In this document: in pieces, positions 1 through 64,000 of the stretch | How the letters are laid out: each line of letters opens with the position of its first letter | Numbering within the stretch: the first letter of the stretch is position 1 | DNA from: Lusitaniella coriacea LEGE 07157 | GTDB lineage: Bacteria; Cyanobacteriota; Cyanobacteriia; Cyanobacteriales; Spirulinaceae | Length of the DNA stretch: 64,000 bases | Reading direction: 5' to 3' | Assembly: GCF_015207425.1 (NCBI RefSeq) | Contig: NZ_JADEWZ010000004.1 | Span: 124,001 to 188,000 of the forward strand | Made by a program: the position numbers and the translations under genes | The notes under the pieces: model-generated | What the model saw: only the letters and a program-made list of their open reading frames with translations | Told to the model about the DNA's origin: nothing | The model's database searches: none

Positions 1-1440
1 AACCGAACCGGAAGTGGGATTAATCGGGTTATCTCGTTCGTCTCTCCCGACGCTGGCGCGAACGGTCACGAGATCGTCAACTCCCGTTTCACTAACAGTG
101 AGTTGATTGCCATTGACATCCGTAGGAGCGAGTTCGCCCTCATTATTGCGAATGCTGGTGCGCGCATAATTCACTCCCAACGATGTATTCCAGCCATCAA
201 TGGGTTTGGAGACGGCTACGCCGCCGCCAATGCTCGATTCTTTGGGGTCGTCGCCGTTGGCAAGGGCAACATCATCTAACGCATCGGAATCGTTGCGACT
301 GCGGAAGGCAGTGACGTTATAGCCCAAGTCGTCGGGACGGCTGGCGCGATATGCTCTTCCGTAGTTGGCATTGAATTGTAAATCCCGCGTTCCCGCTTGG
401 ACGTTTACGCCCAGTTGTTGGTTCAGACCGCCAACGTTTTGGTCGTTGTAGCGAATCGACCCAAAGAGTCCGGTACTGTCGCTGTAACCGCCTCCTGCAT
501 CAAAACCGCGCGATGCTTGTTCGGTGAGTTCGTAGGTAACGTCTACTTGTTTGGCATCGCCTTGGAGATCGATGTCTGCTTTTTTGAAGAGTCCGAGTTG
601 ATAGAGTTGGCGCAGGTCTTCTCTAGCGACATCGACGCGGAAAGGTTGCCCCTGTTGGAGTTTGAGTCCGGAACGGATGTAGGATTCTTGGGTGCGTCCT
701 TCTGCTGGCTTGCCGAGATCGTCTACAAAACGCAGGTTAACATCTCCTACGATCCCTTCAGCGACATCGATGGTTAGGGTTCCATTGTTGGCGGGTCGCG
801 CGTCGCTGACTTGAGCGAGAATGTAGCCGTTTTCTCCGTACCAGTTATTGATGTTTGCCAATCCTTTTTTGATGGCGGCGGGACTGATGGGTTGTCCGAC
901 TTGGCTGGCAAAGATGGAGTTGACGACTTCGGGGGTGAGGGCTTGAGCGTTGTTGAGTTGAATTGATTGTAGGATGACGGGATTGACTTCGTAGACGATA
1001 TCTAACCCATTGGGATTGGGGGTGCTGGTGGCGTGGGCGCTGGCGAATAGACCCGTGCTTAAAATGGCGTTAACGTCTTGCTGAATTTGCTTTTGGCTGG
1101 TATCTCCCCCGACGCGGGTTCTAATCGTGCTGCGAATAATCTCTTGGAGTTCTTCGCTAGCGCCTGTGATGCGGATGTTGGTGGCGGGAACGACGAGATT
1201 GCTGGGGACTTCCTGGGCAACTAAGGTGGGTTGAGAGAATTCGGGGGTTGCTGCGGTTTCTGGTGCTGCTGTAACGGGGGTTGCTTGGGCGAGAATGTGG
1301 TTGGAAGTGGCAGTTTTTGGGGTGTTGATTTCTTGTTTCTCGCTTTCGTAGAGCCGCATCTCTGATGCGATCGCGGGATGGGTTAATTCCCCTGCTGCTA
1401 ATGCTGCTAATGTTAAAATTGCTGCCGATGAGAGACGCAT
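1..1440 (-). CDS. Omp85/BamA-family outer membrane protein, N-terminal part (gene runs off the left edge)
   Basis: This is the cyanobacterial Omp85, which inserts beta-barrel proteins into the outer membrane. 480 codons are visible and the reading frame is open to base 1. The ATG at 1438-1440 starts a signal peptide (MRLSSAAILTLAALAAGEL). A low-complexity Ala/Thr/Pro linker follows to about residue 80, then POTRA-like repeats (about residues 85-330) with conserved turns such as GLFASAHA and LGLFKKADIDL. The barrel begins near residue 340 (FDAGGGYSDSGTGLFGSI), and the last visible residues RDERDNPINPTSGS are the typical Omp85 strand motif. The missing part is the rest of the barrel. The gene is transcribed away from nanE, so 1441-1877 is a divergent spacer. 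Confidence 0.93.
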   Translation of the reverse strand, partial: MRLSSAAILTLAALAAGELTHPAIASEMRLYESEKQEINTPKTATSNHILAQATPVTAAPETAATPEFSQPTLVAQEVPSNLVVPATNIRITGASEELQEIIRSTIRTRVGGDTSQKQIQQDVNAILSTGLFASAHATSTPNPNGLDIVYEVNPVILQSIQLNNAQALTPEVVNSIFASQVGQPISPAAIKKGLANINNWYGENGYILAQVSDARPANNGTLTIDVAEGIVGDVNLRFVDDLGKPAEGRTQESYIRSGLKLQQGQPFRVDVAREDLRQLYQLGLFKKADIDLQGDAKQVDVTYELTEQASRGFDAGGGYSDSTGLFGSIRYNDQNVGGLNQQLGVNVQAGTRDLQFNANYGRAYRASRPDDLGYNVTAFRSRNDSDALDDVALANGDDPKESSIGGGVAVSKPIDGWNTSLGVNYARTSIRNNEGELAPTDVNGNQLTVSETGVDDLVTVRASVGRDERDNPINPTSGSV

Positions 1441-1877
1441 AGCCAAAAATCCTCAGTCTTGTTACAAATTGCTGCGCTTACTTGACAAGACTTGAGCTTA
1501 TTCGGTGCAGTTCCTTCGATTGTGTCGGCTGTTCAGGTGGCACAGATGGGGTTCGGAATTTAGAATTTAGAATTCACTCCTGATGCGAACACCCTGAAAC
1601 CCTTGCTAGGAAAAGGGAATAGGGAACAGGGAATAGTTAGAAGAAATTACCGTAGAGTAAGAGTTTTAGTTTCTAATACACATTAAGCGTAATTTAGGTA
1701 GCTTTGTTTAAGCCGAGATTAATTGCTTTACCCGTCAATTAAAAATTGACAAACTACTACTAGCGCTTGGTGAATTATTCAAGTTAAGCTCCTAATTAGC
1801 AAGTATGAGTTAAATAGCATTATTGCAATTCTCTACAAGGTAGATTTCTTTCCGTATTTCCTACTTTTTAAAAACTC
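1441..1877. other. Divergent spacer omp85 / nanE
   Basis: 437 bp without a convincing gene. It must hold the omp85 promoter (towards the left) and any nanE promoter. The middle, about 1576-1692, is one copy of dispersed repeat family A, described separately. The remainder is AT-rich; I do not see a clear sigma-70 pair or a T-rich terminator. Confidence 0.6.
1576..1692 (+). repeat. Dispersed repeat family A, copy 1
   Basis: About 115 bp. The head contains TGCGAACACCCTGAAACCC and TTGCTAGGA, followed by a GGGAATA-type heptamer array (three units, one GGGAACA), then the tail AAGAAATTACCGTAGAGTAA and TTCTAATACACATTAAGCG. Closely matching copies lie at 5199-5320, 10051-10121 and 30447-30554. This is the only copy not directly behind a stop codon. 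Confidence 0.85.
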
Positions 1878-2573
1878 TTGAACGTAATTTTAGAGAACTT
1901 ACAACACGGCTTGATTGTTTCCTGTCAAGCTCCCGTTGGTTCGCCTCTGCACGATCCCTCGATTGTTGCAGCAATGGCGCAAGCGGCAGTAATAGGGGGA
2001 GCGAAGGGGGTGCGAGTTGATACTCCAGCACACGTTCGGGCAACGCGGGAAAAACTGCCGGATACGCCAATTATTGGCTTGTGGAAGCAGCACGTTCCAG
2101 GATCGGAGGTGTACATTACGCCGCATTTTGAGGACGCGCGCGCGATCGCGGATGCCGGAGCGGATATTATTGCGATTGATGCGACATTGCGCGACCGCGG
2201 AAACGCAGACACCCTACAAACCCTCATCCCTCGCATTGGCGACGAACTGGGAAAACTCGTCATGGCAGATGCCGACAGTATAGAGGGCGCGATCGCGGCA
2301 GCTCAAGCCGGAGCCGATTGCGTGGGAACCACCCTCTACGGCTACACATCCCAAACCCAACACCTCTCCCCTCCCGGTTGGGACTTACTGCAACAACTCG
2401 TCGAACAGCTCGAAATCCCGGCAATTTGCGAAGGGGGGATCGCTTCCCCGGACATGGCAGAAACCGCACTCCAACTGGGCGCGCACGCCGTCGTTGTTGG
2501 CGGGGCAATTACAGGGATCGATCTCAAAATCCAAGCATTTCAAGCCGTCTTTCCCCAATCGCGAAGAATTTGA
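1878..2573 (+). CDS. nanE: Putative N-acetylmannosamine-6-phosphate 2-epimerase
   Basis: Interconverts ManNAc-6-phosphate and GlcNAc-6-phosphate, normally the step joining sialic acid or ManNAc catabolism to amino-sugar metabolism. The 231-residue product is a full-length TIM barrel of the NanE family: GLIVSCQAP near the N-terminus, the strand IIGLWKQ, the DIIAIDAT strand, MADADS with the expected catalytic-region acidic residues, and the phosphate-binding end AICEGGIASP / GAHAVVVGGAIT. The start is a TTG at 1878; no in-frame ATG is available further upstream and no strong Shine-Dalgarno is visible. No other sialic-acid gene is nearby, so in this organism it may serve cell-wall amino-sugar recycling (inference). 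crtP starts 86 bp downstream. Confidence 0.88.
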   Translation: MNVILENLQHGLIVSCQAPVGSPLHDPSIVAAMAQAAVIGGAKGVRVDTPAHVRATREKLPDTPIIGLWKQHVPGSEVYITPHFEDARAIADAGADIIAIDATLRDRGNADTLQTLIPRIGDELGKLVMADADSIEGAIAAAQAGADCVGTTLYGYTSQTQHLSPPGWDLLQQLVEQLEIPAICEGGIASPDMAETALQLGAHAVVVGGAITGIDLKIQAFQAVFPQSRRI

Positions 2574-2656
2574 GGGATGGAAGACAAAATGTAAAAAAAT
2601 GCAAAATATAATAAACTGAGAATTCATGTAAACAAATATTAAAAATAAGTACTTAG

Positions 2657-4096
<1,440 letters not shown>

Positions 4097-4259
4097 CGCC
4101 CTATATTAAGGGTTTCCCTCGACCTCTTGTCAGTCGGCGATGGAACAATTGTTTCCAGAATTGTAATCAAATGAGACAATTCTATTTGGCTGACACCTCC
4201 CGATAGCAGTACGGTCGTCCTGTACTCCTAGCAGATCCATAACAATCAGCCTGCGATGA

Positions 4260-5189
4260 ATGCTGCAACTGCCTAAACTTCAACGTATGAGAAATTTAGC
4301 CTCCACGGAAGAGGCTTACGAACAGTGTCGTCAAATTACGGCAAAACACTCGAAGACGTTTTATCTTGGCACGCTCTTGATGCCCCCCGAAAAACGTCAA
4401 GGAATCTGGGCAATTTATAATTGGTGTCGGCGCACTGACGAACTGGTGGATGGCGCGCAAGCTTGCTTTACGACCCCAGAAACGCTAGACCTTTGGGAAC
4501 AGCAGCTTGAATCTGTATTTGCAGGATGTCCGATCGACGATACGGATGTTGCTTTAGTGGATACTCTCGGACGTTTCCCGATAGAAATTCAACCTTTTCG
4601 GGATATGATCGCGGGACAGCGAATGGATCTCTATCGCAGTCGTTACGAAACCTTTGAGGAGCTTAAACTCTACTGCTATCGCGTTGCAGGAACGGTGGGT
4701 TTGATGACGAGTCCGGTGTTGGGGTTTGACGAACGCTATCAAACCGCGCCTTGGAATACGCCAGAAGAAAAGGCATTGGTCATCGAACAGGCGATTAAAC
4801 TGGGGATTGCCAAACAATTGACGAATATTTTGCGAGATGTGGGCGAAGATGCCCAACGGGGAAGAATTTATCTCCCTTTGGAAGATTTGGCGCTGTTTGA
4901 TTACACCGAAGAGGAGTTATTAAAGGGCGTGGTTGACGAGCGTTGGCGGGAACTGATGCGTTTTGAGATTCAACGGGCGCGCAAGTTTTATACCGAAGCG
5001 GAAAAGGGCGTTGGCGCTCTATCCATCGACGCGCGTTGGGCGGTTTGGGCGGCGCTGATGCTCTATCGCGGCATTTTTGAAGCCATTGAGCGGAATGACT
5101 ACGATGTGTTTGCTCGGCGCGCTTTTGTCCCGAAGTGGCGCAAACTGACCTATCTCCCGGTGGCGTGGTTGAGGGCGCAAGCGCTTTAA
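4260..5189 (+). CDS. crtB: Phytoene synthase
   Basis: Condenses two geranylgeranyl diphosphates to 15-cis-phytoene, the entry to carotenoids. The 309-residue product has both Asp-rich Mg-diphosphate motifs of the squalene/phytoene synthase fold: RRTDELVDG near residue 60 and the NILRDVGEDAQRGRIYLP signature near residue 190. The YCYRVAGTVG segment between them is also typical. ATG 4260 is used; another ATG at 4256 lies 4 bp upstream in a different frame and opens only a 6-codon ORF ending at TAA, overlapping the real start. It probably shares a transcript with crtP. Repeat family A begins 10 bp after the stop. Confidence 0.97.
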   Translation: MLQLPKLQRMRNLASTEEAYEQCRQITAKHSKTFYLGTLLMPPEKRQGIWAIYNWCRRTDELVDGAQACFTTPETLDLWEQQLESVFAGCPIDDTDVALVDTLGRFPIEIQPFRDMIAGQRMDLYRSRYETFEELKLYCYRVAGTVGLMTSPVLGFDERYQTAPWNTPEEKALVIEQAIKLGIAKQLTNILRDVGEDAQRGRIYLPLEDLALFDYTEEELLKGVVDERWRELMRFEIQRARKFYTEAEKGVGALSIDARWAVWAALMLYRGIFEAIERNDYDVFARRAFVPKWRKLTYLPVAWLRAQAL

Positions 5190-5198
5190 TTAGGAAAT

Positions 5199-5320
5199 CA
5201 CGCCTGATGTGAACACCCTGAAACCTTTGCTAGGACAAGGGAATAGGGAATAGGGAATAGGGAAGAGTAAGAAGAAATTACCGCAGAGTAAGGGTTTTAG
5301 CTTCTAATACACATTCAGCG
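5199..5320 (+). repeat. Dispersed repeat family A, copy 2
   Basis: Full-length copy. The head ACGCCTGATGTGAACACCC starts 10 bp after the crtB stop codon in sense orientation. It continues with TTTGCTAGGACAAGGGAATA, further GGGAATA heptamers, and the tail AAGAAATTACCGCAGAGTAA with TTCTAATACACATTCAGCG. Confidence 0.9.
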
Positions 5321-5383
5321 ATTTACGCTTAATGTTGGCTACACAGAACAGAATGCGCGTGGGGAAATAGGTTGCGCGATAGT

Positions 5384-6292
5384 TCAATCGAACCAATGGT
5401 TCACGCCAAAACCGATCGCGCGATTGGGATTGGAGAGTTCCGCAGCCAGGTTTAAGGCGGCACGTCTGCCGATTTCCGTTTCAAAAACGGAGGAAAAAAC
5501 GGCATCAATCCCGTACTGTTGGCAAAATTGACGCAATTGTTGAGGAGATCCCGCGATCGCGGGTTTAATAATAAATATCCCTCGCCACCCTTTCTCATAA
5601 CACCCTTCCAACTGCTGTAAAGTTGCCACGGATTCATCCAAAGCGATAGGTGTTGTAAAGTCGCCGCTTAATTGCACCATTGCATCCAATTCTGAGGGGG
5701 GAAGCGGTTGCTCGATAAATTCTACCTTTTTGCTCAAATCTAGCCCTTGCAGCCACGTTTTCGCCGCTTCTAGGTTCAATCCCCCATTGGCATCCAAACG
5801 GATTTTTGCTCCTTCTGGCAGCGATCGCGCTAATTTCTCAAACAGGGGAATTTCCTGTTGTAAAGAATGAATGCCTATTTTCCATTTAAACGTGCGTCCC
5901 CCTTGCTGCCACAGGCTTTCCCATCGTTCTAGGGCATTTTCCCCGGCGGGTAATAAATAACTGTAGCGTGCCTTGGGAAAGTTCGGATTTGAAGCAACCG
6001 AGGGGATTGCACACTCCAAGCCAAACTGACAAGCGGGAAGGTGCGAAGGGATTGATTTAAGGTCATTTACTTCAATTTTCTCTCCCAATCCCCGACAAAA
6101 CGCGATCGCGTCCTCCAACGTCTCAGAACCGAACCACGGCAAAGGCGCAATTTCCCCCCATCCCGCATTTCCTAACTCATCCACCAACTTCACAATGATT
6201 CCTTCCCGAACCTCCCAAATCCCGTGATGGGTTTGTAGGGGTTGCCGAAAACGACGGCGATAGGGTTGAAAAGTTAGGTTATAAGCTGTCAC
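5384..6292 (-). CDS. menC: o-Succinylbenzoate synthase
   Basis: Dehydrates SHCHC to o-succinylbenzoate in phylloquinone (vitamin K1) biosynthesis, which supplies the A1 quinone of photosystem I. The 302-residue protein is an enolase-superfamily barrel: the Lys motif KWKIGI, metal ligands in RLDANGG, EFIEQPLP and ALDESVA, and the second lysine in IIKPAIAG. The N-terminal capping domain (FQPYRRRFRQPLQTHHGIW) matches cyanobacterial MenC. The start at 6292 gives MTAYNLTFQPY. It lies downstream of menA on the same strand (129 bp apart), both divergent from menF, so three pathway genes cluster. Confidence 0.93.
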   Translation of the reverse strand: MTAYNLTFQPYRRRFRQPLQTHHGIWEVREGIIVKLVDELGNAGWGEIAPLPWFGSETLEDAIAFCRGLGEKIEVNDLKSIPSHLPACQFGLECAIPSVASNPNFPKARYSYLLPAGENALERWESLWQQGGRTFKWKIGIHSLQQEIPLFEKLARSLPEGAKIRLDANGGLNLEAAKTWLQGLDLSKKVEFIEQPLPPSELDAMVQLSGDFTTPIALDESVATLQQLEGCYEKGWRGIFIIKPAIAGSPQQLRQFCQQYGIDAVFSSVFETEIGRRAALNLAAELSNPNRAIGFGVNHWFD

Positions 6293-6421
6293 GGCTTTAC
6301 ATTGTGAATCGTCGCTGACAGGGTGACAATTTCAGTCATCAGTCAACAGTTGGGATAACGGAGGGACAGGGTGACGGGGTGACGGGGAGAATAACATTGT
6401 GTATTGCGAATTACCTAATTC

Positions 6422-7333
6422 CTAAAAAAATTGCGGCAAAACAAATCCCAATCCCAACAACAATCCACTCCAAAAATGGAGTTTGACCGCAATGAATTTG
6501 CAATTACTGACTTGTTCTGGTCGATCGTGATATTCCCCTACGTGGCGAACGAGTTGGTACGCAAAGGGCAAACTTGCAAAGATCCCCAGCGTCCAAATGG
6601 GGAAGTAACCCAGAAGAATAAACAAGACCGTTAAGACAAAAAGACTTGCCGTTAATCCGGCTAAAACCCGCGCGCCTTTTGCCGTTCCCAAGCGAACAAT
6701 CGGCGATCTCTTTCCTGCCGCCAAATCGTCTTCGACTTGGTGAAAATGGGAACAAAAGAGAATAATTGAAGTACTGATTCCAATCAGAATTGAAGCGGCA
6801 AAAGCGGGTGTGGCAAAGCTTTGCGCCTGAGAATAATAAGCTGCCGCGATCGCCATTGGGCCAAAAGTCACAAAACAGATAAACTCCCCCAAACCCAGGT
6901 ATCCCAAGCGAAATGGAGGACCTTGATAGGTATAGCCCAAAGCACAGCAGGCAACGACTATGCCGAGAACCGTCCAATCCTTTTGCAAGAGCGCGATCGC
7001 GCAAATTCCTAAAACCCCCAACCCCAAACAAATATTACTAATCCAAAATACTAAAGATTTATTTCCCGTTAAATTCACAACAGAATGGGCTTTATTCTTA
7101 TCAATTCCCGTTTCCGAATCAAAGACATCGTTGCTGAGATTTAACCAAGCAATAATTAAAATTGCAGAAAACAAAAAACTCAAAAAAATTGACCAATGCA
7201 AGCTTTTTGTTTGGGAAAAAGCAACAGCACTTCCCACCCAAATTGGAATAATAGCAACGCTGTACATGGGAGGCTTAATCGCAGCCAACCACAACTTTTT
7301 TTGGGGATTTTCAATAAAACCTGTTGTTGTCAT
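6422..7333 (-). CDS. menA: 1,4-Dihydroxy-2-naphthoate phytyltransferase
   Basis: Integral-membrane UbiA-family prenyltransferase that attaches the phytyl tail to dihydroxynaphthoate, the membrane step of phylloquinone synthesis. The 303-residue product has about eight hydrophobic segments. The first Asp-rich motif is NLSNDVFDSETGIDKNKAHS and the second polar motif is FHQVEDDLAAGKRSPIVRLG, the two diphosphate/Mg sites of UbiA enzymes. The start ATG at 7333 faces menF across a short divergent promoter region (about 113 bp to the menF start used here). Confidence 0.94.
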   Translation of the reverse strand: MTTTGFIENPQKKLWLAAIKPPMYSVAIIPIWVGSAVAFSQTKSLHWSIFLSFLFSAILIIAWLNLSNDVFDSETGIDKNKAHSVVNLTGNKSLVFWISNICLGLGVLGICAIALLQKDWTVLGIVVACCALGYTYQGPPFRLGYLGLGEFICFVTFGPMAIAAAYYSQAQSFATPAFAASILIGISTSIILFCSHFHQVEDDLAAGKRSPIVRLGTAKGARVLAGLTASLFVLTVLFILLGYFPIWTLGIFASLPFAYQLVRHVGEYHDRPEQVSNCKFIAVKLHFWSGLLLGLGFVLPQFF

Positions 7334-7446
7334 TATACAGAATAGATTAAAAGGATTGAATGTCTTAAAACAAAGAATTGGTAACAGTTGATTTTTTGAT
7401 TCTCTCTACCCTTCTTCGTAGTGAATCTTCATCAAAGGAAATTCCT

Positions 7447-9081
7447 ATGACCCGATCGCCGTTGTTCGATACCATAAGTAGGGCAGTTTCAACGATTGAT
7501 TCCCAAATTAAGGGTCAGGAGAGAGAAACCGCCCTATCCATCTCAAAATCTGCTGAGTTACCAGTAGAGAGAGCGAGTATGATACCTCTAGACATACCAT
7601 TATGTCAGTCCCAGGTGGAAAACAAGATAAAAATTTTTACGATATCTGCTTCCATGCCAGTTATCCCCTGCCGTACGAATCTGTTACACAATGACCGAGA
7701 ACTTTATCAGTTTCTTTTAGATTGTCACGAACAATCTCTTCGTCAAGGTCGTTCTTTTGTGGTAAGTGTATCCCAACAAATTGAGTCGATCGATCCCTTA
7801 AGTGCCTTACAGAATATTTCCAGTCTGTCTTCTTCTGGACTTCATTTTTATTGGGAGAATCGCAAAAAGAAAGAAGCAGTTGTCGCAATTGGAAGTACGA
7901 AGCATTTGATCGTAAAAAGAGGCAATCGATTTACAAAATCTCAAAACTTTATTCAAAATTGCTTAGATAAAACAATTGCTGTTGGCGATCTCAATCTTCC
8001 TTGGTCTGGCCCGCATTTCTTTTCAGGATTTACATTCTTTCCCACAGCGCAAAAAAACGAATCACCATTTCCCCCTGCAACCATTTTTCTGCCTCGATTT
8101 CAGATTGCTCGTTCCCCAGAAGGTTGCGTTTTAGTCGTCAATATTACCATTGACGATCGCGCGAATGTAGAAAAAATCTTAGAAACCTTAAAAAAACAAA
8201 TTGAAACGATTGATTGGTCTAGTAAAAAGGGTATTGATTTAGAACTAACACCCTCATCCCCAGGAATCCAACCCATTCCCATTCGCAAAACCTCAGAATT
8301 CACAACAGCCGTCACCTCAGTTCTCAAATCCATTCAAACCCAAAGATTAAGTAAAATTGTCCTCGCTCACAGTCTTGATGTCATTTCTCCAGTCCCTTTT
8401 CAATGGGTTAACTCCCTGGCACGCTTGCGCCAAATCCATCCCGATTGCTACATCTTTTCCTTAAGTAATGGCAAGGGTACAAGCTTTATTGGCGCGAGTC
8501 CAGAACGCTTAATTAGTATTAAAAATCGCTACCTCCTCACCGATGCCTTAGCGGGATCTTCTCCACGGGGAAAAACAGAATTTGAAGACGATTTCTTTGC
8601 CAATCAACTCTTAAATAGCGAAAAAGAACGCAGAGAACACCAAGCAGTCAGTGACTTTATTTGCCAGCGTTTAAGGGCATTAGGTTTGCAACCCACACGA
8701 TCTCCCCTTCAACTCCTTCAACTCTCCAATATTCAACACCTCTGGACTCCCATTTGTGCCGAACTTCCCGCTAATGTTCGTCCCTTAGATATCGTGGCAA
8801 AACTCCACCCCACTCCTGCGGTTGCAGGGGTTCCCACCCAAATTGCTTGCGAAAAAATTCGTCACTACGAAACCTTCGACCGTTCCCTTTATGCCGCACC
8901 ATTAGGATGGGTTGACGCGCGAGGAAATGGGGAGTTTATTGTCGGCATTCGTTCTGCTTTAATTAAAGGCGATCGCGCGCGACTTTATGCAGGGGCGGGA
9001 ATTGTTGAGGGGTCTAATCCCGATAAAGAATTAGCAGAAGTACAGCTTAAACTACAAACCATGCTCAAAGCTTTAATCTAA
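7447..9081 (+). CDS. menF: Isochorismate synthase
   Basis: Converts chorismate to isochorismate, the first committed step to phylloquinone. The 544-residue product carries the C-terminal chorismate-binding domain: FIGASPERLI, DALAGSSPRG, KLHPTPAVAGVPT, FDRSLYAAPLGWVD and the terminal YAGAGIVEGSNPDKELAE. The frame is open from a TTG at 7378, but ATG 7447 is preceded by AAAGGAAA at a good distance and is preferred. The N-terminal 170 residues are poorly conserved, as usual. An ABC permease starts 3 bp after the stop. Confidence 0.93.
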   Translation: MTRSPLFDTISRAVSTIDSQIKGQERETALSISKSAELPVERASMIPLDIPLCQSQVENKIKIFTISASMPVIPCRTNLLHNDRELYQFLLDCHEQSLRQGRSFVVSVSQQIESIDPLSALQNISSLSSSGLHFYWENRKKKEAVVAIGSTKHLIVKRGNRFTKSQNFIQNCLDKTIAVGDLNLPWSGPHFFSGFTFFPTAQKNESPFPPATIFLPRFQIARSPEGCVLVVNITIDDRANVEKILETLKKQIETIDWSSKKGIDLELTPSSPGIQPIPIRKTSEFTTAVTSVLKSIQTQRLSKIVLAHSLDVISPVPFQWVNSLARLRQIHPDCYIFSLSNGKGTSFIGASPERLISIKNRYLLTDALAGSSPRGKTEFEDDFFANQLLNSEKERREHQAVSDFICQRLRALGLQPTRSPLQLLQLSNIQHLWTPICAELPANVRPLDIVAKLHPTPAVAGVPTQIACEKIRHYETFDRSLYAAPLGWVDARGNGEFIVGIRSALIKGDRARLYAGAGIVEGSNPDKELAEVQLKLQTMLKALI

Positions 9082-9084
9082 TCG

Positions 9085-10029
9085 GTGTTATTGGGAAGTC
9101 ATCATTTGGTTACAAAAATTCGCGAACCGGAAAACTTAGAACAACACCCCTCAACCCGAAATCTTTGGGGCGATGCTTGGCGGCGTTTCTGTCGAGATAA
9201 GATGGCGGTTCTGGGAACCCTTGTCCTACTCTTCCTCGTTTTGAGTATCCTGATTGGCCCTTTCCTTTATACCGCCCCCTTCAATGAAATTGACTTTAGC
9301 CGCGCCCTAATCCCTCCCAATGGGGACTATCCTTTAGGGACAAACGATTTAGGACAAGATCAACTCGCACGATTATTAATTGGGGGACGCATTACCCTCA
9401 CTGTTGGGGTTGCTGCAATGGCAGTTGCGATTTCCTTGGGAACACTGATTGGCGCGATATCGGGGTTTTATGGCGGTTTTATCGATACCCTCCTCATGCG
9501 TCTCACGGATTTATTTCTCTCCTTACCCCAACTCCCCTTACTCCTGTTGGTGGTGTATTTGTTCCGAGATGCCCTGCGCGCGATCGCGGGCCCGGAATTC
9601 GGTATCTTTATCTTAATTATTCTCGTCATCGGCGGACTTAATTGGATGTCTGTGGCGCGGTTGGTACGGGCGAAATTTCTCCAAGTAAAAGAAATGGATT
9701 TTGTTCTCGCCGCCCGCGCTGTGGGGGCGCGTCCCCGTCGGTTAATTTGGGTTCACATTCTCCCCAACGTTTTAAGCGTGATGATTGTCGCCGCAACCCT
9801 CGCCGTAGGAACCGCAATCATTACCGAATCTACCCTCAGCTTCCTCGGTTTGGGATTTCCCCCCGACGTACCCACCTGGGGACAGATGCTCTTTAGCGCC
9901 AAAGATTACATTACTCAAGCGCCGCATATGGTCTTATTTCCCGGTTTAGCCATCTTTTTGACCGTTTTGAGCATTAATTACATTGGAGATGGGTTGCGGG
10001 ATGCCCTAGACCCCAAAACGCGACGGTAA
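9085..10029 (+). CDS. Oligopeptide/dipeptide-type ABC transporter permease (DppC/OppC-like)
   Basis: Inner-membrane permease of a peptide or nickel type importer. The 314-residue product has an OppC-type N-terminus (WRRFCRDKMAVLGTLVLLFL, first TM), a periplasmic segment with PLGTNDLGQDQLARLLIGGR, about five further TM segments, and the cytoplasmic EAA loop AARAVGARPRRLIWVHILPN that contacts the ATPase. GTG 9085 lies 3 bp after the menF stop, so the two are very likely co-transcribed; TTG 9091 is an alternative start. No partner permease, binding protein or ATPase is in the window, so substrate is unknown and the partners must be elsewhere. Repeat family A follows 23 bp after the stop. Confidence 0.9.
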   Translation: MLLGSHHLVTKIREPENLEQHPSTRNLWGDAWRRFCRDKMAVLGTLVLLFLVLSILIGPFLYTAPFNEIDFSRALIPPNGDYPLGTNDLGQDQLARLLIGGRITLTVGVAAMAVAISLGTLIGAISGFYGGFIDTLLMRLTDLFLSLPQLPLLLLVVYLFRDALRAIAGPEFGIFILIILVIGGLNWMSVARLVRAKFLQVKEMDFVLAARAVGARPRRLIWVHILPNVLSVMIVAATLAVGTAIITESTLSFLGLGFPPDVPTWGQMLFSAKDYITQAPHMVLFPGLAIFLTVLSINYIGDGLRDALDPKTRR

Positions 10030-10050
10030 TTTAAGGGAACAATCACCAAT

Positions 10051-10121
10051 TCACGCTTGATGTGAACACCCTGAAACCCTTGCTAGGAATAGGGAATAGG
10101 GAATAGGGAACAGGGAATAGG
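10051..10121 (+). repeat. Dispersed repeat family A, copy 3 (tail missing)
   Basis: The head ACGCTTGATGTGAACACCC and TTGCTAGGAATAGGGAATAG plus heptamers are present. The AAGAAATTACCG tail found in the other copies is absent and the sequence passes into a different tandem repeat at 10148. It begins 23 bp after the permease stop, in sense orientation. Confidence 0.85.
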
Positions 10122-10147
10122 TTTTTCAGTTATCAATCATTCAGTCA

Positions 10148-10207
10148 TCACCGTGTCACCGTGTCACCGTGTCACCGTGTCTCCCACTCTCCGTGTCTCC
10201 GTGTCAG
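10148..10207. repeat. Short tandem repeat, unit CCGTGTCA and variants
   Basis: Four near-perfect head-to-tail copies of an 8-bp unit CACCGTGT, followed by degenerate units of the CCGTGTCTC type. It resembles the short tandemly repeated repetitive sequences known from cyanobacterial spacers. Related fragments occur near 6364-6390, 12345-12358 and 22817-22828. Confidence 0.8.
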
Positions 10208-10212
10208 TCCTA

Positions 10213-10239
10213 GCTGAGGGCATTCAACCGAATTTTATA
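10213..10239 (-). repeat. Dispersed repeat family D, copy 1
   Basis: Read on the - strand, ATAAAATTCGGTTGAATGCC followed by CTCAG begins about 2 bp after the TAA stop of the DUF3370 gene. The other copy, differing at one position over 25 bp, lies at about 22746-22770 behind the GT39 gene, again in sense orientation just after the stop. Confidence 0.8.
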
Positions 10240-12210
10240 TTACTTCTCAACCGTCCGAACGGTCAAAACTTGCGGTGGCGTAACATCTGGGGGGTAAATA
10301 AAATCCACCTCAACGGTTTTGGAATCTCCTGGCGGTAAATCTAGCGTTACCAAGGGTTGTCCTTGTTCCCCCCGTCGCTGGACGAGATGAACGTAGCGCG
10401 TTTGCATTGTACCGCGTTCGTCCGGATAGCGCGTGCGAACGGTTCCGCGAAAAAAGACGCGCTGATTGTAGGGGTTTTTAAATAACAATCTCCCACTTCC
10501 CCCCTCATCCTTCAAGGGCGTTTCAAAGGTTATCGTTACGGTTTGGGCTTGATTGGTTGTATTTTTGAGCGGCAGGACAAGATTGTATTCCACTCCATAA
10601 TTACTGTGGGCAAAATAAGCCGTATCGGGATATCGCCGCAACATTCGGGCGCTTTGTATTTGTTCGGTGGCGAGGGTGATTAGGTGTACGGTTCCTAATA
10701 CATAAGAAATTGCTTCGCGCGATCTCGAAGAGCCGCTCCCAGAGAGCGATCGCGGAATACTAAGATAGTTTTGATTGGGATTATCCGTCAGGCGTGCCGT
10801 CCAGTGAGAACCTTCCGAAACTCCAGCAACGCGACCAAAAACCGTGGGATGTCGGGGAGGGTCTAGGGGCGTTGGCGTACTATCCCTAGGACCCGCTAAA
10901 TTGCCCGTTTCTACCAGATTTTGCCACTCGCTGAGGGTAGGAGGGCGATAATTGCCCCCAGAATTACGCGGTGCTTTCATCGCTAAACTCGCCGCGTACA
11001 CCGCCCCATCGCTTTCTACGCGCATCATCGTCGAACGCCCATTCGATGCCGGGGTTCGTTGAATGGGAATGGGCAGATTCATCAAGAGGCGACTTTCTTT
11101 GGGGGGAAGAATCAGTTGTGCGGGAAAGGTTGCTTGGCGAACGTCCTGTAGAACATCCCCCATCACTCGACTGCCAGGGCCCGAATAGACAGTATTGTTG
11201 GGATTATCAACCATTGGGGGCAATTCCCGAAAGGGCGCATCGGGGTTTCCCAAATAACTCGCGGCTTGCAACACTTTTATTGTTACGGGTTCGTTGCCGG
11301 GATTGTGCAACAGAATTCCTTGGTAGAGAGGGCGGGTTTCAGCAGGGGTTTCAGCGCGGGCAATGTGATGGGAGAAAATATCAAAACGTCCGTTGAAAGC
11401 GTAGTCGAGATGGGCGTTAGGAAATCGTTTTTGGGCAGGAGGGAAAGTGGAGAGTAAGATTCCCCCTTGTCGAATCAGTTCGGGACTGTTGCTGTTGAGG
11501 ACGGGGACGGTGTTGAGTTTTCCCGGAAGGGGAAGTACGGATTGTTCGCGCACCTCAACTCCGGCAATGTATTGAGGTTCGACGGCATAGATACTCAACG
11601 CCCGACAGAGTAATGCGGCGATTTCTCCTCGCGTTGCGCTTTTATTGGGTTGGAGTGCCTTGACATTGGGATAGTTAACAACGAGGCTATTTAAAGAGGC
11701 TGCCGCGATCGCGCCCTTGGCATAATTGGGAATTTGACTCGCATCAGAATAGTAGTTTCGTAAGGTTGCAGCGGCGTTGCTCGGCGCATTATACCCCATT
11801 GCATCGGAAAGAACCGCGATCGCCTGCACGCGGGGAATGGGCTGGTTGGGTTGGAAAATTCTCCCCGGATACCCCGTAAAAAATGCCCGTTGGTACGCCC
11901 TTTGAATCGCCGAGTTCGCCCAATGATTCTGGGATACATCCTTAAACGTAATGGAACCTCGTTTAATCGGTGCATTGGGAAACCCATTGAGCATTAACAC
12001 CGCAAACTCAGCACGAGTAATCGTTGACTGGGGACGAAAATTGCCATCTGGATAACCCGTCACTAAATTGCGCGGGGTCATCTCCTGAATGCACGCCTTC
12101 GCCCAGTGATTTTGAACATCTGGAAATGCCAGAACCTCAGATGACCAGAAACAGGAGAGGGATGCGAGTAATATTGCCGTTTGATTCGAGAATTTGCCTA
12201 AAAGTCTCAT
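10240..12210 (-). CDS. SLH-domain protein with DUF3370 region
   Basis: Predicted secreted or cell-envelope protein of 656 residues. The signal peptide is at the N-terminus (TAILLASLSCFWSSEVLA). It is followed by three S-layer homology repeats at about residues 28-210 (FPDVQNHWAKACI, FKDVSQNHWANSAI and a third starting near the NYYSDASQIPNYAKGAI segment), each with the TRAEFA/TRGEIAAL type end that binds peptidoglycan-linked polymer. The rest matches my recollection of the cyanobacterial DUF3370 family, function unknown (landmarks PLYQGILLHNPGNEPVTIKV, GSHWTARLTDNPNQNY, YGVEYNLVLPLKNTT). It is transcribed alone, convergent with the permease. Confidence 0.87.
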   Translation of the reverse strand: MRLLGKFSNQTAILLASLSCFWSSEVLAFPDVQNHWAKACIQEMTPRNLVTGYPDGNFRPQSTITRAEFAVLMLNGFPNAPIKRGSITFKDVSQNHWANSAIQRAYQRAFFTGYPGRIFQPNQPIPRVQAIAVLSDAMGYNAPSNAAATLRNYYSDASQIPNYAKGAIAAASLNSLVVNYPNVKALQPNKSATRGEIAALLCRALSIYAVEPQYIAGVEVREQSVLPLPGKLNTVPVLNSNSPELIRQGGILLSTFPPAQKRFPNAHLDYAFNGRFDIFSHHIARAETPAETRPLYQGILLHNPGNEPVTIKVLQAASYLGNPDAPFRELPPMVDNPNNTVYSGPGSRVMGDVLQDVRQATFPAQLILPPKESRLLMNLPIPIQRTPASNGRSTMMRVESDGAVYAASLAMKAPRNSGGNYRPPTLSEWQNLVETGNLAGPRDSTPTPLDPPRHPTVFGRVAGVSEGSHWTARLTDNPNQNYLSIPRSLSGSGSSRSREAISYVLGTVHLITLATEQIQSARMLRRYPDTAYFAHSNYGVEYNLVLPLKNTTNQAQTVTITFETPLKDEGGSGRLLFKNPYNQRVFFRGTVRTRYPDERGTMQTRYVHLVQRRGEQGQPLVTLDLPPGDSKTVEVDFIYPPDVTPPQVLTVRTVEK

Positions 12211-12682
12211 AATATAGCCCCAAGCGCTCCCAGAGCAGCAGTGATCTGTCAGTTTCTAATTTGTGGGTAATTCTTTCTCCGCGTCTCCCCTAGGTTGGCT
12301 TGCGCCCTCTGAGGAAACCTCAGAGGCGTTCCGACCTCTCTCCGCGTCACCGTGTCAGCCTCAACGCACAAGCGCGAGGTTGACGAACCAGTAGTCAGGT
12401 GTCAGTCTCTTTAACTCTGTTGAATAAATTTGATAGTAATTTGTTGCCAAAGTCAATGGAAAACTTACCATTTATCAACATTTTTAGAGCCAGATTTTGA
12501 GGATGTAATTTCCTTCGTCAAGACTTAATAACTTAAACTCTCTCTTGATAGATTCTGTGCTACCCTTCTAGAGGAGTGAGCATTAAGATCGGAAGTATCC
12601 TTTTGTTTATTCAATCAACAGGCATATTTTCAAATCTAAAATCGCTTCACATTTCACACTCGTTTGATTTCGGAGATAGATC
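12211..12682. other. Divergent spacer upstream of the RRM gene, with a perfect hairpin
   Basis: 472 bp. At 12306-12326 a 9-bp perfect stem (CCTCTGAGG / CCTCAGAGG) encloses AAA. Around 12345-12358 there is a CCGTGTCA-type unit. The last 150-200 bp before the RRM start is AT-rich and probably contains its promoter and a long 5' leader, as reported for cold-regulated cyanobacterial rbp genes (established knowledge; not demonstrable here). No coding region seen. Confidence 0.6.
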
Positions 12683-12979
12683 ATGTCAGTTTACGTGGGC
12701 AACCTCGCTTACAGCGTTACTCAGGATGAGTTGAGTACAGTCTTCGCAGACTACGGTACTGTTAAGCGGGTTCACCTACCCACTGACCGCGAAACAGGTC
12801 GTCCTCGCGGTTTTGGTTTCGTTGAAATGGCTAGCGATGCTGAAGAAGACGCTGCTATTGAAGACTTGGATGGCGCTGAATGGATGGGTCGAGTGCTTAA
12901 AGTTAATAAGGCAAGACCCCGCGATGATAAGGGAGGTCGTAGCAGAAATCGGCAAGATCAATTCAAATCCAGATTTTAA
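12683..12979 (+). CDS. RRM-type RNA-binding protein
   Basis: Single RNA-recognition-motif protein of 98 residues, typical of the cyanobacterial Rbp family (RNA chaperones linked to cold response and mRNA localisation). RNP2 is VYVGNL at residues 3-8 and RNP1 is RGFGFVEM at residues 42-49. The C-terminus is short and basic (ARPRDDKGGRSRNRQDQFKSRF), without the long Gly-rich tail of some paralogues. The ATG follows CGGAGATAGATC, a reasonable ribosome-binding site. rpsU lies downstream on the same strand, an arrangement known for rbp genes in Anabaena-type cyanobacteria. Confidence 0.95.
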   Translation: MSVYVGNLAYSVTQDELSTVFADYGTVKRVHLPTDRETGRPRGFGFVEMASDAEEDAAIEDLDGAEWMGRVLKVNKARPRDDKGGRSRNRQDQFKSRF

Positions 12980-13106
12980 GCCTGTTGGTTGAGCGAGCTG
13001 GTCACGATCGGCATTGCTAACTAAATACTAAAATAGGTTAATCCGATTGAGCCTTCGCTATACTTAGAGATTGCAGAGGCAAAGTCGGTTGGTAAAATCA
13101 ATACTT

Positions 13107-13149
13107 CGCTAGTCTTGAGTTTCGCCTGTGTTTGAGACTTAGACTAGCG
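13107..13149 (+). promoter_or_regulatory. Hairpin in the rbp-rpsU spacer
   Basis: A 9-bp perfect stem CGCTAGTCT / AGACTAGCG with a 25-nt loop region, followed by GGTTTTG. It may be a weak terminator or processing site separating rbp from rpsU. The T-run is too short for a confident terminator call. Confidence 0.5.
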
Positions 13150-13165
13150 GTTTTGTCGCCTATTG

Positions 13166-13194
13166 GTAGCCACTAGAGTCCATCTATTGGCTAC
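13166..13194 (+). promoter_or_regulatory. Hairpin in the rpsU leader
   Basis: Stem GTAGCCA / TGGCTAC (7 bp) with a 15-nt loop, ending 35 bp before the rpsU Shine-Dalgarno TAGGAGA. A leader element controlling ribosomal protein S21 is possible; the sequence only shows the inverted repeat. Confidence 0.4.
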
Positions 13195-13242
13195 TCTTTG
13201 TCGCTACTCCCTCCCATAAACCACTCGTTAGGAGAAAAATAT

Positions 13243-13422
13243 ATGACACAAGTCACAGTTGGAGAAAACGAAAATATTGAATCAGCTTTGCGCCGATTCA
13301 GACGACAAGTCTCAAAAGCAGGGATTTTTGCGGATATGAAGCGCCTGCGCCACTTTGAAACGCCGATTGAAAAACGCAAGCGGAAAGCGATTGCTCGACG
13401 ACGCAAGAAGCGCACTCGTTAA
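13243..13422 (+). CDS. rpsU: 30S ribosomal protein S21
   Basis: Small basic ribosomal protein (59 residues) of the 30S platform near the anti-Shine-Dalgarno. The product begins [19 protein letters not shown] and ends in a Lys/Arg-rich tail (RRRKKRTR), matching S21 throughout. ATG 13243 is preceded by TAGGAGAAAAATAT, a strong ribosome-binding site; the longer frame from 13198 adds residues absent from S21. It is convergent with the DndD-like gene. Confidence 0.97.
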
Positions 13423-13573
13423 ATCCGACAGATAGGGTGGGTCGTCGGTACTCGATAAGAGCTTGTGCTTGACACCCAATTCCTTAAAAAAATATAATTT
13501 TCTCCTTAAAGCTGGGCGGGTTTGAAGTAATCGTGATGAGTTAAAATTCAGAACAGATTGACAAAACCCGCCT

Positions 13574-15649
13574 CTACTCGCTGCGACAAGGAACGGGAAT
13601 GATTTCCGTGTATTCAAATTGATTTGGACTGCGCTGCACTAAAGGATAGTTTACTCCTCCTAGTTCAATAAAATCTTCTTCGCAATCGGGTTTGGGAGAG
13701 TAGTAGGTTAAAACGTATTCTTTGCCAATGTGGTCTGCGGTTTCTTCTGCAACTTCGCCACGCCACTGGGTTTTAGTTGCTAAAATGATTAATTGATTGG
13801 CAAGTTGGGGAACAACTTGAGCCACCCGTCGGCGGTAAATTTCATCGAGACTGCCAAAAGGAGAATCCATAACAATGGGGAACGTGCTGCTATCAGGGCC
13901 CATCAAAGCATTCTTCTGACTCCACTCTCGCACGCGATCGATAATCCCACCAATAAAAGATAAACTGAGAATTTGATTTTCCCCTGTTGATGCGGCGACG
14001 GGAACTGCAATACCAGAAGTATTTTCCAATAGAGTCAATTCGTAGTCCGTACTCAATCGAGGACTGTAGGGTGTAAAGGAGATGGTGCTAAAGATTTCCT
14101 GAACGCGCTTTTCTAGGGAAAAACGGAATTGGCGTTCTAGGCGCGATCGTACCTCAATGAGGCGCTCAATTGCTTCTTTTGTGACTTGAATGCGTCGTTG
14201 GGTTAAAACTTGCTTTTCTTCTTTTAACTGGTGTTTGGCAATGCGTTTGACCTTTTCTTCAATCTCTCGATTGAGTTGTTCGATTTGTTGCTGATTTCCC
14301 CCTTGCTCTAAAATTAATCCTCGAATGGCTGTCTCTGTGACATCCAAGTTTTTTTGCAAGTTTTGAATGTTTTCGTCGGGATAGGTTCTAAGTTTGCGTT
14401 TAACTTCATCGAGTTGATTTTCTAAATCGGATAATTCCGAACGCCATTGATGAATGTTAGCTTGTTTTCGGTCGGTTTCTTGCCAGAATAGGGGAATTTG
14501 TTGCTCAATTTCAGCGGTTTGTGCTTCCAAGCGAATGACTGCTTCTTCGATATTTGCTATGCCTGCATTTTTCAGTAGCTTTTGTACGTTTTGGCGAGCG
14601 AGCATTCCTTCTTTTAATTCAGTTCCACAGATGCACTGTTGGCGTGCTAATAATTCTTGGATGAATTGTTGTTTTATCCCGGCTGGTAATTCCCCTTTTT
14701 GCCGAAGCTCGCTAATGATTACCTGAAACTTCCCCACAACATTGGGCAATAAAACGGTAAATCCTCGACTGGAAATGAGTTGTTTTATCTGTTGCTTTGC
14801 TTCGGCTAAGTTCTGTTGTATTGTGCGTTCTTGAATTTCTAATTGCTCTTTGAGCTTTTGTAATTCTTCTGAACCCCCTAATTCAATTAAACGCTGACTG
14901 GCAATCTGTTTAAGTTGTTCTTGGGTTTCTAATTCTTGGGTCATTTCTTGTTGGCGTTGAACTGCGCGATCGCGCGCCTGCTCCAATTTCCCTTGTTCCC
15001 CTAGTAACGTCTGGGTTTGAGCGTCTCCAATTTCTGCTAATTCATCCTGTAAAACGCGCATTACTTTTTTCAAATGATCGATCGCGCGATCTAAAACTTT
15101 CACTCCCAACAACTCTTTTGTATCTTCAGCAATTGTGTTTTTTCGACCATCAGAACGAAAAATACGATCGATTCGTTCCCCATCAAAAAAGAAATACTGA
15201 TGCAAACTTTCCGGCAAAATTCCTTGAACGACATCCGTTGGCTGTTGCGTTGGCGGATACCATCGTCCGTCATCCCCAGCAATCAACATAAAAAACTTAC
15301 TTTGACTATACTGAACGATTCCATCTCGATCTCGACAAGCATAACAGTGTCGTTTCAGTTGATAATTTTTATTCTCGTGTTCAAATGTAATTTCAGCCCA
15401 GCACTCAATCGAAGTTCCCACATTTGCTTCGGTAATTGCACGTTTGTTAATTAAAAACTCTGGGGACGAAAATGCAGCCGTGAATCGCTCGTAAAGAACC
15501 CAAGTAAAAGCATTCAGAAGTGTTGTCTTTCCCGCACCATTATTACCATGAATCATGGTGGTATTACGAGTTCCCGCAGCCAGGGCAATTTCTTGAGTTT
15601 TGCCGTAAAACTGACGAAAATTACACAGCCGAAGGGTATTGAGTTTCAT
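13574..15649 (-). CDS. dndD: DndD-like SMC/Rad50-type ATPase
   Basis: 691-residue ATPase of the SMC/Rad50 fold. The N-terminal half-ATPase has Walker A GNNGAGKTTL at residues 35-44. A long coiled coil spans about residues 170-500, interrupted at residues 339-342 by a CICG motif, the hook-like Cys pair seen in this family. The C-terminal half has the signature LSLSFIGGIIDRVREWS and Walker B FPIVMDSPFGSLDE with D595. This resembles DndD, the ATPase of DNA phosphorothioation/Dnd systems. dndB, dndC, dndE and an IscS-like dndA are all absent from the neighbourhood, so a sulfur-modification role cannot be assumed; DNA repair or defence are alternatives. It overlaps the upstream 57-residue gene by 4 bp, so translation is probably coupled. 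Confidence 0.85.
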   Translation of the reverse strand: MKLNTLRLCNFRQFYGKTQEIALAAGTRNTTMIHGNNGAGKTTLLNAFTWVLYERFTAAFSSPEFLINKRAITEANVGTSIECWAEITFEHENKNYQLKRHCYACRDRDGIVQYSQSKFFMLIAGDDGRWYPPTQQPTDVVQGILPESLHQYFFFDGERIDRIFRSDGRKNTIAEDTKELLGVKVLDRAIDHLKKVMRVLQDELAEIGDAQTQTLLGEQGKLEQARDRAVQRQQEMTQELETQEQLKQIASQRLIELGGSEELQKLKEQLEIQERTIQQNLAEAKQQIKQLISSRGFTVLLPNVVGKFQVIISELRQKGELPAGIKQQFIQELLARQQCICGTELKEGMLARQNVQKLLKNAGIANIEEAVIRLEAQTAEIEQQIPLFWQETDRKQANIHQWRSELSDLENQLDEVKRKLRTYPDENIQNLQKNLDVTETAIRGLILEQGGNQQQIEQLNREIEEKVKRIAKHQLKEEKQVLTQRRIQVTKEAIERLIEVRSRLERQFRFSLEKRVQEIFSTISFTPYSPRLSTDYELTLLENTSGIAVPVAASTGENQILSLSFIGGIIDRVREWSQKNALMGPDSSTFPIVMDSPFGSLDEIYRRRVAQVVPQLANQLIILATKTQWRGEVAEETADHIGKEYVLTYYSPKPDCEEDFIELGGVNYPLVQRSPNQFEYTEIIPVPCRSE

Positions 15650-15819
15650 TGCACCGTTTCTTTGATAATTGCAAGAATATCATCGTTAATATGACGAGGC
15701 GTTCGCTGATACAGCTTTTCCTTTTCAAGCTTCAAAACACGCTCGATAATCAGACGAACTTCAGTCGGCGCGCTTGTAATCGGTTCTTGTACGCCTTCGA
15801 CATCTGATTTCCGATTCAT
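15646..15819 (-). CDS. Small conserved-looking protein coupled to the DndD-like ATPase
   Basis: 57-residue ORF from ATG 15819 to TGA 15646-15648; its stop overlaps the ATPase start (ATGA overlap). The product is charged: an acidic/Ser N-terminus, then an amphipathic helix with VRLIIERVLKLEKEKLY, and HINDDILAIIKETV at the end. I do not recognise the family. The length, the helical pattern and the overlap suggest an accessory subunit of the SMC-like protein (inference). The real start could be a few codons inside. Confidence 0.7.
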   Translation of the reverse strand: MNRKSDVEGVQEPITSAPTEVRLIIERVLKLEKEKLYQRTPRHINDDILAIIKETVQ

Positions 15820-16225
15820 CGTCTTATAACCGTTTTTTCTAACTATTCGTCAATTTTAGTCCGGAATTCCAAACAATATGTATAGCGTTTTCGTTTGGGA
15901 CGTGGAACTGGACAAGATCGCAAAAGGGAACAGGCAAGAGGAGAAAAGAGACATAAGCATTATTTGGGGTATAGAAGAAATGAGTTTTGGGTTTCACGCT
16001 TCGTTTGGAAACGCTATAGCAATTCTCGCTCTAACGAGGTACACTTTTTCTCGCCTGGGGAAGGAGGGAAGAGGGCATAGTTAATACCTCATGACTCTGA
16101 GAAACGCGATAAACAAAACATTAAGCGAAATTAAGATTTTGGGATAATCAGTCTTATCTCGTTCGCTTTTAAAGAGGAGATGGCGAGAATAGTAGTTGTT
16201 ACGCTTTTAGAGAGATTGGGATAAA
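15820..16225. other. Spacer with a fold-back repeat element
   Basis: 406 bp without a supported gene. The main content is an inverted-repeat element at 15881-16018. It is followed at 16016-16040 by TAGCAATTCTCGCTC...GAGGTA, a segment imperfectly repeated at about 20070-20094 (TAGCAATTCTCACTT...GAGGTA). Open frames inside (for example from 15878) are short and unlike any protein family I know. Confidence 0.6.
15881..16018. repeat. Fold-back (MITE-like) element, TATAGC ends, 138 bp
   Basis: Terminal inverted repeats TATAGCGTTT at 15881-15890 and AAACGCTATA at 16009-16018, with further imperfect complementarity inward. The ends resemble those of the elements at 25680-25783 and 59348-59453. No transposase is encoded. 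Confidence 0.6.
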
Positions 16226-16624
16226 TTGAATATTTTATTAGTGGAAGATGATTTACTTTTGGCGAAAGGGACTGCCAAACTGATCGAGCGGATGAGTGGC
16301 TATCAAATTCAGGTGAGAACCGATCCCGCTAAGATTGTTGAGTTGTGTCAATCGGGGAAAATCGATCTGGTTCTGATGGATGTGAATTTACCCGGTGCGA
16401 AATGGGAAGATCGAGATATGAGCGGTGCAGATATTTCTTGCCTGTTGAAAAAGCACCCTCAAACACAACATATTCCTATTATTCTTTTAACGGCTTATGC
16501 AATGGTGACAGAACGAGAACGATTGCTGCAAGTGTCTGGTGCGGATGAGTTTTATACCAAACCCATTACCAATTATGCAGCATTGATCGAATCGATCGCG
16601 CAACTGTGTCCCAAGACTTCGTAA
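16226..16624 (+). CDS. Stand-alone response-regulator receiver protein
   Basis: 132-residue CheY-like phosphoacceptor domain without an output domain. The acidic pair is in ILLVEDD, the phospho-acceptor Asp in LVLMDVNLPG, the conserved Thr in IILLTAY and the Lys in FYTKPI. A loop insertion AKWEDRDMSGAD follows the phospho-site, as in many cyanobacterial receivers. The start is a TTG (16226); no ATG is available. No cognate kinase is adjacent; lgt follows 98 bp downstream. Confidence 0.9.
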   Translation: MNILLVEDDLLLAKGTAKLIERMSGYQIQVRTDPAKIVELCQSGKIDLVLMDVNLPGAKWEDRDMSGADISCLLKKHPQTQHIPIILLTAYAMVTERERLLQVSGADEFYTKPITNYAALIESIAQLCPKTS

Positions 16625-16722
16625 GTCAGGCTCGCATTCGATCCAAGAATGATAAGTTATAACACTGGGGAGAAAAGAAATCTCCTGTTCCCTCCCTTTT
16701 AATCATTCATCCCGAATTCTCG

Positions 16723-17565
16723 ATGTTCCTTGCCTTTCAGTTTCAATCTCCAGGTTCAATTCTCTTTGAGTTGGGACCTCTAACAATTCGCTGGTACGGA
16801 TTGTTGATTGCAACCACCGTTTTGGTTGGCGTGATGCTTTCTCAGGCGCTTGCGGAACGTCGTCAGGTCAATCCAGAACTTCTGAGCGATTTAGCCTTGT
16901 GGATGGTTCTCGCTGCAATTGTCGGGGCGAGATTGTATTACGTTCTGTTCCAATGGTCGAATTACGCCCAACACCCCGGCGATATTATTGCAATTTGGAA
17001 GGGGGGAATCGCAATTCACGGAGCAATTATTGGCGGAACAATCGCGGCTTTAATTTTTGCACGGGTTCATAAAACCTCTTTTTGGCAGCTTGCGGATTTG
17101 GTTGCGCCGTCGTTAATTTTAGGTCAAGCGATCGGACGTTGGGGCAATTTTTTTAATTCTGAAGCCTTTGGTCGTCCGACAGATTTACCTTGGAAGTTAT
17201 ATATTCCCTACGAAAGCCGTCCCTGGGATTTGAAGGCATTTGAGTATTTCCATCCCACCTTTCTCTACGAATCCTTGTGGAATTTGATGGTATTTGCGTT
17301 GCTGATTGCGCTCTTTTTCTGGGGATTGCGCCATCGAGATCGGTTAAAAGTGGGAACGTTGATTTTAGTGTATTTAGTGGCGTATAGTGGCGGTCGCGTT
17401 TGGATTGAAGGGTTGCGTACCGATAGTTTGATGCTGGGCCCGTTACGAGTTGCGCAGGTGATTAGTTTGTGCGCGATCGCGCTGGGACTTGCGGGACTGG
17501 TATGGTTATATGGGCTTTCGCGATCGCTCCCCGACGTTCGCCAAAAAAAACTCAAAAATAGGTAA
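16723..17565 (+). CDS. lgt: Prolipoprotein diacylglyceryl transferase
   Basis: Inner-membrane enzyme that transfers diacylglycerol from phosphatidylglycerol to the lipobox cysteine of prolipoproteins, the first lipoprotein maturation step. The 280-residue product has seven hydrophobic segments, the conserved [11 protein letters not shown] motif carrying the essential His, the Lgt signature [17 protein letters not shown], and [12 protein letters not shown]. Substrates encoded nearby include CyanoP and LptC with lipobox cysteines. Confidence 0.96.
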
Positions 17566-17573
17566 AAGAAAAA

Positions 17574-17600
17574 AAGCTCTAGAGGGGAACTCCAGAGCTT
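17574..17600. terminator. Hairpin behind lgt
   Basis: Stem AAGCTCT / AGAGCTT with an inner GAG/CTC and a GGGAA loop. A-rich sequence precedes it (T-run on the - strand), and no T-run follows on the + strand. It lies between lgt and cobM; terminator function on the + strand is uncertain. Confidence 0.45.
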
Positions 17601-17692
17601 AACCAGGGTGCATCTACCACTTCTCTTTACCGTTCTAAAGACTCTCATCCGGAAAAAATTTTCTAAAATCTCAAAAATTTCCTTTACGCTTC

Positions 17693-18478
17693 ATGTCTCT
17701 ATCCCCAACAGAACCTCTCAAACCCGCCGTTTATATCATTGGTACGGGTCCAGGGGACCCAGAATTACTCACGGTTAAAGCGCACAAAATTTTGACGCGA
17801 GTTGATGTGGTGCTGTACGCAGACTCCCTCGTTCCCCAACAAATTTTGCAAGACGTTCGTCCCGATGCAGAACGAATTCCCACCGGAAATAAAACCCTCG
17901 AAGAAATTATCCCCTTAACCCTCGAACGGGTGCGACAAAACAAATCCGTCGCGCGCTTGCACTCCGGGGATCTCAGCCTTTATAGTGCGGTACGCGAACA
18001 AATCCAAATTTTCGTGGAGGAAGAAATTCCCTTTGAACTGATTCCCGGTATTAGCGCCTATCAGGATGCGGCGGCGAAACTGGGTGTCGAACTGACGGTT
18101 CCGGAGTTGGTGCAAACGATTATTCTCACCCGCACAAACGGACGCGCCTCCAAGGTTCCCGAAGCGGAGGAATTGGCATCTCTTGCCGCCCATAAAGCCA
18201 GTCTTTGCCTGTATTTGAGCGCTCGTCACGCGGTAGAGGCTCAGGAGCGATTGTTGCAACACTATCCCCCAGAAACCCTCGTTGGAGTTTGCTATCGTTT
18301 GGGGTGGTCTGACGAGCAAATTTGGGTGGTTCCCCTGGAACAGATGGCGGCGATAACCCAGGAAAAAGAGTTGATTCGCACGACCTTATATGTTATCAGT
18401 CCGGGGTTAGGGGCGTTAGGAGACGCGCGATCGCGCCTATACCATCCCGACCATTCTCACCTGTTTCGTCCGCGCTGA
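17693..18478 (+). CDS. cobM: Precorrin-4 C11-methyltransferase
   Basis: SAM-dependent methylation of precorrin-4 at C-11 in corrin ring synthesis (B12/pseudocobalamin pathway). The 261-residue product has the uroporphyrin-III C-methyltransferase-type fold: the N-terminal loop YIIGTGPGDPELLTVKA, VARLHSGDLSLYSAVREQ and ELIPGISAYQDAAAKLG. These features place it in CobM/CbiF rather than CobA. cobS, a later gene of the pathway, is 6.4 kb away. moaB follows on the same strand. Confidence 0.94.
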   Translation: MSLSPTEPLKPAVYIIGTGPGDPELLTVKAHKILTRVDVVLYADSLVPQQILQDVRPDAERIPTGNKTLEEIIPLTLERVRQNKSVARLHSGDLSLYSAVREQIQIFVEEEIPFELIPGISAYQDAAAKLGVELTVPELVQTIILTRTNGRASKVPEAEELASLAAHKASLCLYLSARHAVEAQERLLQHYPPETLVGVCYRLGWSDEQIWVVPLEQMAAITQEKELIRTTLYVISPGLGALGDARSRLYHPDHSHLFRPR

Positions 18479-18583
18479 GGTTTTTGATGACACGGGGACT
18501 TGGGGGAGATGGGGATAGGCTAGCAATCCGTCCTTCCTTCTGCCATCTGCCTTACATTTAATGATTGATAACCAATAACTGAA

Positions 18584-19093
18584 ATGCTTCCCCATCCCGA
18601 TAAAGATGCCCTTGTTGTCAACTGCGCCGTCATTACTGTCAGCGATACTCGAACCCCCGAAATCGATCGCAGCGGTCAACTCGCTCAAAAGTGCTTAATC
18701 GAAGCCCAGCATCGCGTTAACGCCTATCGAATCGTGCCAGACGATCCCGACCTCATTCAAGGCGAACTGACCGAATTGGGGGCGCGTCGCGACATTGACG
18801 CGATCGTGTTTAATGGCGGTACGGGCATCGCGCCGAGAGACACCACCTACGATGCTCTCGAACGGCAGCTAGAGAAGGTTTTACCGGGGTTTGGGGAGCT
18901 GTTTCGCAGTTTGAGCTATCAAGAAATCGGTTCTCGCGCGATCGCGTCTAGGGCAATTGCCGGAACCTATCGCAACACCCTCATCTTCTCCCTTCCCGGC
19001 TCCACCAATGCGGTCAAACTCGCCCTAGAGAAGTTGATTCTACCCGAACTCGTCCATCTTGTCACGCAGTTAAACGCGCGATCGACGATATAA
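18584..19093 (+). CDS. moaB: Molybdenum cofactor biosynthesis protein MoaB/Mog family
   Basis: 169-residue MogA/MoaB-type molybdopterin-binding protein, involved in molybdopterin adenylylation before Mo insertion. It contains VNCAVITVSDTRT at the N-terminus, the substrate loop FNGGTGIAPRDTTYDALE, GFGELFRSLSYQEIGSRAIASRA, and the final IFSLPGSTNAVKLALEKLILPEL. All are standard family signatures. It lies 105 bp after cobM. MoaB and Mog cannot be separated confidently by eye. Confidence 0.93.
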   Translation: MLPHPDKDALVVNCAVITVSDTRTPEIDRSGQLAQKCLIEAQHRVNAYRIVPDDPDLIQGELTELGARRDIDAIVFNGGTGIAPRDTTYDALERQLEKVLPGFGELFRSLSYQEIGSRAIASRAIAGTYRNTLIFSLPGSTNAVKLALEKLILPELVHLVTQLNARSTI

Positions 19094-19236
19094 AAAGAAT
19101 TGCTATACTTTGAGCGTAAAATCAAATTCCTCAATATTTGTAACATATCCCGGCATTAGATCCCTTTTTAAAGGGATTGGGAAATTGCAAAGTGTAATAA
19201 AAAAGCAGTCGCTCGATTGATAAACGCTCTTTGCCA

Positions 19237-20058
19237 ATGACAAACCAACTTGATGGAAATTCAGAACAAACCTTAGCAAAAGAACGGCAATTTCACGATC
19301 GCTGGGCATCTGCAATTGACATTGATGGCATTCGAGTCAAAGATTATTTTGAAGCGTGTACGGCTCCAGAAAATCGTTTTATTTTGCAACAAATAGGAGA
19401 AGTTCGCGACAAATTGCTCCTCGATTTAGGTTGTGGTGCGGGAGAAAATAGTGTCTATTTTGCCCAACGGGGCGCACGTTGTATCGCAGCAGATTATTCT
19501 CCTGGAATGGTACAAGTTGCCCTGCAACTTGCAGAAAAAAATAGTGTAAAAATTGAAGGCTGTATGGCAAATGCAATGGCATTGGAATTTCCTGACAATC
19601 ATTTCGATCTCGTCTATGCCGCCAACCTCCTGCACCATATTCCAGACCCTATTATTGCCTTAAATGAAATGCACCGCGTCTTAAAACCCGGTGGAAAAGC
19701 CTGCTTTTGGGACCCCCTCAAGCACAATCCAATTATTAATATTTATCGGCAACTGGCCACAGAAGTTCGCACAGAAGACGAACACCCCTTAGATATAGAA
19801 ATTGTCAAATCCGTTCGAGCCTTATTCGATTGTGTTGCTTACGATACATTTTGGTTGATTTCCCTCTGGACATTTTTACGATTTTATTTAATTGAAAAAG
19901 TCGATCCCAATCAAGAACGGTATTGGAAGAAAATAATCATTGAAAAAGATCGAATTCAACCCAGTTATCAACGCCTAGAAAAATTAGACGAAATTCTCAA
20001 AAAAATCCCTGGTGCAAAACGGATGTGTTGGAATCTTGCCGTTGTAGCAACGAAATAA
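19237..20058 (+). CDS. Class I SAM-dependent methyltransferase
   Basis: 273-residue Methyltransf_11/25-type protein. SAM-binding motif I is LLLDLGCGAGENSVYFA (about residues 63-80), the acidic residue of motif II lies in the CIAADYSPGMVQVA region, and the post-motif region FDLVYAANLLHHIPDP is typical of small-molecule methyltransferases. The C-terminal 100 residues are helical and Trp/Phe-rich, perhaps membrane-associating. The substrate is not deducible. ATG 19237 is preferred over TTG 19231. It is convergent with the pilin-like gene. Confidence 0.87.
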   Translation: MTNQLDGNSEQTLAKERQFHDRWASAIDIDGIRVKDYFEACTAPENRFILQQIGEVRDKLLLDLGCGAGENSVYFAQRGARCIAADYSPGMVQVALQLAEKNSVKIEGCMANAMALEFPDNHFDLVYAANLLHHIPDPIIALNEMHRVLKPGGKACFWDPLKHNPIINIYRQLATEVRTEDEHPLDIEIVKSVRALFDCVAYDTFWLISLWTFLRFYLIEKVDPNQERYWKKIIIEKDRIQPSYQRLEKLDEILKKIPGAKRMCWNLAVVATK

Positions 20059-20067
20059 GCTGTTATA

Positions 20068-20100
20068 TGTAGCAATTCTCACTTTGGTGAGGTAAGCTGT
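20068..20100. repeat. Short repeat with TAGCAATTCTC core
   Basis: TAGCAATTCTCACTT followed by GAGGTAAGCTG directly after the methyltransferase gene; an imperfect second copy is at 16016-16040. Confidence 0.5.
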
Positions 20101-20159
20101 TGTGCATTTGAATGTGTTTTAGCTTCTTTAGAATTGGAACTCTTCTGATACACTAACTT

Positions 20160-20741
20160 TCAAAGCTTTGTGAAATTTTTAGGACAGGTGGGTACGCCAT
20201 TTTGTAACGTCAGTTTGGGATATTGAACGACACTAGATTTTTTCGCTTGACATTCTACTGTGACAGTTAGCATTTCTTTAGTCGCTTCATCGGGAACTAA
20301 AAAAACAGCACCAACAAAATTGGAAATATCTCGCACACCCATCAATTTATCCCACCCACTTGCTTTGGGTGCTTTAGAAATGGCGTAGTGAAAGACCGAA
20401 TTTCCCTCTGTTTGTATGGAATAGCGATAATTTTTGGTTTCCTGGGGAATCCCCGTCTCTAATTCCCCCAGGTTCGCTGTAAATTTTCCCGAATCTAGGG
20501 AATAAACCTGTTGCGCTCGATTCAGCGAACCAATATTGTTTTTTGCCTCTGATTCATATGCTTTAGGCGCACAACCTATCAAACTCCCCAAATTAGCTAA
20601 ACCGATGAGTAGCAAGAGTCCGCCAATGGTTATACCCGATGCAATTTGCAATCCTTTGATGAGGAATTGCAGGGGGGAGAAAGGACGAGGTGTGGTTTGT
20701 GGGGTGTTAAGGGTTCGGGGAGATTTCTTGTGTAATACCAT
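20160..20741 (-). CDS. Type IV pilin-like protein lacking the prepilin cleavage motif
   Basis: 193 residues from ATG 20741 (preceded by GGCAGGACTGAAA; a TTG at 20756 is the alternative). After a basic N-terminus and a hydrophobic segment (IASGITIGGLLLLIGLANLG) comes EAKNNIGSLNRAQQVYSLDSG, followed by KFTANLGELETGI, which closely resembles the segment after the N-terminal helix of cyanobacterial PilA (compare SEAKTYIGSMNRAQQAYYLE, from memory). The canonical G-FTLIE prepilin peptidase site is not present, so it is probably membrane-anchored rather than assembled into pili (inference). A Cys pair is at the C-terminus (VECQAKKS, VPTCPKN). Confidence 0.8.
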   Translation of the reverse strand: MVLHKKSPRTLNTPQTTPRPFSPLQFLIKGLQIASGITIGGLLLLIGLANLGSLIGCAPKAYESEAKNNIGSLNRAQQVYSLDSGKFTANLGELETGIPQETKNYRYSIQTEGNSVFHYAISKAPKASGWDKLMGVRDISNFVGAVFLVPDEATKEMLTVTVECQAKKSSVVQYPKLTLQNGVPTCPKNFTKL

Positions 20742-20813
20742 TTTCAGTCCTGCCAAATCAGCTACTTATACATACCTCTGAGGGAGTTGGTTCTATGCAC
20801 GAGGATATCTCGG

Positions 20814-20872
20814 CTGCTATAGCCAGGAATATTTACATTGGCGAAGGTGAATTGGGAGAGTTTGATGAAATG
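20814..20872. repeat. Partial copy of the TATAGC repeat family
   Basis: GCTATAGCCAGGA, then GAAGGTGAATTGGGAGAGTTTG with minor changes, matches the left half of the element at 25680-25783. No matching right terminal repeat is obvious here. Confidence 0.6.
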
Positions 20873-20969
20873 GGTGTTGGTGGGACAATCTTGGTAAAAC
20901 GAAAAATCGCGCTTAGTTCCTCAAACCTATGTACGATAGGGATTAAACTTGTTTCAACGCGCACATTGA

Positions 20970-22733
20970 ATGCCTAATCCCTTTTCGCAACAAACAATTC
21001 AAAAATGGTTCGCTCAAAAAGACAATCGAATTGTACTGGCGTGGTTAATTGGCGGGTTGATTCTGCGTTGCATCATCGCATATTGGCTGTATCCCGGTTT
21101 TGACGAAGCCTACTACTACCTCTACAGTTTGCACCTAGACTGGAGTTACTTCGATCATCCCGTATTGGTTGCCCTGACGACGGGTTTGGGGGTTTGGTTA
21201 ACGGGAGTCGTGTCTCAATTTACGTTGCGGATTGGGACATTGATTTTATATACGGGAAGCTTGTGGTTGCTCTATTTGACGGGAGTGCAACTATTTGGCA
21301 AAAAAGCGGGTCAATGGACGCTCGCGATCGCGTCCGTTATTCCTATTTTTACCATCGGCTTTGGCGTTTTAACAATGCCCGACAGTTCCCTAATCTTCTT
21401 CTGGAGTGCAACCTTATATTGCGCTGCTTGTGAATTCTTTCCCAAGTCTGCCTCAAACCAACACAACATTTCTCCAACTCATCAGGGACAAAATGTTTCC
21501 CCTTCCCCCTTACCCCATACCCAAACCGAGCAAAATTACACCTCACCCGCACTACCCTACCAACCCACCTATCGCCTTGCACTCCTGGGAATTCTCGTGG
21601 GATTAACCTGTTTGGGAAAATATCACGGATTTATCCTTGGTGTTGGACTGTGGGGATTTGTTCTTACCAGTTCTCGCCATCGCCGTGCCTTTGCTTCCAC
21701 CTGGACGTATCTCGGTATTATTTTATTTATCCTCACCCTTTTCCCCTTGTGGTACTGGAACGCACAACACGATTGGGTATCCTTCCGCTTCCAACTCTCC
21801 TCCCGCTTTGAACCCGAACTCAACGCTCCCAAACCGGGATACAATCCCCTCAATGTATTGGTTGTATTTCTTTCGGGATTGGCTTACCTCTTCCCCACAA
21901 TGGGAATTCCTCTCTGGTGGGTGACAGTGCGAGGATTATGGTTGAGTGCAAAAAATAAACTGCAAAACCTGCACTCGATACAACTCTCCAAAACCTGGCT
22001 CATTCTTTGCATTTCTCTCCCCGTCACCTTGGGTTTTACCCTCCTCGGCGGCAAAGAGCAAATCTTAGCGGGGTGGCCCATGCCGGGATTTTGGGGGTTA
22101 ACCTTGTTATTGGGAGAACGTGCAGCAAATTGGGAAAAACACTCCAGGAAGTGGATACGTCGCTGGTTGTGGGGAACGGCATTCTTTCTCCTTCCTATCC
22201 TTTTCCTGGCACTTTTACACCTCAATCTGGGAACGCTGCAAAAACCCAGTCAATACGCATTATTTGGCGGTTTTATCGCACCGAAAAACGATCCTTCTAG
22301 GGAACTCATCGATACTTCGCAATTGCAACAAGGTTTTGTTGACTCTCCTGTTTTAAATCAAGCGTTGCAAGAATCGAGTTTTGTTGCCACCAATGCCTAC
22401 TATTTAGGAGGATTAATTGGCATGGCACTCATTCCAGTTAAACCCATTCCCATTGTTTGTTTTAGCGAAGATATGCGCGGGTTTGCTACTTGGTCGCATC
22501 CAGAGGAATTTTTAGGGAAGGATGGATTGTATATTACCCTGGAACGTTTCCATAAAATGGAGAAATTGAATCGGGAATTTAGCGGCTATTTTACTCGCTT
22601 TGTCGAGATAGGAACCGTGCCATTAAAGCGCGGTGGCGCAGAAACGGAGGTGTTTCACGTTTATCGGGTAGAGAAGATGCTCAAGCCTTATCCTCGCTCT
22701 GAAATTGATGCTTTGGCAAATTTTCCGGCATAA
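20970..22733 (+). CDS. GT39/ArnT-like membrane glycosyltransferase
   Basis: 587-residue polytopic protein of the PMT/ArnT (GT39/GT83) superfamily, which transfers sugars from polyprenyl-phosphate carriers on the periplasmic side. The catalytic-loop acidic motif is FDEAYYYLYSLHLDWSYFDHP near residue 45; about ten hydrophobic segments follow. A low-complexity Ser/Pro/His insert (about residues 160-195) interrupts the TM region. The acceptor is unknown. The family D repeat begins 12 bp after its stop. Confidence 0.87.
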   Translation: MPNPFSQQTIQKWFAQKDNRIVLAWLIGGLILRCIIAYWLYPGFDEAYYYLYSLHLDWSYFDHPVLVALTTGLGVWLTGVVSQFTLRIGTLILYTGSLWLLYLTGVQLFGKKAGQWTLAIASVIPIFTIGFGVLTMPDSSLIFFWSATLYCAACEFFPKSASNQHNISPTHQGQNVSPSPLPHTQTEQNYTSPALPYQPTYRLALLGILVGLTCLGKYHGFILGVGLWGFVLTSSRHRRAFASTWTYLGIILFILTLFPLWYWNAQHDWVSFRFQLSSRFEPELNAPKPGYNPLNVLVVFLSGLAYLFPTMGIPLWWVTVRGLWLSAKNKLQNLHSIQLSKTWLILCISLPVTLGFTLLGGKEQILAGWPMPGFWGLTLLLGERAANWEKHSRKWIRRWLWGTAFFLLPILFLALLHLNLGTLQKPSQYALFGGFIAPKNDPSRELIDTSQLQQGFVDSPVLNQALQESSFVATNAYYLGGLIGMALIPVKPIPIVCFSEDMRGFATWSHPEEFLGKDGLYITLERFHKMEKLNREFSGYFTRFVEIGTVPLKRGGAETEVFHVYRVEKMLKPYPRSEIDALANFPA

Positions 22734-22745
22734 CCTACCCTTGAC

Positions 22746-22770
22746 ATAAAATCCGGTTGAATGCCCTCAG
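22746..22770 (+). repeat. Dispersed repeat family D, copy 2
   Basis: ATAAAATCCGGTTGAATGCC plus CTCAG, 12 bp behind the GT39 stop, sense orientation. It matches the copy at 10213-10239 with one difference over 25 bp. Confidence 0.8.
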
Positions 22771-22894
22771 TGCAGAGAGTAAGGGAGCTGGGGAAGCTGG
22801 GGGAGTTTTTTGGGGAGACACGGTGAATTTTTATGATGTGCAATTAGAAGGATTTGATATGAGACTGAGGTTTCGGATTGGCAAGGATGAGTCG

Positions 22895-23998
22895 TCAAGA
22901 TTCTAGCCAGGGTGCAAATTCTTCTGCAAAACGGTCTGCTAAAATCGCCGCTCGAATTTCTTGGGTGAACCGAATCAATTCAGTGACATTGTGGAGCGAA
23001 ATGAGGATGTAGCCGAGCATTTCCCGCGATTTAATCAAATGGTTCAAATAGGCGCGGCTGTGGCGCTGACAGGCAGCACAGGGACAGGTTTCATCGAGGG
23101 GTCGGTAGTCCTCTTTGAACCGCGCGTTTTTGAGGTTCCAGCGCTCTCCCCGAACTAAGGCTGCGCCGTGTCTTCCGAGGCGGGTGGGAATCACGCAGTC
23201 AAACAAATCAATTCCAGACGCGATCGCGCGCGCCATTTCCCGATAGGTTCCCACCCCCATCAGATAGCGAGGTTTGGCTTCGGGTAAAAGGGGCGCAATT
23301 GCTTTAACAATTTCGTGAATAAATTCCGGCGGTTCTCCCACGCTTACGCCGCCAATGGCATAACCCGGAAGGTCTAATTCTATCAATGCACGAGCCGCTT
23401 CCTCTCGTAAATCCAGGTGAACGCCTCCCTGAACGATTCCGAATAAAGCTTGTTCTTGGGGACGCTGGTGAGCGCGAATGCAGCGTTCTAACCAACGATA
23501 GGTTCGATCCGTTGCGTCTTTAACCGCCGAGCGTTCTGCGGGGTAGGGAGGACATTCATCGAATGCCATAATCACATCAGCACCCAAGGCATTTTGAATC
23601 GCGATCGCGCGTTCTGGGGTTAAATTAATTTTGCGTCCGTCTCTGGGAGAACGAAAAATCACCCCCTCTTCCGAGATTTGACGCAGTTTGCTCAAACTAA
23701 AAACTTGAAATCCCCCCGAATCCGTGAGAATCGGCTGCTCCCATCCCATAAAAGCGTGCAACCCCCCAGCCGCTTCGATAATCGTTTCTGTGGGTTGCAA
23801 ATGAAGATGATAGGTATTCGCCAGGATCATCTGCGATCCCGCTTGCTCCAACTGCTCTGGGGTCAAGCCTTTAACCGTTGCTAGGGTTCCCACGGGCATA
23901 AAGCGCGGCGTTTCGACCCGTCCGTGAGGCGTGTGAAAAACCCCAGCTCTGGCTTGTGTCTGAGTGCAATTTGCTTGAAGTTGAAAGGAAAATCCCAC
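22895..23998 (-). CDS. tgt: tRNA-guanine transglycosylase
   Basis: Exchanges guanine-34 for a queuine precursor (preQ1) in tRNAs with GUN anticodons. The 367-residue product has the full TIM-barrel signature: [17 protein letters not shown], the nucleophile region [26 protein letters not shown], the [13 protein letters not shown] loop, the [12 protein letters not shown] segment, [14 protein letters not shown], and the zinc site [17 protein letters not shown]. The start used is GTG 23998, giving [11 protein letters not shown], the expected cyanobacterial N-terminus. Confidence 0.96.
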
Positions 23999-24115
23999 AA
24001 ATTAATTATGAACGACGAGAAGACTACTTTAACAGCGAATCCCTTCGCCGCCAACGGGTAGAATTCCCCTCTGTACAGGACAAAAAATGAAATGCCTGAG
24101 AAATAACGTGTTTTT

Positions 24116-24167
24116 GTAGGTTGGTGTTGAGCAAGAGCGAAACCCAACAAAAGTTGTAAGTCTTGCC
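24116..24167 (-). repeat. Repeat family B (GTAGGTTGG element), truncated copy
   Basis: GTAGGTTGGTGTTGAGCAAG, AGCGAAACCCAACAAAA and GTTGTAAGTCTTGCC correspond to one half of the full elements at 53448-53535 and 59521-59609, in inverted orientation. The remaining half with the second terminal repeat is missing. Confidence 0.75.
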
Positions 24168-24232
24168 TGAAACCCTGACTCGACTGTTATTGATTCTGAG
24201 GATTCCCTTTATCCAAAAAGGATTTTAGGCAA

Positions 24233-24246
24233 TTCACATCAGGCGT
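24233..24246 (-). repeat. Head fragment of dispersed repeat family A
   Basis: On the - strand ACGCCTGATGTGAA begins 5 bp after the TAG stop of the 150-residue gene ending at 24252, in sense orientation. The heptamers and tail of the family are not present. Confidence 0.55.
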
Positions 24247-24251
24247 AACTT

Positions 24252-24704
24252 CTAAAAAGGACAATCCTCGTCGTCGATTTGCACGTCCCACTTTGCCGAT
24301 AAAACCTGAGTCACCATTGCTTCAAGGGTATCGACATCCCAATTTTGTTCGACTTCGCGCTCTTGCAGGAGATTGGAGAGTGGAATCAGCCGCAGTTGGC
24401 GATTATCTTGAATGAGGTCGAAGTGGGTTTCTCCAGTCGGCGATTGAGCCAGTTGGAGATAGTCGAAACTGTGAATATTGAGATACAAAGCGTGGTTGGC
24501 AATCAGCGTTGATTGATTGAAGTCGGCGAAAACTTCTAAGATATAGCCTTCGCCTTCGTTTTGAAGTCGATCGTCAAGGGTATGGATATAGCGCACGCGA
24601 CCTAAAGAACTGAGGAGGCGACGAATATCATCCTTATTAACAACAATCCCCGTGTCGATGATGCAAGGGGCGGGGACAGATTGTGAAAATTGGTCGTAAC
24701 TCAT
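24252..24704 (-). CDS. Conserved-looking small protein, function unknown
   Basis: 150 residues from ATG 24704 (MSYDQFSQSVPAPCIIDTGI); the frame continues upstream to 24770 but ATG 24704 gives the more natural N-terminus. The sequence is a mixed alpha/beta soluble protein with an acidic C-terminus (AKWDVQIDDEDCPF). There are no signal peptide, TM segment or catalytic motif that I recognise. It lies between tgt and cobS, divergent from cobS. I cannot assign a function. Confidence 0.75.
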   Translation of the reverse strand: MSYDQFSQSVPAPCIIDTGIVVNKDDIRRLLSSLGRVRYIHTLDDRLQNEGEGYILEVFADFNQSTLIANHALYLNIHSFDYLQLAQSPTGETHFDLIQDNRQLRLIPLSNLLQEREVEQNWDVDTLEAMVTQVLSAKWDVQIDDEDCPF

Positions 24705-24910
24705 GGGAAAAAGCGGTTGATGCGAGCAAAGCTTGTGCCGATATTGCCATGTACGAGAAGTACCGAACAAGAGCCTTTAGAGCAACATACTTGGAAAAAA
24801 AGTATGTTCTGACACAATCTTATCCCAATATTTTGGCATCGCGCAGTAAAATTCTGGCAGCAGCAAGATCGAGGTTTGTTCGCGATCGCGCGGCAGTGAG
24901 GAGATAAGGG

Positions 24911-25672
24911 ATGAAAGGTTTGATTTCACAGGGATTGAGCTGCTGGCGCTCTTTACTGGGAGCAGTTATTTTTTACACTTGTATTCCCCTCCCATCCCAT
25001 TGGAAATTGGAGTTCGAGCGGATTGCGCGCTGGGCCCCTTTAATTGGAGTGGGAATTGGCGGTTTGTTGGGGGTTGTGGATAGGGGATTGGCTGCGGTGG
25101 AAATGCCTTTGGGGATGCGCAGTGCTGTTGAGATCGCGCTGTGGGTTGCCCTGACGGGGGGATTACATTTGGATGGGGCGATGGATGCGGCAGATGGTTT
25201 GGCGGTAGGAGATCCGCAACGGCGGTTGGCAGTGATGCGCGATAGCCATACAGGAGCCTTTGGCGCGATCGCGCTCGTTCTTCTATTACTCCTCAAATTT
25301 GCCGCATTGAGCGAACTGCACGTCGATCGAGGCTGGGGATTGGCTATTGCTGCCGGGTGGGGGCGTTGGGGACAAGTTGCCGCGATCGCGCTCTATCCCT
25401 ATCTCAGAACCGAGGGAAAAGGTGCATTCCACAAAACCGCTCTCAAACCTCCCCAAGATGTTTTATTGGGGTTCTTCGTCCTTCTGGGGTTGAGCAGATG
25501 GCAATTTATTGTTTGCGGACAAGGGGGAGAAATGGTGATAGTGGGGAGCGCGATCGCGCTCCTGGTGGGATTCTGGTTTTATCGCCAACTGGGGGGACAC
25601 ACCGGAGACACCTACGGCGCAGTCGTTGAGTGGACGGAAGCTTTTCTGCTCTGCATTTTTGCAACCTTATAA
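24911..25672 (+). CDS. cobS: Adenosylcobinamide-GDP ribazoletransferase (cobalamin synthase)
   Basis: Membrane enzyme joining adenosylcobinamide-GDP with the lower-ligand riboside in the last steps of B12 assembly. The 253-residue product starts with FYTCIPLPSHW and has the metal-binding GGLHLDGAMDAADGLAVG, the RLAVMRDSHTGAFGAIAL segment and about five TM stretches, with GHTGDTYGAVVEWTEAFLL near the end. All match CobS. Confidence 0.95.
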   Translation: MKGLISQGLSCWRSLLGAVIFYTCIPLPSHWKLEFERIARWAPLIGVGIGGLLGVVDRGLAAVEMPLGMRSAVEIALWVALTGGLHLDGAMDAADGLAVGDPQRRLAVMRDSHTGAFGAIALVLLLLLKFAALSELHVDRGWGLAIAAGWGRWGQVAAIALYPYLRTEGKGAFHKTALKPPQDVLLGFFVLLGLSRWQFIVCGQGGEMVIVGSAIALLVGFWFYRQLGGHTGDTYGAVVEWTEAFLLCIFATL

Positions 25673-25679
25673 CCCCAGT

Positions 25680-25783
25680 TATAGCTATAGCCAGGAGTAT
25701 TAGGACATCGGTGAAGGAGAACCGGGGGAGTTTGGGAAAGATGTGAATTTGGACTATCCGAACTCATTATGGCTACAGCTATA
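25680..25783. repeat. Fold-back (MITE-like) element, TATAGC ends, 104 bp
   Basis: Terminal inverted repeats TATAGCTATAGCC (25680-25692) and GGCTACAGCTATA (25771-25783) match at 12 of 13 positions. The interior shares TTAGGACATCG with the 106-bp element at 59348-59453 and CAGGA...GAAGG...GGGAGTTTG with 20814-20872. It sits between the convergent cobS and PPC genes. Confidence 0.75.
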
Positions 25784-25790
25784 AAACCCC

Positions 25791-26231
25791 CTAAATCGGT
25801 CGCAAGCGCGTCACCTTCAACGTAAAATCCCCTCCTCCCGTTTCGCCAAAAGCGCGAACGCGCACGATATATTCGCCGGTTTCGGAGATTCGGGCAAACA
25901 GTAGCGAATTAGTCGAACCATCGGGACCATCATCATTTTCTGCCACTGTCGATCCGTCTGCTGAAATTAATGTCACAATCGTATCGAATTCATCGGAGAG
26001 CAGATCGATGGCAACTTGGTCGCCATTTTCCAAACTCACTCGATAATCGCGAGCAAATCCCCCTTCCCCAGTGGGAATGTCCTTATCCGAGAGAACATCG
26101 TCAATCTCATTCCCAGATAATGGCTGAGGGTTATAAAGTGGCTGCGCTTGGAGGGGTGATGCTTCAAACGCCACGATGGCAGCAGCAAAGAGTAATGGGG
26201 AAAACCAACGGTAGGCATAGGATGGGGTCAT
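25791..26231 (-). CDS. Secreted PPC-domain protein
   Basis: 146 residues with an N-terminal signal peptide (about residues 1-29, ending LQAQP). The remainder is one bacterial pre-peptidase C-terminal (PPC) beta-sandwich: FARDYRVSLENGDQVAIDLL, TIVTLISADGSTVAENDDG, and the final ETGEYIVRVRAFGETGGGDF. PPC domains usually sit behind secreted proteases, but here the domain stands alone. It is probably periplasmic or extracellular, perhaps a binding module. Confidence 0.85.
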   Translation of the reverse strand: MTPSYAYRWFSPLLFAAAIVAFEASPLQAQPLYNPQPLSGNEIDDVLSDKDIPTGEGGFARDYRVSLENGDQVAIDLLSDEFDTIVTLISADGSTVAENDDGPDGSTNSLLFARISETGEYIVRVRAFGETGGGDFTLKVTRLRPI

Positions 26232-26552
26232 AAAACATCCGGATCTATACTTGAACCCGTTTATTATGTCCTAATTTATCCACAAATAAAGTTACAGTTC
26301 GTTTCCCCGCGTTTATCCCTACCCTAATCTTAAAACCATCCTCCGATCGCGATGTTACAACAATTAACTCAAGCTTGAGACATATCTTTATCTCAAGTAT
26401 GGAGGGGATTTCAGGAATAAAATTCAAGAATTTACTGCGAGTCGTTCGGGAAAAATACAGGACAAGTTTTGAGATTTACAGAATTTTCACATACGTCCGA
26501 TAAGCTTGGGTCGCCAAGGTTTACACCACCGAGTGATGGGTAACTAAAAATT
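26232..26552. other. Divergent spacer PPC gene / receiver pair
   Basis: 321 bp, AT-rich, presumably with promoters for both directions. A short - strand frame at 26245-26427 exists but has no ribosome-binding site or recognisable product. No repeat found. Confidence 0.5.
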
Positions 26553-27044
26553 ATGACTGTTGGACCATTCTCTCTTTCGTTTACTGCTGTTACGCTTGTC
26601 GATCGGCTGCACGAGAAACGATTTTTTCAAAAAGTGAGTCACTCTACGGGCAAAACGCTTTTACTCATCGATCCTGAAGACGATCTCCGCGAAGTGACTC
26701 AAACGGGTTTAGAGCTAACCACGAATTGGAAGATATTCACTGCTCCATCCTATACTGAGGGCTTAAGACTCGCGATCGCGCAAAAACCCGATGCGATTTT
26801 GGTCAATGGGTCGATGATCGATTTAGAATATTCAGCAATTTTCAACCAACTCGATTCTCACCCCGTCACCGAAAATATCCCCATTATTGCCATTAGCGAT
26901 CGCGTTCGACTCGGAGACAAAGTACAATTTGCTCAACTGGGAGTGATGGATGTCATTGCTAAACCCTTTGATTCTGCTAACTTAGGACAACAGATAGCAA
27001 CGTTTCTTCAATGGAATGCGAGCTATCCTTCCCCCTACGATTAA
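26553..27044 (+). CDS. Degenerate receiver-domain protein (pseudo-receiver)
   Basis: 163 residues: a 33-residue N-terminal extension and one receiver-like domain. Compared with the intact paralogue at 27103-27480, the phospho-acceptor Asp is replaced by Asn (N85 in DAILVNGSMID versus D55 in DAILLDVMMPD). One acidic-pocket residue is Pro (IDPEDD versus IDDEAD). The switch Thr region is AISD instead of FLTA. The Lys of AKPFD is kept. Phosphorylation is therefore unlikely, and it may bind partners constitutively (inference). The two receivers share many positions and look like a tandem duplication. Confidence 0.88.
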   Translation: MTVGPFSLSFTAVTLVDRLHEKRFFQKVSHSTGKTLLLIDPEDDLREVTQTGLELTTNWKIFTAPSYTEGLRLAIAQKPDAILVNGSMIDLEYSAIFNQLDSHPVTENIPIIAISDRVRLGDKVQFAQLGVMDVIAKPFDSANLGQQIATFLQWNASYPSPYD

Positions 27045-27102
27045 ACTAGCAATAGCAGTGATTTTAATTGAGCGCGCGATCGCGCCTACACAAGAAACCA
27101 AA

Positions 27103-27480
27103 ATGGTGGAACGGCGAATTCTAATTATTGATGACGAAGCAGATATCCGAGAAGTGGCTCAACTGAGTCTTGAAATCAGTAACGATTGGGAAGTTCTGAC
27201 CGCCTCTTCAGGAAAGGAAGGACTTAAAATGGCTGTGGCTCATCGACCCGATGCGATTCTTTTGGATGTGATGATGCCGGATATGGATGGGCCAACCACT
27301 TGGGAAAATCTACAACAAGACCCCACCACAAAAGATATTCCCGTTATTTTTCTCACGGCAAAAGTTCAAGCTGCCGAACAGCGTCGATACGCACAGTTAG
27401 GCATAACCGCCGTTTTAACCAAACCTTTCGATCCCCTGACCTTAGCCGATCACATCGTACAAACCTTAAAATGGGTTTGA
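27103..27480 (+). CDS. Response-regulator receiver protein
   Basis: 125-residue CheY-like domain with all key residues: D10/D11 (ILIIDDEAD), D55 (LLDVMMPD), the Thr in VIFLTAK and the Lys in LTKPFD. ATG 27103 gives MVERRILIIDDE, the natural start; the frame is open back to 27016, overlapping the pseudo-receiver gene, but that extension looks non-coding. There is no output domain. The multi-PAS kinase starts 76 bp after it on the same strand and is the likely partner (inference). Confidence 0.92.
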   Translation: MVERRILIIDDEADIREVAQLSLEISNDWEVLTASSGKEGLKMAVAHRPDAILLDVMMPDMDGPTTWENLQQDPTTKDIPVIFLTAKVQAAEQRRYAQLGITAVLTKPFDPLTLADHIVQTLKWV

Positions 27481-27506
27481 CCTGGCAAAAAGACTTAAAA
27501 TTATAG

Positions 27507-27541
27507 TGTTTAGGAAGTCGATAAAGTCGCTTTCCTAAACA
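27507..27541 (+). promoter_or_regulatory. 10-bp-stem hairpin between receiver and kinase genes
   Basis: Perfect stem TGTTTAGGAA / TTCCTAAACA with a 15-nt loop (GTCGATAAAGTCGCT), ending 15 bp before the kinase start. There is no T-run, so attenuation, RNA processing or protein binding are possibilities rather than a simple terminator. Confidence 0.55.
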
Positions 27542-27556
27542 TTCCTGAATAATGCT

Positions 27557-30454
27557 ATGGAAGAAGTCGATTCCCAAGCCTATCAACGCCTCCAGCAAGA
27601 GGCGATCGCGCTGCGACAGCAGGTGCAAACTTTAGAGCAAGAATTAGCATCTTGGGGGAAAGGGAGTGCAAAGGCGGAACGAGAGGAACTGACCCCCCGC
27701 GCGATCGCGATTCTCCAAGGTTCTACAGAAGCTTTTTTCTCTCTTAATCGCGAATGGGTCTTCACCTACCTCAATTCCCAAGCAGAGCAGCTATTGGGGC
27801 GATCGCGTGCCGACTTAGTGGGGAAAAAGATTTGGGAAGAATTTGCGACGGCAGTGGGTTCGCTGTTTTACCAGCAATACCATCTCGCAATGGAATCCCA
27901 AAAATTGGTAAATTTTGAAGCCTTTTACCCGCCATTGGAGATGTGGTACGACGTGCGAGCCTATCGGGTGGGGGAAGAACTGTTTGTTTACTTTACGAAT
28001 ATTAATGCCCTCAAACAACTCAATCAATCTAATCAAGCTTTATACGAAAGCGAACAGCGTTTCCGCACGTTAATTGAGAATGTTCCCGGCGCGATTTATC
28101 GTTGTGCGAGCGATTCTGATTGGACGATGGAATTTATCTCTGACGCGATCGCGGAAATTTCCGGTTACCCCGCTTCCGACTTCATTAATAATACCGCTCG
28201 CAGTTTTGCCAGCATTATTCACCCAGAAGATGTGGCTGAAGTTGAAGATAATATTCTTGAAGCCATCGCCGCCAAAACCGCCTACATTTTGGAATATCGG
28301 ATTATTTGCTCCGACGGCGCGATTAGGTGGGTTTATGAAAAAGGACAGGGCATTTTTGATGAAGGCGGACAATTCCTCTATCTCGACGGCGTTATTTTTG
28401 ATATTAGCGATCGCAAGCACGCAGAGGCCGAACTCCACCAGACTCGTCATTTTCTCTCCTCCGTTCTGGAAAATTTACCCGTTGGCGTAGCCGTTAAAGA
28501 AGCCCAAGACTTAAGATTTGTTTTCTGGAATCCTTCGGCTGCAACCTTACTGGGCTATCAACCCGAAGACGTGATGGGCAAAAACGATCGCGATCTCTTT
28601 CCCCCAGAACAAGCGGCTGAATTTATCCAAAAAGATCGAGAAGTTCTCGCCAGTCACTCAACCATAGAGATTCCAGAGGAAATCGTTCAAACCAAGCTTG
28701 GCGATACTCGCATCTTACGCACCCTAAAAGCCGCTATCTTAGATCGCCAAGGCAATCCCCAATACCTCCTCGCCATTATTGAAGATATCACCGAGCGAAA
28801 ACAGGCAGAAAAGCTGCTCAAACAGCGTATAGCAGCCATAGAAGCGACAACAGATGGAATTTCTGTGTTGAATGTCGATCGCGAATATATTTATCTCAAC
28901 AAAGCCTTCTGTCGCATCTACGGTTACGAGAGTGCAGACGAACTATTGGGAAAAACCTGGAGGGAATTGTACAATCGCGAGGAAATCGAGCGGATTTCAC
29001 GGGTCATTTTGCCCATTGTTGAGGAGAAAGGACAGTGGCACGGGGAAGCAAGGGGTAAAATGCGCGACGGCGTTGAATTCCCCCAAGATATTTCCTTAAC
29101 TTTGACCGACTTTGGATTAATCTGCGTTTGTCGCGATATCCGCGATCGCAAGGCCGCAGAAGAAGCCCTGCGTCAAAGCGAACAGCGCTTTCGAGATGTA
29201 TCAGAAGCAGCCGGGGAATATCTTTGGGAGATCGATCTCAAGGGAGTTTATACCTTCGTCAGCGATAAAGTTAAGCGCGTTAAAGGATACGATCCCGCGC
29301 AAGTGTTGGGACATACCCTGTTTGAGTTTATGCTTCAAGAAGAGGTGGAACGGGTGCGCGCGATCGTGCAGGAGGCTCGCAGTCGCCAGGGGAATTTTAA
29401 ACTCGAACACCGGAATATTACGTCTTCTGGCGAAATCGTTTGGGAAGAAGTCAATGGCGTTCCTTTGCTCGATGAAACGGGAGAAATCATCGGTTTTCGC
29501 GGTACGGGACTCAGCATTACCGAACGCAAGCGTGCAGAACTCCAATTGCGACAAAAAACTAACGACTTAGAACAAGCACTCCATACCCTTCAACGGGCGC
29601 AAGCTCAACTTTTGCAAAGTGAAAAAATGTCTGGTTTGGGTCAAATGGTTGCCGGGGTTGCCCATGAAATTAATAATCCCGTTAATTTTATTCACGGCAA
29701 TTTGAACCCAGCCAATGACTATGCAACCGATCTGCTTCATTTGATCGAACTCTATCAGCAACACTATCCCGATCCTCCCGAAGTGATTCAAGGAGAACTC
29801 GACGCGATCGATCTTGATTTTCTCAAGGAAGATTTGACTAAATTGCTCCGATCCATGCGCGTCGGAACCGAACGCATTCGCGAAATTGTCATGAGTCTGC
29901 GCAACTTTTCTCGCTTGGATGAAGCAGACTTCAAGCCGGCAAACATTCACGAAGGGTTACACGGAACGTTAATGATTCTGCGCAACCGTCTCAAAGCAAC
30001 CACCGAACGCCCGGAGATTGAAATCATTAAAGACTACGGCGATTTGCCTCGGATTGAGTGCTATCCGGGACAGTTGAATCAAGTTTTTATGAATATTATT
30101 GCCAACGCGATCGATGCGGTTGAAGCGAGATTGCGCGAGAACGTCGAACCGCAACCCGGTTGCATCTGGATTTCCACCGAAGTCCTCGATACAGAATCGG
30201 TTTGCATTCGCATTCGCGATAACGGTTCGGGAATGCGAGAAGAGATCGAGCATCGGATTTTTGACCCTTTCTTCACGACAAAAGAAGTGGGGAAAGGAAC
30301 CGGATTGGGAATGTCGATTAGTTATCAGATCGTATGCGAACGCCATAACGGTTTGTTGGAGTGCGTCTCATCTCTGGGGGAAGGAACGGAGTTTATCGTC
30401 ACGCTTCCTTTAGAGCAAAGGCGCGATCGGAAACAGTTATTAACTAACGCCTGA
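27557..30454 (+). CDS. Multi-PAS sensor histidine kinase
   Basis: 965-residue soluble sensor kinase. Order: a short N-terminal coiled coil (about 1-35), then about five PAS/PAC units between residues 45 and 665 (boundaries marked by DISDRKHAEAEL, DITERKQAEKLL, DIRDRKAAEEAL and SITERKRAELQL), a dimerisation helix with the phospho-acceptor His703 in GVAHEINNPVNFIHGN, and a HATPase with N-box NQVFMNIIANAIDA, IRDNGSGM and GKGTGLGMS. There is no TM segment. The extended H-box belongs to a kinase class common in cyanobacteria. The stop codon TGA lies inside the head of a family A repeat, so the last residues (LTNA) may derive from it. Confidence 0.93.
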   Translation: MEEVDSQAYQRLQQEAIALRQQVQTLEQELASWGKGSAKAEREELTPRAIAILQGSTEAFFSLNREWVFTYLNSQAEQLLGRSRADLVGKKIWEEFATAVGSLFYQQYHLAMESQKLVNFEAFYPPLEMWYDVRAYRVGEELFVYFTNINALKQLNQSNQALYESEQRFRTLIENVPGAIYRCASDSDWTMEFISDAIAEISGYPASDFINNTARSFASIIHPEDVAEVEDNILEAIAAKTAYILEYRIICSDGAIRWVYEKGQGIFDEGGQFLYLDGVIFDISDRKHAEAELHQTRHFLSSVLENLPVGVAVKEAQDLRFVFWNPSAATLLGYQPEDVMGKNDRDLFPPEQAAEFIQKDREVLASHSTIEIPEEIVQTKLGDTRILRTLKAAILDRQGNPQYLLAIIEDITERKQAEKLLKQRIAAIEATTDGISVLNVDREYIYLNKAFCRIYGYESADELLGKTWRELYNREEIERISRVILPIVEEKGQWHGEARGKMRDGVEFPQDISLTLTDFGLICVCRDIRDRKAAEEALRQSEQRFRDVSEAAGEYLWEIDLKGVYTFVSDKVKRVKGYDPAQVLGHTLFEFMLQEEVERVRAIVQEARSRQGNFKLEHRNITSSGEIVWEEVNGVPLLDETGEIIGFRGTGLSITERKRAELQLRQKTNDLEQALHTLQRAQAQLLQSEKMSGLGQMVAGVAHEINNPVNFIHGNLNPANDYATDLLHLIELYQQHYPDPPEVIQGELDAIDLDFLKEDLTKLLRSMRVGTERIREIVMSLRNFSRLDEADFKPANIHEGLHGTLMILRNRLKATTERPEIEIIKDYGDLPRIECYPGQLNQVFMNIIANAIDAVEARLRENVEPQPGCIWISTEVLDTESVCIRIRDNGSGMREEIEHRIFDPFFTTKEVGKGTGLGMSISYQIVCERHNGLLECVSSLGEGTEFIVTLPLEQRRDRKQLLTNA

Positions 30455-30554
30455 TGTGAACACCCTGAAACCCTTGCTAGGAACAGGGAATAGGGAATAG
30501 TAAGAAGAAATTACCGCAGAGTAGGAGTTTTAGCTTCTAATACACATTAAGTGT
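30447..30554 (+). repeat. Dispersed repeat family A, copy 4 (contains the kinase stop codon)
   Basis: The head ACGCCTGATGTGAACACCC supplies the TGA stop (30452-30454) of the kinase. It continues with TTGCTAGGAACAGGGAATAG, the tail AAGAAATTACCGCAGAGTAG and TTCTAATACACATTAAGTG. A 24-bp perfect AT palindrome at 30555-30578 adjoins the tail. Confidence 0.9.
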
Positions 30555-30800
30555 AACTAATTAATTAATTAATTAGTTGTTCATGACGAGCAAGTTGGGG
30601 GATTTATATAAAATTTGCCCAAAGAAAATTGATTCAGCCGTAGAACAAGGCGAAACGATAGGATATTATTGACAGGCTAGGTCATCCTGCTCCAATCCAT
30701 TGAATTAAAGGGCAAACGTAAACATTTGTAACTTTAATCTTCGTCCTTGCGAGCAACCGTTGAACCTAGCGTGGACAGTACTGTCTTAAAAAAACGCCTT
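30555..30800. other. Spacer upstream of ccsA
   Basis: Begins with a perfect 24-bp palindrome built of TTAA units at 30555-30578. Otherwise AT-rich with no gene; probably holds the ccsA promoter. Confidence 0.5.
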
Positions 30801-31838
30801 ATGAATTTGGTTGCCCTCCAGAACGTACTGGATAATACTGCCTTTGCCGTACTCTTCCTCACCATGTTGATTTATTGGGTAGGCGTGGCGTTCCCCAAAA
30901 TTCCCTATTTGCAAGCCCTAGGCACAGCAGGAATGGCGATTGCCAACTTGTGTATCGCCGTGTTGTTGGGGGCGCGCTGGTTGGAAGCAGGTTATTTCCC
31001 CCTCAGCAATCTTTACGAGTCTCTCTTTTTCCTTGCGTGGGGCGTAAGTGCGATTCACCTCGTTGCCGAGCAAATGAGCCGCAGCCGCTTGGTGGGAGTA
31101 TTTTCCGCCCCTTTAGCAATGGGAATCGCTGCCTTTTCTGCCCTCACTCTCCCTGGGGAAATGCAGCAAAGCGCGCCTCTAGTCCCCGCGCTCAAATCTA
31201 ACTGGTTAATGATGCACGTCAGCGTGATGATGCTCAGTTATGCCACATTAATGGTAGGTTCGGTTCTCGCGATCGCGTTCCTCATTATAACCCGCGCCCA
31301 AAACATCGAACTACGTGGCAGTTCCATTGGTACCGGGGGCTATCGCCTGAAACGGCAATCCTCTGACGTAGACTCTTTATCTGATGAGATAACACCCAAT
31401 GCCATCCCGGATCCCACAACCAGCGCCAGTAGCGGCAACACCGCAGTTCTGACCGCGATTTCTCCTACAACCGCCGTATCAGACGTTGCAGCCCTTCCCA
31501 GCCTCTCGCCTCAACGATTAAACTTAGCTGAAACCCTCGACAACATCAGCTATCGCATCATTGGTCTAGGATTTCCCCTCCTCACCATTGGGATTATTGC
31601 AGGGGCAGTATGGGCAAATGAAGCTTGGGGATCCTACTGGAGTTGGGACCCCAAAGAAACTTGGGCATTAATTACCTGGCTGGTCTTTGCCGCCTACCTC
31701 CACGCCCGAATTACTCGCGGATGGCAGGGTCGGCGACCCGCGATTCTCGCATCAGTCGGTTTTGTTGTCGTCTGGGTTTGTTATCTTGGTGTCAATTTAC
31801 TCGGAAAAGGATTACATTCCTATGGTTGGTTTTTCTAA
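30801..31838 (+). CDS. ccsA: Cytochrome c biogenesis protein CcsA (system II, plastid Ycf5 type)
   Basis: Polytopic heme-handling subunit of system II cytochrome c maturation, working with Ccs1 to attach heme to apocytochromes on the lumenal side. 345 residues with about eight TM segments, a hydrophilic low-complexity Ser/Thr loop (about residues 185-240), and the Trp-rich heme motif [18 protein letters not shown]. His residues flank it (for example HARITRG and LHSYGW). ATG 30801 gives [20 protein letters not shown], the expected N-terminus; the frame is open upstream to a TTG at 30747. Databases also name this protein CcsB. Confidence 0.94.
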
Positions 31839-31953
31839 TTGGGGAAAAGGCAATCTGAATATTTTGTTGTTTTGTTTAAAATCAATAATTCAACGAAACC
31901 TAAACGCGAACAAATCTACACTAATCTTACTAAGCTAATGGGGTGAAACAGCC

Positions 31954-32970
31954 GTGGAAAATCAATTTAAACCACTCTCAGAAGGGGAAGTTCTATCCGT
32001 CAGTGAATCGGCTCAGTTTTTGATTGGGCATGGTACATTTCGGGTTGGCGAACTCGCAGATACTCTCAGAGAAAAATTGCTCGAACACAGTCTAGGTGGC
32101 TTGAGCAAAGACACAATAGGCTGGTTTGCAGAAGAAGGTATCCCCTGCGAAGTTTTGCAATTTGGAGCCGAGCGCTGGCAACCCGGTACGGTTAGAATTC
32201 ATTTAGAATTTTGTCCGTCAGCGCCAGGGAGTCCCAGTCCCGCGATCGATACCCCCAAACAAGCCGAAGCAGTAGCAGCAGCGCCCATCGCTCAACCAGA
32301 GGAAACCCAAGAATTACTCGAAGACAGCAGCGAAGACATCGGACTTGCCACAGACGATTTCCTTATGGAAGACGCTGAAGAAAGTTTAGCGCTGCCTGAA
32401 GAAGAGACGGATAGCCCTGACGATCTTTTTGCCGATTCCACCGAAGAGAGTGGCGAAATGCTCGGCGAAGAGGATTCCGGTGCAGATGACTTGTTTGGAG
32501 ACGGGGGGGATGAAAGCTTCAATTTATCTGCCGATACCGACGAATCTAGCGACGACCTCTTTGGGGATGCTTCCGATGATTCGGGAGACGACCTTTTCGG
32601 CGATTCTGACGCGGGGTTGGATTTATCTGCCGATACCGACGAATCTAGCGACGATCTCTTTGGAGATGCTTCCGATGATTCGGGAGACGACCTTTTCGGC
32701 GATTCTGACGCGGGGTTGGATTTATCTGCCGATACCGACGAATCTAGCGACGATCTCTTTGGGGATGCTTCCGATGATTCGGGAGACGACCTTTTCGGCG
32801 ATTCCGACGCGGGGTTAGGGGACGATCTTTTCGGCGATTCTGACGACGATCTCGGCCTTGGAGATTTGGGTCAAACTGAAGAAGCGAGCCTGGATGGTTC
32901 GTCGGATAATAATAGTCAAACAGACAGTAGTGAGGACGTTTTTGACGATATATGGCAGGACATTAACTGA
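31954..32970 (+). CDS. KGK-domain-like protein with acidic tandem repeats
   Basis: 338 residues from GTG 31954. Residues 1-88 resemble the cyanobacterial KGK domain (LSEGEVLSVSESAQFLIGHG, TFRVGELADTL, GIPCEVLQFG and a terminal VRIHLEFCP), but the eponymous KGK after the Trp is PGT here (RWQPGTVRI). The remaining 250 residues are extremely acidic (Asp/Glu/Ser), with DDLFGD recurring and three 33-residue repeats encoded by 32524-32820. It is probably disordered and soluble; no function known. A terminator-like hairpin follows. Confidence 0.8.
   Translation: MENQFKPLSEGEVLSVSESAQFLIGHGTFRVGELADTLREKLLEHSLGGLSKDTIGWFAEEGIPCEVLQFGAERWQPGTVRIHLEFCPSAPGSPSPAIDTPKQAEAVAAAPIAQPEETQELLEDSSEDIGLATDDFLMEDAEESLALPEEETDSPDDLFADSTEESGEMLGEEDSGADDLFGDGGDESFNLSADTDESSDDLFGDASDDSGDDLFGDSDAGLDLSADTDESSDDLFGDASDDSGDDLFGDSDAGLDLSADTDESSDDLFGDASDDSGDDLFGDSDAGLGDDLFGDSDDDLGLGDLGQTEEASLDGSSDNNSQTDSSEDVFDDIWQDIN
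32524..32820 (+). repeat. In-frame tandem repeat, 3 x 99 bp
   Basis: Units at 32524-32622, 32623-32721 and 32722-32820, nearly identical at nucleotide level (only a few third-position differences, such as GACCTC/GATCTC and GGGGAT/GGAGAT). Each encodes 33 residues beginning LSADTDESSDDLFGDASDDS. The near-identity points to recent expansion. Confidence 0.95.
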
Positions 32971-33020
32971 CACGCGCTTTATTGCGCCCTGACCCATAAA
33001 TTTAAGCTAAATGCTATTTC

Positions 33021-33075
33021 GAGGAGGTTCTCTGTGATGGTTGACGATATTGCCATCTGATGAGCCTCTTTTTTT
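33021..33075 (+). terminator. Candidate rho-independent terminator behind the acidic-repeat gene
   Basis: GAGG at 33021 pairs with CCTC near 33065, and GATGG / CCATC forms an inner stem; a run of seven T follows directly after CCTC. The stem has internal mismatches, so strength is uncertain. Confidence 0.55.
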
Positions 33076-33309
33076 CGTCGCTCAGACGTTAGGAAAATAC
33101 AGCAATAGCTAGGAGTAGGAGGAGTAGGCTGGGGGATTGGGGCGACAAAAAAGTGCATAGCCCATCGCGCCTGAGAGATATAACAACAATAGTGGTGGGT
33201 TTAAACAACGACTGATACCCAATATATAAATTGCAAAACTTGCCCTTTCTTCAATCCAGATGTTTGCCATTTCTCCAAACTAATAACTGTTGTAGTGATA
33301 ACTGAAGTC
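33076..33309. other. Spacer upstream of the TPR-CHAT gene
   Basis: No gene seen. It contains CAGCAATAGCTAGGAGTAGG, weakly reminiscent of the TATAGC repeat family, then AT-rich sequence likely to hold the promoter. Confidence 0.4.
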
Positions 33310-35979
33310 ATGCTCCCTTCTCAACTCCTGAAATACCGATGGGCTAAGGGTTTAACCCTCATGCTCCTGCTGTCTGCCTTCTCTGTTCCAGTTTCCGCCG
33401 TGGCGAAGAACGAAAACAATCGCTTGGGGATTGATGCTGAATGGACTTTGAGGCAAGAGAGTGCAACGAATCGATCGATCCCAAAATTTGGCAGACTTGC
33501 CCAAATACAAACGGCGCAGGCTCGACGTTCTGAGGCATTAAGACTGAATGAAGAAGGAGATCGGTTATTGAATCGGGGTCAATCTCAAGAAGCCTTAGAG
33601 AAGTATCAACAGGCGTTGGCAATTATAGGAGAAACGAGGGAACGTCGAGGAGAGGGCATCATTCTCAACAACATGGGCGATGCTTACCGCAACCTGGGAC
33701 AGTACGAAGAGGCGATTGAATACTACCAACGCTCCTTAGCCATCCGCAAAGAGGTGCGCGATCGCGCCGGAGAAGTAATAACCCTCAACAATATAGGCGA
33801 TATTTACCGCCGTTTGGGAAAAAATTTAGAGGCAATCGAGTATCTCCAGCAAGCTTTAGCCATTGCCCAAGACGCGAACGATCTCGTTGGGGAAGGTGCA
33901 GTTCTCAACAACCTCGGCAATGTTTACCGCAACTTGGGAAGATATCCAAGGGCGATTCAATATCTCCAGCAAGCCTTAGCCATTGCCCAAGACGCAGACG
34001 ATCTTGTTGGGAAAGGAAGAACTCTCGACAATTTAGGTGTGGTTTATCACAGCCTGGGAGAATACCCAGAGGCAATCGAATACTATAATCGCGCTTTAGG
34101 CATCTTCAACAGACTCGGTAATCGGGCTGGGAAAGGGTCTACCCTTAACAATTTAGGTGTGGTTTACCGCAGCTTGGAAAAGTACCCAGAGGCGATTCAA
34201 TACTATCAACAAGCCTTAGCCATCCGCAAAGAAGTGCGCGATCGCGCTGGAAAAGCAGCAACCCTCAACAATTTAGCCTTAGTTTATAGCATTCAAGGAG
34301 AACATTGGGAGGCGATTGAATACTATCAGCAAGCTTTAGCCATCCTCAAAGAAGTGGAAGATCGCGCTGGAGAAGGGATAACCCTCGGTAATCTGGGCGG
34401 AGTTTATCACAATTTAGAGCAGTACCCAAAAGCCATTGAATACTACCAACAAGCTTTAGCGATTCACGAAGAGGTGGGGAATCTCGCTGGGAAAGGAACA
34501 GTCCTCAACAATCTGGGCGGAGTTTACCGGAGTTTAGGACAATACGACGATGCCGAACAAAATCTCTATGCTGCCGTTGAGGTTTTAAAATCCCTGCGAG
34601 ACGAAAAACTTGACGACCCCCATAAAATTTCTCTCTTTGAAACCCAAGCAGGTACTTACCAAAATTTGCAACTGACTCTGCTTGACCAAAATAAAACGAA
34701 TGCCGCCCTCGAAGTTGCCGAACAGGGACGCGCCAGGGCATTTGTCGAACTCCTTGCAAAACAACTCAACCCTCAATCTAACGAACCACTCAAAATCGAT
34801 CCCCCATCCATTGAAGACATCAAACAAATCGCCAAAGCACAAAATGCCACCCTCGTTCAATACGCGCTTATCTCCAACACTGCCCTCTACATCTGGGTCA
34901 TTCAACCGACCGGAGAAATTCACTTCCGTAATGTTGACCTGACACAATTCGATAGTTCTCTTGCTGAAATCCCGGAAATCGAGCGCCTCAAAGTGTTTGG
35001 TCTTCCCGGTGCAACTCAACCCAACCCATTATTCGCAACCCTCATACGAGAGGAAGGCAAATCAACTTTTACAACCTCACCACAAAACCAACGAAACCTT
35101 TACCAACTACTCATCGCACCCATCGCGGATATCCTCCCCACCAATCCCGAAGATAGAGTTATTTTTATTCCCCATCGATCTTTGTTCTATGTCCCTTTCC
35201 CCGCACTCCAAGATGAAGAATTGAACTACCTGATCGAAAAACATACGATCCTTACCGCACCTTCAATCCAGGTACTACAGCTCACTCGCGCGCATCGGCA
35301 ACGCATTGGGAGTGAGGAAATAGGAACCGGGGATGGGGAAGTTTTGGTGGTTGGCAATCCAACAATTCCAGACCTTTTGACCCAAGAACCTTACAACCTC
35401 CCACCTCTCAATTTTGCCGAAGAAGAAGCTCAATATATTGCTCAACTCCTTAAAACCAAAACTTTAATCGGTAGTGCTGCCACCGAAACCGAAGTGGTCA
35501 AACGCCTGCACTCCGCCCGAATTATTCATCTCGCCACGCACGGACTTCTAGGAACGAAAGATTTGCGCGATAAAGTTCCCGGCTTGAATATTCCCGGTTT
35601 GGTTGCCCTTGCGTCTTCTGAAGGAGACGATGGTTTACTAACCTCTGGGGAGATTGTCTCCATAACCCAAAATAATCCTCTAAACGCTGAAATCGTGGTT
35701 CTGAGCGCCTGCGGGACGGGTTTGGGCGATCTTTCGGAGGATGGAATCATTGGTTTATCTCGTTCTCTGATTACCGCAGGGGTTCCCAGTATTATGGTCT
35801 CGCTGTGGGATGTTTCCGATACAGCAACCGAAAAGTTGATGACAACGTTTTATGCCAACCGCTATGAGAAGAAGATGGACAAAGCGCAAGCGCTGCGACA
35901 GGCGATGTTGAGCATGAGGGTAGAATATCCCAGCCCTCAAGAGTGGGCGGCATTTACATTGATTGGCGAAGCGGAGTAG
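33310..35979 (+). CDS. TPR-CHAT protein (predicted caspase-like peptidase, secreted)
   Basis: 889 residues from ATG 33310 (the frame also allows GTG 33295). The N-terminus is a signal peptide (GLTLMLLLSAFSVPVSAVA). About nine tetratricopeptide repeats of 40-residue period follow (residues about 70-440; each has the form GxxLNNLGxVYRxLGxYxEAIEYYQQALAI). The C-terminal CHAT domain (about 590-889) carries the predicted His-Cys dyad: H744 in IIHLATHGLLG and C801 in VVLSACGTGLGDL. CHAT proteins are clan CD peptidases related to caspases and separase. The TPR part probably binds a partner or substrate. No obvious target gene is adjacent. Confidence 0.92.
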   Translation: MLPSQLLKYRWAKGLTLMLLLSAFSVPVSAVAKNENNRLGIDAEWTLRQESATNRSIPKFGRLAQIQTAQARRSEALRLNEEGDRLLNRGQSQEALEKYQQALAIIGETRERRGEGIILNNMGDAYRNLGQYEEAIEYYQRSLAIRKEVRDRAGEVITLNNIGDIYRRLGKNLEAIEYLQQALAIAQDANDLVGEGAVLNNLGNVYRNLGRYPRAIQYLQQALAIAQDADDLVGKGRTLDNLGVVYHSLGEYPEAIEYYNRALGIFNRLGNRAGKGSTLNNLGVVYRSLEKYPEAIQYYQQALAIRKEVRDRAGKAATLNNLALVYSIQGEHWEAIEYYQQALAILKEVEDRAGEGITLGNLGGVYHNLEQYPKAIEYYQQALAIHEEVGNLAGKGTVLNNLGGVYRSLGQYDDAEQNLYAAVEVLKSLRDEKLDDPHKISLFETQAGTYQNLQLTLLDQNKTNAALEVAEQGRARAFVELLAKQLNPQSNEPLKIDPPSIEDIKQIAKAQNATLVQYALISNTALYIWVIQPTGEIHFRNVDLTQFDSSLAEIPEIERLKVFGLPGATQPNPLFATLIREEGKSTFTTSPQNQRNLYQLLIAPIADILPTNPEDRVIFIPHRSLFYVPFPALQDEELNYLIEKHTILTAPSIQVLQLTRAHRQRIGSEEIGTGDGEVLVVGNPTIPDLLTQEPYNLPPLNFAEEEAQYIAQLLKTKTLIGSAATETEVVKRLHSARIIHLATHGLLGTKDLRDKVPGLNIPGLVALASSEGDDGLLTSGEIVSITQNNPLNAEIVVLSACGTGLGDLSEDGIIGLSRSLITAGVPSIMVSLWDVSDTATEKLMTTFYANRYEKKMDKAQALRQAMLSMRVEYPSPQEWAAFTLIGEAE

Positions 35980-35980
35980 T

Positions 35981-38458
35981 TCAAAGCTTAGGTTTAATCT
36001 CTTGCCAGATTCGCCAGGTTTTCACAACATTTCCTTGCATTAACGCAGAAATACCGTCAATGGCTTGAAATTCGAGGCGATTGGGTTCTAGTTTCAGGGC
36101 GGTTTGAATCGCGTTCTGGGCGGCTTTGGGCTGCCAACCGTAGAGATAGACAAAGGCGAGATAGGCGTGGGCAAAGGGGTTTTGGGCATCGAGTTGGGCG
36201 ACGTTTTGCAGTGCCGCGATCGCGCCCTCAACATCTTCTTGTAAAATTTGGGAAAATGCCAGTCCATAGGCCCACTCTAAATTATCGGGTTCGCGCTCCA
36301 AGCGATAGGCGAGGGAGAGTTCGGCTTGCTGGGTATAGTCCTGTACGGGATCGTATTGATTGATCCGCCCAATCTCATCAAAAACCCGTTCTAGGGCATC
36401 AATCCCTTGGGGTAAGTCTGCGGCTAAGTTGCGCATTTGCGTCACGAGATCCAATTCCGGTGCGGGAGGTACTGCAACGTTGGGATTGAGGGAAATCTGC
36501 ACGGAAGGGGTGGCGATGGGATAGGTTTCCCCGGTTTCTCGATTGAGGTAGGTTACGGTTACGGCGTAATCCCCCGGTGGAAGCGTTTTTTGGGGGAACA
36601 TCGCCGTGCGTTCGGTAACTTGAAAGGAATTCGAGGGCGAGTTAAATTGTAACCTTCCTTGCGCGATCGCGCGATCGTGCAACCATCGATTTTGAGGATT
36701 TCCCTTCTCCTCCCAGGTAATTAATACAATTCCTGATTGCAGCGCTTCGCCAGAACCAGACCATTCGTAGGTGACGGGAACGGGAACGCCGGGAGGCGCA
36801 GATTGAGGCGCAGTAGCGCGGTTGAGGCGCACGCGAGGTACGGATTGCGCGAGAGGCTGCACGACAACGGAGGGAACCTTGCGATGATAGAGTTGCAGCG
36901 TACTGCTGTCGGGAAATGCCCAAGTTTGGTGCAATTGGAAATCGGGACTTTGTTCGATACGCAATCTTAACTGTTCTTCTGCCTTTCGATCCGTTCCGCG
37001 ATCGCGCGTTTTACTCAAAAACCAATCTAAAGATCGCGCGTCCCCCTCCACATAACGCTCTCGTACCCCCACTTCGCGCCCGTACACCTGAAAATCCGCC
37101 AGCGCCCCATAATAATTAAAATTATTGTGATTGATCTTCGCCGTGACGGGCAAAACCCCCACAGTTGCTTGCAATTGCGGTGCGGTTTCAATAATCTCCT
37201 CAACCACTTCTGTATGGGGAAATTCCGCCCCTCGATAGGGATAATAGGGACGACCTAAATGTAATGTTTGTAATGCCATCGCCGTCCAGGAACCGCCCAA
37301 TGGGAAGAGATTGAGAAGCATGAGAACAAGACTCAATCCCAAGGTTCCCCAGCGCAACATTGCCCATCGCTTTGGCAACAGCGTCAAACCATAGGCGAGT
37401 AGGATAGCGAGGACGGGTAACAGGGGTAAAACGTAGCGCGTATCTTTATTCACCAACGCCGAACAGAATAAATAGCCCCCACCCAAAAATAAAGCCAGCC
37501 AAGAGAGGGACGAACGATAGAGAATTCTACCTTTATTTTTTAGAATAAACAGGAGAAAACTGACGATTGGGATAATAAAAAGGAACCAGGGGACAAATTC
37601 CGGTAATTTCTCCAGGTAATACGTCCAAGCTGCCCAATTATTCAAGGGCGGATCTCCCTCGCGCACCGCAGCCGCAGCAATCCCACTTTGATAGTTTCCC
37701 AGAAAATAAATCCAGTTGGTACTGTACCAAGGCAGGAAAATGCACGCTGAAACGCCCAATGCCACAAGCGCTTGCGCGACTTGCCCCCAACGACGCTGCC
37801 ACAACCGACTCAGCAACAGCCAAATACCGGGAATAACGAGAAAGAAGAATGCCGATTGCTTAGTGAGAATGGCTAAACCCAAACAGACTCCGAATCCCAG
37901 CGCCCACAACCATTGCCTTTTCCCCTTACTCCCTCGCCAACTCGTCAAACACCAAAAACTCGCCACTACCCAAGCGGTAAGGGGATAATCGAGGAGATAT
38001 TGCAAGCGAAAGAAGTAGAAACTGGGGAAAATAACACACAGAAATGCCGCAATCAGTCCCACTTGACGATTGAAGAGCAATTTTCCCAATCTATATACCG
38101 AACCCAATAAAATCGCGCTAAAAAAGAGGGTGACGAGCATTGCCGAGTCGGGATTTCTGCCGAAAAGCTGTTGAAAGGGTGCGGTGGCGATGTAGGTGAG
38201 GGGAGGATTTTTAGAGGAGAGCATCCATAACTCTCGCCACCATTCCCCGAAGAACCATTGCGCCTGCTGCAAGGCGTGGAGGTAGTTGAGGGAACCGGTG
38301 AGATGGTGGGTTTGATCCCATTCTGGCACGGTACGATCGCGCGCCAACCACACGCGATCGCAAATCGTCCCCAACAGCCAAATACACCCTAAAATAACGA
38401 GATCGTTTTGCCAAAACCGAACTAGAAAACGAAACTGTTTTTTGTCATTGCGCGCCAT
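35981..38458 (-). CDS. GT39-type membrane glycosyltransferase with C-terminal TPR region
   Basis: 825 residues. The N-terminal half is a polytopic ArnT/PMT-like transferase with the acidic motif VPEWDQTHHLTGSLNYL near residue 42 and about ten TM segments up to roughly residue 400. The C-terminal half is soluble: a beta-rich domain (about 530-660, with PPGVPVPVTYEWSG and LPPGDYAVTVTYLN) and two to three TPR-like helical repeats (YGLAFSQILQEDVEGAIAAL and FAHAYLAFVYLYGW). The donor is probably a polyprenyl-phosphate sugar; the acceptor is unknown. It is convergent with the TPR-CHAT gene, 1 bp between stops. Confidence 0.87.
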   Translation of the reverse strand: MARNDKKQFRFLVRFWQNDLVILGCIWLLGTICDRVWLARDRTVPEWDQTHHLTGSLNYLHALQQAQWFFGEWWRELWMLSSKNPPLTYIATAPFQQLFGRNPDSAMLVTLFFSAILLGSVYRLGKLLFNRQVGLIAAFLCVIFPSFYFFRLQYLLDYPLTAWVVASFWCLTSWRGSKGKRQWLWALGFGVCLGLAILTKQSAFFFLVIPGIWLLLSRLWQRRWGQVAQALVALGVSACIFLPWYSTNWIYFLGNYQSGIAAAAVREGDPPLNNWAAWTYYLEKLPEFVPWFLFIIPIVSFLLFILKNKGRILYRSSLSWLALFLGGGYLFCSALVNKDTRYVLPLLPVLAILLAYGLTLLPKRWAMLRWGTLGLSLVLMLLNLFPLGGSWTAMALQTLHLGRPYYPYRGAEFPHTEVVEEIIETAPQLQATVGVLPVTAKINHNNFNYYGALADFQVYGREVGVRERYVEGDARSLDWFLSKTRDRGTDRKAEEQLRLRIEQSPDFQLHQTWAFPDSSTLQLYHRKVPSVVVQPLAQSVPRVRLNRATAPQSAPPGVPVPVTYEWSGSGEALQSGIVLITWEEKGNPQNRWLHDRAIAQGRLQFNSPSNSFQVTERTAMFPQKTLPPGDYAVTVTYLNRETGETYPIATPSVQISLNPNVAVPPAPELDLVTQMRNLAADLPQGIDALERVFDEIGRINQYDPVQDYTQQAELSLAYRLEREPDNLEWAYGLAFSQILQEDVEGAIAALQNVAQLDAQNPFAHAYLAFVYLYGWQPKAAQNAIQTALKLEPNRLEFQAIDGISALMQGNVVKTWRIWQEIKPKL

Positions 38459-38688
38459 TCTTTTTCCGCGTCTAATCGAGCATAGTTATTTTGACATTCT
38501 TTCGCACGCTGCCATGAGCCATCAGGTGTCAGCTTGTGAGATTGACGGGGTAAGATAGTATGGTTTTTGCTGAAAGCTGAACGCTGAATGCTTACCCAAA
38601 AATCACCTTGCACTTTTCAGATGGGCATTACATCCCTTATAATTGTTAACAATTATTAACTTTTGCAACAAACATAAGGATTTAAAAA

Positions 38689-38868
38689 ATGCCCTACACC
38701 CAAGAAGACGGCGGTTTGCTCAACAACTTCGCCCAAGAACCCAAAATGTATAAAGCTGAACCTCCCTCAAAAAAAGAGCAGCGCAACTATATTATTTTAG
38801 GCGTAGTTGCAATGGTGTTGGTTGGCGGTTTAATCTACGTTTCGGTTGCCATTTCCGGGGTCAGCTAG
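38689..38868 (+). CDS. psb34: Photosystem II assembly protein Psb34
   Basis: 59-residue single-span thylakoid protein. The product starts MPYTQEDGGLLNNFAQEPKM, a cytoplasmic N-terminus like the Ssl1498/Psb34 family known from PSII assembly intermediates, and ends with one TM helix (NYIILGVVAMVLVGGLIYVS). ATG 38689 follows ATAAGGATTTAAAAA, a plausible ribosome-binding site. cyanoP, another PSII assembly factor, starts 181 bp downstream on the same strand. The identification rests on recalled family sequence. Confidence 0.85.
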   Translation: MPYTQEDGGLLNNFAQEPKMYKAEPPSKKEQRNYIILGVVAMVLVGGLIYVSVAISGVS

Positions 38869-39049
38869 CGATCTGAGGGGTTCTGGCATAACCGAGTACG
38901 GCGCATTTAAAGTTAGGAAATTTCGCAAAGCGAAAAGCTAGAAATAGCAAGTTTTTACTGACACCGAACTGCTGAGTGCGATATCAAACCCACCCAACAC
39001 CAAACCCAAAGCAATCGTCAATAAAATTCTCAAACCAAGCAAAAGCAGA

Positions 39050-39601
39050 ATGTGGAAATCATTAGTTACTGTTGTGCTACTCCTGGTGAGTATCAGCTTA
39101 TCAAGCTGTTCTGTTGGAGTAGGCGGATTAAAACAGTACGTAGATAGTCTCGATGGCTACAAATTTCTATACCCCAACGGTTGGGCTGCGGTTGAAGTGC
39201 AGGATGCCTCGGAGGGAGTGGATATTGTGTTTCGCGATATTATCGAACGCAGTGAAAACCTGAGCGTCATTATCAGCGATGTCCCCAAAGGCAAAACCCT
39301 AGAAAGCTTAGGAACGCCCTCCGAAGTGGGATACCGCTTTCTCAAACGCACTAACGCACGCGGTGGATCGGAACGTGAAGTCGAATTTATTAAAGCGGGT
39401 TCTTACGAAACCGAAGGTCAAAAATACTATATTCTCGAATACGCTGTAGCGCCATCCGATCGCGAAAAACAGCATAATATTGCAACCGTTGCAGTCAGTC
39501 GTGGAAAACTCTTTACCTTTAGTATCTCCACCTCAGAACAGCGATGGCAAAATGTTCGAGACTTATTTGAAGTTGCAGCTAAGTCTTTTACAGTTTATTA
39601 A
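39050..39601 (+). CDS. CyanoP, PsbP-family photosystem II lipoprotein
   Basis: 183-residue lumenal lipoprotein of the PsbP family that associates with PSII assembly intermediates. The signal peptide ends in a lipobox (SISLSSC), with the acceptor Cys at residue 20, so it depends on Lgt (encoded at 16723-17565). The PsbP fold is recognised from DGYKFLYPNGWAAVEVQD, VDIVFRDIIERSENLSVIIS, YRFLKRTNARGG, YYILEYAV and the terminal FTFSISTSEQRW. The length is normal. Confidence 0.94.
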   Translation: MWKSLVTVVLLLVSISLSSCSVGVGGLKQYVDSLDGYKFLYPNGWAAVEVQDASEGVDIVFRDIIERSENLSVIISDVPKGKTLESLGTPSEVGYRFLKRTNARGGSEREVEFIKAGSYETEGQKYYILEYAVAPSDREKQHNIATVAVSRGKLFTFSISTSEQRWQNVRDLFEVAAKSFTVY

Positions 39602-39692
39602 TGCCAGGGTTTTCCCGATTGTACGGTAGTGGTCTGTCAAGAAAAAAATAATGAAAAGCCCTACCCTAAAAAAAGGGAAGAAATCGCAAGCC

Positions 39693-41360
39693 TTATGAAT
39701 CTCCCGTACCGAGTTGCAGGAATGCACTGGCGCGACTAATTCCCTTTTCTCGTCCGCTACTGCTGAGGACGATCGCGCGTAAATTATTAAACAGGGGTCG
39801 TCCGGCAAATTCGATTGCGCGGAATAAAGGAGCCTTTTCTTCAATCAGAGGTTGTGCGAGATCCCAATCGAGGGAAAAATAACCATTATTAGTTTTGGGA
39901 AGGAGCGCGATCGCGCGCTTGAAGGCTTTACTCTCTAAAATCGCATTTTCTCCTCCCAACGCCCGTTCCATTCCAGCAAGAGAACTGCTAAAAATTTCGT
40001 AGTTTCCCACCGTCGTGTGAACGCCTTTTACCTTCGCTTCGAGGCGAGGGGAAACCTCACCGGGAATTGTTTTTAATTCCGTCCAAGCGGTCACTTTCTT
40101 ATCTCCTAACGCAAGATTGCCCAAACTCAAATCCTGCTCTTTTGCAAGGCGATCTAAACGTTCGATGCCTGCGGTGGCTTCTGGGGTATTATTTTGGGCA
40201 ACAAACAGCCAACTGGGGGGATTTTCCGCCACGCCGGGAAGTAAGCTGAGGGCGTATTCTCCCCGCACCCAATTGAAAATATCCCCTTCAAGATCGAGTC
40301 CTAAGTTCGCATTGCCACGGGCAACTAGACGGTTGAGAATTTGCGTAAACGGACTACTAGGGGCTAACCCGGTAGAAAGTTGCTCCCAAAACTGCTGTAA
40401 ATCCGCTCCAGCCGCAGTTAAGGTGTTATTGGTGGGGATGTAGTTCAGAGCTTGAACGGGAGCAGAAAGAGCGGGTAGGGTGGTTTGCTCGTCGAAAACT
40501 CCGGCGATTGCCGATTGCGCCACCAACCCTTGACGGGCGAGACTGAGAGTAACGGTGAGGGTTTGGTCGAATTCTGGGGGAAGGGGTTGTTTGGAAATCC
40601 AAGCGTTTAAACCGGGGAGATTGATCGTTGCAACGCCAATGCGCGGAGTTTGGATGGTTTGTAGCGCTTTTTGGTAGGGGGGGGAATTTTCCAGACTGCG
40701 ATCGATGGCTTGGACGTTATTGATTGCGGCGCGCAAAACTTTGGGATGATTGGCGAATAGTACGAAACGATCGCCCACAACCGCACTGGCAGAAGTGGAA
40801 TTGTTGTCTGAAATCGCGCGACGATAAATTAAATTGACCCCTTTATAGGTTTCAGAGACTAATTCTGATTCTCCCGCGATCGCCTCCTTGGCATAAAAAG
40901 CTTGTAAAAATTCTCGCGCCAATTGCCCATCCTTACTTTCCGCCACCAGCAAATATCCCGGTTGTGCGCCATTATTGGAATCGCGATCGAAATCTGGGGA
41001 CGTGAGGGCAAAGGTTATCTCATCTCCCAACCAGGGTTGAACGTCCCGAACATAGTCTGCTCCTGTATTGGCGAGCAATCCCGTTTTGATTTGGGTTAAT
41101 TCTGCGCGCGCGCGCGATCGCGCATTTATCGGTGCGGCAACCTGGGCAAATTGTTCCAACCGATCCGGATTTGCCAGCAACGACACCACCACAGGCGACT
41201 GTTTCGGTACAAAAATCGCCGCCGACGGATTCGCCACAACGCCCCCGGAAAGGAGATTAAAGGGACTTTGGGCAAGCACCCAAGCCACACTCCCCCCAGC
41301 CACCGACAGCGATACGACCGCAATTCCTGCCAAAATCAAGAAAAAAGAACGAAGCTTCAT
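39693..41360 (-). CDS. DUF3352 family protein, membrane-anchored
   Basis: 555 residues with an N-terminal TM or signal anchor (FLILAGIAVVSLSVAGGSVAWVL begins near residue 7) and a large extracytoplasmic region. The family is assigned from ANPSAAIFVPKQSPVVVSLL at the start of the domain and the repeated pattern of alpha/beta units (GDEITFALTSPDFD, VVGDRFVLFANHPKVLRAAI, FNWVRGEYALSLLPG). It is widespread in cyanobacteria with unknown function. A 51-codon ORF directly upstream overlaps its ATG by 1 bp. Confidence 0.85.
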   Translation of the reverse strand: MKLRSFFLILAGIAVVSLSVAGGSVAWVLAQSPFNLLSGGVVANPSAAIFVPKQSPVVVSLLANPDRLEQFAQVAAPINARSRARAELTQIKTGLLANTGADYVRDVQPWLGDEITFALTSPDFDRDSNNGAQPGYLLVAESKDGQLAREFLQAFYAKEAIAGESELVSETYKGVNLIYRRAISDNNSTSASAVVGDRFVLFANHPKVLRAAINNVQAIDRSLENSPPYQKALQTIQTPRIGVATINLPGLNAWISKQPLPPEFDQTLTVTLSLARQGLVAQSAIAGVFDEQTTLPALSAPVQALNYIPTNNTLTAAGADLQQFWEQLSTGLAPSSPFTQILNRLVARGNANLGLDLEGDIFNWVRGEYALSLLPGVAENPPSWLFVAQNNTPEATAGIERLDRLAKEQDLSLGNLALGDKKVTAWTELKTIPGEVSPRLEAKVKGVHTTVGNYEIFSSSLAGMERALGGENAILESKAFKRAIALLPKTNNGYFSLDWDLAQPLIEEKAPLFRAIEFAGRPLFNNLRAIVLSSSGREKGISRASAFLQLGTGDS

Positions 41361-41515
41361 TACAAATTCCTAGAAAACTGCCCCAAAATGGCGACGAGGA
41401 AACAATATCCCAATCCCACGCCTACCATTATCTGCACAAGGAAGACCAAGAGTAAACTGGTATGTGCGAATCGGTCATGGAACAAAAAGACGACCAACAC
41501 CCATCCAAATTTCAA
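41360..41515 (-). CDS. Small hydrophobic protein translationally coupled to the DUF3352 gene
   Basis: 51-residue ORF with a TTG start at 41515, preceded by AGGAGG (plus-strand 41520-41525) at a 4-nt spacing, and ending in TAA whose last A is the first base of the DUF3352 ATG (TAATG). The product is strongly hydrophobic (start KFGWVLVVFLFHDRF, then a stretch SLLLVFLVQIMVGVGLGY), suggesting one or two TM helices. I do not recognise the family. The perfect Shine-Dalgarno and the coupled stop/start support it; the rare start and small size leave doubt. Confidence 0.5.
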   Translation of the reverse strand: MKFGWVLVVFLFHDRFAHTSLLLVFLVQIMVGVGLGYCFLVAILGQFSRNL

Positions 41516-41629
41516 TAGACCTCCTGCATAAATTCGCTCCCCAAAACATAAAAGAATATAGACGCTTTATCGACTTTTCTTTTTGAGTCAGTCAAGATAG
41601 AGCCAAAAATTATTTTACGAGGAAACAGA

Positions 41630-42082
41630 ATGGGTTTATTTGATTCGTTTCGTAAATCGGGCAATCTCCAGGAAAACCAGATTACTCTGGGTCCTGCTGA
41701 AGCTTTTGCGGCTGTTATGCTGATTATCGTTGCGGCAGATGGCTACCTCTCCAATGAAGAAATTAGCTTGCTCAATACCGTTCTCGGTCGCATGAAACTG
41801 TTCCGCAGCTACTCTAGGGATGTGATGCAGCGGATGTTTGATAAACTCGGCAATTTTCTCCGAAGAGAAGGCAACGAAGCCTTGTTTAATGCGGCGATGG
41901 CAACTTTGCCTCACGATCTTTATGAAACCACGTTCGCGATCGCGACCGACCTGGTTCTTGCGGATGGCGAAGTCTCTCCCGAAGAGGAAGCACTGCTCGG
42001 AAGTCTTTGCAGCGCAATGGAATTGTCGCAGGATACGGTGAATCAAATTATTCAGGTCATGTTGATTAAAAACAAGGGCTAA
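41630..42082 (+). CDS. TerB-like protein
   Basis: 150-residue all-helical protein of the TerB/DjlA N-terminal superfamily. It has two acidic metal-binding helices: AVMLIIVAADGYLSNEEISL and TDLVLADGEVSPEEEALLGS, the paired DG-x-(S/V)-x-x-E-E pattern of the family. The ATG follows ACGAGGAAACAG. Its TAA overlaps the stop codon of the convergent hybrid kinase by 3 bp (CTAA at 42079-42082). The role is unclear; TerB folds occur in stress and membrane-associated proteins. Confidence 0.87.
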   Translation: MGLFDSFRKSGNLQENQITLGPAEAFAAVMLIIVAADGYLSNEEISLLNTVLGRMKLFRSYSRDVMQRMFDKLGNFLRREGNEALFNAAMATLPHDLYETTFAIATDLVLADGEVSPEEEALLGSLCSAMELSQDTVNQIIQVMLIKNKG

Positions 42083-44586
42083 ACTGTCAAGCGAGTTGCT
42101 TCGCTCAATTCCATGATGGTTTCAAATTGAAAATTGTCCGCTAGATTCTTTAACGCTGCTGCTAGGGTTGGGTGTTCTGGCGAAATTTGTTGAATTAACT
42201 CAAATAGTTCGCGATCGCTCCCTTGAGCAGCAGCATTGTAGAAATTATCAAGATAAGCAGAGTTTAGCTTCGGAAGACCCGCTTTAACTTGTTCGATTGG
42301 AGTTTTTCCGGAAGTTTCGGGGGCAATTCCGAAGGAATTTGCCGCAAAGCCATCTTTACAGTCTGTTTTCTCTTCGTAAAGATATTGAATCCCCAAATGT
42401 TCGCTAATCTTAGCTAATAGCTCTGGCTCGCGAAAGGGTTTGCGCATAAAGTCGTCGCACCCTGCTGATAAAATTGCGCTACGCTGTTCTTCAAAAACAC
42501 TTGCGGTTAGGGCAACGATTTTGGTGGTTTCTTCTCCTTCTTCTGTTGCTCGAATCTGTCGGGTTGCTTCATAACCGTTCATGACAGGCATTCGCATATC
42601 CATCCAAATCAAATGGGGCTGCCAACTCGACCAAATTTCTACCGCTTCTTCCCCGTTTTCTGCTTCTCGCACCTCAAACCCCAGAGAAACAAGCAGTTTA
42701 ACCAGGAGTAGGCGACTCTCAAACCGATCGTCCACGGCCAAAAGGCGATACTTGGGTTGGTTCGGGGCTAAACCGATGACTTTAGCTTGGGGGCGAATGC
42801 GCGTAATTTTTGTTGCATCCGCAAGGCGGACTTGAATATTGAATGCAAAGATACTGCCCTTATCTAATTGACTCTTAACGGTAATTTGACCGCCCATGAG
42901 TTGTACGAATTTTTGAGAGATCGCCAAGCCCAAGCCCGTTCCTTGTCGCGATTGTCGCCCCACTTCTGTCTGTGCAAAGACTTGGAACAGTTCCTCGATC
43001 TCATTGGAGGCAATTCCCGCCCCAGTGTCTTCGACTTCAAAAGCCAGGAGAACGGTTGAAGGGTCTGCTGCATCCGGGTTGCGGATTCCCACGCGCAACG
43101 TTACGCCTCCTTCTTTGGTGAATTTAATCGCATTACTCAAGAGGTTGAGCAAAACTTGGCGCAGTCTACTTTCATCGGTTGTAATGTATTGAGGAACTTC
43201 TGGCGCGCGATCGAAGAGTAGGATTAAGTTTTTCGATTCGGTTTTGATCTGAAGCATTGCTTCTAGGTCGTCGAGTAGGGCGAAAAAGTCAAAATGACTC
43301 TCGCTCAACATGATTCGACCTGCCTCGATTTTTGACATTTCGAGAATTTCATCGATCAATCCCAATAAATGCTCGCCCGCACGGTTGATAATCTTCAAAT
43401 TTTGTAAGTGTTCTTCTGAAAGAGAAGAATCGCGGTTCATCACTTGGGTAAAACCGAGAATAGCGTTGAGGGGCGTTCGCAACTCGTGACTCATGTTGGC
43501 GAGAAATTCACTTTTCGCGCGACTTGCTGCTGCGGCTTCTTCTTCTGCTCGTTTGCGCTCTTGAATTTCAATTTCCAAGCTGGTGTTGACTTTGACGAGT
43601 TCTGTGGTGCGCTGGCGCAATCCTTGGGTGGCTTCGTCAACCCGGAGTTCGAGTTCGCTGTAGGCTTCGCGTAGGGCGGATTCTGCGGTTTGGCGTTGCA
43701 ACTCAGCCGCCGCTCTAGCCGCAAAGACAGAGATGGTGGCTTTGGCGTTCTCGGCATCTTTTAGGGCGCGATCGTGACTCACGCAGAGGACTCCGAGGAC
43801 TTGGTTTTGTCCGTCTAGAAGCGGCACGCCGAGGTAGCATTCCATGCCCATGTCTTGTAGGGCGGTATCTTCGGGGAAGGATTGTTGTAGTTTATCGGGG
43901 TAATACTGCAATTGACCTTTTTGGATGACCTTCTCGCAAGGACTTCCGGCAATTTCGTATTGTATATTTTCGATCGCGCGATCGCTCGACCAAAAGGCTA
44001 AAGTTCTGAGCTGTTGGGATTGACGGTCGCTCAATGCACTAACAAAAGCATAACGAACGTCTAGTGCCTGGGCGAGGTGTTGCACCAGTGCGGGGAAAAA
44101 AGCTTTACCCGTCACAGAAGCCGTCCCTTTAATAATATTTTTCAGGGTTTGTTCGGCGTGGTGGCGTTCGATAATTTCCTGTTGCAGTTGTTGGTTGACA
44201 GCTTCGAGTTGTTCTGGGGTTTTGAGGGATAAAAATTGCGGGAGCAAAGTACTCAACTCCCATGCCGTGTAACACGATATCAGAGCGGTTGCTGCTTGTT
44301 CGATCCCAGAGAGCCAATAGGCAGGATACCAGAGGGTCAAAACTTCAAGAATATGCCCCAGACCGCACAAAATGATGAATGCGCCAAAAAGAATGAAAAC
44401 ATTGAAGAAAGGGAAATCCCGGCGCTTGTAGACGAAGTAGAGTAACATCGTCGGAATGGAAAAGTACGAGATCGCGATGAGTATATCGCTGACTACATGC
44501 AGTCCAACGAGAGGGGTTTGCCAAAGATAGCAGTGACCGTGTGGAATATAGCGATCGGCAGCAAAAAGGGTCTTGAATAGTTCCAC
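42079..44586 (-). CDS. Hybrid histidine kinase with an ethylene-receptor-type N-terminal domain
   Basis: 835 residues. Residues 20-110 form three TM helices of the ethylene-binding type. D34, Y41, I44, P45, I71, C74 and H78 occupy the same spacing as the seven residues needed for Cu(I)/ethylene binding in plant ETR1 (D25, Y32, I35, P36, I62, C65, H69). A GAF domain (about 155-300) and coiled coil follow, then HisKA with H367 (NMSHELRTPLNAIL), HATPase (LLNLLSNAIKFT, VEDTGAGI, GTGLGLAI), a receiver with phospho-Asp D663 (WMDMRMPVMNG), and a helical C-terminal tail. The GAF lacks an obvious bilin-binding Cys-His pair. It resembles Synechocystis Etr1 in its sensor but has a different domain order. 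Confidence 0.92.
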   Translation of the reverse strand: MELFKTLFAADRYIPHGHCYLWQTPLVGLHVVSDILIAISYFSIPTMLLYFVYKRRDFPFFNVFILFGAFIILCGLGHILEVLTLWYPAYWLSGIEQAATALISCYTAWELSTLLPQFLSLKTPEQLEAVNQQLQQEIIERHHAEQTLKNIIKGTASVTGKAFFPALVQHLAQALDVRYAFVSALSDRQSQQLRTLAFWSSDRAIENIQYEIAGSPCEKVIQKGQLQYYPDKLQQSFPEDTALQDMGMECYLGVPLLDGQNQVLGVLCVSHDRALKDAENAKATISVFAARAAAELQRQTAESALREAYSELELRVDEATQGLRQRTTELVKVNTSLEIEIQERKRAEEEAAAASRAKSEFLANMSHELRTPLNAILGFTQVMNRDSSLSEEHLQNLKIINRAGEHLLGLIDEILEMSKIEAGRIMLSESHFDFFALLDDLEAMLQIKTESKNLILLFDRAPEVPQYITTDESRLRQVLLNLLSNAIKFTKEGGVTLRVGIRNPDAADPSTVLLAFEVEDTGAGIASNEIEELFQVFAQTEVGRQSRQGTGLGLAISQKFVQLMGGQITVKSQLDKGSIFAFNIQVRLADATKITRIRPQAKVIGLAPNQPKYRLLAVDDRFESRLLLVKLLVSLGFEVREAENGEEAVEIWSSWQPHLIWMDMRMPVMNGYEATRQIRATEEGEETTKIVALTASVFEEQRSAILSAGCDDFMRKPFREPELLAKISEHLGIQYLYEEKTDCKDGFAANSFGIAPETSGKTPIEQVKAGLPKLNSAYLDNFYNAAAQGSDRELFELIQQISPEHPTLAAALKNLADNFQFETIMELSEATRLTV

Positions 44587-44765
44587 AGCAAATTCCTAGG
44601 AGGTGTTTTCAACGCAATAAAGCTCCTCTGCTCGACTCCGAACGAGGAATTGATGGGTTGTTCTGATTCGTTCGAGCTTGGGAGTAGCGCACCTTCTTGA
44701 TTTTGACTGATTTCTATCGGGCTGTCGTGGGTAATTCCTTGGAGGAAATTTTTTCTCTTGAAGGA

Positions 44766-45917
44766 TTAAGGCGTAATTTCAGTGACGACTCTCTCTTTCT
44801 TATCGCTCACAATCGCGATTCTTTGATCTTTCAGTTTTCCAATCGCCTGGGGTCCTTTCAAATGGAGGGGAGGATCGGCTTGATTGTAAACTACGTTGCC
44901 TTTGGCGTTGAGGGTTTGCTGGGGAATTTGCCAAACCAATTGGTTTGCATAAAGATTTGCTTTTCGGGGGGTGCTAATGCCGTGAATTCCGCCGCTCATC
45001 CGCGCGACTTGGGCATTGAGGTCGATAACGCCTTGATTTCCAGTAACGGAAAATTGGTCTTTGCGATGAATGGCTTGTACGGGTCGGTCGGATTGGACGG
45101 TGCGTGTGGTAATGTTCCAAACCGCTAGGCTGGTGGCGATTTGCATGGGAGGATTGGTGGATTTGAGTTCGACATTCCCCTCAACCGTGGCGATTTTTGT
45201 TCCGAGGTTGAGTTGACCTTTATCTGAAACGAGTCGGTCGGTAATGGTTTTGCCTTGATAGCGGTCGATGGCGATCGCGCGATCGCTCTTAACAATTTTA
45301 GGAACGATTTCCCACACTAAACCCTCAGCGCGCATTTGCAACGGCGGTTCTTTTGAAGTCGCTTTAACCTGGCCGTTGAGTTCTAATTTCTGTTCTCGGC
45401 TGAAATATTTCCCTTCTGTGGCAGAGGCATTGATGTTGGCATTACTCCCAACCAGGTTGCGGCGAACGGCAATGGAGTCTTCTTTCGGTTTCCATTCCAA
45501 TTCCTCCGATTTGAAAACGGCTTTATTCCGGGGATCGATTGCCACTACCTTATCCCGAAGCAGAATTTTCTCGCCTTCGTTTTCAATTTCCCCGTTTTGC
45601 GCGCGAACTTGCAGAATTACTTTATCGTCTTGGTACAAGTCTCCAGTAATTTGCTTTAATTTGACGTTTTTTTTGTCTTGGTCGTAAACCGCTTGCTCGA
45701 CGTTAATTTTCCAAAGGGTTTCCCCTTCCTCGTTGGTTTGCTCGATTGTGGCATTCCGCGCAACCAAGCCTTTTTCAATCTGTTCTTGGGTTGGGGATTC
45801 CGGTTGCGCTTGAGGTTCGGCTGGGGGTTGTTGCCGACAAGCGACAACCAGCAGGAGTACGAGTGGAAATACTCCTGGCGCAATAGTGCGTCTTTTAGAT
45901 CGAATTTTTTTAAGCAT
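44766..45917 (-). CDS. lptC: LptC, lipopolysaccharide export periplasmic protein
   Basis: 383-residue LptC/YrbK-family lipoprotein that passes LPS from the LptBFG transporter towards LptA. The N-terminus is a lipoprotein signal (LVLLLVVAC, lipobox Cys near residue 27) followed by a Pro/Glu-rich linker. The body is a beta-jellyroll with repeated beta strands (ETLWKINVEQAVYDQDKKNV, QVRAQNGEIENEGEKILL, ASATEGKYFSREQKLELNGQ). Cyanobacterial LptC proteins are longer than the enterobacterial 190 residues, as here. labA-like and metG lie upstream on the same strand (48 and 111 bp gaps), probably one operon. Confidence 0.88.
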   Translation of the reverse strand: MLKKIRSKRRTIAPGVFPLVLLLVVACRQQPPAEPQAQPESPTQEQIEKGLVARNATIEQTNEEGETLWKINVEQAVYDQDKKNVKLKQITGDLYQDDKVILQVRAQNGEIENEGEKILLRDKVVAIDPRNKAVFKSEELEWKPKEDSIAVRRNLVGSNANINASATEGKYFSREQKLELNGQVKATSKEPPLQMRAEGLVWEIVPKIVKSDRAIAIDRYQGKTITDRLVSDKGQLNLGTKIATVEGNVELKSTNPPMQIATSLAVWNITTRTVQSDRPVQAIHRKDQFSVTGNQGVIDLNAQVARMSGGIHGISTPRKANLYANQLVWQIPQQTLNAKGNVVYNQADPPLHLKGPQAIGKLKDQRIAIVSDKKERVVTEITP

Positions 45918-45965
45918 TGCACTTAAAAAACATCACATCTTCATACTTGAGGAATTCCCTCCCCA

Positions 45966-46571
45966 TCAACGCGGATTCTCTTCATTTAAAACCCGAAGTC
46001 CGGGAAAGCTGCGATAGTTTGCACTATGGCGGGGGGTCTTCTGAATGTCTTCTTTAATTTGATCGAGATCGATATAACGATCGGCGACGTTAATTAAACT
46101 ATCGCTGGTCATCGAACGCAAACTGACAACTTCAACCCGCGCGCCGCGATAGCTGACTGCATCGACAGCATAGGCTAAATCCCCGTCGCCACTCACTAAA
46201 ACGGCGGTATCGTAAGCACCCACTAGCGCCATCATATCGACGGCAATTTCAACATCGAGGTTAGCTTTTTTGGAACCATCGGGAAGTTGAACTAAGTCTT
46301 TGGCAATCACGCGATAGCCATTGCGACGCATCCACAATAAGAAACCTTGTTGCTTTTCATTCGTCCGATCCACGCCAGTGTAAAAGAAGGAGCGAAGGAG
46401 TCTCGAACCGGAGGTTAGCCGATATAGCAGTTTGCTGTAGTCAATTTCAAGACCGAGTTGCAGGGCAGCATAGAATAAGTTGGAACCATCAATGAAAATG
46501 GCAACCCGTCCTCGGTTTTCTAAAACTTGCTCTGGGGGAAAGATAGAGTCTTCAAAAGTTTCATCTAACAT
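45966..46571 (-). CDS. NYN-domain protein, LabA/DUF88 family
   Basis: 201-residue PIN-like NYN-domain protein. Active-site acidic residues are seen in VAIFIDGSNLFYAA, NLDVEIAVDMMAL and AVLVSGDGDLAYAVDAV, the expected pattern for a metal-dependent RNase. In Synechococcus elongatus LabA of this family and size affects circadian output through KaiC; that role is not testable here. The start ATG 46571 gives MLDETFEDSIFPPEQVLENR. It lies between metG and lptC. Confidence 0.88.
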   Translation of the reverse strand: MLDETFEDSIFPPEQVLENRGRVAIFIDGSNLFYAALQLGLEIDYSKLLYRLTSGSRLLRSFFYTGVDRTNEKQQGFLLWMRRNGYRVIAKDLVQLPDGSKKANLDVEIAVDMMALVGAYDTAVLVSGDGDLAYAVDAVSYRGARVEVVSLRSMTSDSLINVADRYIDLDQIKEDIQKTPRHSANYRSFPGLRVLNEENPR

Positions 46572-46682
46572 GATTTAAATACCTCGTTTGTTATCGAAAG
46601 TTCTATGAAAAGATATAGTTGAATGTCCCCAAAGTGGGACTTAAGCGTGGCGGGCGAAGATATCTTAGGGATGCAAGACTTG

Positions 46683-48284
46683 TTAATCTGAGGGCAATTC
46701 CAGTTGAGGAAAGATTGGTTTAGCAGGTTTTAAAGATCCAGAAGCGGGAAGAAAGCCCCACTGAGCGTGCTTTTCAAAATTATCGCGCGGGTTAACCGAC
46801 GCAAGATTGTTAAAGTCTAAGTCGAGACCGAGTTGCTGATAAACAGCATTACTCAGGTTGGGAATAATTGGAGACAGTAGATAAGCTGACAATCTCACTG
46901 ATTCTAATACGGCATACAAGATTTTCTCGACTTCGGTTTGTTTTTTTTGTTTGTATAGCAGCCAAGGGGCTTGTTCGTCGATAAACTTGTTGCAAGATCG
47001 AATCAGAATAAAGATTTGTTCGCAAGCTTGGGTGAAGTCTAGACTATTGTATGCTTGGGCGACGCGATCGCCTAGATCGGTTCCAAGCGTCTTAAGCGTA
47101 TTCTCTGCTGTTGAAATTTCTTCCCCTCGAACGGACGGAACTTGCCCTTGGCAATACTTTTTCGTCATTCCCAAGGTTCGGTTGAGCAAGTTACCTAAAT
47201 CGTTTGCCAAATCGGCATTCAGCACACTGACAAATCGTATTTCATTATAATCGCCATCCTGACCGAACTCGATCTCCTTAAGGAAATAGTAACGTACTGC
47301 ATCGGAACCATAACGTTCGACTAATTCAACAGGATCGACGGTGTTCCCCGAACTCTTTCCCATTTTTTTACCATCTTTGGTTAAAAAACCGTGTCCCACA
47401 ACTTGCCTTGGTAAAGGGAGTTCTGCGGAGAGGAGCATTGCAGGCCAATAGACGGCATGAAAGCGTAAAATGTCTTTGCCAATCAAATGTAAATCGATGG
47501 GCCACCAATGGGACAAGGCGTTCTCTAGAGTGGGTTCTTGTTGGGAATCGAGCAAGGCGGTGACATATCCTAATAGTGCGTCAAACCACACATAAATCGT
47601 ATGTTTAGGATCTTTGGGAATGGGAAAACCCCAATCAATATTGACACGGGAAATCGAAAAATCTCGCAATCCTTGCTTGACAAAATTCAAGACTTCATTT
47701 CTGCGACTTTGGGGTTGAATAAAGTCGGGTTTTTCTGCGTAGAGTTGCTCTAACTGTTGTTGATAGTTAGAGAGGCGAAAAAAATAATTTTCTTCGTCTC
47801 GCCACTCGGTTTGTAAGTTGGTATGAATCGCACAGTGGCGATCTTCAATTAATTCTCGTTCTTCTTTGAATTCTTCGCAGGCAACGCAGTACCAACCTTT
47901 TTGTCGATCGAGATAGATGTCTCCTTTGTTCCAAACGCGCTCGAAGAAGTCTTTGACAATTTTTTCGTGATCGGTAGCCGTCGTGCGACTGAAGCGATCG
48001 TATTGAATGTTGAGTTTTTGCCAAAGGGAGGCAAAAGTAGCCGCCACGCGATCGCAGTGTTCTTGAGGGTTGATTCCCGAAGCTTGAGCCGCGCGTTGAA
48101 TTTTTTGCCCGTGTTCGTCGGTTCCGGTAATCATTAGAACGGATTGACCTTGAAGGCGTTTGAATCGCGCGATTGCGTCTGCCACAATTGTGGTGTATGC
48201 ACTGCCAAGATGGGGAGCCGCGTTGACGTAATACAGGGGGGTCGTTAAAGCAAAGGTTGGTTTCTGGCAATCAATAGGGTTCAT
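46683..48284 (-). CDS. metG: Methionyl-tRNA synthetase
   Basis: 533-residue class I synthetase charging tRNA-Met. The HIGH motif is the accepted variant HLGS in PLYYVNAAPHLGSAY, and the KMSKS motif is KMGKSSGNT. The connective peptide has GWYCVACEEF and a later Cys (DRHCAIH), a reduced zinc knuckle. The anticodon-binding helical domain (about 390-500) is complete. The C-terminal dimerisation/EMAP domain is missing, as in other cyanobacterial MetG proteins of this length. Confidence 0.96.
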   Translation of the reverse strand: MNPIDCQKPTFALTTPLYYVNAAPHLGSAYTTIVADAIARFKRLQGQSVLMITGTDEHGQKIQRAAQASGINPQEHCDRVAATFASLWQKLNIQYDRFSRTTATDHEKIVKDFFERVWNKGDIYLDRQKGWYCVACEEFKEERELIEDRHCAIHTNLQTEWRDEENYFFRLSNYQQQLEQLYAEKPDFIQPQSRRNEVLNFVKQGLRDFSISRVNIDWGFPIPKDPKHTIYVWFDALLGYVTALLDSQQEPTLENALSHWWPIDLHLIGKDILRFHAVYWPAMLLSAELPLPRQVVGHGFLTKDGKKMGKSSGNTVDPVELVERYGSDAVRYYFLKEIEFGQDGDYNEIRFVSVLNADLANDLGNLLNRTLGMTKKYCQGQVPSVRGEEISTAENTLKTLGTDLGDRVAQAYNSLDFTQACEQIFILIRSCNKFIDEQAPWLLYKQKKQTEVEKILYAVLESVRLSAYLLSPIIPNLSNAVYQQLGLDLDFNNLASVNPRDNFEKHAQWGFLPASGSLKPAKPIFPQLELPSD

Positions 48285-48761
48285 GCAATTCGTAAAATCA
48301 ATCCCGAAAGTAGTCCGGAGTAGCGACTCGCTTTTAGGCAGTAAGCCTTACCGCTCATTGTAGTGGCTTGTTGACCTTGTTTGCATTCGTTTGTATTCAT
48401 TTCATTTTCTTCAAAACTGCTATTAATAATTAAGGATTTCTTGATTTCTAAAGGGTTTTCAGAGAAATTACTTTTATCTTATTTTTATGTTCCTCTGCTT
48501 TTTCTTATATTTCTCCGAGTTTTATGAGAGAAACATCTCATTATGTTAAGTTTGATTGAGTTGACATTCCGTATTCCACGATCGCGCGACGCATCGGTGC
48601 AGCATAATTAAGCTTTAAGGGCGTGGAAAAATGCGACTCATTGCAACTTTCTTAAGATGCAGGATTGTTATAAGAGAAATATCCTTCCTATGAGATTGCT
48701 ACGGAATGCCGAGCGCTAAATCGGGAAAAAATGCCAATTATGAGATTAAATTCGAGCAACC
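48285..48761. other. Divergent spacer metG / hydrolase
   Basis: 477 bp, AT-rich in the middle with T-rich tracts at 48420-48530. A TTGACA hexamer occurs at about 48561 without a good -10. No gene, repeat or RNA recognised. Confidence 0.5.
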
Positions 48762-49598
48762 ATGACCCAGGCACTCTCATTTTTAAGACCCAAAAACACT
48801 AATTTAGAAGCTCCCTTATTTGTCTATTTATCGGGAATGGATGGAACGGGACAACTGTTGCGGACTCAAATGGAATCTTTGCAGCAAGGGTTTGACGTGC
48901 GCTGCGTGGCGATCCCTGCCAATAACTTGCAAGGATGGAATACCCTTGCAACTCAGGTTATCGATCTAATTGCAGCCGAGTTAAAACAGCGATCCCATTC
49001 CTCGATCTATCTCTGCGGCGAATCCTTCGGGGGATGTTTGGCAATGAAGGTTGCAGTGCGATCCCCATTTGCCATTTCTGGGTTAATTTTGAGCAATCCA
49101 GCATCTTCTTTTAGTCAGCAGCCTTTGTTTGGCGTTGTAGCACCCACCGCCACGAGTTGGGTTCCGGAGTTCCTGTTGCGCAGTTCGGCGATCGCGTTGC
49201 TTCCATTTTTAGCAGCATTAGGGCGAATTGCATCGCGCGATCGCGGCGATCTCCTGACAGCGATGCAATCTTTGCCTCCCAAAACCTTGAGTTGGCGATT
49301 GTCTTTGCTTAGGGATTTTCAGATTGAACCGGAAGAACTGTGCCGTTTTTCTCCACCGGTATTGCTGATTGCGGGTGCGAGGGATCGCTTGCTACCGTCG
49401 GTTGCAGAAGCTCAAAGATTAGCCCGTCAATTCCCGAATGCTCGAATTGCAATTTTGCCCGATAGCGGTCATGCGTGCTTGCTGGAGACGGATACTCAAC
49501 TGTGTGAAATCCTTAGAGCCTACGATTTGATAAAGGAGAATGATCCCGACGCGAACGAGAGCCAACTTCGCAACAACTCGGAGCTAATGATAAATTAA
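48762..49598 (+). CDS. Alpha/beta hydrolase
   Basis: 278-residue alpha/beta-hydrolase fold protein. The nucleophile elbow is YLCGESFGGCLAMKVAV (GESFG), the oxyanion region is YLSGMDGTGQLLRTQ, and the acid and His of the triad are in LLIAGARDRLLPS and ILPDSGHACLLE. The substrate is unknown. It precedes crtR on the same strand (113 bp gap). Confidence 0.88.
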   Translation: MTQALSFLRPKNTNLEAPLFVYLSGMDGTGQLLRTQMESLQQGFDVRCVAIPANNLQGWNTLATQVIDLIAAELKQRSHSSIYLCGESFGGCLAMKVAVRSPFAISGLILSNPASSFSQQPLFGVVAPTATSWVPEFLLRSSAIALLPFLAALGRIASRDRGDLLTAMQSLPPKTLSWRLSLLRDFQIEPEELCRFSPPVLLIAGARDRLLPSVAEAQRLARQFPNARIAILPDSGHACLLETDTQLCEILRAYDLIKENDPDANESQLRNNSELMIN

Positions 49599-49711
49599 TC
49601 TAGCGGTTGAAGTCGATTAAGCATAAGCTGAGATAATTTTACAAATCTTTATCTATGAACCGTTCTGGCTTATACTACGCAGAGAAAGTTTAGAAAGGAG
49701 CAGCGACGAAG

Positions 49712-50620
49712 ATGTCGGAGGCTCAGATGCCGCTGACAGTCCCCCGCGAGTTTTTAAAAACTCCTGGTGGCTTAAATCCAACCCTATTAATGTTATTAAC
49801 CGCGATCGCGCTACTGGCGATCTCAAGTTTTGGGTATTGGTGTTGGGGCTGGTATCACTGGATTAGTTTTTTTATGAACGTTCTCGCGCTACATCTCGCG
49901 GGATCGGTAATTCATGATGCATCTCACAACGCTGCTCACCGCAATCGTCTCGTTAATTCAATTCTCGGACATAGTAGTGCGCTAATCCTCGGTTTTGCCT
50001 TTCCGGTTTTTACGCGAGTTCACCTGCAACATCACGCTCATGTCAACGATCCCGATAACGATCCCGACCATTTTGTGTCCACAGGAGGGCCATTATGGTT
50101 AATTGCACCGCGCTTTTTTTATCACGAAGTCTTCTTTTTTAAGCGTCGTTTGTGGCGCAAGTACGAATTACTGGAATGGTTCTTAAGTCGCCTAGTTTTC
50201 GTCTCGCTGATTGCGTTCTCTCTCCACTTCGGTTTCTTTGAGTATTTAATTAACTACTGGCTGTCTGCGGCGCTGGTTGTGGGATTGGCATTAGGGTTAT
50301 TCTTCGACTATTTGCCCCATCGCCCTTTCAAAGAGCGCGATCGCTGGAAAAATGCCAGAGTTTATGGGGGACCCATTCTCAATTTGTTGATTTTCGGGCA
50401 AAATTACCATCTCATCCATCATCTTTGGCCTTCCATTCCTTGGTACAAGTATCAAGGGGCTTATCGCGCCACTAAACCCCTCCTAGAAGCCAAAGAGAGT
50501 CACCTTTCCTTGGGAATTGGAGGCAAAGACTTTTGGAGTTTCCTCTACGACGTGTTCCTCGGCATTCGCTTTCATGGCAAATCATCGACAGAGAAGAAAG
50601 AATCGGCAAGTTGCGAGTAA
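49712..50620 (+). CDS. crtR: Beta-carotene 3-hydroxylase, CrtR type
   Basis: 302-residue membrane di-iron hydroxylase of the fatty-acid-desaturase superfamily that makes zeaxanthin (and myxol derivatives) from beta-carotene in cyanobacteria. The three His boxes are visible: HDASHNAAH, HLQHHAH and HLIHHLW, and the family segments FVSTGGPLWLIAPRFFYHE and FFFKRRLWRKYELLEWFLSR match CrtR. About four TM stretches. The region ATG 49712 to the first TM (GGLNPTLLMLLTAIALL) matches known N-termini. With crtP and crtB this is the third carotenoid gene in the window. Confidence 0.95.
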   Translation: MSEAQMPLTVPREFLKTPGGLNPTLLMLLTAIALLAISSFGYWCWGWYHWISFFMNVLALHLAGSVIHDASHNAAHRNRLVNSILGHSSALILGFAFPVFTRVHLQHHAHVNDPDNDPDHFVSTGGPLWLIAPRFFYHEVFFFKRRLWRKYELLEWFLSRLVFVSLIAFSLHFGFFEYLINYWLSAALVVGLALGLFFDYLPHRPFKERDRWKNARVYGGPILNLLIFGQNYHLIHHLWPSIPWYKYQGAYRATKPLLEAKESHLSLGIGGKDFWSFLYDVFLGIRFHGKSSTEKKESASCE

Positions 50621-50766
50621 TAGTTGAGTGGAAGCGCCGCTACACGCAGTCTAAGCACAATTTTTGTAGGGGCGAATTGCATTCGCTCAAAGCGGATTGT
50701 CTTAACTCGTCTGTCTATTGCTATAAAATATTGCCGATTCCTTAATTCTATCTACCCAGCTTCGCG

Positions 50767-52764
50767 ATGAAACACCAATTGCCCGATCAACGGTGGCAGA
50801 TTGCCCCTTCACAACCGGAAAAAGTCGATCGACTGGTTCAAGCAACGGGGTTTTCTCGCTTAATCGCACAGGTAATGGTGAATCGGGGGATCGATTGTCC
50901 AGAACTCGCGCAAGTTTATGTGGAACCGGAATCGGAAGTTTTACCCGAACCCTTGGAAGCGTTTCCCGACTTGGCAAAGAGTGTCGAACTCATTCAGGAC
51001 GCGATCGCGGAAAAAGAAAAAATTGCCATCTGTGGGGACTATGATGCGGATGGCATGACTAGTACTGCATTGTTAATTCGCGCATTGCGGCATTTAGGGG
51101 CAAACGTGGATTACGCGATTCCCAGCCGTATGAAGGACGGTTACGGCATTAATAAGCGAATTGTCAAAACTTTCGCGCGGGAGAACGTAGGCTTAATTCT
51201 AACGGTGGATAACGGCATTTCCGCATACGAACCCATCGCCCTCGCTATCGAATTAGGATTGAGCGTTATTATCACCGATCATCACGATCTCCCCGAAAAA
51301 TTGCCACCCGCCGATGCCATTCTTAACCCCAAACTCATTCCCGAATCTTCTCCTTATCGCGGTTTGGCGGGTGTTGGGGTTGCCTATATTCTCGCGATTA
51401 CCCTCGCGCAAAATCTTGATTCAATTGAAGGGATGACAAATCCCTTACTCGAACTTTTTACCCTAGGAACTATTGCCGATCTCGCACCCCTCACCGGAGT
51501 TAATCGACGATGGTTGAAACGCGGATTGCAACGATTGCCTAAATCAGAAATTCCGGGAATTAAAGCTTTAATGCAAATGTCTGGGGTGAACGATAAACAA
51601 AAGAATGTCAAACCCGACGATATTGGCTTTCGTTTAGGGCCTAGAATTAATGCAATTGGTCGTATTGGCGATCCCCAAGTGGTTATCGAACTCCTTTCTA
51701 CTGAAGAGGAAGGACTTGCCTTAGAACGGGCAATGCAGTGCGAACAAGTCAATCGAGAACGACAGGATTTGTGCAAGCAAATTACGTTTGATGCCATTAC
51801 CGCGATCGAACAAAATCAAGAGATTGAAGGTAGTCCTTATAATTGGCAACAAAGACGGGTTTTAGTTCTCGTACAACCCAACTGGCACCACGGCGTAATT
51901 GGGATTGTTGCTTCGCGTTTGGTGGAACGTTATGGCGTACCGGTTTTCATTGGAACTTATGAAGAAGAAAGCGCTGAGAAAATTCGCGGTTCGGCGAGGG
52001 GAATTCCTGAGTTTAATATTTTCGATTCCCTCAATTTTTGCGATGATGTACTAGGGAAATATGGCGGACATAAAGCCGCCGGAGGATTTAGTTTACCCAG
52101 TGACAACCTTGAGGCATTTCAAAAAAGATTGAGCGAGTTTGCCCATCAATGCCTTAAGCCAGAACACTTGAAGCCTTTGATTAAAGTGGATGCTCAAGCA
52201 GATTTAGATCTTTTGCATCAAGATTTTTACAAACAAATCGATAGCTTGCATCCTTGGGGGATTGGTAATAGCGAACCCGTGTTTTGGACGGAAAATGCTC
52301 GCGTTCTAGAACAAAAAATCATTGGGGAATCTCACCTAAAATTGACGGTGGGACAAGAGATCGAAGGGAAAGTTATAACAATGAAAGCGATCGCGTGGCG
52401 TTGGCGCGATTACTTCCCTCTGCCAAATTGCCTGGATATTGCCTATAAATTGCGCGAGAATCATTGGAATGGCAATACAAATATCGAATTGGAAATTGTG
52501 GGTGCAAAAGCGAATTCAATAGCTGTGCCGCTCGTGCAAAATAAGGCAATATTTGATTACAATGGACGTTCCTATCTATGTAATTTCTTGGAAAATGCCA
52601 ACGAACTGAGAATCAGAAATCCTCAAGGGAAAGTTCTCTCGATTCAGCGCGGGAAGCGGAATGGACTATTAGGTACGAGTCGCGAGGATGCACAGGAAAT
52701 TGATGTCACGCGATCGCCCTATTATCAAATTATTAAAGCAGCGGTTGCTGCATTAAAAATATAG
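50767..52764 (+). CDS. recJ: Single-stranded-DNA-specific exonuclease RecJ
   Basis: 5'-3' ssDNA exonuclease of recombination and mismatch repair, DHH/DHHA1 superfamily. The 665-residue product has the metal motifs GDYDADGMTSTALL, LTVDNGISA and IITDHHDLPEKLP, the structural ILNPKLIPE region, and the DHHA1-like KYGGHKAAGGFSL near residue 435. A C-terminal OB domain follows (about 530-640). It ends 37 bp from the convergent LRR gene. Confidence 0.95.
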   Translation: MKHQLPDQRWQIAPSQPEKVDRLVQATGFSRLIAQVMVNRGIDCPELAQVYVEPESEVLPEPLEAFPDLAKSVELIQDAIAEKEKIAICGDYDADGMTSTALLIRALRHLGANVDYAIPSRMKDGYGINKRIVKTFARENVGLILTVDNGISAYEPIALAIELGLSVIITDHHDLPEKLPPADAILNPKLIPESSPYRGLAGVGVAYILAITLAQNLDSIEGMTNPLLELFTLGTIADLAPLTGVNRRWLKRGLQRLPKSEIPGIKALMQMSGVNDKQKNVKPDDIGFRLGPRINAIGRIGDPQVVIELLSTEEEGLALERAMQCEQVNRERQDLCKQITFDAITAIEQNQEIEGSPYNWQQRRVLVLVQPNWHHGVIGIVASRLVERYGVPVFIGTYEEESAEKIRGSARGIPEFNIFDSLNFCDDVLGKYGGHKAAGGFSLPSDNLEAFQKRLSEFAHQCLKPEHLKPLIKVDAQADLDLLHQDFYKQIDSLHPWGIGNSEPVFWTENARVLEQKIIGESHLKLTVGQEIEGKVITMKAIAWRWRDYFPLPNCLDIAYKLRENHWNGNTNIELEIVGAKANSIAVPLVQNKAIFDYNGRSYLCNFLENANELRIRNPQGKVLSIQRGKRNGLLGTSREDAQEIDVTRSPYYQIIKAAVAALKI

Positions 52765-52768
52765 CGTG

Positions 52769-52787
52769 TTTCTCTGTTTGAGAGAAA
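52769..52787. terminator. Hairpin between the convergent recJ and LRR genes
   Basis: Stem TTTCTCT / AGAGAAA (7 bp) with loop GTTTG, 5 bp after the recJ stop. A short A/T-rich flank is on both sides; it may serve both genes as a weak terminator. Confidence 0.45.
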
Positions 52788-52800
52788 ATGAAAAGTGCTA

Positions 52801-53307
52801 TTAAATATTATTCGGGTCTTGTACCCGGAAATAAAAGTCGAGAATTTCTTGGACATCCTCTAAATCGTTCCATGATGCCTTTTCTCCCAAAATTCCTGGC
52901 GGAATAGGGACTGAGTTTCCACGTAAATCCAGTTTCTCAAGCTCGGTGAGTTTAGCAATTTCAGTGGGCAACTTGCCCAGTTGATTGCGTCTGAGATCGA
53001 GAGATTGTAGAGCGGTAAGCTGACCAATTTCAGCGGGTATTTCACTCAGTTCATTGTCAACTATCAGAAGTTTTTCAAGTCGATCGAGTAGCCCGATTTC
53101 TTTTGGCAACTTGCTGAGTTTGTTGCCAATAACATCAATGATATTACCGTCTTCATACTTATACTTCCCAAGAATCAACGTTTTAAGTTGAGTCAACTTG
53201 CCAATTTCAGGAGGTAAAACCGCTAACTCGTTACCTGAAAGGTCTAATTCTGTCGCGCTTTCTTCTGCCGCACGTTCAATTACCTGTAATACTTCTTCTT
53301 CAGTCAT
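52801..53307 (-). CDS. LRR protein, resembling the N-terminal part of a Roco protein
   Basis: 168 residues with four to five bacterial leucine-rich repeats (LDLSGNELAVLPPEIGKL, IGNKLSKLPKEIGLLDRL, IVDNELSEIPAEIGQLTAL, LRRNQLGKLPTEIAKLTEL). An odd LGKYKYEDGNIIDVI insert lies in the second. The end, WNDLEDVQEILDFYFRVQDP, resembles the LRR-to-Roc junction of cyanobacterial Roco GTPases, yet the frame stops four residues later. No Roc or COR domain follows in any frame. It could be a truncated relic or a stand-alone LRR protein. Confidence 0.8.
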   Translation of the reverse strand: MTEEEVLQVIERAAEESATELDLSGNELAVLPPEIGKLTQLKTLILGKYKYEDGNIIDVIGNKLSKLPKEIGLLDRLEKLLIVDNELSEIPAEIGQLTALQSLDLRRNQLGKLPTEIAKLTELEKLDLRGNSVPIPPGILGEKASWNDLEDVQEILDFYFRVQDPNNI

Positions 53308-53565
53308 TAGCGAAAGTTTCTACAAATCAAATAAGATTGAACGAGTAAGCTTGGGTGTAAGTCTGCCCTGTTAAATTAATCGATTGACTTTTGCTACCGT
53401 GAGGCACAACACAGAACAGTAAATTTATTTCCACCGTCTTCTACTAGGTAGGTTGGGTTGAATGAAATAAAACCTAACATTGGCAAGACTTACAACTGTT
53501 TTGTTGGGTTTCGCTCTCCCTCAACACTAACCTACGGAAACCGTCAATTTAAATGCTGAAAATTG
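53308..53565. other. Spacer with a full family B repeat
   Basis: Holds the 88-bp fold-back element at 53448-53535 and about 140 bp of AT-rich sequence before it. No gene seen. Confidence 0.5.
53448..53535 (+). repeat. Repeat family B (GTAGGTTGG element), full copy
   Basis: Starts GTAGGTTGGGTTGAATGAAA, contains GGCAAGACTTACAACTG and GTTGGGTTTCGCTCTCCCTC, and ends CTAACCTAC, an imperfect inverse of the start. It matches 59521-59609 along its whole length. Confidence 0.8.
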
Positions 53566-53727
53566 CTACACATCAACATCATCAGAATCGGGATTGTTCA
53601 ACTCTTCCTTGAATCCTCGCAGAGTTTTACCGATCGCGCCGCCCATTTCGGGGATTCTTTTCGCACCGTAGAACAGGAAAAAAATCAATAAAATAACAAC
53701 AACTTCCGGCCATCCCAAACCAAACAT
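53566..53727 (-). CDS. tatA: Twin-arginine translocase subunit TatA/E
   Basis: 53-residue pore-forming component of the Tat pathway, exporting folded proteins across thylakoid or plasma membrane. The product MFGLGWPEVVVILLIFFLFY has the short N-terminal TM helix; GAKRIPEMGGAIGKTLRGFK is the conserved hinge and amphipathic helix, followed by an acidic tail (NNPDSDDVDV). The length is typical of the shorter TatA proteins. ATG 53727 follows CAGGAGTACGCTT, a clear ribosome-binding site. tatC is not in the window. Confidence 0.94.
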   Translation of the reverse strand: MFGLGWPEVVVILLIFFLFYGAKRIPEMGGAIGKTLRGFKEELNNPDSDDVDV

Positions 53728-53949
53728 AAGCGTACTCCTGTTGTGACTAAACGCAGTTTACTAAAATCAAGCAGCCGATCCTTAGCCAAGAAGGACGAAG
53801 CGTTAGACCCGCAATTTTTGGTAAATTAATCCAACTATAGGTTTCGATCGCGGTCAGTCTCAGTATATCGTTAACCTATGTGACTGCTTGCATTAGGGCT
53901 GAAGCGATTAGTCCTCATCGAGCAATTCATCCCTATTTTAAGATTGAGA

Positions 53950-54702
53950 ATGTTAGAAACTCCTACAAACTCCCTACGGGAAGAACTTCATCCCCTAATT
54001 CGCCAACTCGCCGACAACATTGTATCCTGTTGGCAAAACCACCTCGATTTGTCGCCTTACACGCTACCGGAAGGACTCGGTTACGTGGAAGGACGCTTAG
54101 AAGGCGAACGATTGAGAATTGAAAATCGCTGCTACCAAAGTCCCCAATTCCGCAAAATGCACCTGGAGTTGGCAAAAGTAGGGAAAAATTTGGATATTTT
54201 GCACTGCGTGATGTTTCCCAGAGAAGGCTATGCATTGCCGATGTTTGGTTGCGATTTGGTGGGAGGACGGGGACAAATTAGCGCCGCGATCGCGGACTTG
54301 TCGCCAACCAATTTAGACCGAACCCTTCCCCCTAACTATCAAAATGCCCTTTCTGCGCTGCCTAGTGTCGAATTCTCGCAGCCTCGCGAGCTTCCTGCTT
54401 GGGGGGACATTTTCTCGACGTTTTGCTTGTTCATTCGCCCGATTGGTGCGGAGGAAGAGACGCAATTTTTGGATCGCGCCACCGCTTTTCTAGAGCTGCA
54501 CTGTAGTCAAGCACAACAATCTCAACCCGTTTCCACTCAAGAGCAAGCGCGATATCTCGAAGGACAGCGCTACTACTGCACCAAACAGCAGAAAAATGAT
54601 AAAACTCGTCGGGTACTGGAAAAGGCGTTTGGGACTGAATGGGCGGAAAATTATATGAATTCGGTTCTGTTCGATTTACCTGCGGTGAGTAGCGGGACTT
54701 GA
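53950..54702 (+). CDS. pcyA: Phycocyanobilin:ferredoxin oxidoreductase
   Basis: Four-electron reduction of biliverdin IXalpha to phycocyanobilin, the chromophore of phycobilisomes and cyanobacterial phytochromes, using ferredoxin. The 250-residue product matches the PcyA/HY2 family; catalytic H85 and D102 ([20 protein letters not shown]) correspond to H88 and D105 of the Synechocystis enzyme. The C-terminal segment [19 protein letters not shown] and [20 protein letters not shown] is also conserved. ATG 53950 is preferred over TTG 53944. It is convergent with the SDR gene, 3 bp apart. Confidence 0.95.
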
Positions 54703-54705
54703 GGA

Positions 54706-55455
54706 TTAAATCTGTCCCATTCCGCCGTCTATAATTAATTCTGCCCCTAGCATATAGGAAGACTCATCGGAGGCGAGGAAGACAACGGGTTCTGCAATTT
54801 CTTGCGCCGAACCAAATCGTCCTGCGGGAACTTGCTGGATAATAGTTTGTCCGATTTCCTCAACAACCTCTGACGGTAAATCCGAACGTTCGTGGATGGG
54901 TGTTTCAATGGGTCCTGGAGAAATGGCATTGACGCGAATTCCACGCTCGACAAGTTCTGCTGCTAACGTGCGAGTTAACGAGCGAACAGCAGCTTTACTG
55001 GCGGAATAGGCACTCATTCCCGGCATTCCCAGAGTACTTGCAATAGAAGTAGTGAAAATGACGGAAGCGCCTTGACGCAGGAGGGGAAGCGCTCTTTGTA
55101 CGGTAAAAAAGGCTCCTTTGACATTAATATCAAAAATTCGATCGAAGAACTCCTCAGTTATGGTTTCAATGGGTTGAGCTGGGGCAATTCCGGCGTTGAC
55201 GAATAAAATATCTAAGCCGCCAAACTGTTCCTTAGCCGTCTCGAAGAGGCGTTCTAGGTCTTGTTCATTGATGACATCCCCTTGAACCGAGATAGCTCCT
55301 TCTCCTAATTCTTCTACGGCTTTGTCTAAAGTCGCGCGATCGCGCCCAAAGATAATAACCCTTGCTCCTTCTCGAATGAAAGCTTTTGCTGTTTCCAAAC
55401 CAATTCCGCTATTTCCCCCGGTAATGACAGCAGCTTTTCCTGCAAGACGTGCCAT
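54706..55455 (-). CDS. SDR-family oxidoreductase
   Basis: 249-residue classical short-chain dehydrogenase. The NAD(P) motif TGGNSGIG is at the N-terminus, the Asn of VNAGIAP is in place, and the catalytic Ser and YSASK (SAYSASKAAVRS) are present with the usual spacing. The C-terminus (DESSYMLGAELIIDGGMGQI) is the common SDR ending. GGGAGATTTTAAA precedes the ATG at 55455; an ATG at 55470 is possible. The substrate is unknown. ndhD lies 38 bp upstream on the same strand, so the two may be co-transcribed. Confidence 0.92.
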   Translation of the reverse strand: MARLAGKAAVITGGNSGIGLETAKAFIREGARVIIFGRDRATLDKAVEELGEGAISVQGDVINEQDLERLFETAKEQFGGLDILFVNAGIAPAQPIETITEEFFDRIFDINVKGAFFTVQRALPLLRQGASVIFTTSIASTLGMPGMSAYSASKAAVRSLTRTLAAELVERGIRVNAISPGPIETPIHERSDLPSEVVEEIGQTIIQQVPAGRFGSAQEIAEPVVFLASDESSYMLGAELIIDGGMGQI

Positions 55456-55493
55456 TTTAAAATCTCCCATAGAACAGTAAAGGGTAAATATTC

Positions 55494-57200
55494 CTATTGA
55501 AATACATTTAAATCTAAGTCATCAATAGTTCCAGATAGCAAAGGTTGAATATCAAGTAGATCCGTCCCCACAGTTTTATTTTGTTGGACATTGACATAAG
55601 CATGGACAGCTTCCCCGTTGATCGCCACAGTTGTAGTGTCATAAGCTTGCATGGCAAATTTGGGATAACAGCCAAGACCAATAATCAACACCAAGAAACT
55701 CAAGGCGATCGCCACCTCACGAGGACGAGCATCTAGAAACTCAGCCTCTCCCGGTAAAACACAACTCGTCCCAAAGCAAACTGCCGCTTGGTTAAAAATA
55801 AAGTCTTCTCTTAACTCTGGATCGGTGAGATCGCAAACCGGGACTTCCTTAGATCCGTAAAAAGAACCATGGAATACTTCCCTTACCATCGATAGCAAAT
55901 AAATCGGAGTGAGAATAACACCCACCGAACCCAAGAAGACAATGACTATCCGGAAAGCCGGACTGTAGAACTGACTGGTGGCAATGCCGATAAATACAGT
56001 CACTTCACTGGCAAAGCCACTCATTCCTGGCAAGGCAACAGAAGCCATCGCCCCAACAGTATAAAGGGCAAAGATTTTCGGCATAAACATCCCAATGCTG
56101 CCCATGTCTTTCATTGTCATAGTTTGGGTGCGATCGTAAGTTACGCCAGTGAGGAAGAATAGCACAGAAGCAATTAAACCGTGGGAAAGCATTTGTAACA
56201 TTGCTCCATTAATGCCAATCTCGGTGAAAGAAGCAATGCCAATTAAGACAAAACCCATGTGGGAAACTGACGAATAAGCGAGTCGCCGTTTCATGTTGGT
56301 TTGAGCAAAGGAAGCTAAAGCACCGTAAACAATATTAACCACTCCCAGGGTGACTAATACTGGGGCAAAGTAAATGTGTGCGTCGGGCAGCAGTCCCATA
56401 TTGAAGCGTATTAACCCATAAGCGCCCATTTTCAGCAAAACTCCCGCCAAAATCATTGAAACTGGGGCAGATGCTTCTCCGTGAGCGTCTGGTAGCCAAG
56501 TATGAAAGGGCAAAGCGGCGAGTTTAACGCCGAAGGCAAAGAGTAGTCCGGCATAGAGGGGAAGTTCCCAGGCTAGGGGAAAGTCTTTTAGTCCTAGTTG
56601 GGCGATGTCAAAGTCGATCGGGCCGGGACCATAAAAGGCCATCGCCAGGGCGGCAACTAGGATAAAAATAGAGGCTGCCGCAGTATAGAGCAGAAATTTC
56701 ATCGCTGCATATTGCCGTTTGGGGCCGCCCCAAATGCAAACCAGTAGATAGACCGGGACGAGTTCGAGTTCCCACATGATGAAGAACATCAGCAGGTCTT
56801 GGGCGATGAATACTCCAACTTGCGCGGCGTACAAAACTAACATGAGGAAGTAGAACATCCTCGGTTTGCGATCGAGTTGCCATGCGGAGAGTAGGGAAAG
56901 GGTGGTGACAAGTCCCGCTAGGAGTACCAAGGGCATGGAGATGCCATCAACGGAAACTGCCCAACTGATGCCGAGTTGGGGGATCCAGTTAAATTTTTCA
57001 ACGATTTGAAAGGTAGCGATTTGCGGGTCGTATTTTTGCCAGAAGAGGACGCACATTAGCACCAAGTCGGCGATCGCGACGCTTAAAGCATACCAACGGA
57101 GAACTTTTCCGTCGCGATCGGGAATGATAGGCACTAATAGTGCTGCCACTAAGGGTAAGGCAAATGTTGTGGTTAACCAGGGAAATGAATCAGCAAGCAT
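55494..57200 (-). CDS. ndhD: NAD(P)H-quinone oxidoreductase subunit 4 (NdhD)
   Basis: Membrane proton-pumping antiporter-like subunit of the NDH-1 complex, which feeds cyclic electron flow, respiration or CO2 uptake depending on the paralogue. The 568-residue product has about 14 TM segments, the conserved [20 protein letters not shown] helix, the Lys of the [20 protein letters not shown] helix and [13 protein letters not shown]. The product is longer than the roughly 525-530 residues of typical NdhD1 (recalled). A hydrophilic Cys-containing loop ([16 protein letters not shown], then [16 protein letters not shown]) sits before the last helices. ndhF is not adjacent. Which NdhD paralogue it is cannot be settled here. 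Confidence 0.93.
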
Positions 57201-57483
57201 TGCAACGAGCGCTGAACCCAGAAACGGGCTAGTGAAAGAACTGTGAGATTATTATCCCTGTTTTTCACTGTTTATTTGATTTTTTCTTGAGTGGGACTTT
57301 TTTTTAACGGCACGCGATCGCGGGATGTAGGAATTTTTTGAGAGAGTGCGCGATCGCGCCCCGCCTGTTTTCATCTCTTATGATTCTCTGGGAATGCGCG
57401 ATCGCGACTCCCCCAGTATCATGGAAAAAGATCGCCACTCTACGGAGCAAATTCGACACTTCAACGGTATGGATAAACAGCCC

Positions 57484-59292
57484 ATGTCTAACGCTGACAA
57501 CAACGAACCCCTTCGCCTTCCTCGCACCAGCGAGTCCGAAACCTTAAAACAAATCCGCCACACCACCTCCCACGTCATGGCGATGGCGGTGCAAAAGCTG
57601 TTTCCCAAAGCACAAGTAACGATTGGTCCGTGGACGGAAAGCGGATTTTATTATGACTTTGATAATCCCGAATCCTTCACCGAAAAAGACTTAAAAGCCA
57701 TCAAAAAAGAGATGGACAAGATTATCAAAAAGAAATTTCCGGTGATTCGGGAAGAAGTCACTCGCGAGGAAGCCGAACGTCGCATTAAAGAACTTGGCGA
57801 ACCCTACAAGCTGGAAATTCTCGAAGGACTTCAAGAACCGATTACCCTCTACCACCTCGGCGAAGCGTGGTGGGATTTGTGCGCGGGACCCCATTTGGAA
57901 AGTACCGCAGAATTGAACCCCAAAGCGATCGCGCTGGAAATGGTTGCAGGCGCATACTGGCGCGGCGACGAGAACAAAGCGCAATTGCAACGCATCTATG
58001 GGACGGCGTGGGAAACTCCCGAACAACTCGTTGAATACAAGCGACGCAAAGCGGAGGCGCTAAAGCGGGATCACCGCAAGTTAGGTAAAGAACTGGGTTT
58101 ATTTATCTTCTCCGATCCCGTGGGCCCTGGATTGCCCCTCTGGACTCCCAAAGGTACGATTTTGCGTTCGACCCTCGAAGACTACCTCAAACAAGAACAG
58201 ATCGCGCGAGGCTATCTCCCCGTGGTCACGCCGCACATTGCTAGAGTGGATCTTTTCAAAGTTTCCGGACATTGGCAGAACTATAAAGAAGATATGTTCC
58301 CGATGATGGCGGAAAATGAGGAAGAAGCGGCAATTGAGCGAGGATTTGTCCTCAAACCAATGAACTGTCCCTTCCACATCCAAATTTATAAGAGCGAGTT
58401 GCGTTCCTATCGGGATTTACCCCTGCGCCTTGCGGAATTTGGCACGGTGTATCGTTACGAACAGTCTGGAGAGTTGGGGGGATTGACGCGGGTACGCGGC
58501 TTTACCGTAGATGATTCGCACCTGTTTGTCACCCCAGAACAACTGGATGATGAATTTCTCAAGGTAGTGGATTTAATTTTGTCGGTGTTTAAGGCGTTGC
58601 AGTTGAAGAATTTCAAGGCGCGTTTGAGTTTCCGGGATCCTGAATCCGATAAATATATTGGTTCCGATGAAGCTTGGGATAAAGCCGAAAATGCGATTCG
58701 TCGCGCCGTCCAGCATTTGGGGATGGATTACTTTGAAGCGACTGGAGAGGCGGCATTTTATGGCCCTAAACTCGATTTTATCTTCCAGGACATTCTGGAT
58801 CGCGAATGGCAATTGGGAACGGTTCAGGTGGACTACATTCTTCCCGAACGGTTTGAATTGGAATATGTGGCTGAGGATGGTTCCCGCCAGCGTCCCATCA
58901 TGATTCACCGCGCGCCCTTCGGCTCTCTGGAGCGATTGATCGGGATTTTGATTGAAGAATATGCCGGGGATTTCCCCCTATGGTTAGCACCCATTCAAAC
59001 GCGATTGCTCTGCGTTAGCGATGAGTTTATGGGTTATGCCGAGGAAGTGGTTGCCAAGTTAAAAGGTGCGGGAATTCGCGCTGAAGTGGATCGCAGTGGG
59101 GAACGGCTGGGCAAACTGATTCGCAATGCAGAGAAGTCAAAAATACCCGTTATGGCGGTTGTAGGAGGGAAGGAGGTGGAAAACAACAGCCTGAGCGTTC
59201 GCACCCGTGCAGAAGGAGATTTAGGTTCAATCGCAGTTGAGGAGGTTCTCGAACGGTTGAAGACAGCCAATACTTCCCGCACGAATTTTTAG
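57484..59292 (+). CDS. thrS: Threonyl-tRNA synthetase
   Basis: Class II synthetase for tRNA-Thr. 602 residues from ATG 57484; the frame is open to 57346, with ATGs at 57421 and 57469 as alternatives, but the upstream 46 codons overlap HIP1-rich sequence and do not look conserved. The N-terminal TGS domain is missing, the normal state in cyanobacteria. The editing domain shows HTTSHVMAMAV and DLCAGPHLEST; the catalytic core has motif 2 RLAEFGTVYRYEQSGELGGL with RVRGFTVDDSH, motif 3 IMIHRAPFGSLERLIGILIE, and the anticodon domain at the end. Confidence 0.94.
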   Translation: MSNADNNEPLRLPRTSESETLKQIRHTTSHVMAMAVQKLFPKAQVTIGPWTESGFYYDFDNPESFTEKDLKAIKKEMDKIIKKKFPVIREEVTREEAERRIKELGEPYKLEILEGLQEPITLYHLGEAWWDLCAGPHLESTAELNPKAIALEMVAGAYWRGDENKAQLQRIYGTAWETPEQLVEYKRRKAEALKRDHRKLGKELGLFIFSDPVGPGLPLWTPKGTILRSTLEDYLKQEQIARGYLPVVTPHIARVDLFKVSGHWQNYKEDMFPMMAENEEEAAIERGFVLKPMNCPFHIQIYKSELRSYRDLPLRLAEFGTVYRYEQSGELGGLTRVRGFTVDDSHLFVTPEQLDDEFLKVVDLILSVFKALQLKNFKARLSFRDPESDKYIGSDEAWDKAENAIRRAVQHLGMDYFEATGEAAFYGPKLDFIFQDILDREWQLGTVQVDYILPERFELEYVAEDGSRQRPIMIHRAPFGSLERLIGILIEEYAGDFPLWLAPIQTRLLCVSDEFMGYAEEVVAKLKGAGIRAEVDRSGERLGKLIRNAEKSKIPVMAVVGGKEVENNSLSVRTRAEGDLGSIAVEEVLERLKTANTSRTNF

Positions 59293-59347
59293 CCTTGGGG
59301 CGTATTGTCAATTTTCAATTGACGGGGAAAGGGGAAGGGGTAAAGGT

Positions 59348-59453
59348 TATAGCGCTATGCCTAAACGTTAGGACATCGCGTAGGGTGGGCAATGCCCACC
59401 AGCTATGGGTTGTGGCTTATGAGATTGTGTAGTCTTAACTTCGTAGCGCTATA
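59348..59453. repeat. Fold-back (MITE-like) element, TATAGC ends, 106 bp
   Basis: Perfect 10-bp terminal inverted repeats TATAGCGCTA (59348-59357) and TAGCGCTATA (59444-59453). The interior has TTAGGACATCG, shared with the 104-bp element at 25680-25783, and a smaller inverted repeat GGTGGGCAATGCCCACC. Confidence 0.75.
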
Positions 59454-59520
59454 AAGGATGACTGTTGGCACTCAATGACAATCCGTCATTTTTTCCTTGA
59501 CAGACCAATAGTCAGCATAG

Positions 59521-59609
59521 GTAGGTTGGGTAGAATGAAATGAAACCCAACATTTGCAAGACTTTTACCTTAGTTTGTTGGGTTTCGCTCGCGCTCAACG
59601 CCAACCTAC
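59521..59609 (+). repeat. Repeat family B (GTAGGTTGG element), full copy
   Basis: 89 bp with perfect 9-bp terminal inverted repeats GTAGGTTGG / CCAACCTAC. The interior contains GAATGAAATGAAACCCAACA and GTTGGGTTTCGCTCGCGCTC, as in 53448-53535. Confidence 0.85.
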
Positions 59610-59729
59610 GAAAGAATGAATTTTTTATCACGCTTTCCATTTTTTGTCCTGTACAAAGGCTATTCCTAAACTTACCGTGTCACGATGCTTTCCCCAATTC
59701 CCAATTTAAATGTGTAGCAGCTTATTAAC

Positions 59730-60932
59730 ATGAGTCGCCAATCCCAACGCCGTCCAAAGACAAAGATTAAACCCAAACCAAAAACGGAAACAAGCAAAAA
59801 TCCCACAAATTCTGCTCTCGAAGTTCAAGAAACAAAACCTACGCAAGAAGATAGTTCTTACGCGCAAAAAACCGATCGAATCAAAGCACTCAGTCAGCTA
59901 ATTAAATCCATCGCGCCGTTTATCTGGATGGTTGTTATTCTAGTTGTTCTGATTCCTTTGATCGGGCAATTTTTGATTTCTACTTCTGCCCCAACAGAAA
60001 ATCAAAAAACAACTCCAGTTCGCCAAGAAACAGTGTTAGTTGCACCTCCTCCAAATTTCAACCAAGTTAATAAAGAAGTTGCTCAAGCCATTATCAAAGC
60101 GCAAAATGGTGCGGAAGTGTTTGCCGCCTATGAGTTGGATCGATGGCTCGACAATTTAACACCCCGCGTTGATAATTTTTTGGATTGGTATTTTGATTAT
60201 TTCACGCAGAAAAAGCTAGAATTCACGATTCCTTTTGTCTGGTTGGGTGCAGCCGCAACCCATCAAATTGCTGAAGATCGCCCTTTGGCAGAACAAGCTG
60301 TCGCGGAAACCTTAACCAAAAATTTTCAAAAGGAATTTACAAAGCGCGTTTTAGTTCCGAAAAATGCGCAAATCATGTTAGAGCGATTAACCGCAGAAAC
60401 CGTTGAATTTCATGTCGCAGAACTGGAAAAAAGCTTAACTCAAGTTCAAGCGAAATATAAAATCCCTCAAGGGGAATGGGAACGCTATCTGAACGATATT
60501 TCCTCAACAATTAACGATACGGAAGGCAACCTTTCCCATCTTTCCCTTAAAGTCTTGGTTGGGGGAGGAGGGTATTTGATTGCTAAACCTCTGATTTTAG
60601 GAGTTGCGGGCAAAATCGGCGCAAAAGTGAGCGCGAAAGTAACGGGAAAAGCCGCCGCTAAACTTGCTTCAAAAACCGGAGGGGCTGTTGCAACAGAATT
60701 TGGTGCGAGTTTGCTCGATCCCATTGTAGGCGTGGGAGTCTTGATTTGGGATGTTTGGGATTATCATCACACTGTGGATGTGGATCGACCGATTTTGCGA
60801 CAGAATATTTTGGATTATTTGAAAGAAGTGAAAAAGTCTTTGTTGAAGAATCCCGATACTGGAATTATGTCAACAATCGATCGATTCGATCGCGAAATCC
60901 TTGAATCTTTAAGATCAACAAATTCAAATTAA
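59730..60932 (+). CDS. Unknown membrane protein with a Gly/Ala-rich hydrophobic region
   Basis: 400 residues. The N-terminus is basic and Pro/Thr/Lys-rich (about 1-60), then one TM helix (FIWMVVILVVLIPLIGQFLI). A long helical region follows (about 110-265). A second hydrophobic stretch VLVGGGGYLIAKPLILGVAG and the repetitive GKIGAKVSAKVTGKAAAKLA lead to a third hydrophobic stretch near SLLDPIVGVGVLIWDVWDYH. I do not recognise the family; the Gly/Ala/Lys-rich helices recall glycine-zipper membrane-inserting segments. Its TAA shares one base with the truB ATG (TAATG). Confidence 0.8.
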   Translation: MSRQSQRRPKTKIKPKPKTETSKNPTNSALEVQETKPTQEDSSYAQKTDRIKALSQLIKSIAPFIWMVVILVVLIPLIGQFLISTSAPTENQKTTPVRQETVLVAPPPNFNQVNKEVAQAIIKAQNGAEVFAAYELDRWLDNLTPRVDNFLDWYFDYFTQKKLEFTIPFVWLGAAATHQIAEDRPLAEQAVAETLTKNFQKEFTKRVLVPKNAQIMLERLTAETVEFHVAELEKSLTQVQAKYKIPQGEWERYLNDISSTINDTEGNLSHLSLKVLVGGGGYLIAKPLILGVAGKIGAKVSAKVTGKAAAKLASKTGGAVATEFGASLLDPIVGVGVLIWDVWDYHHTVDVDRPILRQNILDYLKEVKKSLLKNPDTGIMSTIDRFDREILESLRSTNSN

Positions 60933-61837
60933 TGAATCCTAGCCTTTTCGGTTTTTTAAACTTAAATAAACCTGCGGGTTGGACTTCTCACGATTGCGTT
61001 GCAAAAGTTCGACGATTGTTGAAGATCAAAAAAGTTGGGCATGGCGGAACTCTCGATCCCTTAGCGATAGGCGTTCTACCCATTGCTGTGGGAAAAGCAA
61101 CACGACTGCTTCAATTTTTGCCTGACGAGAAAGTTTATCAAGCAAGAATTCGTTTTGGAGTGCAAACAACAACTGACGATCTCGAAGGAGAGATTATTGA
61201 GACGCAACCTACAGATGGTTTAACCTTCGATCGGGTGCAATCTCCTTTAGAACAATTTGTCGGCAAAATCGAGCAAATCCCCCCCGCCTACAGTGCGATT
61301 CAACAGGATGGGAAACGCTTGTACAAATTAGCAAGGGCGGGCAAAGTTGTAGATGTTCCGCCTCGTTGCGTCGAGGTACATCGTATTGAGGTGTTAGCTT
61401 GGCATCCGGGGGAGTTTCCGGAATTAGAAGTCGCGATCGCGTGTGGGGGAGGAACCTATATCCGCGCGATCGCGCGAGACTGGGGTGCAGCCCTCAACAT
61501 TGGTGGAACTCTCGCCTCCCTCACCCGTACCCACAGTTGCAGTTTAGACCTCTCTGGCAGCCTCACCCTCGAACAACTTGCCACCCAAACCGAAACCAAT
61601 ACTTTTCAACCCATTCAACCCGACGTTCCCCTAGCGCATTTAGCCGAGATCGCTCTTTGCGATAAAGATGCGACACGATGGTGTCAAGGACAGCGTATTA
61701 GTTGCGAGAATCCCATTCCAACTTCCTCCGATTTTTTGCGTATTTATCGCGATGGCGGGCAATTTTTGGGCATCAGTGAATTCATTCAATCAGAGAAAAT
61801 TCTTGAGTTAGTTCCCAAAGTGGTTTTAGTTCCTTGA
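60932..61837 (+). CDS. truB: tRNA pseudouridine(55) synthase
   Basis: Makes pseudouridine-55 in the T-loop of tRNAs. 301 residues with the family signature: FLNLNKPAGWTSHDCVAKVR, the catalytic Asp in GHGGTLDPLAIGVLPIAVGK, QIPPAYSAIQQDGKRLYKLA, and CGGGTYIRAIARDWG. A C-terminal PUA-like segment is included (LCDKDATRWCQGQRI). Its ATG overlaps the TAA of the upstream membrane-protein gene by one base, so translation is probably coupled. Confidence 0.96.
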   Translation: MNPSLFGFLNLNKPAGWTSHDCVAKVRRLLKIKKVGHGGTLDPLAIGVLPIAVGKATRLLQFLPDEKVYQARIRFGVQTTTDDLEGEIIETQPTDGLTFDRVQSPLEQFVGKIEQIPPAYSAIQQDGKRLYKLARAGKVVDVPPRCVEVHRIEVLAWHPGEFPELEVAIACGGGTYIRAIARDWGAALNIGGTLASLTRTHSCSLDLSGSLTLEQLATQTETNTFQPIQPDVPLAHLAEIALCDKDATRWCQGQRISCENPIPTSSDFLRIYRDGGQFLGISEFIQSEKILELVPKVVLVP

Positions 61838-61995
61838 ATATATGAAAAAGCGCGATCGTTCAACAGAAAAATGCCAATCCTTTTTAAAAATAAAAGTTAA
61901 GAAATAACAGCTATCTTTGTCATAATAACCGTGGAATATTGTATGGTTTAAGTATAAATTCGTATAGACTGCCGCGCACCTATCCTCAAATATTC

Positions 61996-63315
61996 ATGAG
62001 TAACCTGACTCAAATCACTGCCCAGTCTACCGTGGGAGATTTACCGCTCAGTGACTTTCAAGTGAGTCCCTCAACATTAGGAGAAGTTGTTGCCCATCAA
62101 TTTAATCGGAGATCGGATATTCCCGGCGTAATTATAACCAATGACTCGCAAGTTTTAGGAATGATTTCCCGGCAAGAATTTAACAAGCAAATGGAAAATT
62201 CCAAACGCCGAACGCGATTTCTTCATTGTTCGATTAAGCATTTTCTCAGTACTCAACAAGAGCCGATTGGTTTTTTACAACTTTCCGACACGGAAAAAAT
62301 TGATATTGCTATACGCAAAGCATTGAGTCGCCCCAGCAATAAAATTTACGATCCAATCGCGATCGCTTTTAACGATCCGAGTTTGCCTGACTTTAAAGCA
62401 TTTTTTCTACTTGATTTTCAGACGCTTCTATTAGCACAGTCTCAATTAATGGGATCTCTCAATCAAGAAGTCGATCGGCAACGATTGGAAATGAAAAATT
62501 GCGTCCAAAAATTCCATCAAAAGCAGCGCAAAATCAGAGAATATAAAAAGCTTCTTGAAATTCAGAAGACAATGATTCAAGAACGAAATCTTCTTTTAGA
62601 GACTCAACAAATCGAACTGCTCGAACAAGCAAAAGAAATTTCTCAATTCAATCTGCGATTGATCAGAATCCGCAAACTTCTTACCGGAGATGGTAAAAAT
62701 TCTTTTTCTAAAATCTTCTCTGGAGTCAATTCAATTTGCCAAACTACCACGCAAGTTATTGGAATTGGTCGATCTTTAAGTCACGAATTAAAAACCATTC
62801 GAGAAACTTCAAAACTCATTGAGGAAGTGAGCCGCCAAGTCAAACATTTAGCCGTTCAAGCGGTAATTGTTGCCAATCATGCAAGTAGTGAATTAAGTGG
62901 TTTTAGTCCAATTGCATCTGAAATTGGAAAATTAGTCGGGCAAACTTTTGAAGCGGCGGGAAAAACCCAACACGTTGCAGATCGCTTCCGCGCGCGTCTT
63001 GAAGAATTGACTGAATCGGCTTATACCGGAACGACGGTAGCAAGGTCTTTGGTGGGTGAGATCGAACGTTCGGAGAATGTATTATCTGAATTAGAACGAC
63101 TCGTGCAATTAGAAAGAAGTGCGATGATTCCAGAGATTGGTGAAGAATCAGAAGAAGAGATAAACTCCTTAGAAAAGCGCAAGACTTTAGTGAGAAAAAT
63201 TGCTCAGGCAGAAACAACGCTTTCGGAATTAAAACGATCGGTCAGACGCAATCAACCGGACTCTTTAATTGAGAAAATTCGGCGAACTTTGAAGCATCAT
63301 AAACAATATGAATAG
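61996..63315 (+). CDS. Soluble signalling protein: CBS-like domain plus MCP-like helical region
   Basis: 439 residues from ATG 61996 (MSNLTQITAQ; ATG 61939 is an alternative). Residues about 20-160 resemble a CBS pair (VSPSTLGEVVAHQFNRRSDI, GVIITNDSQVLGMISRQEF, KAFFLLDFQTLLLAQ). A long coiled coil follows, then EEVSRQVKHLAVQAVIVANH and GFSPIASEIGKLVGQTFEAA, equivalent to the chemoreceptor signalling hairpin (IANQTNLLALNAAIEAARAG and FAVVADEVRKLA in classical MCPs). It has no TM segment and is divergent from the usual signalling tip, so coupling to CheA/CheW is uncertain. A second coiled coil closes the protein. Confidence 0.75.
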   Translation: MSNLTQITAQSTVGDLPLSDFQVSPSTLGEVVAHQFNRRSDIPGVIITNDSQVLGMISRQEFNKQMENSKRRTRFLHCSIKHFLSTQQEPIGFLQLSDTEKIDIAIRKALSRPSNKIYDPIAIAFNDPSLPDFKAFFLLDFQTLLLAQSQLMGSLNQEVDRQRLEMKNCVQKFHQKQRKIREYKKLLEIQKTMIQERNLLLETQQIELLEQAKEISQFNLRLIRIRKLLTGDGKNSFSKIFSGVNSICQTTTQVIGIGRSLSHELKTIRETSKLIEEVSRQVKHLAVQAVIVANHASSELSGFSPIASEIGKLVGQTFEAAGKTQHVADRFRARLEELTESAYTGTTVARSLVGEIERSENVLSELERLVQLERSAMIPEIGEESEEEINSLEKRKTLVRKIAQAETTLSELKRSVRRNQPDSLIEKIRRTLKHHKQYE

Positions 63316-63374
63316 CGAGCTGTCAATTTTGAATTGACGGAAAAGGGTTAAGTATTCAGCTTTTGAAAATGTTA

Positions 63375-64000
63375 TTAAGCAAGGGGGAGGGAGAAGGCAA
63401 AAATACTGCCGCGATCGCGCTCGCTTTCGACTTGAATTTGACCCCCTTGGAGTTCGACGAGACGGCGAGTGATGGCTAAACCAATTCCCGTTCCCCCGGA
63501 GTAGCGATCGCGCGATCGTTCCGAACGCCAAAATCGCTCAAAAACGAAGGGTAAATCCTCTGCTGCAATCCCGATTCCCGTATCTTCCACCGCCACCCAA
63601 AGAAAGCGACTTTTTGACTGCGCGCGCAGAGTAATCGAACCGTGTGGCGTGTAGCGGATCGCATTCCCTAATAAATTAACTAAAATTTGTTCCGCGCGAT
63701 CGCGATCGGCGCAAACCAGGGGTAAATCGTTGGCACAATCCAATTGAATAACCGGGCCATCTTCCAATAACTGATCCCTAAATCGTTCCACCAAAGACAC
63801 CAACAAGGGGTATAAATCCACCTTTTGCAAGTGAATGGGTAAATACCCCGCTTCCGCCTTCGACAACTCCTGAAGGTCATTAGCAAGCCGTTCTAGCCGC
63901 CGCGTTTCCCGAACCAGCCGTTGATAAATCTCAGGAGAAGCGTCAATCGTTCCATCTGCCAACTCTTCCAAATAACCGCGCATCACCGTTAGCGGCGTTC
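63375..64000 (-). CDS. Sensor histidine kinase, C-terminal part (gene runs off the right edge)
   Basis: The visible 208 codons end at 63375. The first visible residues on the coding strand are TPLTVMRGYLEEL, the part of an H-box just after the phospho-acceptor His (expected context SHELRTPLTV), so the His lies a few bases outside the window. The HATPase is complete: N-box QILVNLLGNAIRYT, VEDTGIGI, FVFERFWRSERSR, GGTGIGLAI. There is no receiver domain. The sensor half is missing. It is convergent with the CBS/MCP-like gene, 59 bp apart. Confidence 0.93.
   Translation of the reverse strand, partial: TPLTVMRGYLEELADGTIDASPEIYQRLVRETRRLERLANDLQELSKAEAGYLPIHLQKVDLYPLLVSLVERFRDQLLEDGPVIQLDCANDLPLVCADRDRAEQILVNLLGNAIRYTPHGSITLRAQSKSRFLWVAVEDTGIGIAAEDLPFVFERFWRSERSRDRYSGGTGIGLAITRRLVELQGGQIQVESERDRGSIFAFSLPLA

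What the first reader, a model, noticed from the sequence alone, without database searches (positions are those of the whole stretch)
13574..15819. DndD-like ATPase in a two-gene unit with a 57-residue protein, no other dnd genes
The SMC-type ATPase has intact Walker A/B and a CxCG hook, and overlaps (ATGA) a tiny helical protein gene. dndB, dndC, dndE and pbe/dptFGH-type genes are absent on both sides. It may be a minimal DNA repair or defence module, distinct from phosphorothioation.
Basis: partly seen in the sequence, partly recalled or inferred. Interest (0 to 1): 0.62.

Follow-up and report, generated by a model that had tools for sequence, protein, structure and literature searches.

The report
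Scattered cyanobacterial sulfur-DNA defence genes
The two genes look like a small helper and an ATPase of a known sulfur-DNA (phosphorothioate) antiviral system, whose other genes were overlooked because in this cyanobacterium they lie at distant chromosomal places although they are still mostly inherited as a set.

Summary
The ATPase (13574-15649, -) is not DndD but PbeC, the CxC-hook ABC ATPase of PbeABCD. The 57-residue gene (15646-15819, -) is PbeB: a profile of cyanobacterial copies finds the PbeB-position ORF of an archaeal operon (E 4.8e-10). The rest of the system is elsewhere in the same genome: PbeA helicase (contig C15), PbeD (C12), DndC (C6), DndD-DndE (C8). Over 292 cyanobacterial genomes the six genes searched come and go largely together (68 carry all six, 82 any); among 29 all-six genomes of at most 10 contigs they form one cluster in 9 and 5-6 places in 9. 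So the unit is most likely the pbeBC part of a dispersed Dnd-Pbe system, not distinct from phosphorothioation. The own PbeA lacks the HKD nuclease domain. The families are known. New in my searches: the scattered, co-retained, mostly HKD-less form, and pbeABCD in 69 of 73 dndC genomes of a phylum whose Dnd is described as restriction-less. Against: two deep-branching genomes have pbeABCD with no dndC or dndE found, and dndC has moved between lineages. Function is inferred, not tested.

The parts
13574..15649 (-). pbeC: CxC-clade ABC ATPase with coiled coil, 691 aa
   Evidence: PADLOC PbeC PDLC02753 992.2 bits over the whole model, best DndD model 166.6; NCBIfam DndD TIGR03185 169.2 bits, below its cut-off 245.85; hook and tree
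15646..15819 (-). pbeB: 57-aa two-helix protein, start of the two-gene unit
   Evidence: homologues upstream of pbeC in 80 of 80 named loci; profile finds PbeB-position ORFs in other operons; AF2 model, helices 19-36 and 45-56, mean pLDDT 80.8
15646..15649 (-). ATGA overlap of pbeB stop and pbeC start
   Evidence: sequence; same 4-base overlap in 72 of 80 named loci
15524..15547 (-). Walker A, GNNGAGKT (residues 35-42)
   Evidence: coordinates worked out by hand from the ORF
14627..14635 (-). CxC hook motif CIC (residues 339-341)
   Evidence: coordinates worked out by hand from the ORF
13976..13990 (-). ABC signature STGEN (residues 554-558)
   Evidence: coordinates worked out by hand from the ORF; the name of the motif is recalled
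13841..13882 (-). Walker B and D-loop stretch, FPIVMDSPFGSLDE (about residues 590-603)
   Evidence: invariant D595 and P597 among 22 sequences; coordinates worked out by hand; the name of the motif is recalled

Best explanation
The unit is pbeB-pbeC of a DndCDE-PbeABCD phosphorothioate defence system whose genes have become scattered over the chromosome. Shown by sequence: DndC, DndD-DndE (the phosphorothioation proteins), PbeA and PbeD are encoded at four other places of the same genome, and the set is kept or lost largely together within the window's order of Cyanobacteria. Inferred from the archaeal system (PMC6459918) and from the analysis in PMC10853773: DndCDE put sulfur marks on host DNA; PbeC, an ABC ATPase expected to pair through its CxC hook, together with PbeB (two short helices, perhaps a clamp or assembly part; my guess) and PbeD (a DndE-type DNA-binding partner according to PMC10853773), scans DNA; the PbeA helicase acts on unmarked DNA and stops its replication. 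Because the PbeA here has no HKD nuclease domain, the most likely action is translocation or a roadblock without cutting, in keeping with the intact viral DNA seen in the archaeal experiments.
For: Identity: PADLOC PbeC 992 bits; CxCG hook in 12 of 12 PbeC and 0 of 6 DndD examined; tree puts the protein with PbeC of Ruegeria, Natrinema and others, support 0.85. PbeB: in 1883 frames of nine loci the seven best hits of the cyanobacterial profile are all PbeB-position ORFs; the archaeal Natrinema one has E 4.8e-10, the last three 0.023, 0.05 and 1.1. Order pbeA, small gene, ATPase, gene of 143-185 aa in plasmid operons of two haloarchaea, Ruegeria and Lactiplantibacillus and in G094 and G081. Own genome: PbeA TIGR04095 644.7 bits (cut-off 600), PbeD TIGR04062 186.1 (cut-off 74.25); DndC 693.2 (cut-off 290.4); DndD 663 (245.85) and DndE 140.5 (71.85). 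Co-occurrence in 292 genomes: pbeC with dndC 69, pbeC only 4, dndC only 4, neither 215; within the order 68, 2, 4, 9, Fisher 1.1e-7. In G002, G066 and G207 the small gene lies 0.3-0.6 kb behind pbeA while pbeC is 129-132 kb away or on another contig. Archaeal precedent: dndCDEA-pbeABCD hinders virus replication, with pbeB, pbeC and pbeD each necessary (PMC6459918: passages; sections 9, 10, 11).
Against: No function was tested. The species are related, so the Fisher values are inflated; only a handful of independent losses carry the signal. The pairing is not universal: G094 and G081, deep in the phylum, have a full pbeABCD operon with no dndC or dndE at the thresholds used; G070 and G159 (drafts) and G170 (E limit 1e-60; it has a DndC-like gene of 27% identity) have pbeC without a standard dndC; G211 and G080 have dndC-dndE without pbe. 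PMC6459918 likewise reports that 320 of 553 PbeAC lack nearby dndCD. The dndC tree does not follow pbeC beyond species descent. PbeA here lacks the HKD domain. In the tree Haloprofundus PbeC falls on the DndD side (0.94), so PbeC is not cleanly one clade there. My profile comparison did not recover the DndE-PbeD relation (probability 1.4%). PbeB homology outside Cyanobacteria is significant only for Natrinema.
Confidence: 0.8

Rival explanations
1. One reading: a stand-alone minimal repair or defence pair (DndD-like ATPase plus small partner) unrelated to phosphorothioation.
For: None of the dnd or pbe genes searched for lies nearby in the window; in G070 and G159 no dndC was found; pbeABCD operons without dndC or dndE exist in G094 and G081.
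Against: Co-occurrence of the pair with pbeA, pbeD, dndC and dndE, physical clustering with them in other cyanobacteria, PbeC and PbeB identity.
Confidence: 0.05
2. The Pbe genes were domesticated in Cyanobacteria: without the PbeA nuclease domain, and inherited vertically, they now serve PT-linked chromosome upkeep, regulation or oxidative-stress tolerance rather than defence.
For: pbeC follows rpoB closely (20 of 26 splits, r 0.87); no mobile-element gene among the 18 of 45 window ORFs of 150 aa or more that I scanned; no HKD part in the best PbeA of 72 of 76 genomes; PMC8569181 proposes an antioxidant origin of cyanobacterial Dnd (passages).
Against: Whole or nearly whole sets are missing in several lineages (G051, which keeps pbeA only; G133; G147 and G183; G014, G076, G093), and broken remnants occur (G011, G060, G268), unlike housekeeping genes; the archaeal system itself hinders virus without visible DNA cutting.
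Confidence: 0.12
3. Decaying remnant of a former PbeABCD operon, no longer working.
For: Genes scattered, HKD domain absent, no PF14072 (DndB) match; true remnants exist in other genomes.
Against: The parts in the own genome are open and match their family models over nearly their whole length, except for the HKD part of PbeA; conserved residues are kept; complete scattered sets persist in many genomes.
Confidence: 0.03

Closest known systems
PbeABCD (archaeal DndCDEA-PbeABCD; CxC ABC-ATPase-DndE systems)
   Same: PbeB-PbeC pair, CxC hook, PbeA helicase and PbeD (TIGR04062) in the same genome, DndCDE present
   Different: pbe genes at three places instead of one operon (five with the dnd genes); PbeA without the HKD domain; pbeC and pbeD follow the rpoB tree, that is, mainly vertical inheritance
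DndD (TIGR03185)
   Same: ABC ATPase with coiled coil; aligns over 708 columns at 25% identity with the own genome's true DndD
   Different: below the family cut-off, has a CxC hook that the six DndD examined lack, not next to dndE; the true DndD-DndE pair is on contig C8
Clustered cyanobacterial Dnd-Pbe loci (for example L042, L043, L045; PbeC of L042 is 83% identical to that of Amazonocrinis nigriterrae)
   Same: orthologous genes in the order pbeA-pbeB-pbeC-pbeD-dndC-dndD-dndE, with other genes between
   Different: one cluster instead of five places; several have DndB-like and HNH genes between
Rad50/SMC-type ATPases (Mre11-Rad50, Wadjet JetABC, Lamassu LmuACB chains)
   Same: best Foldseek matches of the model, from E 5.8e-17, at 9-20% identity in the 50 rows shown
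   Different: low TM-scores from a low-confidence model (pTM 0.41); no Mre11-like gene beside it in the ORFs scanned

Membership tests
PbeC / CxC-clade ABC ATPase | CxC zinc hook in the coiled coil, absent from DndD (PMC10853773) | tested here: met
   CICG at 339; CxCG in 12 of 12 PbeC and 0 of 6 DndD; both cysteines invariant in 22 sequences
PbeC / CxC-clade ABC ATPase | sequence score against PbeC above DndD | tested here: met
   992.2 against 166.6 bits
PbeC / CxC-clade ABC ATPase | gene linked to its DndE-type partner (PbeD) | tested here: not met
   not adjacent in this genome; PbeD is on another contig; it is near pbeC in other cyanobacteria
PbeB | 50-67 aa ORF directly upstream of pbeC, homologous to PbeB of other operons | tested here: met
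   (Natrinema E 4.8e-10; weak or not significant for the five other non-cyanobacteriales operons tested)
PbeABCD system | all four genes in the genome | tested here: met
PbeABCD system | four genes in one operon | tested here: not met
   pbeA, pbeBC and pbeD on three contigs
PbeABCD system | PbeA with HKD (PLD) domain | tested here: not met
   own PbeA match starts at profile position 235 of 682; no HKD match in the genome (the latter with positive controls)
PbeABCD system | PT-dependent antiviral activity | not testable with these tools
   needs experiment
DndD | score over TIGR03185 cut-off and pairing with DndE | tested here: not met
   169.2 against 245.85; the only dndE is on another contig
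DndCDE phosphorothioation in this genome | dndC, dndD and dndE over family cut-offs | tested here: met
   693.2, 663 and 140.5 bits
PbeD as a DndE relative | similarity to DndE | tested here: inconclusive
   hhalign probability 1.4% on small alignments; the relation is taken from PMC10853773

The most novel reading that the evidence does not exclude
A prokaryotic immune system has become a scattered, mainly vertically inherited chromosomal trait of a large part of a cyanobacterial order: seven proteins made from up to five or six unlinked places work together without the nuclease domain of the mobile versions, so that cyanobacterial phosphorothioation, described as restriction-less and antioxidant, is in fact a non-cutting self/non-self system.
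Probability: 0.35. Interest if true: 0.72.

Novelty: new variant of a known kind. Interest (0 to 1): 0.57.

Why it matters
Cyanobacterial Dnd has been called incomplete, disordered and without restriction part, and an antioxidant origin was inferred (PMC8569181, passages; taken up in PMC12707154, passages). One paper (PMC8546630, passages) did read a type III enzyme beside dndBCDE in Microcoleus as restriction. In my sample 69 of 73 genomes with dndC carry pbeA, pbeB, pbeC and pbeD; of these 69, both pbeA and pbeC lie within 10 kb of dndC in 16, pbeC in 35, any pbe gene in 42, and none within 20 kb in 27 (contig breaks in drafts add to the last figure). So surveys by neighbourhood see the link in part only. 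It makes the question 'defence or antioxidant' directly testable by deleting small unlinked genes, and warns that defence-system callers that demand adjacency undercount scattered systems. It also offers natural PbeA proteins without the HKD domain to test how PbeABCD hinders viruses without visible DNA cutting.

Tried and rejected
Rejected: DndD identity of the ATPase (below cut-off, hook, tree). Rejected: chance small ORF. Not dismissed: the weak small-gene hits in G002, G066 and G207 (22-25 bits), because they lie just behind pbeA. Led nowhere: PDB sequence searches (no match for P0001 or the PbeD alignment, two weak unrelated ones for PbeB); hhalign PbeD-DndE; Foldseek of the PbeC model, Rad50/SMC-like only; promoter/terminator scan, 4 and 2 sites against 4.6 and 3.2 expected. 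DndB was sought with PF14072 only and not found in the own genome. The first HKD search had no control, so it was repeated over 32 genomes. dndD was not searched phylum-wide; dndE stands for the pair. DndFGH and SspBCDE were not searched for.

Rows kept or dropped before counts: of the 77 pbeA genomes I dropped G280 (match only to the N-terminal part of a 1066-residue frame) and the second copies of G253, G070, G116 and G197 and the other long-frame hits. The pbeC count keeps G060 (fragment with a stop) and G151 (residues 1-410); because of its E limit of 1e-40 it misses the divergent PbeC of G094 and G081. The pbeD count keeps G011 and G268 (remnants with stops); the dndC count keeps G058 (partial). 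In one search 29 of 30 genomes were used (G131 had no rpoB match). Contig counts are the rounded ones of the search tables.

Full report
CHECK. The two ORFs, the ATGA overlap, Walker A, signature and CICG hook are present as described. The window is G000:C4:124001-188000 of a draft cyanobacterial genome of 5.86 Mb in 114 contigs, 99.96% complete. The only other sampled genome of its family, G116, has a PbeC identical to that of Spirulina sp. CS-785/01. Neighbours are ordinary chromosomal genes: rpsU and an RRM protein on one side, lgt and cobM on the other.

WHAT THE LARGE PROTEIN IS. The best PADLOC model is PbeC, 992.2 bits over 648 positions; the best DndD model gives 166.6. NCBIfam DndD is missed (169.2 against a cut-off of 245.85). 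All 12 PbeC proteins examined, from Cyanobacteria, Ruegeria, Lactiplantibacillus and haloarchaea, have a CxCG hook (11 CICG, one CVCG) and none of 6 cyanobacterial DndD has; in a tree the window protein groups with ten other PbeC (support 0.85) apart from DndD, but one haloarchaeal PbeC (Haloprofundus) falls at the base of the DndD side (0.94). PMC10853773 (passages; sections 16 and 13) describes this CxC clade as sister to DndD, identifies PbeC with it, and states that it is universally linked to a DndE partner. PMC6459918 notes that PbeC resembles an SMC protein of Hydrococcus rivularis (24% identity); a homologue of the window gene with 67% identity is in that species (L081), possibly the same protein; I did not check.

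WHAT THE SMALL PROTEIN IS. Other pbeABCD operons read pbeA, a 50-67 aa gene, the ATPase, and a 143-185 aa gene; on a Pseudanabaena plasmid the last gene stands a few genes further on. A profile of 30 cyanobacterial copies, run on 1883 frames from nine loci, ranks PbeB-position ORFs as its first seven hits: three cyanobacterial, Natrinema (E 4.8e-10), then G094 (0.023), Ruegeria (0.05) and G081 (1.1); Haloprofundus and Lactiplantibacillus are not separated from background. AlphaFold gives two helices (19-36, 45-56) behind a low-confidence start (mean pLDDT 80.8). In 80 of 80 named homologous loci it precedes pbeC, 72 with the 4-base overlap (80 is the cap, which confirmed 308 relatives).

WHERE THE REST IS. 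The own genome encodes PbeA at C15:120736-122061 (TIGR04095, 644.7 bits), PbeD at C12:37338-37802 (TIGR04062, 186.1 bits), DndC at C6:156404-157738 (693.2 bits), and DndD-DndE at C8 (L041:10483-12465 and 12459-12875) directly behind psaA-psaB. pbeA lies about 10 kb from a contig end, the others at least 33 kb from one, so the set is spread over five places, though the draft cannot exclude that pbeA is linked to another contig end. PF14072 (DndB) has no match. DndC sits beside an AIPR-family gene and a RecQ.

CO-OCCURRENCE. In the same 292 cyanobacterial genomes: pbeB 72, pbeC 73, pbeD 75, dndC 73, dndE 74, pbeA 77, or 76 after dropping G280 (each with its own E limit). All six are in 68 genomes, any in 82. 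pbeC and dndC: both 69, only pbeC 4, only dndC 4, neither 215. The 14 incomplete genomes: G211 and G080 have dndC-dndE only; G058 a partial dndC only; G051 pbeA only; G011 and G268 broken pbeD only; G060 a broken pbeC only; G097 lacks pbeBC in a 280-contig draft; G008 lacks dndE; G070, G159 and G170 lack a dndC match; G094 and G081 count as pbeA only, yet by inspection they hold a complete, divergent pbeABCD operon (PbeC about 25% identical to that of G193) without dndC or dndE. So in the window's order the sets go together, but deeper in the phylum Pbe can stand without Dnd. The species are related, so p-values over the phylum mean little; within the order (83 genomes) the pbeC-dndC table is 68, 2, 4, 9 (Fisher 1.1e-7), still not corrected for descent.

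SCATTERING. Among 29 genomes with all six genes and at most 10 contigs, the genes fall (20 kb rule) into 1 place in 9, 2 in 7, 3 in 2, 4 in 2, 5 in 8 and 6 in 1. The clustered order in L042, L043 and L045 is pbeA-pbeB-pbeC-pbeD-dndC-dndD-dndE with other genes between. G002, G066 and G207 split between pbeB and pbeC; there pbeB stays behind pbeA. Over the whole sample pbeA is within 1.5 kb upstream of pbeB in 34 genomes. In 29 genomes pbeC follows the rpoB tree (20 of 26 splits; r 0.87), pbeD too (14 of 26; 0.84), dndC less (8 of 26; 0.57). In the dndC tree the window's genome groups with G172 and G245 (support 0.94), G245 being close to Anabaena and Nostoc relatives by its PbeC, whereas pbeC and rpoB put it elsewhere; its dndC may have been replaced from outside.

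PBEA WITHOUT NUCLEASE. In 72 of 76 genomes the best PbeA match used begins at profile position 209 or later of 682, that is, without the N-terminal HKD part; four have it (G193, G170, G094, G081), and four of the 72 have a second copy with it. A search with the HKD part of G193 over 32 chosen genomes hits 15: all eight genomes with such copies; in the other seven the hits lie in other long frames (five genomes, 1035-1430 aa), a separate 286-aa frame (G255) and a broken one (G105). Seventeen, the window's genome among them, have none. PMC6459918 reports that PbeABCD hinders virus replication while viral DNA stays intact, and that pbeA is only partly required; PMC10853773 argues for cleavage because the vast majority carry HKD. 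The cyanobacterial form is a natural test case.

RELATION TO PRINT. PMC8569181 (passages) reports Dnd in Cyanobacteria as incomplete and disordered without dndFGH, infers an antioxidant origin, and holds no occurrence of 'pbe' in its main text. PMC8546630 (passages) reads a type III enzyme beside dndBCDE in Microcoleus as restriction, notes dndBC and dndDE at least 40 kb apart in other strains, and suspects loss of function there. PMC2442094 (passages) found dndC-D-E but no clear dndB in cyanobacteria. PMC12707154 (passages) calls solo modifiers most frequent in Cyanobacteria. NCBIfam and PADLOC already name the families, and a PADLOC PbeC model fits this lineage closely, so the parts are known. 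In six paper searches of an open-licence library (listings and the passages named here) I saw no report of a scattered, co-retained pbeABCD in Cyanobacteria; supplements and subscription papers were not searched.

VERDICT. Known family membership, but an unusual genome-wide arrangement with a clear test. Identity of the pair 0.95; functional link to phosphorothioation 0.85; antiviral action 0.7; non-cutting mechanism 0.5. All four are my estimates.

Noticed in passing
L040:7402-13419 (G000:C6): dndC stands between an AIPR/AbiU-like gene and a RecQ helicase; its tree position with G172 and G245 suggests replacement of dndC from outside.
   Followed up: partly
L041:5729-12875 (G000:C8): dndD-dndE follow psaA-psaB directly; in L056 (G159) the pbeB-pbeC unit also lies beside psaA-psaB.
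   Followed up: no
L072 (G011), L071 (G060), G268:C1:991786-991995: Broken remnants of pbeD or pbeC, in L072 near pieces of an HNH gene of the same kind as in intact clusters.
   Followed up: partly
L042:8596-9573 and relatives: HNH nuclease gene in five of the 20 loci compared (L042, L043, L045, L046, L054); could stand in for the missing HKD domain in some lineages. Not searched for in the window's genome.
   Followed up: no
L064 and L065 (G094, G081): Compact pbeABCD operons without dndC or dndE found, preceded by two genes of about 381 and 928 aa that I did not identify.
   Followed up: no
L054:3302-4507: G170 has a divergent DndC-like protein (27% identity) beside dndE instead of standard DndC.
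   Followed up: no
window 13469-13498: Perfect sigma-70 consensus (TTGACA, 18, TATAAT) on the + strand in the gap between rpsU and pbeC, pointing into the antisense of pbeC; the number of such sites in the region is at chance level.
   Followed up: no
window 42079-44586 and 33295-35979: Ethylene-receptor-like hybrid histidine kinase, and a TPR-CHAT protein.
   Followed up: no
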